Of a stretch of 39,826 bases of DNA, positions 1 to 39,826 are shown one piece after another. The stretch covers positions 1 to 39,826 of the forward strand of contig JAEUTB010000103.1 of NCBI GenBank assembly GCA_016787995.1, given 5' to 3'. Origin of the DNA: Flavobacteriales bacterium (lineage in GTDB: Bacteria > Bacteroidota > Bacteroidia > Flavobacteriales_F > PHOS-HE28). Every line of letters starts with the position of its first letter. The first letter of the stretch is position 1. Made by a program: the position numbers and the translations under genes. The notes under the pieces were generated by a model. That model was not told the DNA's origin. It was given only the letters and a program-made list of their open reading frames with translations, and made no database searches.

Positions 1-137
1 CCCTGAAGAAAGAAGGTGGAAAGACCTTCACCAAGGTGATCCGTATGATGAAGAAGGAAGGCAGCAAAGGCTACTCCTTCGTAGAGCAAGTCGTGCCGAC
101 CGATGAGGCCGACAAGCTGCTTGCCTCCGGTAAGTGA
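1..137 (+). CDS. DUF4295 family protein, 3' end only
   Basis: The reading frame enters from the left edge and stops with TGA at 135-137, giving the last 44 residues or so of a small basic protein. The visible part contains KTFTKVIRMMKKEG, then a YSFVEQVVP stretch and a lysine-ended tail. This matches the roughly 50-residue DUF4295 family known only from Bacteroidota, which normally sits after rpmB and rpmG and immediately before ftsY. The next gene here is indeed ftsY. The function is unknown; its place next to ribosomal protein genes suggests a translation-related role, which is inference from context. The start codon lies outside the window. Confidence 0.8.
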   Translation, partial: LKKEGGKTFTKVIRMMKKEGSKGYSFVEQVVPTDEADKLLASGK

Positions 138-154
138 TCCTCTGACCCATTGCT

Positions 155-190
155 GAAAAGGCCGTCCGCCATCCGGCGGAGGGCCTTTTC
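155..190 (+). terminator. Hairpin terminator after DUF4295
   Basis: A 16-base arm beginning GAAAAGGCC at 155 pairs with an arm ending GGCCTTTTC at 190, with one G-G mismatch and a 4-base loop. The 3' arm ends in a T run, so it fits an intrinsic terminator separating the ribosomal-protein cluster from ftsY. Because A and T runs flank both sides it could work in both directions. Confidence 0.7.
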
Positions 191-236
191 AAGTATTCGG
201 ACCTTTCGCCTTCGCCGGGGTTTCGGCATTAGAAGC

Positions 237-1193
237 ATGGCATTCTTCGGACTTTTCGGGAAAAAGAAGGACGAGGCCAAGGTAGCCAGCGAGAAGCAGG
301 ACCTCGACCAAGGCCTGGAACGCTCGCGTTCGGGCTTCTTCAGCAAACTCGCACGCGTGGTGGCCGGTAAGACCACCGTGGATGACGCGGTGCTCGATGA
401 CCTGGAAGAAGTGCTCGTGACCAGTGACGTGGGCGTGGAGACCACCCTGCGCATCATCCAACGGATCCAAGACCGTGTGAAACGCGACAAGTACGTGGGC
501 ACGGGGGAGCTGAACGCTATGCTCCGCGAGGAGATCGCCGCATTGATGAAGGACCCCACGCCCGTGGATCCGGCCATCAAACCCTATGTGATCATGGTGG
601 TGGGCGTGAACGGTGTGGGCAAGACGACCACCATCGGCAAGCTCGCACACGCCTTCAAGCAAGAGGGCAAGACCGTCGTGCTGGGCGCTGCGGATACCTT
701 CCGAGCCGCTGCGGTGGACCAACTCCGGATCTGGAGCGAGCGTGTGGGAGTGCCCTTGGTACAGCAAGGCATGGGTGCCGATCCTGCTGCCGTAGCTTAT
801 GATACCGTGGAGAGCGCCAAGGCCAAGCATGCCGACGTGGTCATCATCGATACCGCCGGGCGTTTGCACAACAAGGTGGGCCTCATGAACGAACTCACCA
901 AGGTGCGCAACGTGATGCGCAAGGTGATACCCGATGCGCCCCATGAGGTGTTGCTCGTGCTGGATGCCAGCACCGGGCAGAACGCCATCGAGCAGGCTCG
1001 CCAGTTCACCAAGGCAACGGATGTCACGGCCTTGGCATTGACGAAGATCGATGGCACCGCGAAGGGTGGAGTAGCCATCGGCATCAGCGACGAGTTCAGC
1101 ATCCCCATCAAATACCTCGGGGTGGGTGAGGGCATGCACCACTTGCAGCTCTTCGACAAGAAGGCCTTCGTGGAAGCGCTCTTCAAGGAGTGA
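237..1193 (+). CDS. ftsY: Signal recognition particle receptor FtsY
   Basis: This is the SRP receptor GTPase that docks ribosome-nascent chain-SRP complexes at the inner membrane. I start it at the ATG at 237 (318 residues, beginning MAFFGLFGKKK). The open frame extends upstream to 150, but that part translates the terminator hairpin. The NG domain is complete: a helical N domain at about 20-100, the G1 P-loop GVNGVGKT at 123-130, DTFRAAA at 153-159, DTAGR at 205-209 and TKIDGTAKGG at 269-278. The acidic A domain of Proteobacterial FtsY is nearly absent, as is common in Bacteroidota. The 3' end converges on the phosphatase gene at 1205 with only 11 bases between the stops. Confidence 0.97.
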   Translation: MAFFGLFGKKKDEAKVASEKQDLDQGLERSRSGFFSKLARVVAGKTTVDDAVLDDLEEVLVTSDVGVETTLRIIQRIQDRVKRDKYVGTGELNAMLREEIAALMKDPTPVDPAIKPYVIMVVGVNGVGKTTTIGKLAHAFKQEGKTVVLGAADTFRAAAVDQLRIWSERVGVPLVQQGMGADPAAVAYDTVESAKAKHADVVIIDTAGRLHNKVGLMNELTKVRNVMRKVIPDAPHEVLLVLDASTGQNAIEQARQFTKATDVTALALTKIDGTAKGGVAIGISDEFSIPIKYLGVGEGMHHLQLFDKKAFVEALFKE

Positions 1194-1204
1194 CCTGCCT
1201 CGGT

Positions 1205-2623
1205 CTACGCGGCCTCGGCTTCTTCGACCACCGGGATCCGGTGCCAACGCGGGTCCGGCTCCACGGCCAGCATCAACATGTCGTCGATCTGTTCGCCTTC
1301 CTTGCGCCAATCGTTCAACGCTTCAACCATGCTGAGCTCGGCCTTTTCGAGCGGTGTGGCCGCATGCGTGCAGACCAGGTCCACCAAGCGCTTCAACGAG
1401 AATTTCAACCGTTGTTCGGCGTCGAACTGGTCCACCACACCATCGGTGAAGAGGTGCAGGCGGCTCGTCGATCCGAGTTCAAGGTGGATGTCCTCAAGCC
1501 CGTTCCACCCATTCATCATGGTGGGCAAGGGCCGCTGGCCACGAAGCACTGTCACGTGGGTGCCCATGGAATGGATCACCGAGCAGCCAAGACCACTGAA
1601 GTAGGCGCGCCGCTCCCGGCGGTCGAAATGCACCACCGCCATTTCTGCGCCGTCTTTCCTTCCGCTGTTATCCCGCTTCAGCAGCCGGTCGAGCGCGATC
1701 TGGGTGCGCCGGATGAGTTCACTGCCCTTGTCTATCCGGTCCTTATAGACCAACTCGTTAAGAATGCCGTGGCACAGCATGGATAGTAGCGCTCCCGGCA
1801 TGCCGTGTCCCGTGCAATCCATGATCACCAGGAATCGGTGATCGCCGTGCCCTCCACACCAGTAACTGTCGCCTCCGACCGTATCTCGCGGGCGATCGAG
1901 AACGTGTACTTTGCTGAACAGTTCGGTATGCGCACCGAGGTCCGGCAGTAAAGCGCTCTGGATCTGGCGGGCGTAGCGCAGACCGTTCAATGTGTCCGAC
2001 CGTTGGGTGCTCAATACAGTGTTGGCGGCTTCCAATTCCTGGCGTACTTCATGCAACCGCTTGCGCATACGACCCTGCACCCGTACGAATTGCAAGGCGA
2101 GGGAGAAGAGCAGCACCGTTACGCTCGCCACATTGAAGGAGAGGAACCATCGTCTGGTCTCCTGAGTGATCGCCCCTAGCGGATCGCCGAGATCGATGAC
2201 CGGGTCGAAAAGCGTGAAGGCTAGTACGATCGTTACTTCCAAGGCTACCCATCCGATCGCGATGACCCGGCTTTGGAACGTGAGCGCGCCGGCCAACGCC
2301 ACGAACGACCAGAACATGACCATGCCACTGGCCATACTGCCACCAAGTACGGCTTGGAACAGGAAGGGTAGGAGCAGACTGAAAAGGACCTGGACGCGCA
2401 TGCACCAAGCCATGCGTCCGCTTAGTCGGCATAGCGCCAGATTAAGGAGCGTGATGACCACGAACCCCAAGGGAATGGCGGCGCACCGGTATAGTCCGAA
2501 CGCTACGCACAATACGGTCCAGACAAGTGCCCCGAGACCCAAGCCCAGACAGAGCAGTTTGAACATGCTCAGCCGGATGCGCTCGTTCTGTTGCTGGATG
2601 GTCATATTCCCGGGTTGGAGCAT
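1205..2623 (-). CDS. Multi-spanning membrane PP2C/SpoIIE-type phosphatase
   Basis: The 472-residue product has about six hydrophobic spans between residues 20 and 180, a short coiled-coil linker (185-215) and a C-terminal SpoIIE-type PP2C domain. Metal-binding positions are visible: VGGD (D252), DCTGHG (D269), FTDG (D394) and the terminal IDD (446-448). The linker carries the GLRYARQIQSALLP signature typical of Bacteroidota phosphatases of this class. It lies 4 bases after siaC and shares its closing motif (DQF, KFSLKRL, DD) with the other phosphatase in the cluster. By analogy with Pseudomonas SiaA it probably removes phosphate from the SiaC protein, but this is inferred from gene order. The membrane part has no recognisable ligand domain. 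An ATG at 2605 is an alternative start. Confidence 0.85.
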   Translation of the reverse strand: MLQPGNMTIQQQNERIRLSMFKLLCLGLGLGALVWTVLCVAFGLYRCAAIPLGFVVITLLNLALCRLSGRMAWCMRVQVLFSLLLPFLFQAVLGGSMASGMVMFWSFVALAGALTFQSRVIAIGWVALEVTIVLAFTLFDPVIDLGDPLGAITQETRRWFLSFNVASVTVLLFSLALQFVRVQGRMRKRLHEVRQELEAANTVLSTQRSDTLNGLRYARQIQSALLPDLGAHTELFSKVHVLDRPRDTVGGDSYWCGGHGDHRFLVIMDCTGHGMPGALLSMLCHGILNELVYKDRIDKGSELIRRTQIALDRLLKRDNSGRKDGAEMAVVHFDRRERRAYFSGLGCSVIHSMGTHVTVLRGQRPLPTMMNGWNGLEDIHLELGSTSRLHLFTDGVVDQFDAEQRLKFSLKRLVDLVCTHAATPLEKAELSMVEALNDWRKEGEQIDDMLMLAVEPDPRWHRIPVVEEAEAA

Positions 2624-2627
2624 TTAC

Positions 2628-3005
2628 CTATTCCATTGGAAGCACGGTCAACGGTACCCCTAGCAATTCGCTGAAGGTCTCCGCGGCTTCTTGCATGAAC
2701 TCATCATCCTGCTCCACACACCACTCGATCACATACGCGTGGCCGCTGTCGATGCCTTTCTTGACCTCGTTCAAGAGCATGTAGATGGCCTTCAGCGATG
2801 AGGAGTTGAAGTAGTTCAAGCGAAAGTGGAACACCGATCCGGGCGCGGGCATCTCGCCGGCACGGAAGAGGCGTTCGATGATAGGCTGGTAGAATTCGCT
2901 GGCGTTCTCGGGTACGGAGATGCCGATGATGGAGAACCGGTTCGACGCCGGATCCGAAGTGATCGCGGGCGTGTTCTTAGTAGCCGGTATGTTCATGGCT
3001 TCCAT
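2628..3005 (-). CDS. siaC: SiaC-family (DUF1987) regulatory phosphoprotein
   Basis: A 125-residue protein matching the DUF1987/SiaC family. SiaC of Pseudomonas is the switch protein: SiaB phosphorylates it, SiaA dephosphorylates it, and the unphosphorylated form binds and activates the diguanylate cyclase SiaD. Visible signatures are FRLNYFNSSSLK at 61-72 and a C-terminal EWCVEQDDEFMQEAAE segment. The phosphosite in Pseudomonas is Thr68 in an equivalent FNTSS context (from memory); here the residue is Ser68, still phosphorylatable. I chose the ATG at 3005 because it follows the siaB stop by 2 bases; longer frames read into siaB. No GGDEF partner is present in the window, so the output target is unknown. 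Confidence 0.85.
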   Translation of the reverse strand: MEAMNIPATKNTPAITSDPASNRFSIIGISVPENASEFYQPIIERLFRAGEMPAPGSVFHFRLNYFNSSSLKAIYMLLNEVKKGIDSGHAYVIEWCVEQDDEFMQEAAETFSELLGVPLTVLPME

Positions 3006-3007
3006 GG

Positions 3008-3496
3008 TCAAGCGCGTTTGAGTGATGTGGTGACCTGACTGGTGCAGCGGAAAAGGTCGTTGCTGGCCGGCTGGATATCGGCCGTGATGCGTCGTCCACC
3101 CTTCCGGGCGATCTGCAACATGCCCAATCCGGCGCCACCTTTTTCGCCGAAGCCTTGGTTGAGCATCTGGTCCTTGAAGGCGGCGGTCAGTTGCTCCTCG
3201 TTCATCTGGCTGATGGTGCGCACACAATCAACCAGCCGCTGCGCATCGCTTTGATTGGCCGTGTTGCTGATGCTCACGATGAGCGTGTCGTCCTGGATGC
3301 GCCATTGGAAGTCCACATCGTTGCTCGCATTGTACCGCTGGGCATTGTCCAGCAATTCCAAGGCGATGCCCACGAGCTTTTTCAGATCGCTGCGTTGCCC
3401 AAGGTTGAACAGGGCGATGCAATTCAGCAGGTCAAGGAGTTGTATCCTGACCTCACTGGTCAGTTGCCCCTTGTATTCGAGCAGATTCTTGTCCAT
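3008..3496 (-). CDS. siaB: SiaB-family (DUF6272) protein kinase
   Basis: A 162-residue single-domain protein with a degenerate GHKL-type fold. The N-box-like motif ELLDNAQRYN starts at E47 with N51, and the glycine-rich lid GGAGLGM lies at 120-126. This layout is that of SiaB/DUF6272, an anti-sigma-factor-like kinase that phosphorylates SiaC. The asparagine and lid glycines needed for ATP binding are present, so it should be active. It sits 15 bases after the TPR phosphatase gene and 2 bases before siaC, so the three are almost certainly co-transcribed. It has no membrane segment and should be cytoplasmic. Confidence 0.82.
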   Translation of the reverse strand: MDKNLLEYKGQLTSEVRIQLLDLLNCIALFNLGQRSDLKKLVGIALELLDNAQRYNASNDVDFQWRIQDDTLIVSISNTANQSDAQRLVDCVRTISQMNEEQLTAAFKDQMLNQGFGEKGGAGLGMLQIARKGGRRITADIQPASNDLFRCTSQVTTSLKRA

Positions 3497-3511
3497 GGTT
3501 TCCAGATTTGA

Positions 3512-6055
3512 TCAGGCTGCGAATCGCAGGCCCATGATGAGGATATCGTCGGTCTGTGGGTTCTCGCCCTTCCAGTTCTCCAATGCGTTGATGGTGGCTT
3601 CTCGGGTGGCGAGCAGTGGGTCGTTCAGCCGTTCTTCCAACGTGGCCCGCAGGCGCTTCAAGGAGAACTTCTGACGGCCCTGTTCTCCTCCGAATTGATG
3701 CAGTACGCCATCGCTGAAAAGGAAAAGGTTGTCGCCCGGTGTCAATTTCATGTGGTGCTCCTGGTAGCCGTTCGGGCGTTCGAAATGTCCGTCTCCGAGC
3801 GGTAGCACATCACCTTTCACGCGCTCCAGTTTTTCTTCGCGCTGGATCAGAAGGGGTAGTTGTGCACCAGCGAACTGCAGGTCGCCGGACTTGAGATCGA
3901 TGCAGCACAATCCGATGTCGAATCCATCGTCGTAGCCGCTGCTGGCCTGTCGGCCACGCATGGTCTGCGCAACGTGCTCGTGAAGCATGTCCAGTATACG
4001 GCCGCAGCCAGCGTTCGGTTCTTTGGCGATCAGCTCATTGAGGCCGTAGTAGGCGATGAAGGTCATCATGGCCGCTGGTACACCATGGCCGGTGCAATCG
4101 ATGGCAGCGACGTACAACCGATCTCCGACCCGTTGCAGGTAGGGAAGGTCTCCGCTTACCGTGGCCAAGGGTCGATAGTACAGGAAGCTATCCGGGATGA
4201 TCGCTCGCAACTGGGCTTCATCGGGCACGATGGCCGATTGTATGGTCTGGGCATAGCGCAAGCTGCTCTCGATATCCTGGTTCTTGGCCTCCAATTCGGT
4301 ATTAAAGGCTTCGATCGCCCGCTTCTGCGTGATGATGGTGAGCTTCTTCTTCCGTTGCACCGACCAGGCCCACGCCATGTAGACCGCAAGGCCCAGCATG
4401 ATCATGGCGCCGAACAGGCTGTAGCGTTTCATGGTGCGCTCCGAGCTGCTTTCGAGTTCCAGGATCCTCGTCTTGGCTTCTGAAGCCTGGTTCTTCTGTT
4501 CAAGCAGCTCCACGTCACGCTGACGTTGTTGGCGCTCCATGCTCATACGATCCATGCTCATGGCTTGGAGCAACTTGGTGTTCTCAAGATCACGGATGAG
4601 TCGTTCGTTCCTTTCGGCGGATAGCGCGGCTTCTGCGAGTTGGAGTTCCTTCTGGGCGCGTTCGCGGGCCAGCATCTCTTCGCGGCGACCGCTCTCCTCG
4701 AGGTTCTTCTCCGCCAGGAGGAGCGCGAGTCGTTTTTCCTGGTTCTCGGTGGTCAATGCCAGTTCGGTCAATTCCGCCCGATGTTGCTGCTCCCGGTTCA
4801 GCCGTTCGAGGTTCTCGCGCTCTTGACGCAGGATGCGCGACCTTTCCGCAGAGGCTTCGCGGGACTGTGCTTCCCGTTGCGCCAGCAGGTTCTCGCGGTG
4901 CGTGCGCGCTGAACGCTCGAAGGACCTCGCGCTGGCCGCATCACCTTGGCGCAGGTGGATCGCGGCGATCAATTCGCACAGCAGGGCTTGTTCACGCTCA
5001 CTTTCAGCCTCCTTGGCGATGCTCAAGGCGGTCCCCGCTTGTGCAAGGGCTGCGGATGCATCGCCTTCGTACAACATCACCAGCGCGGCCGTCCGCAGTA
5101 CCATGGCTTCACCCTCTCCGTCGTCCGCGCTCCGGGTCATGTTCAATGCATCGGCGAGTTGACGTTCCGCGTAGTCGGAGTCGCCACGAAGTGCCGCGGC
5201 CACAGCGCTGTTCACCAAGGTGCTCCTGCGCAGCATGGGGGCATCGTCCAACAGGATGATGGCACGCTGATAGAGTTCCATCGATTCCGCTGCACGCGGC
5301 GTCTTGTTCAAGAGCTCGGCAAGGTTGTTCGCGGCGATACCGGCCTGAAGCGTTCGTCCGTTCTTCAAGGAGATGGCCATGACCTGTTCTTCCAGTTCAA
5401 TGGCGCGCAAAGTGGCCCCCGTCTGGGCGTGGGCCGTGGCCATCATCGCCAGTAGTTCAGCCTGAAGCGCGGCATCACCATAACGCATGACCTCGCCGAT
5501 CGAGACGTTCAAGTGTGCCAACAAGGTCGCTGCTGGTAAGGTGTGCTGCTCGGCTTCAGCCATCAATTTGATCTTCATCAGCCGTTCATGGCGCTGATGT
5601 TCGGGTATGTTCCCCGTTTCATTCAAATACTCCAGCGCCCTTTCTGGACTTCCCAGTTCAATGCTGATATCGGCCATTTCGAGCATCAGGGGGATGCGCA
5701 CCGCAGGCTGATCGACCCCGGTCACGGATACGCAACGTAGGCCTGCCATGGTGGCTCCTTCCAGATCGCCCTTTGCTCGTTGCGCACGGGTCAGTTCCAA
5801 CAGGACCGCTGGAAGTGCACCGCGGTCGTTCATCCTTTCGGCCTCGATGGTCGCCAACAGGGCATACTCCACCGAACGCGCCGATCGACCCTGGTCACGC
5901 TCCTCTTTGGATAGGGCGGAAAGAAGCTCGGCACGGCGGGCACCGGGTGCTGCGTGCAGCAGGTCCGATACGAGTTGGTCCGTGATGGGTCCCTGCCCTT
6001 GTGCGACCGCCAACGACGTGCACAGGACCAGGAGGTATGTCAGGCCGGCTTTCAT
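3512..6055 (-). CDS. TPR/coiled-coil membrane PP2C phosphatase
   Basis: The 847-residue product begins with a signal peptide (1 to about 18), followed by helical TPR-like repeats at roughly 25-380, a long Glu/Arg/Gln-rich coiled coil (about 380-540), one transmembrane segment (about 545-567) and a cytoplasmic SpoIIE-type PP2C domain (about 600-847). Metal-site residues are D636 in VSGD, D653 in DCTGHG, D782 in FSDG and the DD at 836-837. The usual aromatic pair after the first GD is replaced by LPYL, which is unusual. The topology suggests periplasmic sensing by the TPR part and output onto SiaC in the cytoplasm. Its ATG overlaps the TonB receptor stop (ATGA at 6052-6055), indicating translational coupling. 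Confidence 0.85.
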   Translation of the reverse strand: MKAGLTYLLVLCTSLAVAQGQGPITDQLVSDLLHAAPGARRAELLSALSKEERDQGRSARSVEYALLATIEAERMNDRGALPAVLLELTRAQRAKGDLEGATMAGLRCVSVTGVDQPAVRIPLMLEMADISIELGSPERALEYLNETGNIPEHQRHERLMKIKLMAEAEQHTLPAATLLAHLNVSIGEVMRYGDAALQAELLAMMATAHAQTGATLRAIELEEQVMAISLKNGRTLQAGIAANNLAELLNKTPRAAESMELYQRAIILLDDAPMLRRSTLVNSAVAAALRGDSDYAERQLADALNMTRSADDGEGEAMVLRTAALVMLYEGDASAALAQAGTALSIAKEAESEREQALLCELIAAIHLRQGDAASARSFERSARTHRENLLAQREAQSREASAERSRILRQERENLERLNREQQHRAELTELALTTENQEKRLALLLAEKNLEESGRREEMLARERAQKELQLAEAALSAERNERLIRDLENTKLLQAMSMDRMSMERQQRQRDVELLEQKNQASEAKTRILELESSSERTMKRYSLFGAMIMLGLAVYMAWAWSVQRKKKLTIITQKRAIEAFNTELEAKNQDIESSLRYAQTIQSAIVPDEAQLRAIIPDSFLYYRPLATVSGDLPYLQRVGDRLYVAAIDCTGHGVPAAMMTFIAYYGLNELIAKEPNAGCGRILDMLHEHVAQTMRGRQASSGYDDGFDIGLCCIDLKSGDLQFAGAQLPLLIQREEKLERVKGDVLPLGDGHFERPNGYQEHHMKLTPGDNLFLFSDGVLHQFGGEQGRQKFSLKRLRATLEERLNDPLLATREATINALENWKGENPQTDDILIMGLRFAA

Positions 6056-8061
6056 TGTTCGATCAACCGATAGGTGAGCTTGCCCGATAACTCACGACCG
6101 TTCAGGATCAACGGTACGGTACCGTTGTTGTAGGGGCTTACGACGTGGCGATCGACATCCAGGATGTTGTAGCACCCGAGGTCCATGGTCCAACGGCCGG
6201 TTCCGCCGGACCGCCAGGTGACGCCACCGTTGATGATGAGCTCCGATGGCCACTGGATGAGTTCCATGACCTCCTGTTCCTGATCGGTGAACTGGTACGA
6301 ACTGCGGCATTCGTTCCAGATGGCCGTGGTACGTAAGGTCCATTGCGGACCCAGCTCGACGGACAGGATGGCTGTGGCTTTTTGCCGCGGAAGCCCTTGG
6401 AGCTGATCGGCCCAGGGTTCAGGTAATTGGGTCTCTGGAAGGGAAATGTCCGCAAGGGCCCGGTGCAGACCATAACTGAATTGCATGAAGATTCGGTCGC
6501 GATCCAACGTATATCGGAGGTCCACACCTTCGGTACCGGCGCGCTCGCGATTGATGTAGTTGTCCAAGGAAACCGCATCGAACACGTACACGATGGGATC
6601 CTCGATCGAAGTTCGGTAGACGTTGGCGGTGAATTGGTCACCACCACCGATGCGCAATCCCGTCTCCACTTCCAGGGTGTTCGCATATTCCGCCTCAATG
6701 GTGCCATCCGTAGGACCATAGTTGAGGTTCATGATGGTTGGTACTTTGAAGGCCCTGCTTGCCAGTGCTTTCATGTGCCAACGCCCCGTGACTTTCGCGT
6801 AGGACGCACGCGGCGCCATGAACATGCCGGACAGGTCGTTGAGCTCGTACCGGAAACCGGCGGATAGGTCGCCCAAACGTCCGGATGACACCGCCTCTGC
6901 GAAGCACGCGATGTCGTGCATCGCTATGGTACGGGCATCGTTCATGATGAAACGTGGACCGTTGCGGACGAAGAACGTGGAGATCTGCCGGTAGCCTTGA
7001 ACACCGAGCCGGAAGTCCAACCACTTCGTAGGTCGATAGCCTGCGTGGCCCATCACACTCGTTCGAACATTCGATGTATTGGAGCCGATGCGCTGATCAT
7101 CGACAGTGTTCACGTAATACCAGGGTATCTGGTCAGCGTGCGAGAACTTCCAACCGAAATTGAAGCGTTCGCCGACCGTTCTGCGCTGTTCAAGACCCAG
7201 GATGACGTCACGCATCCGTACGCTGTATCCGCCGTCGGATACCTCGTAGTTGTCGTCCATGTAGTACACATGGGCCCGTAAGGTGCGCCAACGATATCCG
7301 AATTGGAAACAAGCGGCCTGCCCAGCCGTGCTGTCGGCCAAGTCGATGGCCCGACCATCCGGAAGCGTGTAGCTGCGGTTCGATCGTTTTCCGCGGTGGA
7401 TACTCGCCAGATAGCTCACTTCCTGCTCCAAGCCCAGTGCGTTGTTGCCGCTCACCACCACCTCGCTCTTGGCCGTGCCTTCGGCGGTGACACTCCCGAG
7501 CACGCTGACCTGACCACCAGTCGCATGGCGCGCGGTTCGGGTGATGATGTTGATCACCCCCAAGGCTGCATAGCCCCCATACAGAACGGAACCAGGGCCT
7601 GAGATCACCTCGATACGTTCCACATTGTCCAATGGAATGCGGTTGCCGATTGCATAGGTCCCGAAATCGTTCTCGTTGAGCTGCATCCCATTGAGCATGA
7701 ACAGGCATTTCCCTTCTTCCGCCCAAGTGCCATGGATCGCGATCCCGATGACGTCGTCCACATCGCGACCGAAGGTTATTCCAGGCACCAGTTGCAGCGC
7801 TTCGAGCAAGTTGCGGGCACCGCTGGCTTTGATCTGTTCAGCGCTGAGCACGGTGATGCTCACCGGAGCTTTTCGCACGTCCGTTTCCCCCAAAGCGGAC
7901 AGGTCCGCACGAACCACCTTGCGTTCATTATCCAACGCTTGGTCCAGCAGTTCCTCCCCATCGTTGGCGATGAGGCGTTGAGGTTCCGTGAGCGGTTGAG
8001 CCACCGCCTTGAAGCCAAGAAGAATAAAGAGGAGTAATGCAGACCTTCCCATGCCTAACAC
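6052..8061 (-). CDS. TonB-dependent outer-membrane receptor
   Basis: The 669-residue product has a signal peptide (cleavage near VAQ at 20-22), a short N-terminal stretch, a plug domain (about 60-175, with APVSITVLSAEQI, VPGITFGRD and VEVISGPGSVLYG-like motifs) and a beta barrel to the end. There is no carboxypeptidase-like N-terminal domain and no SusD partner nearby, so it is closer to CirA/FepA-like receptors than to SusC. The substrate cannot be told from sequence. The chain ends LTYRLIEQ, without the usual terminal aromatic residue of a barrel. It lies 84 bases after the histidine kinase and overlaps the phosphatase start by 4 bases, so it may supply or sense a ligand for that signalling cluster. 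Confidence 0.88.
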   Translation of the reverse strand: MLGMGRSALLLFILLGFKAVAQPLTEPQRLIANDGEELLDQALDNERKVVRADLSALGETDVRKAPVSITVLSAEQIKASGARNLLEALQLVPGITFGRDVDDVIGIAIHGTWAEEGKCLFMLNGMQLNENDFGTYAIGNRIPLDNVERIEVISGPGSVLYGGYAALGVINIITRTARHATGGQVSVLGSVTAEGTAKSEVVVSGNNALGLEQEVSYLASIHRGKRSNRSYTLPDGRAIDLADSTAGQAACFQFGYRWRTLRAHVYYMDDNYEVSDGGYSVRMRDVILGLEQRRTVGERFNFGWKFSHADQIPWYYVNTVDDQRIGSNTSNVRTSVMGHAGYRPTKWLDFRLGVQGYRQISTFFVRNGPRFIMNDARTIAMHDIACFAEAVSSGRLGDLSAGFRYELNDLSGMFMAPRASYAKVTGRWHMKALASRAFKVPTIMNLNYGPTDGTIEAEYANTLEVETGLRIGGGDQFTANVYRTSIEDPIVYVFDAVSLDNYINRERAGTEGVDLRYTLDRDRIFMQFSYGLHRALADISLPETQLPEPWADQLQGLPRQKATAILSVELGPQWTLRTTAIWNECRSSYQFTDQEQEVMELIQWPSELIINGGVTWRSGGTGRWTMDLGCYNILDVDRHVVSPYNNGTVPLILNGRELSGKLTYRLIEQ

Positions 8062-8145
8062 ACTTGCCCCGTAGGGCGTCTTCGTTCAACCAGATAGCCG
8101 GGAGAGGCTGCTCGGGACCTTGTATCGTGCGGGCGTGGGCCAGGG

Positions 8146-11100
8146 TTACGTCCGGGACGTAGGAGAAGGAATGGTGCGCTCCAAAGGCAGGTGTATCCGC
8201 ACTTGGGTCCCTTCAGCATCGCTGATCAAGGTGATGCGACCGCCTAATTGACGCATACACTCGGCGATGATGACGAAGCCAAGGCCGGTGGCCGGGCCTC
8301 GACGTTCCGCGTCATCCAATTGGGAAACGCCTTGCAATTCCCCTTCGAGCCGGGCGATGACGGCAGGCGGGATGCCAATACCGTTGTCCGCGATGGTGAG
8401 GATGTACCCATCCGATCCGAACTCTTCGGAGATGGTCACTTTGGAGGCGTGCGCATGGGCATGCACGTTCATAAGCGCATTGTGAACGACGATGCGAAGG
8501 AGGTCGGCATCGGTGCGCACCGTGGATGTCTGAGCGACTTCGTTCATGGCAACGATGCCAGCTCGTTCGAGCATTTCCTGTACCCGGAAGAGCACTCCTT
8601 CGGCGATATCGCGCACCACCACCGTACGGATATCAGGCCCGAAGCGTTTGCTGCGTGTTCTTATCCAGGTGAGGAGGCTCTCCGCATTGCTGTGCAGTTT
8701 GGTCGTACTGGCGCTCAGGTCAGCCAATGTTTCCGCCAGGTCGTTGCCGGGCCGCCCTTCGCGTAGGAGGACCTCCGCACTGTGCGCCACGCGGGCCACG
8801 AAGCGGAGGGGGGGGACCACATCATGCGAGATCACGGAGATGAGCTTCTCCTGATGGGCCAATGCGTTCATGAGTTCCTTGTTCGCGTGCAGCAGCGCTT
8901 CGGTCTGGTCCGCCACGTTCTCTTCCAACCACTTGTTCCGTTTCCTCAAGCGCACCGTGTTCAGCTTAGCACCGCCCCAAAGAAGTGCACCAAAGAGCGT
9001 GGCGCCGAGGATGAAAGCGGGCCAGGTGGCCCAGAAGGGTCTTCGGACGCGGAACCAGTACGTGGTCTCCGGTTCGATGCCACGGGCAACGGACCCCACC
9101 TTCCTGATGTAGACCGCGTAGTCACCGGATGGAGGTCGGACCAACTTCACGGTGCGCTCTCCGGTCGGTATCAATCGCCATTCATCGACCAATCCTGGAA
9201 CCAGGAACTCGAATTGAGCGTTCTCCGGATCGCCCCAGTAGGGTACCGAGAAGTCGAACTCGATATCCTCCACATCATGTTCGATGATCAGGTAGTCATT
9301 CTCTCGCCATTGCTTGCCATTCACACGCACATAACCATGGATCAGGCCCAGTTCGGGGAACGGGTCCGGGATCGATCCGGGGAAGAACCGCACCAGACCC
9401 TCGATGGTGGGGTAGGACACTGAACCGTCCGGAAGTGCGATGTACGCTGGGTCGCAGCCTCCGTTGAATTCCAAGTTGACCATACCTGTCGCGGATCCGA
9501 AACGGGCCAAATACGGCCGTTGGGCTTTATCCTTGAGGTAGGTCCGTACATCCGCCATGGTCGTGTGGATCAGTCCGCGGTTGGTACTGATCCAAAGGAT
9601 ACCGTCACGCAGGAGAAAGCTGTGCGCGTAGTCCAAACAGTTCAACGGGTCGTTGGGTAGCCGTATCGCTGAATCTCCCTGTACCAAGTACCAGCCGTTG
9701 CCATAGGTGCCCACCAACAACAGATCTTCCACTTGGGAGATGGCCCTCACATCCATATCCTTCAGGCCATTCACGGGTCGGAAGGTCGAATGGTCCGATG
9801 AGCCGATGTAGAGCCCACGGTCGCAGCCGTAAAGAAGGGTGCCTTCCGGGCTTACCGAGAGGACCGATGGCCAGTCTTGATAGCCCTGCACGGGTAGGCG
9901 TACCAGGTCCCGGAAGCGACCCGAACGCCATACCTTGATATGACCAGCCAGGCTAACGAGGATGGAATCGCCGTGAGGTTTCATCGCCACACCGCGCTCC
10001 ACTCGCGGTAGAACGATCTCTTCCACAGCGGTGATCGGGTCGTAGCGGATCATTTGAGTATCACGCCAGGCCCAGATCTTCCCTTCATGGTCCTTCGGAA
10101 GGTAGAAGTTGTCCACGTTGGAAAGGCTCTCCAATCGCTTGCAGCCTGTGGTCGACTTCTGATAAGCTTGGCGGTCCGCGGTGAAGATGACACTGCCGTC
10201 GGGGGTGAGCGCTTGCGCGAAGACCGAGGATCGTGTGATCACGTGGCCTTCGCACACGGAGCGGCTCAGCATTTCGGCACGTAGCACGTGCAGGCCCGTG
10301 GTGGAAGTGCCCACGAGGATCGTACGTGCCCCGGGGATCTCCAGAACGTCGGTGATCGTGTGGGCTGGGGGAATACCCGTCGAAATGGTCTCGGCCACAA
10401 GTCCATTATCGACCGGGTCCGAACGAAGCACGATGAGCTGTTGATCGAACACCATATGTGCAACGGGATGGCCCTGATGCCAGAAGACAATGGGCCATGG
10501 TGTGCCGTCCGGTATGGGATCCCCCTTCACCCTGACCGGCACAGCCGCACCGGTTTTCGGATCCAGGGAGTGGACCGTGCCGGACTCATCCGTTCCGAAG
10601 GCCGAGCCTGCTACAACGAATATCCTGTCCATCCGTACTGAAAGAGGGACCTGTCCCACTCGTGTGGTGTCGTGCCAGAGCCAACAGCTATCCTGTCCGA
10701 TGATCACCATGTCCTGTGCGCTCGTGGCGAAACAGGCTTTGCGCCGGTGCGGTTGATCCGTGAACGCCTGCTTTGGTCGGCTTAACCTAGCGTAGAGCTC
10801 CACCGATGGCAAACCTCCGGTCATCTGGAAATTCTGGTGATCGGAGTGGATCATCACGGGTGCGATATGTCCATGGATATCATACCCGTTCCCGTTGGCA
10901 TCTTCTACGATGACCTCGCCCAGTGCCGTCGTCAGGATGTTGCGGATACGTTTGGCGGTCAACGCACCACGCCCCTTCAACTCGAATGTCCGAAGTGCGC
11001 CACCATCATAACGGACCAAGCCGCCTTCCGTGGCGATCCATACATAGCCTGCGGTATCCAACTCCATGTGTACCACACTGTTCTGTGGTAGGCCATTGTT

Positions 11101-11214
11101 CGAGTTGAAGTGCCGCCAAACCCTGTATTCCTGAGCCTGTGCAAGGTGCAAGGAGGCACCAAGTAGCATGGCCAGCAACGCGAGGCTCAGTCCAAGGGGC
11201 TCGCTCTTGCTCAT
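8146..11214 (-). CDS. Propeller-domain sensor histidine kinase
   Basis: The 1022-residue protein starts with a signal peptide (1 to about 27). It continues with a periplasmic beta-propeller region carrying two-component-propeller motifs such as NNGLPQNSV and GYVWIATEGGLVRYDG, then a Y_Y_Y-like Ig domain (about 640-720), a transmembrane segment (about 729-749), a coiled coil and a histidine kinase core. The likely phospho-accepting residue is H797 in ISHDVVPPLRF. ATPase boxes are HNALMN (N912, N916), DNGIGIP (943-949) and GPATGLGF (973-980). There is no fused receiver or AraC domain, so it is a classical kinase, not a hybrid. An 8-G run at 8808-8815 encodes the VVPPL turn and leaves the frame intact. 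The start overlaps the response regulator stop by 4 bases. Confidence 0.92.
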   Translation of the reverse strand: MSKSEPLGLSLALLAMLLGASLHLAQAQEYRVWRHFNSNNGLPQNSVVHMELDTAGYVWIATEGGLVRYDGGALRTFELKGRGALTAKRIRNILTTALGEVIVEDANGNGYDIHGHIAPVMIHSDHQNFQMTGGLPSVELYARLSRPKQAFTDQPHRRKACFATSAQDMVIIGQDSCWLWHDTTRVGQVPLSVRMDRIFVVAGSAFGTDESGTVHSLDPKTGAAVPVRVKGDPIPDGTPWPIVFWHQGHPVAHMVFDQQLIVLRSDPVDNGLVAETISTGIPPAHTITDVLEIPGARTILVGTSTTGLHVLRAEMLSRSVCEGHVITRSSVFAQALTPDGSVIFTADRQAYQKSTTGCKRLESLSNVDNFYLPKDHEGKIWAWRDTQMIRYDPITAVEEIVLPRVERGVAMKPHGDSILVSLAGHIKVWRSGRFRDLVRLPVQGYQDWPSVLSVSPEGTLLYGCDRGLYIGSSDHSTFRPVNGLKDMDVRAISQVEDLLLVGTYGNGWYLVQGDSAIRLPNDPLNCLDYAHSFLLRDGILWISTNRGLIHTTMADVRTYLKDKAQRPYLARFGSATGMVNLEFNGGCDPAYIALPDGSVSYPTIEGLVRFFPGSIPDPFPELGLIHGYVRVNGKQWRENDYLIIEHDVEDIEFDFSVPYWGDPENAQFEFLVPGLVDEWRLIPTGERTVKLVRPPSGDYAVYIRKVGSVARGIEPETTYWFRVRRPFWATWPAFILGATLFGALLWGGAKLNTVRLRKRNKWLEENVADQTEALLHANKELMNALAHQEKLISVISHDVVPPLRFVARVAHSAEVLLREGRPGNDLAETLADLSASTTKLHSNAESLLTWIRTRSKRFGPDIRTVVVRDIAEGVLFRVQEMLERAGIVAMNEVAQTSTVRTDADLLRIVVHNALMNVHAHAHASKVTISEEFGSDGYILTIADNGIGIPPAVIARLEGELQGVSQLDDAERRGPATGLGFVIIAECMRQLGGRITLISDAEGTQVRIHLPLERTIPSPTSRT

Positions 11215-11864
11215 GTCCTTCGGTAGCCGTGTGCGTTCACCAGGGTTTGCAACTCCAAGGCGTTCTGAACGTCCAGTTTCTCGAAGAGTCGAGCCTTGTA
11301 CGTCGCAGCCGTACTGATGCCGATGCCCATACGTTGCGAAATCTCCTTCACACCAAGGCCGGCCAGGATATGGTCCAGGACGAGCAATTCCTGTTTCGAC
11401 AACCGCTCGAAGGGTGATCGTTCATGTGTCCCCCCGCGATCCAAGCTCTGCATCTCCAGCCCATGCCCGATATAGACCTTGCCATCAAGCACGTGGCGGA
11501 TAGCCTTGATCACTTCGTCTTCCGGCGCTTCCTTGTTCAGGTATCCAGCGCAGCCTAGGGCGATCACCCGTTGTGCGTACAGCCGTTCAGGGTTCATGGA
11601 GTAGACCAGGATGCGCATACCCGGGTAGGCTCTTCGGATATCCTCGATGTGCTCCATGGCGTTACCATCGGATAGTTGCAGGTCGAGGATGAGCAAGGTG
11701 GGGGGACCTTCGACGGAAAGCAAAGCCAGCAGCCCGCGGATGGTGGCCACATCGTGCACCACCAGATAGGGCAGCTTCAGCGTGATCAAGTTCCTGAGGC
11801 CTCGACGGATGATCACGTGATCATCGAGGATCAGGATACGTGCGTAAGGGGTGTGTGGGCTCAT
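11211..11864 (-). CDS. NarL/FixJ-type response regulator
   Basis: A 217-residue protein with an N-terminal receiver (D14, D15, phospho-acceptor D61 in LLILDLQLSDG, S89, K111) and a C-terminal LuxR-type helix-turn-helix (about 150-212, with LSKQELLVLDHILAG and GIGISTAATYKARLFEKL). It should bind DNA when phosphorylated by the kinase encoded next. It is the first gene of the minus-strand block and its stop overlaps the kinase start (ATGA). Targets cannot be seen; the downstream TonB/Sia genes are natural candidates. The 5' leader contains a small GC-rich hairpin at 11890-11903. Confidence 0.92.
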   Translation of the reverse strand: MSPHTPYARILILDDHVIIRRGLRNLITLKLPYLVVHDVATIRGLLALLSVEGPPTLLILDLQLSDGNAMEHIEDIRRAYPGMRILVYSMNPERLYAQRVIALGCAGYLNKEAPEDEVIKAIRHVLDGKVYIGHGLEMQSLDRGGTHERSPFERLSKQELLVLDHILAGLGVKEISQRMGIGISTAATYKARLFEKLDVQNALELQTLVNAHGYRRT

Positions 11865-11889
11865 GCTGACAAATGCCAGTTCAAAAACG

Positions 11890-11903
11890 GACCCCTTCGG
11901 GTC
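11890..11903. repeat. Orphan GACCC...GGGTC hairpin
   Basis: GACCCCTTCGGGTC forms a 5-bp stem with a 4-base loop in the 275-base spacer between the divergent response regulator and rimO genes. It resembles the larger 17-bp palindromes at 16009-16161 and 37277-37344 but is shorter and has no second hairpin 34 bases away. It may be a degenerate copy or an independent leader structure. I see no gene in 11865-12139. Confidence 0.45.
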
Positions 11904-12103
11904 GAATTCCTTCTACGCGTGCAATTCGGGGAGAGCCATACCCTTGCACAAGCATTCTTCATTTCCGCCCCGGCCCCGGGTGATCGGACTTGGTGTCGCT
12001 ATAACACCTTGTTCGGTCGGGAGAGACCCGGGGTCCGGTGGCGGAAACTTCCTTGACAGGCCGAAGATAACCGCCGGAAGTGCCTCGAGGGCTGGCCTGC
12101 CGT

Positions 12104-12111
12104 TAGCTTTG
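12104..12111 (+). promoter_or_regulatory. Candidate -7 box for rimO
   Basis: TAGCTTTG matches the Bacteroidota -7 consensus TAnnTTTG and lies 28 bases before the rimO ATG. I found no clear TTG-type -33 element at the expected distance. Confidence 0.5.
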
Positions 12112-12139
12112 CCCCGCTCGTCACTACGGGCTCCACTGA

Positions 12140-13453
12140 ATGAAAGTCCGCACGCTCAGGCCTACGAAGGTCAACGTTGTCACGCTCGGTTGTTCGAAGA
12201 ACACCTTCGATAGTGAGGTGATGATGGCTCAGCTCAAGGCCAATGGCATCGCTGTGGACCATGAATCCGATTCCGGGGAACACAACGTGGTGGTGATCAA
12301 CACCTGCGGCTTCATCGACAATGCCAAGCAGGAGAGCATCGATACCATCCTGAGCTATGCGAAGGCCAAGGATCAAGGCTTGGTGGAGAAGGTGTATGTG
12401 ACGGGCTGCCTCAGCCAGCGTTATGCCCCTGAGTTGAAGGATGGCATCCCCCAAGTGGACGCCTGGTTCGGCACCCGTGATCTGCCCAGGCTCCTGAAGA
12501 CCCTAAAGGCCGATTACAAGAAGGAATTGGTCGGTGAGCGGCTCTTGACCACACCGGCCCACTATGCCTATTTCAAGATCAGTGAAGGGTGTGACCGTAA
12601 ATGCAGCTTCTGCGCCATACCGCTGATGCGCGGCAAGCATGTGAGCACACCGATGGACCAGCTGGTGACCAATGCCCAGAACTTGGCCCGCCAAGGTGTG
12701 AAGGAACTCATCCTTATCGCACAGGACTTGACCTATTACGGGCTTGATGTCTACAAGAAGCGCAACCTCGATGAGCTCGTTGCACGCCTGAGTGATGTGG
12801 AAGGGATCGATTGGATCCGCCTTCACTATGCGTTCCCAAGTGGCTTCCCCATGGAGGTCCTTGATGTGATGCGGGATCGGTCCAACGTGTGCAACTACCT
12901 CGATATGCCCTTGCAACATGGCAGCACCGGAATGCTGAAACGGATGCGACGCGGCATCACGCAGGAGAAGACCGAGGCCCTGGTGGCCACCATCCGCGAT
13001 AAGGTACCTGGCATCGCCATCCGCACCACGCTCATCGCGGGCTTCCCCGGTGAAACACAGGCCGACCATGATGACAGTTTGCGGTGGATCGAAAGGATGC
13101 GTTTCGATAGGCTGGGTGCATTCACGTACAGCCATGAGGAGGACACCCATGCACATACCATGGAGGATGATGTGCCCGAAGCCGTGAAGCAGGAACGCGC
13201 GCAGGAGATCATGGAGCTGCAAGGTGGCATCAGCCTTGAACTCAACCAGGCCAAAGTGGGCAAGACCTACAAGGTGTTGGTGGATAAGGCCGAGAACGGC
13301 CATTGGATCGCCCGCACCGAATTCGATTCACCCGAGGTGGACAACGAAGTGCTCATCCCTTTGAGCACGGATGTGCACCTGCGCATAGGGGACTTCGCCA
13401 CCGTGCGGATCACCGAAGCGAACGAACACGACCTGCGCGCCGTGGTGGCTTAG
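12140..13453 (+). CDS. rimO: Ribosomal protein S12 methylthiotransferase RimO
   Basis: A 437-residue radical-SAM enzyme that methylthiolates the conserved aspartate of ribosomal protein S12. The N-terminal MTTase domain has the three cluster cysteines C18, C56 and C90. The radical-SAM motif CDRKCSFC gives C151, C155 and C158. A C-terminal TRAM domain follows from about 370. The LGCSKNTFDSE opening and the LMRGKHVS segment after the cluster separate RimO from MiaB. Length is typical. The stop overlaps the stop of the convergent haem-binding gene by 4 bases. Confidence 0.96.
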   Translation: MKVRTLRPTKVNVVTLGCSKNTFDSEVMMAQLKANGIAVDHESDSGEHNVVVINTCGFIDNAKQESIDTILSYAKAKDQGLVEKVYVTGCLSQRYAPELKDGIPQVDAWFGTRDLPRLLKTLKADYKKELVGERLLTTPAHYAYFKISEGCDRKCSFCAIPLMRGKHVSTPMDQLVTNAQNLARQGVKELILIAQDLTYYGLDVYKKRNLDELVARLSDVEGIDWIRLHYAFPSGFPMEVLDVMRDRSNVCNYLDMPLQHGSTGMLKRMRRGITQEKTEALVATIRDKVPGIAIRTTLIAGFPGETQADHDDSLRWIERMRFDRLGAFTYSHEEDTHAHTMEDDVPEAVKQERAQEIMELQGGISLELNQAKVGKTYKVLVDKAENGHWIARTEFDSPEVDNEVLIPLSTDVHLRIGDFATVRITEANEHDLRAVVA

Positions 13454-13944
13454 TGGCGGCCCTTTCCATCCCCGTTACCGCCACCGGAACCAGCCTCGGC
13501 AGGTATGGCATCGCGCAACGCACTGAAGAAGGTGGACAACACCTGCCGTTGAGCCGGGTTAAGCCGTGCCTCACCATGCACCCAGGTGTAGCTCGGCAGC
13601 GGCATTTCCTCTTGATCGATCAACTCCACGCTCTCTTCGGCCTTATGCCGTTGCCACTTGGCGCGCCGACGCCCCCACGAGCTCATATCGAATTCCGCCC
13701 GGCCTTCTTCGATGTGGTCCTGCAACCAGAAGTTGATCGGCGTGATCCGGCTGTACCAAGGGTAGGTCGTGTGGTCGCTGTGGCAGTCGTAGCAGGCCGT
13801 GCGCAGGAGGTCCCGCACTTCAGCCGGAGGCTCGGTCACGGCGATCAGATCATGTTCCGGGGCATTGGCCTCCACGGTACGGTCGGGCTGCACGAATTGG
13901 GCGATCACCACCAGCGCCGCCAATATCCCAAGGGCCCTCTTCAT
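13450..13944 (-). CDS. Periplasmic haem-binding domain protein (c-type CxxCH)
   Basis: A 164-residue protein with an N-terminal hydrophobic signal or anchor (1 to about 18) and a single covalent haem site CYDCH (C51, C54, H55) followed by SDHTTYPWYSRITP, the pattern of the Haem_bd family common in Bacteroidota. A methionine in EEMPLPSY at about 112-113 is a candidate sixth ligand. The C-terminus is a Gly-rich tail. Its role is probably electron transfer or haem sensing at the cytoplasmic membrane, but no partner is identifiable. It overlaps the end of the upstream peptidase gene by 4 bases (ATGA), so the two are likely translated together. Confidence 0.85.
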   Translation of the reverse strand: MKRALGILAALVVIAQFVQPDRTVEANAPEHDLIAVTEPPAEVRDLLRTACYDCHSDHTTYPWYSRITPINFWLQDHIEEGRAEFDMSSWGRRRAKWQRHKAEESVELIDQEEMPLPSYTWVHGEARLNPAQRQVLSTFFSALRDAIPAEAGSGGGNGDGKGRH

Positions 13945-15551
13945 CGCTTCTCGATCTCCAAGACCACGGCCATGGCCGCTTTGTTGGCCGGACCCGTGGC
14001 ACCAAAAGTCTTGCCTTGGGTATAATTCAACGAGCTCGCCTCCGCGAGTTCGGTGCCGAGTACAACGCTCAACTTAGCATCCATCCCCTTGGCCGTTGAT
14101 GCCTTCAACGCTCCGTCCACCTTGTTGAAGTCGATGGCCTGGTTGTAGACCAGGATGGTCATCACGTCGGTGGTGCCCACATCATCGGCCGTCATGCTCT
14201 GGTCGCGGGGGAATTGGCGCGTGCCTGTGATGCCGCAGTAGGGCGAATGTTTCGGTGTGTTAGGGAACAATACGTAGGTGCTACCATCTACTTCCTGCCC
14301 GAAACAATATGCGTAGCACTCGGTGTTGTTGGTCATCTCCACCTTGAAGCGCGTGCCCTTTGCGATGGGTTTCTCCGTTCTGAACGTACGGCCGCCCATG
14401 TGCTTCAGCGCGATGTATTCCCCAGTGGGCTTGCCTGCATCATCCACGATCGGCAGGCCGAAGCGGATATCGAAAGTGCTCGGCTTCACATCCACGCCTT
14501 CGCCCTGCGGATAAACGGCATAAGCCTCTTTGGTGAAGTGCGCGAAGTCGTCATAGCTCACCCATGCCAGTCCGTTCTTACCCCATTCAGGGCCCCACGA
14601 GTTCATGATCTGAAAGCCCCCCATCGGCTTCTCGTACTCGTTCTGGAATTTGTAGTCGTCGTATCCGATCACGCACATGGCATGGCCACCGAAACCGCGC
14701 ATCGCGTAGTCGCTCTGCGTGGGCAGCCACTTGTCCTGGCCCATCATATCCTGCATGAAGCTGCCGCCCACCATCATGCCGATGACGATGGGGCTGCCTT
14801 GCGCTAGCTGCTGCTTCATGGCCACCATGTCCACCATGGAACGTGGATCGTCGCTCTTCGAAAGGCGCTGCGATCCTTTGATCCGGAATTGCGAGGCCTG
14901 CCGGCGCTGCTCTTCGGTGGGCAGCTTCGCACAACTCTCGTCCGTGTACCCGAATTGGCTGTAGGGGAGGGCACCGCCGCCCTTCATCTGGTCCATGGCG
15001 CGCTGGATGTAGCTGCCCTGGCAATCGCTGTTCTCGATCTTGATCTGGTTGTACATGAACGCCGGACTGAACGCCGTGCTGTTCGGATCCTGCTTGGTGG
15101 CCGCCGCTTGTACGATGGTGCGTGCAGCATAAGCGCTCGCCCAAGCCACACAGCTGCCCTGTTGCCCTTGGTTCTGGCGCTTGGGGGCGTACTGCTCCAG
15201 CGAATGACGCTCGGGCAAAGGGGCGTTCACATTGTCCGCAAGGGGTTCGAAGACCTCAGCCTTGTCGTAGACAGCGGGGTCCATGTTACCACCGGTGGCC
15301 AGCTTCACCAGTTGGCTCACGTCGGCACCTCCTTCGCCAAGGCAGCCCTTCAGACCTCCGGTGAAGTACAATACAGCCCCGATGCCGAGCACGATCAGCA
15401 TCAACTTGGGTTTCTTCATCAGCAGGCCGATGAGCATCGGCAACAACGAGCCCATTCCACCGCCTCCTCCGCTCATGCCACCGCCACCCCCTCCTGTGGA
15501 ACGGCGGCTGGGTTGCTGCTCATTGCGGTCGTCGGTCATTCTGATCGGCAT
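13941..15551 (-). CDS. Membrane-anchored papain-family (C1) peptidase with DUF4384-like tail
   Basis: The 536-residue product has a short hydrophilic, glycine-rich N-terminus (18-35), a hydrophobic stretch at about 36-64, and a C1-type peptidase domain (about 115-350). The catalytic set is visible: oxyanion Q128 and C134 in NQGQQGSCVAW, H290 in GGHAMCVIGYDD and N317 in IMNSWG. A C-terminal region at about 370-460 (YAYCFGQEVDGSTYVLFPN, then DVMTILVYN) resembles DUF4384, a domain often attached to bacterial peptidases and kinases. There is no propeptide or cleavable signal, so the domain is probably anchored with the protease outside. Substrate unknown. An ATG at 15539 is an alternative start. 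Confidence 0.85.
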   Translation of the reverse strand: MPIRMTDDRNEQQPSRRSTGGGGGGMSGGGGGMGSLLPMLIGLLMKKPKLMLIVLGIGAVLYFTGGLKGCLGEGGADVSQLVKLATGGNMDPAVYDKAEVFEPLADNVNAPLPERHSLEQYAPKRQNQGQQGSCVAWASAYAARTIVQAAATKQDPNSTAFSPAFMYNQIKIENSDCQGSYIQRAMDQMKGGGALPYSQFGYTDESCAKLPTEEQRRQASQFRIKGSQRLSKSDDPRSMVDMVAMKQQLAQGSPIVIGMMVGGSFMQDMMGQDKWLPTQSDYAMRGFGGHAMCVIGYDDYKFQNEYEKPMGGFQIMNSWGPEWGKNGLAWVSYDDFAHFTKEAYAVYPQGEGVDVKPSTFDIRFGLPIVDDAGKPTGEYIALKHMGGRTFRTEKPIAKGTRFKVEMTNNTECYAYCFGQEVDGSTYVLFPNTPKHSPYCGITGTRQFPRDQSMTADDVGTTDVMTILVYNQAIDFNKVDGALKASTAKGMDAKLSVVLGTELAEASSLNYTQGKTFGATGPANKAAMAVVLEIEKR

Positions 15552-15588
15552 GGTGGTCGGGTGTTGGTGGTTCGGGTGGGAAAGTCAT

Positions 15589-15909
15589 TCACGGGCGGAA
15601 ACGTTCGCGCCCCGTTAATAGACGCCAGAAAAGGATGAAGTCACTCGCCAGACTGTACAACGGGTATTGGAAGGTGGCAGGCTTGTTACGCTCGAAGAAA
15701 GCATGGCCCACCCAGGCGAACCCGTACCCTCCGATCGGCACCAGCCAAAGCCAGGCAGCGTTCCGGGTGATCAACGCCAAAACGATCCACAGACCGATCA
15801 ACGCCGTGCCCGTGAAGTGCAGAATCCGACTGGTCGGGTTTTGGTGCTCGCGCAGGTAGAAGGGGAAGAAATCCTTCAATGATGTGTATCGCGGCGTGTC
15901 GGTGGACAT
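15589..15909 (-). CDS. DUF962/Mpo1-like membrane protein
   Basis: A 106-residue protein with YTSLKDFFPFYLREHQNP at 8-25, the conserved HFTGT histidine and GHAFFERNKPATF near 70, and two or three hydrophobic segments. This is the DUF962/Mpo1-like family; yeast Mpo1 is an iron-dependent dioxygenase acting on 2-hydroxy fatty acids. The conserved H and NPxS-type residues are present. I start at the ATG at 15909 because the longer frame to 16095 merely translates the palindromic repeats into TPEGS peptides. A TACATTTC box lies at 15928-15935 on the same strand. Confidence 0.82.
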   Translation of the reverse strand: MSTDTPRYTSLKDFFPFYLREHQNPTSRILHFTGTALIGLWIVLALITRNAAWLWLVPIGGYGFAWVGHAFFERNKPATFQYPLYSLASDFILFWRLLTGRERFRP

Positions 15910-16008
15910 CTTCGTGACTTGGGCCTCGAAATGTAACCAAGCGCGGCTTGACGGCCGTGCCAAGGCTCCCGCGTCTTCTTTCGAACGCAAATTGATGGAC
16001 CTGCTCTG

Positions 16009-16076
16009 CGACCCCTCCGGGGTCGAATGCGATCTGCTACTATTGAAAGCTATGTTCTGTGACCCCTCTGGGGTCA
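16009..16076 (+). repeat. Two-hairpin palindromic module, copy 1
   Basis: Two perfect 17-base palindromic hairpins: CGACCCC-TCC-GGGGTCG at 16009-16025 and TGACCCC-TCT-GGGGTCA at 16060-16076, each with a 7-bp stem and a 3-base loop, separated by 34 bases that end GCTATGTTCTG. The same two-hairpin layout occurs inverted at 16095-16161 and again at 37277-37344. It lies in the 325-base spacer between divergent genes, so it is not a simple terminator. Confidence 0.85.
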
Positions 16077-16094
16077 GGTAAGATCCTTTCGTCA

Positions 16095-16161
16095 CGACCC
16101 CAGAGGGGTCACAGAGCTTAGAAAAATCGAAAAAGCAATGCCTTCGACCCCAGCGGGGTCG
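16095..16161 (-). repeat. Two-hairpin palindromic module, copy 2 (inverted)
   Basis: Hairpins at 16095-16111 (stem GACCCC/GGGGTC, loop AGA) and 16145-16161 (CGACCCC-AGC-GGGGTCG), separated by 33 bases. Read on the minus strand the order is CGACCCC...GGGGTCG, spacer ending AAGCTCTG, then TGACCCC...GGGGTC, which is the same order and spacing as copy 1. The two modules therefore face each other, like bacterial interspersed mosaic elements. Confidence 0.82.
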
Positions 16162-16219
16162 CAGATAATGAAGAGGCGATTGCCCTGACGGCCGTGCATG
16201 TGCGCCGGATGAACACGGC

Positions 16220-16227
16220 TACCTTTG
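16220..16227 (+). promoter_or_regulatory. Candidate -7 box for bshC
   Basis: TACCTTTG matches TAnnTTTG exactly and ends 7 bases before the bshC ATG, so the transcript would have almost no 5' leader. Confidence 0.55.
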
Positions 16228-16234
16228 CGCCCTG

Positions 16235-17821
16235 ATGCCTGTGGAGCGGATCGCCTACGCGGACACCGGACGGTTCGCGGCCCCGGTGCTGGATCACTTG
16301 AGCGGTGATCCGTTCGTGCGCCAATTCCTCGAACTCCCGCCGGATGCGTCCGGTCTTCGGCAAGCTGCCGCCGCGCGCACCTTCGATCCGGGCTTCCGCA
16401 CCATCCTTTGCAACGCGCTGGAGGCCCAACACAGCCCGCTCGCACTGCATTCCGAGGTCCGTGCCAGCCTTCGGAAACTGCGAGATCCAAGGTGTCTGAC
16501 CGTCACCACCGGGCACCAACTATGCTTGTTCACCGGGCCCCTTTATGTACCCTTCAAGATCCTCAACACCATTCGACTAGCTCGGGAGGCGGAGGTCTTG
16601 CTGGGTCGTCCGGTGGTGCCTGTGTTCTGGATGGCATCGGAGGATCATGACGCTGCGGAGATCGATCACGCGGTGATCAATGGCCGCACCATCCGTTGGA
16701 ACGGGGCAGGCGGAGGGGCCGTCGGCCGCATGAAGCTCAGGGGCATCACCGCTCAGGTGGAAGAGGCCATCGAGGCGTTCGGGCCTGGTGCCGAGGCCGA
16801 CATGGTGGCCCAGGCATTACGCGAAGCCTATCGCGAAGACCGCACATTAGCCGAAGCCACCCGGCACTTCATCCATGCGCTCTTCGGCCAGTACGGTCTG
16901 GTGATACTGGATGGTGATGATCCCGCCTTGAAGCGCTTGTTCGGCCCCATCATGGTGGAGGAACTGGTGAACCAAGTGGGTGCCCGCACCGTGGCTTACG
17001 CCAACGAGAAGATGCGTGAGCGGTATGCGCCGCAAGCCCATGCACGCGAGATCAACCTCTTCCACTTGCGCAATGGATATCGCGCGCGCATAGTGCCGCA
17101 GGAGGATCATTATCAAGTGCTGGAGGATGGGCCGCGCTGGACCTTGGATGAGTTGCTCGCGCAGGTGGAAGCGCGTCCGCGGGACTTTTCGCCGAACGTG
17201 GTGTTGCGACCGGTCTATCAAGAGCACATCCTTCCCAATATCGCCTATGTCGGCGGTGGAGGGGAGTTGGCGTATTGGATCCAATTGCGTTGGCTCTTCC
17301 AAAGTCTGCGAGTACCCATGCCGGTGCTCTTCCTGCGCACCAGTGCGGCCATGCTCAGTGCGAAGCACGAACGGCAATGGAACGGGATCGGGCTTACTAC
17401 GAAGGACCTTTTCAGTGATCTGACCGCACTACAAGCACAAGTGGCCAAGCGCGACGCACCGTTCCGCACCGATCTGGGGGTCGAGCGCGCCACGATAGAG
17501 GGTGCCTACCGCGATGTACTAGCCACCGCTTCACGTGCCGATGCTTCCTTGGTAGGTGCCGTGGAAGCCAGGCGCGCACAAGCGCTGCGTGGATTGGATC
17601 GGCTTGAGAAAGGACTGCTTCGTGCCGCCAAACGTGATCAAGCGGTGGCACTCGGGCGCATGGCCGCCATCCATACAGCGCTCTTCCCCGGGGGGGGATT
17701 ACAAGAGAGACGGGATAACATCCTTCCGCAGCTCGCGGCCGAAGGCCTTGCAGCGCTGGACAACTGGATGGGAACGCTCGATCCGCTGGATCCGACTTTC
17801 GCGGTGGTGGTGGAGCCCTAA
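16235..17821 (+). CDS. bshC: Bacillithiol biosynthesis cysteine-adding enzyme BshC
   Basis: The 528-residue product matches BshC, the last enzyme of bacillithiol synthesis, which adds cysteine to GlcN-malate. Motifs seen are TGHQ (92-95), FTGPLY (99-104) and FWMASEDHD (131-139), followed by an alpha-helical C-terminal region with a long coiled coil near 430-480, as in the family. Length is typical. bshA and bshB are not in the window. An 8-G run at 17690-17697 encodes PGGG without breaking the frame. The start codon is very close to a TAnnTTTG box, suggesting a near-leaderless mRNA. Confidence 0.93.
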   Translation: MPVERIAYADTGRFAAPVLDHLSGDPFVRQFLELPPDASGLRQAAAARTFDPGFRTILCNALEAQHSPLALHSEVRASLRKLRDPRCLTVTTGHQLCLFTGPLYVPFKILNTIRLAREAEVLLGRPVVPVFWMASEDHDAAEIDHAVINGRTIRWNGAGGGAVGRMKLRGITAQVEEAIEAFGPGAEADMVAQALREAYREDRTLAEATRHFIHALFGQYGLVILDGDDPALKRLFGPIMVEELVNQVGARTVAYANEKMRERYAPQAHAREINLFHLRNGYRARIVPQEDHYQVLEDGPRWTLDELLAQVEARPRDFSPNVVLRPVYQEHILPNIAYVGGGGELAYWIQLRWLFQSLRVPMPVLFLRTSAAMLSAKHERQWNGIGLTTKDLFSDLTALQAQVAKRDAPFRTDLGVERATIEGAYRDVLATASRADASLVGAVEARRAQALRGLDRLEKGLLRAAKRDQAVALGRMAAIHTALFPGGGLQERRDNILPQLAAEGLAALDNWMGTLDPLDPTFAVVVEP

Positions 17822-17830
17822 AGGGAAGCC

Positions 17831-20800
17831 TCAGTATACGAACCGCTGGCTCTCCACGCGCTCACCATCGGTGATGCGGAACACATAAGCTCCACGGGAG
17901 AGCAACAAGCCGTAGAAGTCCGTGCGACCATCCATCAGCGTATTCCCGCCCACTACGCGCCTTCCGGTCATGTCCACTACCTCATAGGTGCTTCCCGCTG
18001 CGAAGCCGTGCACTGCGGTCCAATTCGTGCCATCACCGAACACCACCAACGGTCGTTCGCTCAACGCGCCGAACATCACGGCCACCAAATTGGAGACGGT
18101 GCTCGTGCCGTCCACATCGGTCTGTCGCAGGCGATAGTAGCTCAGGCCAGCGAGCGGTGATGGGTCGATCTCGGTATAGTTCTGTAAGGTGTTGCTCGTA
18201 CCAGCACCGGGTACATGGGCCACCGTTTCGAACACCACCCCATCACGGCTGCGTTCCACCGTGAACAAGGCGTTGTCCCGCTCAGAGGCCGTGGCCCATT
18301 CCACGCGGACAACGGTGCCCTCCGGCTTTGCGTTGAACTCGAGGAGCGCGATCGGTAGTGGGTTGCTTTGGGTGATTGATCCCAAGGTCCATGCGGTGGT
18401 GCCTGCATTGAAGAGGCTCTGCACCGCCGCCGTAGGAATGGTGCCCGAGGCCAAGGTGCCCGCAGCACCTCCGTTCCCGCGATCGCGCCAGGTACCAGGG
18501 GCTGGCAAGGCGGTATCATCCCAACGGGCCACACGCAATTCCGGCAGGTTCGTTACTCCGCAGCTGGCAGGAGCCTCCCAGGTAAGCGATATCACCGCGT
18601 TCGGGGCGCCCACGCTGCGGTCAATGGTCCAGTACTCACAGGTGCTCACATGGTGCAGGGTCGGATCACCGGTGGTGCCCCACACCGCCGCGGAGAGGGG
18701 GAAGTACTCCGCGAGGAAGGCATCGGTGACCGAGCCGCTGATGCTGCTAACACCGCAGGGCCGGTAGTCGCCACCCTTGCCTACCGGGAAGGTGAAGTTC
18801 GTGTTGCCGATCTTCTCCATCGGACCGTTCACATAGCTGTTGTCACTACCGCCCGAAACGCTACTGCCAGCGCGCAGGGTGAGCAGTTCAATGGCTGTGG
18901 TGTTGACCACGCCGTTCGTGAGCGTGAGCACGCCGCGTAACGCCACCGGGGCATTCAACGTGAGGCTTCCACCGGCCTTGTTCAACGATAGGTTCGTCAT
19001 CACCTCCTGGAATCCACTCGTGGAAATGCTCTGTGAGCCGAGTCCATTGAAACGCAAGGTTCCGAAGGTCTCGTCCAACGTGGCCTCCGTTGGCCCAGCA
19101 TTGCTGTAGTTACCCGCGATCGAGATGGTGCCGCCCACACCAGCCCCCGCCAGGTCCACCAAGCCACCGGTTCCGATGGTGAGGTCGCCGGAGAAGGAGA
19201 CGGTGTTCCCTGGAACTTCGTTCACGAAGCGGGCTTCATCCGCCGCGGTGCCTTGTATCGTGAAGTTCGTCGCAGTGAGTGTGCTGTTCCCGAGAACGGT
19301 CAGGAAGATCGGAGTACCGGCGCTGGTGCGTTGCACGGTGATCGGCCCACCCACGGCAAGGCTGCTATTGTTCTGGATCGTGAGGTTCCGAGCCGTGCCG
19401 AAGTTGGTCTGGACCAAACTTGCGCAAACAGCGTTCCCTCCAGCCGTCACCCCAACGACGCAGTTGTTGTTCGCGGTCTCATCGATCCTTACGTTGGTGG
19501 TTGGGGTGGGCACGGTGGCGTCGTCCCAGTTCTTACAATCGAACCAATCGGTGCCTGTGGGAGCGGTGCTTCCCTTCCACAGCCCAGGTGTTGGCGTTCC
19601 TGGAGCGATGGGTAAGGTCGGCGAGAGAAGCCAATTCGGCAACGCACTGTTGTACGCTCCACAATTCGCGTAGGTGCTCCAATTGGCGGTGTTGTCCAGC
19701 CGTATGATCCAATCTCGCTGGGAGGCGATCGTCAAAGGACCGATGTACTTGTTAAAGTCCGAAGCGAGGGTGGGGGACTGGCTGAAACAATTCATCCCGG
19801 GTGGAAGATTGCTTCGTTGGTTGCCTGCTGGGCTAGGGCACGTTTGGCTCCAGGGGAAGCTTGGGTTCGTGCTGAAGCCATAGACCACGGTTCCCGTGTA
19901 CGTGGCATTATTGCCTCCGACGGTATTCGTGTTCCACGTTCCACCCTGCATGAAGAACAGCTGGTCTCCACCGACATTCAGTGCCAAAGAGGTCCCTCCA
20001 TTGAGCGACGAACACGTCCAATTCGCATCCGGTGCCACGCCGATCACATTGCCTGTGCCACTGGTCCCAGTGATCCTTATCGTCACGACTTGACCGGCCG
20101 GTATGGCAGGTCCGGTACGTCGTATCTCCACCGTTCCTTCGGTGTTCCCCCATTGGCCTGGCGTGCATCGTTCATAGCCATTATCCGTGAGGATTATCCG
20201 GGTGCCGAACTGAATGGGTTTGAACGAGAAGAAGCTGACGAAATCCTCACCCGTGGATCCACCGGGGCAGGCTCCGTTGTTCGCGTTCACACCAACGATG
20301 AGAATGTCTCCTGCAGCAAGCACCGTTGGTGGGGAATCATTATCCGCGATGAACAGCACTCCGGAATTGGCCGACCCGATGCCCCCTACGCCCCAAGGCG
20401 TATTCGTGATGGTGAAGGTGACATCCTCCGTGGGTTCCACGACCATCACATCGTCGTAATAGTTCACGGTGAACGATAGACTCGTGGCCCCTGCGAGGAT
20501 CGCGACCGTGAACGTTGGTGTCGGACACGCGAACCCTTGTACCTGGTAATCCTGTCCGACGCCACAAACAGCGCCGATCCCCGGGGTCACACTGAAAGTG
20601 ACATTCCCTGCGGAGGGTGCGGGAGGGCTAATGCTGAGGTTGAACACCACCGACCCTCCTGAAGTCTCAAGCCTTGTTTGACTTAGCGTGGTGAAGTTGA
20701 TCTGCGGAGCGCCATCGTTATCGATGATGGTCTGTTCGTAGTTCAACGTCGATCCAAGAACGAGATCACCTGTGGTTGCGCTCAAGGCGAAGGTGATCAG

Positions 20801-21865
20801 TTCGTTGCCTTCATCGAGCGCGTCGTCGTTCACTGCTATCGTGAAGGAGGCGGTCGTAGCACCGGCCAAGACCGGTATGGTGATATCCGTACCGACCACA
20901 GCGGGGGTCGTGGTGTAGTCGTTGCCAGCGCCATACACGACCCCAGTTCCATTGGTCACCGTGACCACGATGTTGCCGCCGGTAAGCGTTGCCGGGAAGA
21001 TGCTGATATTCACAGTGACGGTACCAACGTTCTCGCCTGCTGAACCCGAGGTGGAGGTGAGGTTCACCGTGGGGATGCACAACTGAGGGATGTGGATGTT
21101 GTCGAATAAAGCCGCCTCTCCAGCACCTGTGTTGTGGTTCCAGAAACAACCGGTGAACGGCAACGGCGTGCTGGTGTACGTGGTGTTCACCGTAGCACTC
21201 CCTACCTGTGTGGCGGCCGTGGTAGGGTTGGTGGTACTGAAGGTGGATAGTACCAGACTGGTCGCATACATGGTCCACGTACCTGTTGCTGGTGCGAAGG
21301 TGACCCGCACGGCCAGGTAGTTGTTCCCGAGATCGTTGAATGGTGTCGGCGTTGCCGCGGCAGCTATCACGTTCGTCAACGATGCATCGCTGGCGAGGCC
21401 ATTATTGAAGCGCACCAAGCGCAGTGGGTCTGATGTGCCTCCTTGACCGTAAAGCACCGCATAGCCCGTGACGCCTGCGCCCAAGAAATTGGCGCTGCTT
21501 GCGCCTAAGACGAAAGCTGCGGCGTAGCTTCCTGCTACGAAACCACCTGGATCCGTGCGGCTCTGCCGTATGCAGAAAGCCCAGGTCATCAAGCAGGTGT
21601 TGCTGCTGAACGTCGTCCCATAGAGCCCTGTGATGTCCTGCGCCACGAATTCACGACCGTTCGTCGCAGCGCCCAACTGAAGCTGGCCCGAAGCATTGAT
21701 CTGCGCCCCACTCGCAGCGGTCTCCGTTTCTGTCCAACCTCCACCCACGACGTTGTCCGCCGCGCGGTTGAAATCATCCAGCAGCTGCTGGGCGTGTAGG
21801 GAGAGGGATACCAGCCCGAACAGAACCGAAAGGAAGATGGCACGTGTGGTGCTACCCATGGTCAT
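17831..21865 (-). CDS. T9SS-exported surface protein with Calx-beta domains
   Basis: I start at the ATG at 21865 (1344 residues), where a signal peptide [17 protein letters not shown]... ends near HAQQ; the longer frame to 22138 runs into guaA upstream sequence. Regions in order: a LamG-like domain (about 27-255), two Calx-beta-type repeats (about 265-490, with [13 protein letters not shown] and [10 protein letters not shown] signatures), a lamin-tail-like region ([17 protein letters not shown]), a G8/adhesin-like repetitive beta region ([15 protein letters not shown] onward), the [18 protein letters not shown] pre-sorting domain, and a type A T9SS sorting domain ending RFVY. It should be secreted across the outer membrane and attached. 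Composition is rich in T, N, G and S. Role is probably adhesion; the Calx-beta parts suggest calcium binding. Confidence 0.88.
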
Positions 21866-22116
21866 GTTCTGGTCGTTCAAGGTGCCTGCGTCATTGGAGA
21901 CACCATTAATGGGCAAAGATCGCACGATCCGGGATACGAACAACGGGCTGTTGATGACTTCATTGGCGCCATTCCCCGTTCTAGTTGTCGCCTTGTCCCT
22001 TATCGTGCTTGTCTGGTAGACGTGAAGCAGCCCCACTCCGATGCCTCCGGGAACGCCCCGTTTTCCACGATCGATCGCGTGATCCGTTCCATGCGGAGCG
22101 TACCCCGGGCGAAGGC

Positions 22117-22124
22117 TACTTTTA
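22117..22124 (+). promoter_or_regulatory. Possible -7 box for guaA
   Basis: TACTTTTA differs from TAnnTTTG at one base and lies 35 bases before the TTG start I prefer for guaA. It makes upstream ATG starts at 22022 and 22091 less likely because they would precede the promoter. Confidence 0.3.
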
Positions 22125-22159
22125 GCCCCCCGGGCCATTCAATCCTGGGGTGCTCCACG

Positions 22160-23692
22160 TTGCCGCGCTCCATCCTCATCCTCGATCATGGCTCCCAGTA
22201 TACTCAGCTCATTGCCAGGCGGGTACGCGAGCTGAACGTCTACTGCGAGATCCATCCCTTCTCCAAGGCACAACAGTTCGCTCAGGATCCGGACATCGCC
22301 GGTGTCATCCTCAGTGGAAGCCCGAGCAGCGTGCACGAGCCGAACGCGCCGGATACGGACATCAATGGCTTCCTCGGTCGGTTGCCTATCCTGGCGGTCT
22401 GCTATGGGGCTCAATTGCTCGCTAAACGGGCCGGAGCTCCGGTGGAGCGCAGCAAGGTGCGCGAATATGGCCGCGCTCACCTTAGCACCATCGTCCAGAA
22501 TGAACTGTTCGATGGCATCGAGGCCGGCTCCCAGGTATGGATGAGCCATGGCGATACCATCACCGCGCCCAGCGAAGCCATGGAGGTGATCGCCAGCACT
22601 CCCGAAGTGGCCGTAGCGGCCTACAAGCTCATCGGAACACCCACCTATGCGGTCCAATTCCACCCCGAGGTGTACCACAGCACCGATGGGCTCCAGCTGC
22701 TGCACAACTTCGTGATCGGCATCTGCGGCTGCGAAGGCGACTGGACCCCCCACGGATTCGTGGAGAGCACCGTGGCCAGCCTGCAACGCCAACTCGGCGA
22801 AGACCAAGTGGTGCTGGCCTTGAGCGGCGGGGTGGACAGCTCGGTAGCAGCCTTGTTGCTCGATCGGGCCATCGGCGACAGGCTCCATTGCATCTTCGTG
22901 GATAATGGCCTGCTTCGGAAGGACGAATACGCGAGGGTGCTGGAGAGCTACCGGCACCTTGGCCTTAACATCACCGGGGTGGATGCCCGGAACGAGTTCT
23001 ATGCGGCCCTGAAAGGCCTTGAGGAACCCGAAGCCAAACGCAAAGCCATCGGCAGGACCTTCATCGAGGTGTTCGATCGTGAAGCCCATCGGATAAAGGA
23101 TGTGAAGTGGTTGGGACAAGGCACCATCTACCCCGATGTGATCGAAAGTGTAAGCGTGAACGGCCCGAGCGTGACGATCAAAAGCCACCATAACGTAGGC
23201 GGATTGCCGGAGCGCATGAACCTTAAGGTGGTGGAGCCCCTGCGCCTGCTCTTCAAGGATGAAGTGCGCCGGGTAGGGCGTGAACTGAACCTTGATCCCA
23301 ATATCCTCGGAAGGCATCCCTTCCCTGGACCCGGCCTTGCCATCCGCATCTTGGGCGAGATCACTCCCGAAAAGGTCGCCTTGCTCCAGGAAGTGGATCA
23401 CATCTTCATTCAGGGTCTGCGCGACGAAGGCCTGTACGACCAAGTGTGGCAGGCGGGTGCCATCCTGCTTCCCGTGCGCAGCGTAGGCGTGATGGGCGAT
23501 GAGCGCACCTATGAGAACGCCGTGGCCCTACGCGCCGTGAGCAGCACCGATGGCATGACCGCCGATTGGTGCCACCTTCCGTACGAATTCCTGGCACGGA
23601 TCTCGAACAGCATCATCAACCGTGTGCGTGGCGTTAACCGCGTCGTGTACGACATCAGTTCCAAACCACCGGCCACCATCGAATGGGAGTGA
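22160..23692 (+). CDS. guaA: GMP synthase (glutamine-hydrolysing)
   Basis: GuaA converts XMP to GMP using glutamine and ATP. From the TTG at 22160 the product is 510 residues, the usual length, and begins [16 protein letters not shown], aligning with the family N-terminus. ATG codons at 22022 and 22091 would add 46 or 23 residues not seen in the family. The class I amidotransferase triad is C81 (VCYGAQ), H168 and E170 (QFHPE). The ATP-pyrophosphatase loop LSGGVDSS is at 221-228. The C-terminal dimerisation domain is intact and ends [11 protein letters not shown]. The next gene overlaps its end by 10 bases. Confidence 0.95.
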
Positions 23693-25455
23693 ACTTCCGC
23701 ATCGTTGTCTTCCTCCTCTGTGCCTGCCAGACTTTGGCGTCCATGGCACAAGAGCAGCGCATCTTGAACGGCCGCAAGTATGCGGTGCATGTAGTGGAGG
23801 CCGGTCAAACGCTGTTCGGGATCGCGCGTGCCAAGGCGGTGCCGGTCGATGTGTTGCTCGCGTCCAACCCTTCCGCGCAGGATGGTCTGAGCGTCGGTGA
23901 GGAGGTCCTCATCCCGCTGGATGCCGTGGTGAAGAAGGAGTTGAAGTCGGCGCCGGTACTGCGGAATGATGGCGAACTGGTGCACGTGGTCCGCAAGAAG
24001 GAGACGCTCTTCGGGATCTCCAGGCTTTACAATGTGGATATCAATCAGTTGCTCGAGCGGAATCCGGCGGGGTTGACATTGAAGGAGGGGATGGAACTGA
24101 TCATCCCGGTGGCGAAGGTGGGTGGTGCACCGCCGAAAGCGTTGGTCCCAGCCACGCCGGGCACCGGTGGCGAGCACACCGTACAGCCGGGCGAGACCTT
24201 GTTCGGGTTGGGCAAGCGCTATGGTGTGGACCCAGAAGCGATACGCGCAGCCAACGGAGGTCTACCCGAAGGGTTGAAGACGGGTGTCTCGATCATCATA
24301 CCCAGCGCGGTGGAGGAGGAAAGCCCCGCGGAGCCGTTGGTACGGATCAAAGAGCATATGCGGTACAAGGTGGCCATGCTGCTACCGTTCTCCATTCAAC
24401 GGAACGATAGCGTGCTCTCGCGAGCAGCCACCGGCGAAAAGCCCGCCTACTATGAGCCCACCCGGGTAGCGATCCAATTCCACAATGGGGCACGCATGGC
24501 CATCGACTCGTTGAGGAACATCGGTCTGCATGCTGACGTGGACGTGGTGGACATGGGTGATGGTCTGAAGGATTGGAACACCGTGATCCGCAGCCCCGGC
24601 ATCCAGGATTACGATCTCTTCATCGGGCCGTTCCATCGCACGGCCATCGAACAGCTCGCTCGCACGAATCAGCGCGCCCACATCGTATGTCCGGTGCAAC
24701 AAAGCAACAAGGTGATCCTGGGCATGCCCACGGTGAGCAAGGTGGTGCCCACACGCTCCGACCTGGTGAAGCACACAGCCCGGTACGTGGCCAATAAGTA
24801 CGCGGCCTCCAACGTGATCCTGCTCCGGCCCGATATCGCCAGTGAAAAGGAGACCCAGGACCAGGTGCGCGTGGCCTTGAACGAGGTTCTTGTACAGCGC
24901 AGTGAGCGACTACGCGATACGGTGTTGGTCGCCAAGCCAGGGAAGCGCGACCTCGGGGATCTGGTGAGCAAGTTGGACGCCAGCCGACTCAACGTTATAG
25001 TGGCACCGAGCGAGGACGTGGAGTTCGTGACCGCGCTGGTGACGAAGTTGAAAGGGATGGCGACCAAACACAGGATTCGCTTGGTCGGAATGGAGTCATG
25101 GTATGGCATGCCCTCGGTATCCATCTCCGACCTTGAGGTCTTGGACTTCACTTACGCGGCGGGTATGTTCTTCGATATGAGTGACCCGCGTGTGCTCGAC
25201 TTCACCAAGGCCTACCGCGAGCGGTACAAGTCCGATGTGGACGAGTACGCGTTGCTCGGATTCGATGTCACCTTCTTCTACCTCAAAGCGCTCCTCTCCG
25301 AAGGGCTTGGATTCGCAGAGCATTTCGATCAGGTGCGCACGGAGCCATTGCACATGGGATTCCGGATGAGCCGTGCTGGTGCGGAGAACGGATTCAGGAA
25401 CGAGTATGCCATCATGCTCGAACAGGAGGACCTCCGCCTGATCCGAGCGCAGTGA
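23683..25455 (+). CDS. Exported protein with three LysM repeats and a periplasmic-binding fold
   Basis: The 590-residue product has a signal peptide (1 to about 23, MAQ cleavage region). Three LysM repeats follow at about 34-78, 98-142 and 163-210, each with a GETLFG-type core. From about 225 to the end there is a type I periplasmic-binding-protein-like region ([44 protein letters not shown]-like pattern). LysM binds peptidoglycan or chitin, and the C-terminal part resembles the ligand-binding region of LpoA-like or amino-acid ABC binding proteins. A role in cell-wall synthesis or turnover is likely but inferred. The start ATG lies within the last codons of guaA, so the two are translationally linked. 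Confidence 0.85.
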
Positions 25456-25458
25456 TCG

Positions 25459-26274
25459 TTACAGGTCCACTTGGATGGCTTCGGGCTTCAGTGCGACAGC
25501 ACGCTTCAAGCTCCAGGGAGCGCCCACTCCATAAAGCGTCAGTGCGAGACCGGCACTGCGGATGGCTCCTGCCTCGTCGGCATCAATAGCATCTGCTTGT
25601 GCCGTAATGCCGGAGCAACCGAGAGCCACAGCGGTCGAAAGGTCCTTGGACACGTCCTCGCTGATCAAGTGGTAGGGGACCCCCGGGGCGCTTTCAGCCA
25701 TGGCCCGCAAGAAGTCCGGTGTCCGGCATTCCACTGTGAGTTTGTCCGCTGATGCCAGTTGTGCGTATAAGCGTGCGATGGAACGTGCCGTAGCGTGCAG
25801 GTAGCCCCACCAATCGCCAGCGCTATTCAGCTTAACATCCAGCGTATAGTGTGCTTCGGGAAAGCGATGGTTAAGCTCCTCGATCAACGTTGGGACCAGC
25901 ACACCATGGAACGCACCCTCGGCCTGTTCGGTCCGGATGCACACTTGTAATTCGTCCCAGGTATGGTCGTGTATGCGACCCGAACAGCCGTTGCTGCTCA
26001 GGGCGTGATCGTGGTGGGCCACCAGCAGCGAGTCCTTGGTCAGTTGCACATCGATCTCCACACCGTCCAAGCCCTGTTCCAAAGCCCCCATAATAGCTTC
26101 TTGGCTGTTCATGGGGTGCGGGGCATCGGGCCCCAGGCCACCATGGCCGATGAGGAGGATCCCGGTCGTATCGGGTTCGCCGCACGCTGCCATCAGGCCG
26201 ACAAGCGGCACCAGAAAGAACCAACCTCGTGCTCCAGGTAGCAAGCTCCAACGTCCGAAGCGTGCAGCCTGCAT
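25459..26274 (-). CDS. Glycerophosphodiester phosphodiesterase, lipoprotein
   Basis: A 271-residue protein with a lipobox (LMAAC, C31) and a GDPD TIM-barrel domain. Active-site positions are H44 (GHGG), E73 and D75 (GVEIDVQL) and the H-D pair in VAHHD at 87-89. It should hydrolyse glycerophosphodiesters to glycerol-3-phosphate and an alcohol in the periplasm or at a membrane surface. The canonical HRG start motif reads HGG here, so the arginine is missing. It follows the fatty-acid hydroxylase gene by 6 bases, suggesting linked lipid metabolism. Its stop converges on the LysM gene with 3 bases between. Confidence 0.82.
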   Translation of the reverse strand: MQAARFGRWSLLPGARGWFFLVPLVGLMAACGEPDTTGILLIGHGGLGPDAPHPMNSQEAIMGALEQGLDGVEIDVQLTKDSLLVAHHDHALSSNGCSGRIHDHTWDELQVCIRTEQAEGAFHGVLVPTLIEELNHRFPEAHYTLDVKLNSAGDWWGYLHATARSIARLYAQLASADKLTVECRTPDFLRAMAESAPGVPYHLISEDVSKDLSTAVALGCSGITAQADAIDADEAGAIRSAGLALTLYGVGAPWSLKRAVALKPEAIQVDL

Positions 26275-26280
26275 GACGGA

Positions 26281-26919
26281 TCAGGATGAGACCGGACGGC
26301 GACCGGCCTTGGGGTCTTCGGGCATGGTGCCGAAGACGTAGTCCCATAGCGGTGAACTCACGCCGAATGCCCCCTTGTCACCCACGTAATGGTGCAAGTT
26401 GTGGTGCTTCCAGAGCACGCCGAAGACGTTCTTGGGCGGATTCATGGTGTGCACCGCGTAGTGGACCATCAGATAGGTGGCGTAGCCGGTCATGAACCCA
26501 CCACCGAAAGCGATGCCGCTGGGCCCGAGCACCAAGCGGAACAAGCCCATGAACAGGGTGGCCAGCACCACGGAGACCACCGGTGGGAGGGCCAGGCGTT
26601 TCTTATCGCGCGGATGATCGTGGTGCACGCCGTGCATGATGTACTGCATGCGGGCTTTCCGCTCACTACCGGAGGTACCCATGTGGTACAACTTGCGGTG
26701 GGCGATGTACTCGATGAAGGTGAAGAAGAGCGCACCGACCAGGTACATGGATACGGTGTTCAGCACCGAGAACCCCATGACATGGACCGAGACATACCCG
26801 GAAACGGCGCCAAGACCGAAGAAAATGGTCAAGGGAACGGCGATATGAGTCTTGGTGAGCGCTTCCAGAACAGGATTCTGGAATATCCTACCGCTGGTGG
26901 CTGCTTTGGCTGGAGGCAT
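26281..26919 (-). CDS. Fatty acid hydroxylase/sterol desaturase family protein
   Basis: A 212-residue membrane protein of the di-iron hydroxylase superfamily. Histidine clusters in order are HRKLYH, HGVHHDH, HYAVH and HHNLHH, placed between four or so hydrophobic segments. Close relatives hydroxylate fatty acids, sphingolipids or carotenoids; the exact substrate is unknown. I use the ATG at 26919 since the longer frame starts only at a TTG at 26946 and a promoter box lies between. It is the first gene of a two-gene unit with the GDPD lipoprotein. Confidence 0.85.
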   Translation of the reverse strand: MPPAKAATSGRIFQNPVLEALTKTHIAVPLTIFFGLGAVSGYVSVHVMGFSVLNTVSMYLVGALFFTFIEYIAHRKLYHMGTSGSERKARMQYIMHGVHHDHPRDKKRLALPPVVSVVLATLFMGLFRLVLGPSGIAFGGGFMTGYATYLMVHYAVHTMNPPKNVFGVLWKHHNLHHYVGDKGAFGVSSPLWDYVFGTMPEDPKAGRRPVSS

Positions 26920-26931
26920 GGGTTTCGGGCG

Positions 26932-26939
26932 CAAAACTA
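26932..26939 (-). promoter_or_regulatory. Candidate -7 box for the hydroxylase gene
   Basis: On the minus strand the sequence reads TAGTTTTG, an exact TAnnTTTG match, 12 bases before the ATG at 26919. Confidence 0.5.
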
Positions 26940-27036
26940 GCGCCAACGCACCACAACCTGACTGATCCCGATCAGGATGTGCAGGGTCCGGACATCAGAA
27001 ATCGGACCAAGGGGCCGGAAATCCGACACGGAAACA

Positions 27037-27044
27037 TACATTTG
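27037..27044 (+). promoter_or_regulatory. Candidate -7 box for tRNA-Val
   Basis: TACATTTG matches TAnnTTTG and lies 19 bases before the tRNA 5' end. Confidence 0.5.
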
Positions 27045-27063
27045 CCGCCCCTCTTCAGGGAAC

Positions 27064-27138
27064 GGGCAATTAGCTCAGCTGGTTCAGAGCACTACCTCGA
27101 CAAGGTAGGGGTCGCTGGTTCGAATCCGGCATTGCCCA
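27064..27138 (+). tRNA. tRNA-Val(GAC)
   Basis: A full cloverleaf folds: acceptor GGGCAAT/ATTGCCC, D stem GCTC/GAGC, anticodon stem CTACC/GGTAG, T stem GCTGG/CCGGC with loop TTCGAAT, and discriminator A. The anticodon loop is TCGACAA, giving anticodon GAC (valine). The nearly universal U33 is replaced by C. The CCA end is not encoded; the bases after the discriminator are CGG. Confidence 0.9.
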
Positions 27139-27344
27139 CGGTCTTTTTCCAAGTTCACTCCGGTGTCTTGGAACGAGCGTAGCCAGCGCCTCTCCCAGGT
27201 GGCTTCGAGTTGTAGCACCATGGGTTCATATCGGTCGGCATCCACACGAAAAGCTGCATCCTTCAGCCCTCATAAAGGCTTCCGATGAGGCGTTTGTGAC
27301 CTTTTCACCGCTCCACGTCCAAACGGCGAATACGCTCTCCCCAA
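27139..27344. other. Spacer between tRNA-Val and the sigma-factor gene
   Basis: This 206-base stretch holds no supported gene. A weak imperfect hairpin (GCC-TCAT paired with ATGAGGC) lies at about 27268-27293. I found no clear TAnnTTTG box for the sigma-factor gene, which could mean an alternative or self-recognised promoter. Confidence 0.4.
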
Positions 27345-27932
27345 GTGTTGTTCAGGAAGAAGGCCAAGCCGGTCAGCCAGCTTAGCGACGAGGACCTCGT
27401 GGCGGAGCTTCAGCGGGACATGGACGCGGACCGGTTCGGGATCCTGTACGACCGCTATTCGACCAAGGTATTCCAGAAATGCGTGAGCATGACGCGGAAC
27501 AAGGAACTAGCACAGGACCTCACGCACGACATCTTCCTGAAGGCGTTCGTGAACCTGACGAAGTTCGACCACCGCAGTCGTTTCGGGACCTGGTTGTACA
27601 GCATCACCTACAACTATTGCCTTGACCATCTGCGCAAGGATCAGAAGCAGCGGACCTCCGAGTTGGACGACGACGATCGTATCGATGACGGTGCAGATGA
27701 ACGCTACGAGGTCGAGTTGCTCTCCCTCCGGGCGGATCGCCTCGCCGAGGTCCTTGATGCCTTGGAACCCGCGGACCGAGGCATTCTGCTGATGAAGTAC
27801 CAGGATGAATTGTCCGTGAAGGACATGATGGATGTCCTGGACCTCACCGAAAGCGCCGTGAAGATGCGCTCCATGCGAGCGCGCGAGCGAGCGTTGGCCA
27901 AGTATCACGTCTTATTCCCGGAAGAGCCATGA
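27345..27932 (+). CDS. ECF-type RNA polymerase sigma-70 factor
   Basis: A 195-residue sigma factor with region 2 at about 25-95 (YDRYSTKVFQKC, LAQDLTHDIFLKAF, FGTWLYSITYNYCLDHLRK) and region 4 at about 135-185 (LEPADRGILLMKYQ, LTESAVKMRSMRARERA). An acidic linker (DDDDRIDDGAD) joins them. No ATG is available near the conserved start, so initiation is at GTG 27345 or the adjacent TTG 27348. The stop overlaps the next start (ATGA), so the 75-residue downstream protein is co-translated. No classical zinc-binding anti-sigma factor is present. Confidence 0.9.
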   Translation: MLFRKKAKPVSQLSDEDLVAELQRDMDADRFGILYDRYSTKVFQKCVSMTRNKELAQDLTHDIFLKAFVNLTKFDHRSRFGTWLYSITYNYCLDHLRKDQKQRTSELDDDDRIDDGADERYEVELLSLRADRLAEVLDALEPADRGILLMKYQDELSVKDMMDVLDLTESAVKMRSMRARERALAKYHVLFPEEP

Positions 27933-28156
27933 GCGAGAACCCGTTCAAGCTGATCCGGTCCACCGACCAGCCGCCCGAGCACTTGCGTGCCGAAGTGGTG
28001 GGAAGTGTGAAATTCGTGATGATGCTCATGCGCATGCTGCAACTTTTCGTGGCCGATCCAAGCGCGGCACTTTTCGAGCGGATCCGTATCGTGGGTGGTT
28101 CCGGTGAAGGACGGAAGTCGAACACCCCGGAGCCGCCAAAGGACCCAACCACCTGA
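27929..28156 (+). CDS. Small protein of unknown function coupled to the sigma factor
   Basis: A 75-residue product starting MSENPFKLIRSTDQPPEHLRAE, with a hydrophobic amphipathic middle (VGSVKFVMMLMRMLQLFVA) and a charged, proline-rich C-terminus. The start overlaps the sigma-factor stop by 4 bases, and 12 bases separate it from the first MscS gene, so it is probably real. I do not recognise a domain. Position directly after an ECF sigma gene would suit a small regulator of that factor, but this is only inference. Confidence 0.65.
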   Translation: MSENPFKLIRSTDQPPEHLRAEVVGSVKFVMMLMRMLQLFVADPSAALFERIRIVGGSGEGRKSNTPEPPKDPTT

Positions 28157-28168
28157 CCTCTCCAACTC

Positions 28169-29062
28169 ATGGATATGACGTTCTTCCAAGACCGATTGCC
28201 CCAGGCGTTCAACACTTATGGCGCCGCCTTCATCGATAGGCTACCTGCGGTTCTTACTGGCTTGTTGGTGCTCTTGATCGGTCTGCTGCTGGCGCGAGGA
28301 CTACGCTGGGCCGCCCTGCGCATCGGCGAGCGCACGTTGGATCCGTTGGCTCAGCGCTCCGGAGTGGATCGCGCCATTGCCCGTTTCGGTGGATTCACCC
28401 CAGCGCGTCTCGTAGCTACCATGGTATGGTGGCTGATGGTGCTCATCGCCGTGCTGTCGGCCGCTGATATCATGGGTCTCCATCTGGTGAGCCTGGCGGT
28501 GCAGCGCGCATTCGCCTTCCTGCCTACGCTGCTTACCGCACTGGCCATCTTCGTCCTTGGTATCTGGGGTGCTGATAAAGTGAGCCGGTTGGTGAGCCAG
28601 TTGAGCAACGTGGTCGAACTGTCCGCGGGTCGCATCGTAGGCCGCATTCTGGCGGTGATCACCATCGTTTTCGCCTCGATCACCGCACTGAACGTGGCCG
28701 GTGTGGACACGACCCTCATCACCACGAACATCCAGATCATCCTGGGTGGGCTATTGCTCGCTTTCGGTGTGGCGTACGGTTTCGCTGCGCGCGATGTGCT
28801 CAGCAACATCCTGGGCAGCTACTACGGCAACGAGCGCTTCAAGCCTGGCATGCATGTCCGTATCGGCGAAGATGAAGGGGTCATCGAACGCATCGATAGT
28901 GTGAGCATGACGCTGCGGAAGCACGACCGGATGGTGATGATCCCCAGCAAGAGGCTCGTCACCGAGCGCATCGAAGTGATCGATGCTCCACGCAAACCGG
29001 ACACACGTACCGATCAGCGTGGCGACCAGACCACTACCACCCACAAGGCTCCTTTCGCCTGA
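28169..29062 (+). CDS. MscS-family mechanosensitive channel (divergent)
   Basis: A 297-residue membrane protein with about five hydrophobic segments (near 28-46, 82-105, 113-133, 155-178 and 185-203), then the MscS pore-side motif (GVAYGFAARDVLSNILGSYY at about 200-219) and a short beta domain (FKPGMHVRIGEDEGVIERI). The usual C-terminal alpha-beta cage is truncated; a polar tail rich in Thr, Asp and Arg ends the chain. Members release osmolytes or modulate ion flux under membrane tension. It is followed 24 bases later by a second, canonical MscS gene. Confidence 0.85.
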   Translation: MDMTFFQDRLPQAFNTYGAAFIDRLPAVLTGLLVLLIGLLLARGLRWAALRIGERTLDPLAQRSGVDRAIARFGGFTPARLVATMVWWLMVLIAVLSAADIMGLHLVSLAVQRAFAFLPTLLTALAIFVLGIWGADKVSRLVSQLSNVVELSAGRIVGRILAVITIVFASITALNVAGVDTTLITTNIQIILGGLLLAFGVAYGFAARDVLSNILGSYYGNERFKPGMHVRIGEDEGVIERIDSVSMTLRKHDRMVMIPSKRLVTERIEVIDAPRKPDTRTDQRGDQTTTTHKAPFA

Positions 29063-29086
29063 ACGGACCACTAACCACCACAGACC

Positions 29087-29929
29087 ATGGAAGCTGAGAT
29101 CATCGCTGAACCCGTGAATCAATTGAGCACTTGGACCACCAAGGGCATGGAACTCGTTGTGGAGTATGCGCCGAAAGTGCTCATGGCGCTCATCGTCCTG
29201 TGGATCGGCTCGCTGCTGATCCGAATGCTCGCCAGCGTGCTGAACAAGGTGCTGGACCGTCGCGGTGTGGAACCCACCCTGAAGCGTTTCCTGCACAGCC
29301 TGGTCACCATCTCCTTGCGGGTGCTGTTGTTCCTCACGGTGATCCAGATGATGGGTGTGGCCACGACCAGCTTCGTTGCTATCGTAGGTGCGGCAGGCCT
29401 GGCCGTGGGTCTGGCCCTACAAGGTACCCTTGCCAACTTCGCTGGCGGTACATTGATCCTGTTGTTCAAACCCTACAAGGTGGGCGACCTGATCGAGGCC
29501 CAAGGCGTATTGGGCACCGTGAAGGAGATCCAGATCTTCACCACCGTGCTGCTTACCCCGGAGAACAAAACGGCCATCATCCCCAACGGGGCCATGGCCA
29601 ACGGCAACATCATCAACTACAGCGCGGATGGCAAGATGCGTGTAGACCTGACCATGGGCGTGGCCTATGGTGAACCGTTGGACAAGGTGAGGCAGGTCTT
29701 GGAAGGGGTGATGAACGCGAACGCATTGGTGTTGCAAGAGCCAGCCCCCAGCGTGACCGTGAACAAGTTGAACCTGGAGGGCATCGAACTTGCCGTGCGA
29801 CCGTGGTGCGACCCGAAGGATTACTGGACCGTGTACTTCGGCATCCTTGAACAAGGGATCACAGCATTGCAAGCTGCTGGCATCAACGGACCGAAGCCGA
29901 GTATGAACATCACCACGAAACAAGCCTGA
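29087..29929 (+). CDS. Small-conductance mechanosensitive channel MscS
   Basis: A 280-residue protein with three hydrophobic segments. The pore helix reads GAAGLAVGLALQGTLANFAGG (Ala/Gly-packed TM3). The beta domain follows (PYKVGDLIEAQGVLGTVKEI, then IIPNGAMANGNIINYS), and then the alpha-beta cage (DLTMGVAYGEPLDKVRQVL). Size and motifs match classical MscS, an osmotic safety valve in the inner membrane. Placement with an ECF sigma factor suggests an envelope or osmotic-stress unit. Confidence 0.93.
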   Translation: MEAEIIAEPVNQLSTWTTKGMELVVEYAPKVLMALIVLWIGSLLIRMLASVLNKVLDRRGVEPTLKRFLHSLVTISLRVLLFLTVIQMMGVATTSFVAIVGAAGLAVGLALQGTLANFAGGTLILLFKPYKVGDLIEAQGVLGTVKEIQIFTTVLLTPENKTAIIPNGAMANGNIINYSADGKMRVDLTMGVAYGEPLDKVRQVLEGVMNANALVLQEPAPSVTVNKLNLEGIELAVRPWCDPKDYWTVYFGILEQGITALQAAGINGPKPSMNITTKQA

Positions 29930-29979
29930 ACTTCTTTCCTTCGCACTTCAGAAGGACCCTACAACCACCCACCTAGACC

Positions 29980-30933
29980 ATGAACCGATCGTTATCCCTT
30001 TTGCTCTCCCTCTTCGTTGTGCTGCCGACCATCGCGCAGAACGACGTGGATAAAGGTGCACGCGACGCCGCTGCAGCGAACATGCAGACCGGTGTGCCCC
30101 CCGATACCATCCCCGATGGATGGAAGAAGAGCGGCATCATCAACATCAACATGACCCAGGTGAACCTGACCAACTGGGCGGCCGGTGGTTTCAGCTCGGT
30201 GAGCGGTATCGCCATGTTCAACGGCACGGCCAATTGGAAGAAGGGGCGCAAAGCCTGGGACAACAGCTTGATCCTCGCCTTCGGTGGGCAGCACGTGCAC
30301 AACAACACGGAGCCGCAGAAGACCGATGACCGTATCGAACTGAACAGCAAGTACGGCTACGAATTGAAGAAAAGCCTCTACCTCGCAGGCGTCTTCCAGT
30401 TCCGCACCCAGTTCACCGAGGGCTTCAACGCAGAAGGCAACCGCATCTCCAACTTCATGGCACCGGGCTACGCGCTTCTCGGTGTGGGTCTGGACTACCG
30501 ACCTAGTGAGAACTTCACCGTGTTCTTCTCGCCCGCCACGGCCCGTATGGTAGTGGTGAACGATGATCTATTGTTCGAGGGCCTTGGGCCGGACGACCGT
30601 GTGTACGGCGTGAAGAACGGAAGCACTTCCGAACTCGAACTGGGTGGTTACCTCCGTCTGCAATACAAAAAAGACCTGGCCAAGAACATCACCTTCCTCA
30701 CCCGCGGTGATCTCTTCAGCAATTACCTGCGCAACCCCCAGAACATCGATGTGACGTGGGAAACGTTGTGGACCTTCAAAGTGAACGAATGGTTCGCAGC
30801 CACTTTGAACACGGTGCTGATCTATGACCACGACACCCAACTTCCACGGGTGGATGATGCCGGCATAGCCTACACCGGCCCTGCTACCCAATTCAAGCAG
30901 ACCCTTGGCATCGGACTCAGCTTCAAGCTCTGA
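29980..30933 (+). CDS. DUF3078 outer-membrane-type protein
   Basis: A 317-residue protein with a signal peptide (cleavage near TIAQ, about residue 20), the GWKKSGIININMTQVNLTNWAAGG opening typical of DUF3078, and alternating strands to a C-terminal LGIGLSFKL, as in an outer-membrane beta barrel. Function is unknown in the family. It is 50 bases after mscS on the same strand and is followed by a strong hairpin, so it probably closes the sigma-factor unit. Confidence 0.85.
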   Translation: MNRSLSLLLSLFVVLPTIAQNDVDKGARDAAAANMQTGVPPDTIPDGWKKSGIININMTQVNLTNWAAGGFSSVSGIAMFNGTANWKKGRKAWDNSLILAFGGQHVHNNTEPQKTDDRIELNSKYGYELKKSLYLAGVFQFRTQFTEGFNAEGNRISNFMAPGYALLGVGLDYRPSENFTVFFSPATARMVVVNDDLLFEGLGPDDRVYGVKNGSTSELELGGYLRLQYKKDLAKNITFLTRGDLFSNYLRNPQNIDVTWETLWTFKVNEWFAATLNTVLIYDHDTQLPRVDDAGIAYTGPATQFKQTLGIGLSFKL

Positions 30934-30953
30934 TCCCGACCACCGTCACGATG

Positions 30954-30980
30954 AGAAGGCTGCCATGTGCGGCCTTCTTT
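30954..30980 (+). terminator. Hairpin terminator after DUF3078
   Basis: AGAAGGCTGC pairs with GCGGCCTTCT around the loop CATGT, with one T-G wobble, followed by TT. It sits between the convergent DUF3078 and glycosyltransferase genes and can serve both. Confidence 0.65.
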
Positions 30981-32953
30981 CATTGTATGGGTAGATGTCC
31001 CAAGTCCTTCACTGGTGCTAGAAAGGCGTTCCGCACCGGGTTCTGGTCTCTTCGGTAAAGCCCTATCGCGTGGATGCGTGCGGCACCTTTCGTCCTGTTC
31101 TGCACGTACATTTTCAGTTCCAGCGGAGCCTCTCCAGCATCCACCCACGAAGGCGATAGCGCTACCACTGCGGTACCTGCACTTGCTGGGGCAGCACTGG
31201 CGCTGTAAAGTAGCAATGCGTTCCGGGCGTCGCGCAATTCTGTGACGAGAGCCAGGTCGGTGCCGGCGGGAAGGTGAGAGACATCCATTTCCACTTCGTA
31301 CAGATCCTCCCGCGTTTCGGGTTCCGTAGGAAGAGTGTACTTCGCTTCGATACCGAACTCATGCCTCACCATGTCCCAGCAGGATCTCCGGGCAAGCGTA
31401 TCGTGCCACATGCCAAGTGTCTGGTCCACTTGCACGTGCCCCGCCCGTCTACCTGGGCTGATCACCTGCAGCAACCGTCGATCCGTGATCCAGTGCTCGG
31501 GCTGCTGCCGCGCGAAGACATGCACTTGACCTTCCACGTGATCCTCCAGATGCACCAGATAGGGGAAGTGTGCACGCACCTGAGCCACGCGTTCTTCCAA
31601 GCATCCATTGCTGGTGCCCAGGACCACATGCGTCCACTGTGGATCTTGCAGCTGCTCCTGCAAATCTTGGGCTTCCCGCTCGCGGGGCCAAACAATCCCC
31701 TTTTCAGGATCCATCCCTTGCCGACGCAGGTGGAACTCGACCTGTGGTCGTGGAGCATCGAAGATGATCAAGCTCCGCTCCGGACCGCTTCGCACGATGT
31801 GGTTCATCATCACGCGCACCATGGCCGCATAAGGCGTATCGGAGAAGATCCGTTGATGCTGGCGTTCCACGACCAACGTGGTGGTGGAAGTGATGGCGAT
31901 CAAGCCTGCGGCCACCAGCACCAGCCATTTCGGTGCGTTCCTGAACCCCATGAACACCCAGTGGACCAGAAAGGGAAAGCTGAACAAGACCAGGCTGTAT
32001 TGCAACACCGGCGACCGCCACACACTGTAGCCGTAACCGATCAGCAGCGGCGCAAGCCCCCAAAGCGGAAGCAGCCATTGTGCCGGATATCGTGTTCTGG
32101 ACCCCTTCAGCATAAGGGCTAGTCCGATCAGGAACACCCCACCAACGACGACCATCAACGGTTCGGAGAAGTGCAGTATCCATTGCAGGTATCGTGGGAG
32201 CCACTGCGCATCGGGCGGTGGCAGCCAGTTCCCCAGGCCACCAAGGCCGAGTTGTTTGGCGAAGATGCCGAGGTTCGGTGCATACGCTACGGCGCTCAAC
32301 ACACACATCACCAGGAACGACTTCCGCTGCTCGCGCACCAGGAGGGGCCACGTCGATAGCACCATGATGCCCGCCAGTAACAGGGAGAAATGGTGGGTGT
32401 AGGCGCTGAGGACCGCTGCCAGACCGACACCGAACAGATCCGCGCGACGGTTGAACGCGAGGTATCGCGTGATGCGATCCGCCAGTACCGCGATGGTTAA
32501 GAAGCCGATCGCATAGGGCCTTGCGATCTGCGCGTACAGCACCGTGTACTGCAAGGTGGCGAGCAGGGCGGTGCTCACCAACGCCGTGCCTGCCGAGGTC
32601 CAGGCGAGCGCGAAGCGGTAGAGGTGGAACAGTGCGATGAGCGCCAGCAGAATGAAAGGGAATTTGACCGCGGCTTCGGACGTTCCGAAAAGTCGCGTCC
32701 ACGTCCACTCGAACACCTGCACGCCGGGAGGATGGGTGTCGAGTTCGATCACCCCGCGTTGGATGGTCTCGCCCAGCGTGGGGTAGATGCGCATCAGCGC
32801 GCTCAACTCATCGTGCGTGAAGGGCAGTCCGGGAAGGTTCCAGAAACGAAGTACCGCCGCTACGGCGAAGAGCCCGACGAAGGACCACTTCACCCACGGT
32901 TCGCCGGGCAACCAGCCTTCACCATAACGAGCGATATGGCGGCGCCACTCCAT
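30980..32953 (-). CDS. GT-C (family 39-like) membrane glycosyltransferase
   Basis: A 657-residue protein from the ATG at 32953 (a GTG at 32956 is one codon earlier). The first hydrophobic helix is followed by LPFTHDEL, whose Asp-Glu pair (about 48-49) is the catalytic-type DE of GT-C enzymes such as ArnT and PMT, and by DTHPPG (about 72-77). About ten or eleven hydrophobic helices follow up to residue 360. A soluble C-terminal domain of about 290 residues follows. It probably transfers a lipid-linked sugar to a periplasmic or surface acceptor; donor and acceptor are unknown. It is the last gene after smpB. Confidence 0.82.
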   Translation of the reverse strand: MEWRRHIARYGEGWLPGEPWVKWSFVGLFAVAAVLRFWNLPGLPFTHDELSALMRIYPTLGETIQRGVIELDTHPPGVQVFEWTWTRLFGTSEAAVKFPFILLALIALFHLYRFALAWTSAGTALVSTALLATLQYTVLYAQIARPYAIGFLTIAVLADRITRYLAFNRRADLFGVGLAAVLSAYTHHFSLLLAGIMVLSTWPLLVREQRKSFLVMCVLSAVAYAPNLGIFAKQLGLGGLGNWLPPPDAQWLPRYLQWILHFSEPLMVVVGGVFLIGLALMLKGSRTRYPAQWLLPLWGLAPLLIGYGYSVWRSPVLQYSLVLFSFPFLVHWVFMGFRNAPKWLVLVAAGLIAITSTTTLVVERQHQRIFSDTPYAAMVRVMMNHIVRSGPERSLIIFDAPRPQVEFHLRRQGMDPEKGIVWPREREAQDLQEQLQDPQWTHVVLGTSNGCLEERVAQVRAHFPYLVHLEDHVEGQVHVFARQQPEHWITDRRLLQVISPGRRAGHVQVDQTLGMWHDTLARRSCWDMVRHEFGIEAKYTLPTEPETREDLYEVEMDVSHLPAGTDLALVTELRDARNALLLYSASAAPASAGTAVVALSPSWVDAGEAPLELKMYVQNRTKGAARIHAIGLYRRDQNPVRNAFLAPVKDLGHLPIQ

Positions 32954-32957
32954 CACA

Positions 32958-33401
32958 TCAGCCCATGCGGTCCAGATCGCGCTGTACGTCCTTGGCCTTC
33001 AAGCTGTCGCGCTTGTCGAAGGTCTTCTTCCCCTTGGCCAATGCGATCTCCATTTTGGCGAAGCCGTTGGATGCGATGAACAGGCGCACCGGCACGATGG
33101 TCATACCCGTATCGCGCAGTTTGCGCCGCAGTTTGTCCAGCTCTTTCCGGTGCAGCAGCAGCTTACGATCCCGCTTAGGTTCGTGCACGTAATGCGGATT
33201 GGAGCCCCAAGGGTTGATCTGCATGCCTCTTACCATCAGGTCTTCGCCTACGAACTGGCAGAAGGCTTCTCCGATGGTGGCGCCGTTGTTCCGGATGCTC
33301 TTGATCTCCGAACCCATGAGCACCATGCCACACTCGAAGGTATCGAGCAGGTGGTATTCGAATCCCGCCTTGCGGTTCTTGACCTCGATGGTGCTGGACA
33401 T
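32958..33401 (-). CDS. smpB: SsrA-binding protein SmpB
   Basis: SmpB binds tmRNA and is needed for trans-translation at stalled ribosomes. The 147-residue product shows the core GSEIKSIR, the SNPHYVHEPKRDRKLLLHRKEL motif and the basic C-terminal tail KGKKTFDKRDSLKAKDVQRD. Length is typical. The stop is followed after 4 bases by the glycosyltransferase start. The tmRNA gene itself is not in the window. Confidence 0.96.
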   Translation of the reverse strand: MSSTIEVKNRKAGFEYHLLDTFECGMVLMGSEIKSIRNNGATIGEAFCQFVGEDLMVRGMQINPWGSNPHYVHEPKRDRKLLLHRKELDKLRRKLRDTGMTIVPVRLFIASNGFAKMEIALAKGKKTFDKRDSLKAKDVQRDLDRMG

Positions 33402-33408
33402 GGGAGCG

Positions 33409-33416
33409 CGAAGCTA
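33409..33416 (-). promoter_or_regulatory. Possible internal -7 box for smpB
   Basis: On the minus strand TAGCTTCG differs from TAnnTTTG at one base and ends 7 bases before the smpB ATG. It lies just before the zip stop, so smpB may have its own promoter within the operon. Confidence 0.35.
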
Positions 33417-33418
33417 AC

Positions 33419-34249
33419 TCACCCCAACGCGACGTCCAGGATCATCATCACGATGAAGCCGCCGATGAAGCCGAGCGTGGCAATGTCGGTGTACTTGTCC
33501 TGTTGTGTTTCGGGGATCACTTCCTCCACTACCACATAGATCATGGCGCCCGCCGCGAAGGCCAGCGCATAGGGTAGGAAACCCTGCATATGGATCACGG
33601 CCACCGCGCCGAGCACGCCGGCCACCGGCTCCACGATGGCGCTGAGCTGGCCATACCAGAAGCTCCTGAGTTTGCTGAGACCCTGGCGTCGCAAGGGCAT
33701 GCTCACCGCGAAACCTTCGGGGAAGTTCTGCAGCCCGATGCCGATGGCCAGCGCCAACGCCCCACCAATGCTGGCTTCGGGCATGCCCGCGGCCACGCCA
33801 CCGAAGAGCACACCCACGGCAAGCCCTTCCGGGATATTGTGCAGGGTGATGGCCAGGACGAGCAAGGTGGTCTTGTGCCACTTGGTGCTGGGGCCTTCGG
33901 ACTGCGCGGGGTCGAAGTTGATGTGCAGGTGTGGCAGCAGTTTGTCCAAGGCGAACAGGAAGAGCGCGCCAGCCGCGAAACCGATGGCCGGGGCCAACCA
34001 GGGGATGTTGCCCATGCGCTCGCTCATCTCGATGCTCGGGGTGAGCAGGCTCCAGAAGCTGGCCGCTACCATCACACCTCCTGTGAATCCCAGCATGCCA
34101 TCGAGCCATTTGCGCGACGCGTTGCCAAAGAAGAAGACCAAGCTGGCCCCCGCTGCGGTGACCAACCACGTGAAGGTGGTGGCCAAGAAGGCTGCGAGTA
34201 CCGGGTCGATGCTGCTGAAGAAACGCTCAATGGCGGCGAAGGGCTCCAT
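33419..34249 (-). CDS. ZIP-family divalent metal transporter
   Basis: A 276-residue membrane protein with about eight hydrophobic helices. The two metal-site helices are clear: LHNIPEGLAVG (H137, N138, P140, E141) and LQNFPEGFAVS (N175, P177, E178). A histidine-bearing loop (PHLHINF, 106-112) precedes the first. This fits ZIP transporters of the GufA/ZIP11 type, importing Zn, Mn or Fe. It begins 4 bases after the DtxR-type repressor gene, so expression is probably linked to it. Confidence 0.9.
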   Translation of the reverse strand: MEPFAAIERFFSSIDPVLAAFLATTFTWLVTAAGASLVFFFGNASRKWLDGMLGFTGGVMVAASFWSLLTPSIEMSERMGNIPWLAPAIGFAAGALFLFALDKLLPHLHINFDPAQSEGPSTKWHKTTLLVLAITLHNIPEGLAVGVLFGGVAAGMPEASIGGALALAIGIGLQNFPEGFAVSMPLRRQGLSKLRSFWYGQLSAIVEPVAGVLGAVAVIHMQGFLPYALAFAAGAMIYVVVEEVIPETQQDKYTDIATLGFIGGFIVMMILDVALG

Positions 34250-34253
34250 GGGT

Positions 34254-34910
34254 TCAGACGGGTTCTACTTGCAGGTGGTGGCTCACGTCCTTGCTCAAAC
34301 TGAAGGCCGCGCCGTTCTTCGGCTTGACGTCCATGCTGCCATCGAAAGGATGGACCTCAAGCACAACGAGCTGGGTGCCGATGCGCAGGCCTTTGGCATC
34401 GAGCAGTCGGAGCAGTCCGTCAGTGGTCTCGCTCACGGCGGCTATGCGTACGCAATCTTGGGCTTGGCATACGCTCAAACGTTGGGTCTTGCGCTCGCGG
34501 ATGCGGCCCTTGCGGTCGGGAATGGGATCGCCGTGGGGGTCGAAACCCGGCTTACCGAGGTAGTCGTCCAGACGGTCGGTGAGTTTGTCGTCCGCGACGT
34601 GTTCCAGTTGCTCGGCCACATCGTGAACTTCGTCCCAGCCGAAGCCGAGGCGCTGCACGAGGAAGGTCTCCCACAACCGGTGTCGTCGTACCAGTTGCAA
34701 GGCATGCCCGCGTCCTTTGGCGGTCAGCTTCACACCGTAGTACGGCTCATGCTTCAGTAGCCCCTTATCCGCGAGCTTCTTCAACATGTCGGTGACGCTG
34801 CTCGCCTTGGTGCGCAAGCGCTGCGCGATGTCCTTGGTCAAGGCGCTTTCGCCCTCGAGCAACAAGGCGTACACTGCTTTGAGGTGGTCCTCTTCGCTGC
34901 GGGTGAGCAT
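34254..34910 (-). CDS. DtxR/MntR-family metal-dependent repressor
   Basis: A 218-residue regulator from the ATG at 34910 (the frame opens earlier only with a TTG at 34925, inside a promoter box). It has an N-terminal winged helix (LTKDIAQRLRTKASSVTDMLKKL, about 24-46), a dimerisation and metal-binding domain (RRHRLWETFLVQ, EVHDVAEQLEHV) and a C-terminal FeoA/SH3-like domain (from about 150). The family represses metal-uptake genes when bound to Fe or Mn. The gene pairs with a ZIP transporter and diverges from a TonB receptor, both plausible targets. Confidence 0.9.
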   Translation of the reverse strand: MLTRSEEDHLKAVYALLLEGESALTKDIAQRLRTKASSVTDMLKKLADKGLLKHEPYYGVKLTAKGRGHALQLVRRHRLWETFLVQRLGFGWDEVHDVAEQLEHVADDKLTDRLDDYLGKPGFDPHGDPIPDRKGRIRERKTQRLSVCQAQDCVRIAAVSETTDGLLRLLDAKGLRIGTQLVVLEVHPFDGSMDVKPKNGAAFSLSKDVSHHLQVEPV

Positions 34911-34922
34911 GGGATGATGAGA

Positions 34923-34930
34923 CAAATATA
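34923..34930 (-). promoter_or_regulatory. Candidate -7 box for the DtxR-family gene
   Basis: On the minus strand TATATTTG matches TAnnTTTG exactly and ends 12 bases before the ATG at 34910. Confidence 0.55.
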
Positions 34931-34940
34931 GTTGAATAAA

Positions 34941-34954
34941 TTAGACTAGACTAA
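34941..34954. promoter_or_regulatory. Candidate DtxR/MntR operator
   Basis: TTAGACTAGACTAA is an imperfect palindrome (TTAG...CTAA around a CTAG centre, with one mismatched pair) in the AT-rich spacer between the repressor and the TonB receptor. DtxR-family operators commonly have TTAG/CTAA ends. Its position would let one site control both divergent genes. Confidence 0.5.
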
Positions 34955-34957
34955 AAT

Positions 34958-37222
34958 ATGGATTACTTTCGCCGCATGTTCCGGACGGTGGTCCTCTTCC
35001 TGCTGCTCCTGGTGCCCTCTATTCGGGTCATCGGGCAATGCACGGTCGTGGGGCTTTTGCGCGCGGCTGAAGGTGCGGTCCCGTTCGCCCACGTGGTGGT
35101 GGAGGGGACGACGACCGGCGCCGTGACCGACGCGTCCGGACGCTTCGAGATCGCGGTGCCCTGTGGACGGACGATCCGGCTCATTTGCCAGTCCATCGGC
35201 TTGCGCACCCGGACCATTGAGGTTCCCGCCATCGAGGCCGGTCAGCGCGATCTGGGTAAAGTGGTCCTTCAGGCTGATGCCTCGGAATTAGATGAGGTGG
35301 TGGTGACCGGTACCATGCGCGCCATCTCGCGCAGTGAAAGCCCGGTGCCGGTGGAGGTGATCACCCCGGCGTTGTTCCGCAAGGATCCCAGTCCGGCGTT
35401 GTTCGATGCCGTGGCCATGGTGAACGGCGTGCGCCCGCAGATCAACTGTGGGGTGTGTAATACCGGCGACATCCACATCAACGGCATGGAAGGACCTTAC
35501 ACGATGATCCTGATCGATGGCATGCCCATCGTGAGCGGATTGAGCACGGTGTACGGGCTCAGCGGGATCCCCCTGAGCCTGATCGAGCGGGTGGAGGTGG
35601 TGAAGGGGCCAGGCTCATCGCTCTATGGCAGCGAAGCCATGGGAGGCATCATCAACGTGATCACCAAGGACCCGGTGCTGGCGCCCCGCCTATCGGTGGA
35701 GGCGATGACCACCAGCTGGCAGGAACATTCGCTGGACCTGGGTGCGCGGTTCCGCCACGGCAACGTGAACGACCTGCTCGGCGTGAACATGTTCCATTTC
35801 GATGATCCGCGGGATGGCAATGGGGATGGCTTCACCGATGTCACGCTGCAACAGCGCGTTTCGATCTTCAACAAGATCGCCGTGCAGCGCCGGGACCGCC
35901 GCGTGGCGAACGTTGCCGGGCGCTACGTACACGAGGATCGCTGGGGTGGTCAGATGGGGTGGACACCTGCTTTTGCTGGTGGCGATAGCATCTATGGTGA
36001 GAGCATCGGCACGCGACGCTGGGAGCTGATCGGTCAGTACCAATTGCCCATGCCGGGCACGGTGATGCTCCAAGTGAGCGCCAATGGGCACCAGCAGCGA
36101 TCGTGGTATGGCACCATGCCCTATGATGCGGACCAGCAGGTCCTATTCGGGCAACTGTACTGGACGAAGCGCATCGGAGCGCGGCACGATCTTCTTTCCG
36201 GCCTGGCGTATCGTTATACGCACTACGATGACAACACCGTGGCCACCACCGAGGAGCGTGGCGGTGTGTTGCGCAACGCACCTGAACGCCGCCCCTTACC
36301 GGGCTTCTTCGTCCAAGACGAGTGGAGCATCACCGAAGTACACAAGCTACTTGCGGGGTATCGCCTCGATCATGATCGCGACCATGGCCTCGTGCAAAGC
36401 CCACGGCTCGCCTACAAATGGGCGCCGAACGGGCGCTGGGCGGTGCGCGCCAACTTCGGCACCGGCTTCCGGGTGGTGAACCTCTTCACCGAGGAGCATG
36501 CCGCCTTGACCGGCTCGCGTGCGGTGGTTATCGAGGAGGACCTACAGCCCGAACGTTCCGTGAACGGTACGTTGAACGTGGTGCGCAAATGGCCCGGCGA
36601 GCGCCATTTCTTTGGTGTGGATGCTTCGGTGTTCTATACGCACTTCAGCAACCGCATCCTGCCCGACTACACTACCGACAACGACCTGATCCTCTACCGG
36701 AACCTTGCTGGCAGAGCTGTTTCGCGTGGGGTAAGCGTGAACTTGGAAGCGCGACTTGGTGAACAGCTTCGACTCTTGGCCGGCGCCACGTACATGGAGG
36801 TGTACACCGAGAGCGATGGCGTGCGGGCCGATCAGTTCTTCGCACCGCGTTGGTCGGGCACCTTCACGGCCAGCTATCAACTTCCAAAGCGATGGAATAT
36901 TGACCTCACCGGTCAGGCCTACGGCCCTATGCGTTTGCCCACCTTGCTCAACGACTTCCGACCGGAGTATTCGCCGGCCTATGCCTTGATCAACGTACAA
37001 GTGAAGAAGAATGTACGCGACCGGCTCGAAGTGTATGGCGGGGTGAAGAACCTGCTCGACTTCCGACCGACCGATCCGCTCATGCGGCCCTTCGATCCCT
37101 TCGATCGCACCGCAAGAGACACCGCTACCAATCCGAACGGCTACACTTTCGATACCACGTACATCTACGCCTCGTTGCAAGGCGTGCGGGGGTACCTCGG
37201 CGTGCGGTGGGTGCTCGGGTGA
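34958..37222 (+). CDS. TonB-dependent receptor with carboxypeptidase-like domain
   Basis: A 754-residue receptor: signal peptide (ends near VIGQ, about 27), a CarboxypepD_reg-like domain (about 30-110, GTTTGAVTDASGRFEI), a plug (about 110-235, VEVITPALF, GMPIVSGL, VEVVKGPGSSLYG) and a barrel ending VRWVLG. The pattern resembles vitamin B12, siderophore or metal-chelate receptors (CirA/BtuB-like). Divergent placement from a DtxR-type repressor and a ZIP gene points to metal acquisition. An ATG at 34976 (MFRTVVLF) is an alternative start that fits a TACTTTCG box at 34964-34971. Confidence 0.9.
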   Translation: MDYFRRMFRTVVLFLLLLVPSIRVIGQCTVVGLLRAAEGAVPFAHVVVEGTTTGAVTDASGRFEIAVPCGRTIRLICQSIGLRTRTIEVPAIEAGQRDLGKVVLQADASELDEVVVTGTMRAISRSESPVPVEVITPALFRKDPSPALFDAVAMVNGVRPQINCGVCNTGDIHINGMEGPYTMILIDGMPIVSGLSTVYGLSGIPLSLIERVEVVKGPGSSLYGSEAMGGIINVITKDPVLAPRLSVEAMTTSWQEHSLDLGARFRHGNVNDLLGVNMFHFDDPRDGNGDGFTDVTLQQRVSIFNKIAVQRRDRRVANVAGRYVHEDRWGGQMGWTPAFAGGDSIYGESIGTRRWELIGQYQLPMPGTVMLQVSANGHQQRSWYGTMPYDADQQVLFGQLYWTKRIGARHDLLSGLAYRYTHYDDNTVATTEERGGVLRNAPERRPLPGFFVQDEWSITEVHKLLAGYRLDHDRDHGLVQSPRLAYKWAPNGRWAVRANFGTGFRVVNLFTEEHAALTGSRAVVIEEDLQPERSVNGTLNVVRKWPGERHFFGVDASVFYTHFSNRILPDYTTDNDLILYRNLAGRAVSRGVSVNLEARLGEQLRLLAGATYMEVYTESDGVRADQFFAPRWSGTFTASYQLPKRWNIDLTGQAYGPMRLPTLLNDFRPEYSPAYALINVQVKKNVRDRLEVYGGVKNLLDFRPTDPLMRPFDPFDRTARDTATNPNGYTFDTTYIYASLQGVRGYLGVRWVLG

Positions 37223-37276
37223 TAGCCGGTGTGATACCTGAACATCTCTCGAACCGCACTCGCTGCTGCATTCCTT

Positions 37277-37344
37277 CGACCCCGCTGGGGTCGGTGAATT
37301 CCTGAACGCTTCGAACGCTATGTTCTGTGACCCTTCCAGGGTCA
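37277..37344 (+). repeat. Two-hairpin palindromic module, copy 3
   Basis: CGACCCC-GCT-GGGGTCG at 37277-37293 and TGACCCT-TCC-AGGGTCA at 37328-37344, again with 34 bases between and a spacer ending GCTATGTTCTG. The second hairpin has a paired C-to-T and G-to-A change that keeps all seven base pairs. It fills most of the 279-base gap 37223-37501, in which I see no gene. Confidence 0.85.
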
Positions 37345-37487
37345 AATGCACCTGTTCGTACCGGTTAGGTCCCCAGAACGCCAAGAACGGCTGCCTTCAC
37401 CGCATTGATCTGAACTTGGAGCAGACAACATGCCGTGATGAGCTGCGGTCGGAGGCTGAAGCTGATCAAGCGGCTTACTCTTTGCGC

Positions 37488-37495
37488 TAGTTTCG
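37488..37495 (+). promoter_or_regulatory. Possible -7 box for pyrD
   Basis: TAGTTTCG differs from TAnnTTTG at one base and ends 6 bases before the pyrD ATG. Confidence 0.35.
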
Positions 37496-37501
37496 CGGCG
37501 C

Positions 37502-38524
37502 ATGTACGGTCTCCTTCGCCCGCTGCTCTTCCAGCTCTCTCCGGAGAAAGCTCACCACCTCACTTTCTCGTTATTGGAAATGCCGGGTGCCACAGCACTT
37601 AGCGGTGGTGCGGCACCTCCTAGCGCGGCGGCCGTGGAGGTGATGGGACTGCGCTTCCCCGGACCCGTGGGGCTTGCGGCAGGCATGGACAAGGATGCGG
37701 CCCATGTGAGCGCACTAGCACGCATCGGATTCGGTTTCATCGAAGTGGGTACGTTGACACCGCTTCCACAACCGGGTAACGACAAGCCGCGCCTCTTCCG
37801 GCTGACGCCCGATCGCGCGCTGATCAACCGCATGGGCTTCAACAACGGCGGTGTGGCCGCCGCTGTGGAACGGTTGAAGCGCCGCAAGTCCGGGGTCATC
37901 GTGGGCGGCAACATCGGGAAGAACAAGGCGACACCCAACGAACGTGCGATCGACGACTATGTGATATGCTTCGAAGCCCTGCATGCGGTCGTCGACTACT
38001 TCGTGGTGAATGTGAGCAGTCCCAACACGCCTGGATTGCGCGCCTTGCAGGAAAAGGGCCCGTTGCTCGAGATCCTGAACGAGTTGAGGCGACGCGATGC
38101 GTTGAAGGCCGTACATCGCCCGATCCTGCTGAAGATCGCACCTGATCTTACCGATGAGCAGTTGGATGACATCGTGGCCGTGGTGAAGGAGAGCAGCATC
38201 GCCGGTGTGATCGCTACGAACACGACCATCGCGCGCGACGGACTGATCACGACCAAAACAACCTTGGAGTCCATTGGCGCGGGTGGTCTAAGCGGTACCC
38301 CAGTGCGGGCCCGTAGCACCGCTGTAGTGAAATACCTACGTGCACGACTTCCCAAGCCGGTGGTGATCATCGGCGTAGGGGGTATCGATAGCGTTGAAGC
38401 CGCACTCGAGAAGTTGGACGCCGGTGCCGACCTTGTTCAAGTCTATACCGGTCTAGTGTATGAAGGGCCGAGGCTCATCGTACGCATCAATGAAGCGTTC
38501 GCGCAATGGAAAAACCGCCAGTGA
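37502..38524 (+). CDS. pyrD: Dihydroorotate dehydrogenase (quinone), class 2
   Basis: A 340-residue FMN enzyme of pyrimidine synthesis that oxidises dihydroorotate with quinone. The N-terminal amphipathic extension (MYGLLRPLLFQLSPEKAHHL) is the membrane-associating part of class 2 enzymes. Motifs are AAGMDKD (59-65), EVGTLTP (81-87), NRMGFNNGG (109-117), the catalytic Ser173 in VSSPNTPGLR, and a C-terminal GVGGIDS FMN-phosphate loop. It overlaps the next gene by 19 bases. Confidence 0.96.
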   Translation: MYGLLRPLLFQLSPEKAHHLTFSLLEMPGATALSGGAAPPSAAAVEVMGLRFPGPVGLAAGMDKDAAHVSALARIGFGFIEVGTLTPLPQPGNDKPRLFRLTPDRALINRMGFNNGGVAAAVERLKRRKSGVIVGGNIGKNKATPNERAIDDYVICFEALHAVVDYFVVNVSSPNTPGLRALQEKGPLLEILNELRRRDALKAVHRPILLKIAPDLTDEQLDDIVAVVKESSIAGVIATNTTIARDGLITTKTTLESIGAGGLSGTPVRARSTAVVKYLRARLPKPVVIIGVGGIDSVEAALEKLDAGADLVQVYTGLVYEGPRLIVRINEAFAQWKNRQ

Positions 38525-39366
38525 AACTGATCGAATGTCCGCGCGATGCCATGCAGGGTATCGTGCCGTTCATTCCTACGGACCTGAAGGTGGAGTACCT
38601 GAACAGCTTGCTGCGCGTGGGCTTCGACACCATCGACATCGGCAGCTTCGTGAGCCCGAAGGCCATTCCACAACTAGCGGATACGGCCGAAGTGCTTTCA
38701 CGCATCTCGCCTTCAGCGTCGAAGTTGCTGGTGATCGTCGCCAATGAGCGCGGCGCCGAACAAGCGGTGGAGCAGGAGCGCGTCGCCTACCTGGGCTACC
38801 CGTTCAGCATCAGCGAGACCTTCCAGCAGCGCAACACCAACACGAGCATCGAAGGCTCGTGGAGTCGTATCGCTCGCATCGCGGAATTGACGAGTGCCGC
38901 GAACAAGGAACTCGTGGTCTACATCAGCATGGCCTTCGGTAACCCGTACGGCGACCCCTGGAACGCCGAGGTGGCCCTGCATTGGACCGAACGCCTGGTG
39001 AACGAGCTCGGTGTGCGCATCATCGCGTTGAGCGATACGGTAGGCGTGGCCCGACCCGAGGATATCCAAAGCATGTTCAGCGCCTTGATCCCCGCTTTGC
39101 CGCATGTGGAGTTCGGCGCGCACCTGCACTGCACGCCCGAGAACTGGCCGGTGAAGACCCAAGCCGCTTGGGATGCCGGCTGCCGCCGATTCGATGGTGC
39201 CATCAAAGGCTACGGCGGCTGCCCCATGGCCGAGGATGATCTGGTAGGCAACCTGCAGATGGAACTGTTCGTGCAGTCCCTGGAGGCGCGTGGGATCACC
39301 ACGGGGCTGGACCTCGCAGGCTTGGATCGCTCGGTTTCGCTGGCCGGGCGGGTGTTCCCGGGGTGA
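38506..39366 (+). CDS. Hydroxymethylglutaryl-CoA lyase family protein
   Basis: A 286-residue TIM-barrel enzyme of the HMG-CoA lyase type, which splits HMG-CoA into acetoacetate and acetyl-CoA in leucine breakdown. Active-site residues are conserved: R13 and D14 in CPRDAMQG, the SDT aspartate at 177, metal-binding H206 and H208 in AHLHC, catalytic C239 in GGCP and N249. The Asp that usually follows the second His is Cys here. The start ATG lies 19 bases before the pyrD stop, so it is translationally coupled to an unrelated pathway. Confidence 0.9.
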   Translation: MEKPPVKLIECPRDAMQGIVPFIPTDLKVEYLNSLLRVGFDTIDIGSFVSPKAIPQLADTAEVLSRISPSASKLLVIVANERGAEQAVEQERVAYLGYPFSISETFQQRNTNTSIEGSWSRIARIAELTSAANKELVVYISMAFGNPYGDPWNAEVALHWTERLVNELGVRIIALSDTVGVARPEDIQSMFSALIPALPHVEFGAHLHCTPENWPVKTQAAWDAGCRRFDGAIKGYGGCPMAEDDLVGNLQMELFVQSLEARGITTGLDLAGLDRSVSLAGRVFPG

Positions 39367-39826
39367 TCAGGCCTTGTGCAACTCGAACACCGTGATCTCC
39401 GGTGGCATGCCTACTCGGCCAGGGAAACCGATGAAGCCGAATCCTCGGTTCACGTAGAGGTGTTGTTTCCCTTCGGTGTACAAGCCTGCCCAGTGCTTGT
39501 AGACCCATTGTGCCGGGCTGTACACGATGCCATTCAACTTCACGCCCAGCTGCGCGCCATGCGTGTGGCCGCTCAACGTGAGGTCGATGCCGGTGCCCAA
39601 GACCTGTTCCTCCCAGTGCGTAGGGTCGTGGCTCATCAGGATCCGGAACGGTAGGCTCTCCGAACCATAGATGGCCTTGGACAGATCACCGTACTGCTGG
39701 AAACGTCGCCCCCAGTTCTGCACGCCCAGCAATCCGATCCGTGCTTCGTCTTTCTTCAGTGTCACGTGTTCGTCCATCAGAAGCTTGAACCCCATCTCGT
39801 GGTGGATGCGCTTCAACTTGTCCAGG
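39367..39826 (-). CDS. Calcineurin-like metallophosphoesterase, 3' part
   Basis: The last 153 or so residues of a protein whose start lies beyond the right edge. Metal-site motifs present are MSHDP and LSGHTHGAQ, followed by the conserved NRGFGFIG and the PEITVFELHKA end. This is the YkuE-like membrane-associated subfamily of metallophosphoesterases. The substrate is not predictable. It converges on the HMG-CoA-lyase-like gene with no gap between stops. Confidence 0.88.
   Translation of the reverse strand, partial: LDKLKRIHHEMGFKLLMDEHVTLKKDEARIGLLGVQNWGRRFQQYGDLSKAIYGSESLPFRILMSHDPTHWEEQVLGTGIDLTLSGHTHGAQLGVKLNGIVYSPAQWVYKHWAGLYTEGKQHLYVNRGFGFIGFPGRVGMPPEITVFELHKA

Follow-up and report, generated by a model that had tools for sequence, protein, structure and literature searches.

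A TonB-dependent receptor paired with a SiaA-like phosphatase, SiaB and SiaC in Bacteroidota: a putative partner switch in genomes without diguanylate cyclase genes

A TonB-dependent outer-membrane receptor (TBDT), a TPR-PP2C phosphatase, a SiaB-family kinase and a SiaC-family phosphoprotein are encoded side by side in the window, the whole 39.8 kb stretch of DNA analysed here, which is the first part of contig C129 in an assembly of 3.3 Mb that is 74% complete. Together they probably work as a Ser/Thr partner switch of the SiaABC type that has the TBDT as its input in the outer membrane and acts on a target other than a diguanylate cyclase. In Pseudomonas the known SiaABC serves the synthesis of c-di-GMP; here the input at the surface and the output both appear to differ from it. 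If true, this dedicated coupling of a TBDT to a switch based on a Ser/Thr phosphatase would add a new surface-to-cytoplasm route. More tentatively, it may represent a previously undescribed Bacteroidota signalling class, in which a dedicated TBDT clade acts through a periplasmic TPR domain upon PP2C, SiaB and SiaC, with an effector that is not c-di-GMP and is perhaps the control of surface adhesins or of secretion.

The locus between ftsY and rimO

Seven genes on the minus strand (11864-1205) lie between ftsY (240..1193, plus strand) and rimO (12140..13453, plus strand), the flanks of a variable site that are conserved in relatives. An earlier note had described seven minus-strand genes with overlaps or short gaps, and both the open reading frame (ORF) list and the Pfam domains bear this out. 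The first two encode a NarL/LuxR-type response regulator (RR; 11211..11864, minus strand; PF00072 and PF00196 (GerE), receiver Asp motif LILDL) and a periplasmic two-component-propeller histidine kinase (HK; 8146..11214, minus strand; PF07494 (Reg_prop) and PF02518 (HATPase), phospho-His motif SHDVVPP kept). These are followed by the TBDT (6052..8061, minus strand, GTG start; plug PF07715 at 74 bits, barrel PF00593 at 67 bits), the TPR-PP2C (3512..6055, minus strand; TPR and PF07228 (SpoIIE)), SiaB (DUF6272; 3008..3496, minus strand; PF19788 at 60 bits, 6kko_A at 3e-8) and SiaC (DUF1987; 2628..3005, minus strand; PF09345 at 101 bits against a cut-off of 24.5, 6kko_C at 6e-13). The last gene encodes a second phosphatase, a protein of about six TM segments with a SiaA-like PP2C domain (6TM-PP2C; 1205..2623, minus strand; PF07228 (SpoIIE), 6k4e SiaA at 6e-30). 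The SiaC ORF is listed at 199 aa and begins within SiaB; the true start is likely the ATG at 3005, which gives 125 aa.

In gene order from RR to 6TM-PP2C the spacing is -4, 84, -4, 15, 2 and 4 bp. There are ATGA overlaps at RR/HK and at TBDT/TPR-PP2C, the latter being the 4-base coupling of receptor and phosphatase that had been claimed. The genes of the locus may be co-transcribed. The widest gap, the 84 bp between HK and TBDT, could contain a promoter, which counts against the reading preferred here; an intergenic scan of the locus for promoters and terminators gave signals at chance level only.

The seven genes are a core of TBDT, TPR-PP2C, SiaB and SiaC with two optional pieces, RR-HK and 6TM-PP2C, since some relatives (Flavobacteriales/Bacteroidetes MAGs) have RR-HK-SiaB-SiaC only, with neither TBDT nor TPR-PP2C (L021, L028, L030, L039, L041), and others have TBDT-PP2C-SiaB-SiaC with no adjoining RR-HK (L009-L013, L015). 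RR-HK is directly upstream of the TBDT in the window, L007 and L008, and HK is missing from most relatives containing the TBDT. SiaB-SiaC is present without the TBDT in 7 relatives. In L188, L190 and L191 rimO and ftsY are close together with no module gene between them, while in G060 and G067 (L185, L187) a 6TM-PP2C homologue stands alone between the two. The order TBDT/TPR-PP2C/SiaB/SiaC, the conservation of which had been set as a check, does recur in relatives and is not therefore due to chance. A seven-gene pathway acting as a single unit was rejected, as RR-HK and 6TM-PP2C have been gained or lost independently of the core at this site. Of the surface-ligand-to-SiaC pathway proposed in the earlier note, what stands is a TBDT tied to a SiaABC-type switch whose output is not a diguanylate cyclase, given the clade dedicated to TPR-PP2C and the lack of GGDEF genes in the genus, but not one pathway of seven genes.

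SiaC is present in every genome of the genus first sampled, in 2 to 5 copies, with three in the window's own genome. SiaB of the window type (43-75% identity) is found in 18 of the 45 genus genomes and is accompanied by TBDT and TPR-PP2C in 11 of these 18, own genome included; in G005, one of the 11, the module genes are on two contig ends. In G014 a reading frame that resembles TPR-PP2C begins after the TBDT and is cut off by the contig end, hence a count of 11-12 of the 45. Wherever the DNA is readable, no genome of the genus has TBDT or TPR-PP2C without the other, and on a weakly resolved rimO tree the TBDT state must have changed at least 4 times. At the same loci the TBDTs are less alike (34-63% identity) than the SiaB proteins (57-75%), as would be expected if the receptor diversifies faster. 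In L007 (8621-9056; G016) an in-frame TAA interrupts TPR-PP2C in an otherwise intact module, which may reflect a pseudogene or a sequence error.

A TBDT clade dedicated to TPR-PP2C

A TBDT profile scan of 85,000 species genomes and 395 class genomes, together with the genus loci, gave 119 TBDTs for a tree. Those followed by TPR-PP2C group in a single clade, whether or not SiaB/SiaC accompany them (21 rows, SH-aLRT 99), and a second tree separates a clade of 20 rows from 29 others (bootstrap 100/SH-aLRT 99). TPR-PP2C is immediately downstream of the TBDT in 20/20 checked clade members, with a gap of -37 to +23 bp; among these it is split into two genes in L052 and L067, stop-interrupted in L007 and inside an over-long ORF in L010. 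The single clade member with no visible PP2C, L080, stops at its contig end. SiaB and/or SiaC are near the TBDT in 18 clade members, and there is no SiaB/SiaC within the fetched DNA of clade members L072 and L078. None of the 19 readable control TBDTs, drawn from five genomes that belong to the module's genus or to family f41, has an adjacent PP2C, SiaB or SiaC.

The core module recurs in distant Bacteroidota loci, where the TBDT is 23-28% identical. TPR-PP2C and SiaB are fused into a single chain beside the TBDT in L055, L076 and L084, the Pfam domains confirming this in L055 and L084, and a PP2C is fused to SiaB in L052. Most of the distant loci also carry, upstream of a SiaC gene, a further PP2C whose sensory part is large, which makes two phosphatases per module another recurring feature. 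Very large propeller-PP2C proteins are encoded upstream of SiaC in L052 (420-6494), with PAS and GAF domains, and in L084 (1-7698).

A phylum-wide search with the clade profile matched seven other genomes, and no TPR-PP2C adjoins their TBDTs in the fetched neighbourhoods. Outside the clade, the Raineya-type loci L104, L109 and L113 (Raineya, uncultured Cytophagales) carry a TBDT of another branch beside TPR-PP2C, without SiaB/SiaC, possibly a second origin of the pairing.

Sister TBDT groups adjoin YfiR (DUF4154), often also HK-REC. In L129, L135, L137, L149 and L152 related TBDTs are followed by YfiR/DUF4154, in some cases with a hybrid histidine kinase. These TBDT-YfiR-histidine kinase loci resemble the module in their related TBDT subfamily and in the 4-bp overlap that the receptor often has with a small signalling gene, but the module's partner is TPR-PP2C/SiaBC rather than YfiR and the two are on separate branches of the TBDT tree. 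In G337 (L129) YfiR is present and a GGDEF gene is absent, so that the output of YfiR there cannot be the Pseudomonas one.

TonB receptors are known to signal via sigma/anti-sigma pairs, FecA-FecR-FecI being TonB-dependent transducers. The module shares with that system an outer-membrane TonB receptor as the proposed signal input across the periplasm, but has no STN domain and no adjacent anti-sigma/sigma pair, its partner being a PP2C. Pfam gives plug and barrel only for the window TBDT, the closest solved structure to which is the colicin I receptor, and an STN-type (FecA) transducer was rejected for want of the STN domain.

Conserved residues, proposed signal route and alternatives

The SiaC acceptor, the SiaB N- and G-boxes and the metal-binding Asp residues of a SiaA-like PP2C are all found, which supports membership in the SiaABC partner switch. 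The Asp/Gly metal residues of SiaA are kept in every module PP2C, with equivalents of D457, D474, D600 and D653 in both window PP2Cs. The third-metal Asp604 is His, a change common to the genus TPR-PP2Cs that counts against the reading preferred here; the window 6TM-PP2C has Glu at 534. SiaB keeps the N-box ELLDNAQRYN, with the catalytic Glu, and the G-box GGAGLG. The acceptor of SiaC (Thr68 column) is S/T in 57 of 57 sequences and is Ser in the window, as throughout the window SiaC lineage except L043. A second SiaC lineage of the genus also has Ser as its acceptor, the remaining copies keeping Thr. The NCBIfam equivalog cut-offs are not reached (SiaA 141-165 of 700 bits, SiaB 47 of 225, SiaC 64 of 150).

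An AlphaFold2 model of TPR-PP2C (mean pLDDT 81) has a TPR solenoid, a long helix bearing the single TM (about 548-566) and a PP2C domain, with relative domain placement unsure given the pTM of 0.48. The nearest solved structure to this PP2C domain is SiaA-PP2C (6k4e, TMt 0.86-0.88). A signal peptide and a coiled coil are also recognised, and from the hydrophobic N-terminus and the one TM, as judged by hydropathy, the TPR half is predicted to be periplasmic and the PP2C cytoplasmic.

In P. aeruginosa, SiaB phosphorylates SiaC at Thr68 and SiaA removes the phosphate (PMC7647112); in its unphosphorylated form SiaC binds and activates the diguanylate cyclase SiaD (PMC8457831). In the reading proposed here, the TBDT would bind a surface ligand and, by touching the TPR solenoid or by delivering a ligand to it, would affect this periplasmic part of TPR-PP2C, an inner-membrane protein; since the TBDT has no STN signalling domain, the contact stays a proposal. 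This input would alter the activity of TPR-PP2C towards its probable substrate, phospho-SiaC (Ser at the Thr68 position), an action opposed by SiaB, and unphosphorylated SiaC may then bind a target of a kind other than a diguanylate cyclase. A second phosphatase input could come from the 6TM-PP2C, which like the RR-HK pair is an optional addition. Like SiaABCD of P. aeruginosa, the module encodes a PP2C, a SiaB kinase and SiaC together, with conserved catalytic residues and a Ser/Thr acceptor. It differs in its TBDT and periplasmic TPR input, two phosphatases, Ser acceptor, matches below the NCBIfam equivalog cut-offs and a genus in which no GGDEF protein was found. RsbU/SpoIIE switches share the PP2C phosphatase, GHKL-type kinase and phosphoprotein logic, but the module's substrate is SiaC-type (DUF1987) and its kinase SiaB-type. 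In the open-access library searched, the one paper that names DUF1987 concerns P. aeruginosa, and neither a TBDT-PP2C pairing nor SiaC partner switching in Bacteroidota was found.

TBDTs in Bacteroidota are often regulated by neighbouring genes, and the receptor might instead be an ordinary nutrient receptor that the adjacent two-component system or the switch regulates, and not a sensor. In the window, L007 and L008 the TBDT has RR-HK immediately upstream, which would suit this, but it is an unlikely account, as TPR-PP2C accompanies the TBDT where RR-HK is missing (L009-L013, L015) and does so in distant families as well, and the control TBDTs have no PP2C neighbours.

That the rimO-ftsY interval is an insertion hotspot stacking unrelated signalling genes, so that adjacency means little functionally, is improbable. 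The interval is indeed empty, PP2C-only, RR-HK-SiaBC or TBDT-PP2C-SiaBC depending on the relative, but the TBDT/TPR-PP2C/SiaBC order recurs in distant Bacteroidota, with fusions between the parts, and the explanation is applicable to RR-HK and 6TM-PP2C only. A reversed switch, with SiaC or the phosphatase as the gate on the TBDT or on its TonB complex and with transport as the output, would provide the target that SiaC needs in a genome without GGDEF, and no other gene neighbours TPR-PP2C as constantly as the TBDT does. Against this, SiaC is cytosolic and the TBDT is in the outer membrane, and the predicted topology puts the TPR half in the periplasm and the catalytic domain in the cytosol, which makes a reversed switch the least probable of the three. 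A partner switch with the TBDT as its input is the reading retained here.

Absence of GGDEF genes and candidate outputs

The absence of a visible GGDEF gene, remarked upon earlier, extends beyond the window: none is present in the window's own assembly, in 44 genus genomes (30 nearly complete) or in 17 further genomes of the class that carry SiaC; this search does find GGDEF in 8 of 14 named control genomes. To the extent that the assemblies are complete, a SiaD-type output is therefore excluded there, and a GGDEF gene hidden elsewhere in the genome was rejected on the same grounds. With dozens of SiaC-bearing genomes lacking a diguanylate cyclase, the sharp question is what SiaC controls in Bacteroidota. 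DUF1987 proteins have been suggested to modulate neighbouring proteins generally (PMC8457831), which fits the module without naming a target here.

In six relatives, large related surface-type proteins are encoded directly downstream of SiaC on the same strand, where the window has the 6TM-PP2C (L008, 1-6657; L010, 3-5387; L012, 12860-19000; L013, 3-4748; L015, 8035-10485; L011, 12599-14227). Among those scanned there are a T9SS tail, HYR or adhesin-like repeats, and these proteins are a candidate output at the gene level only.
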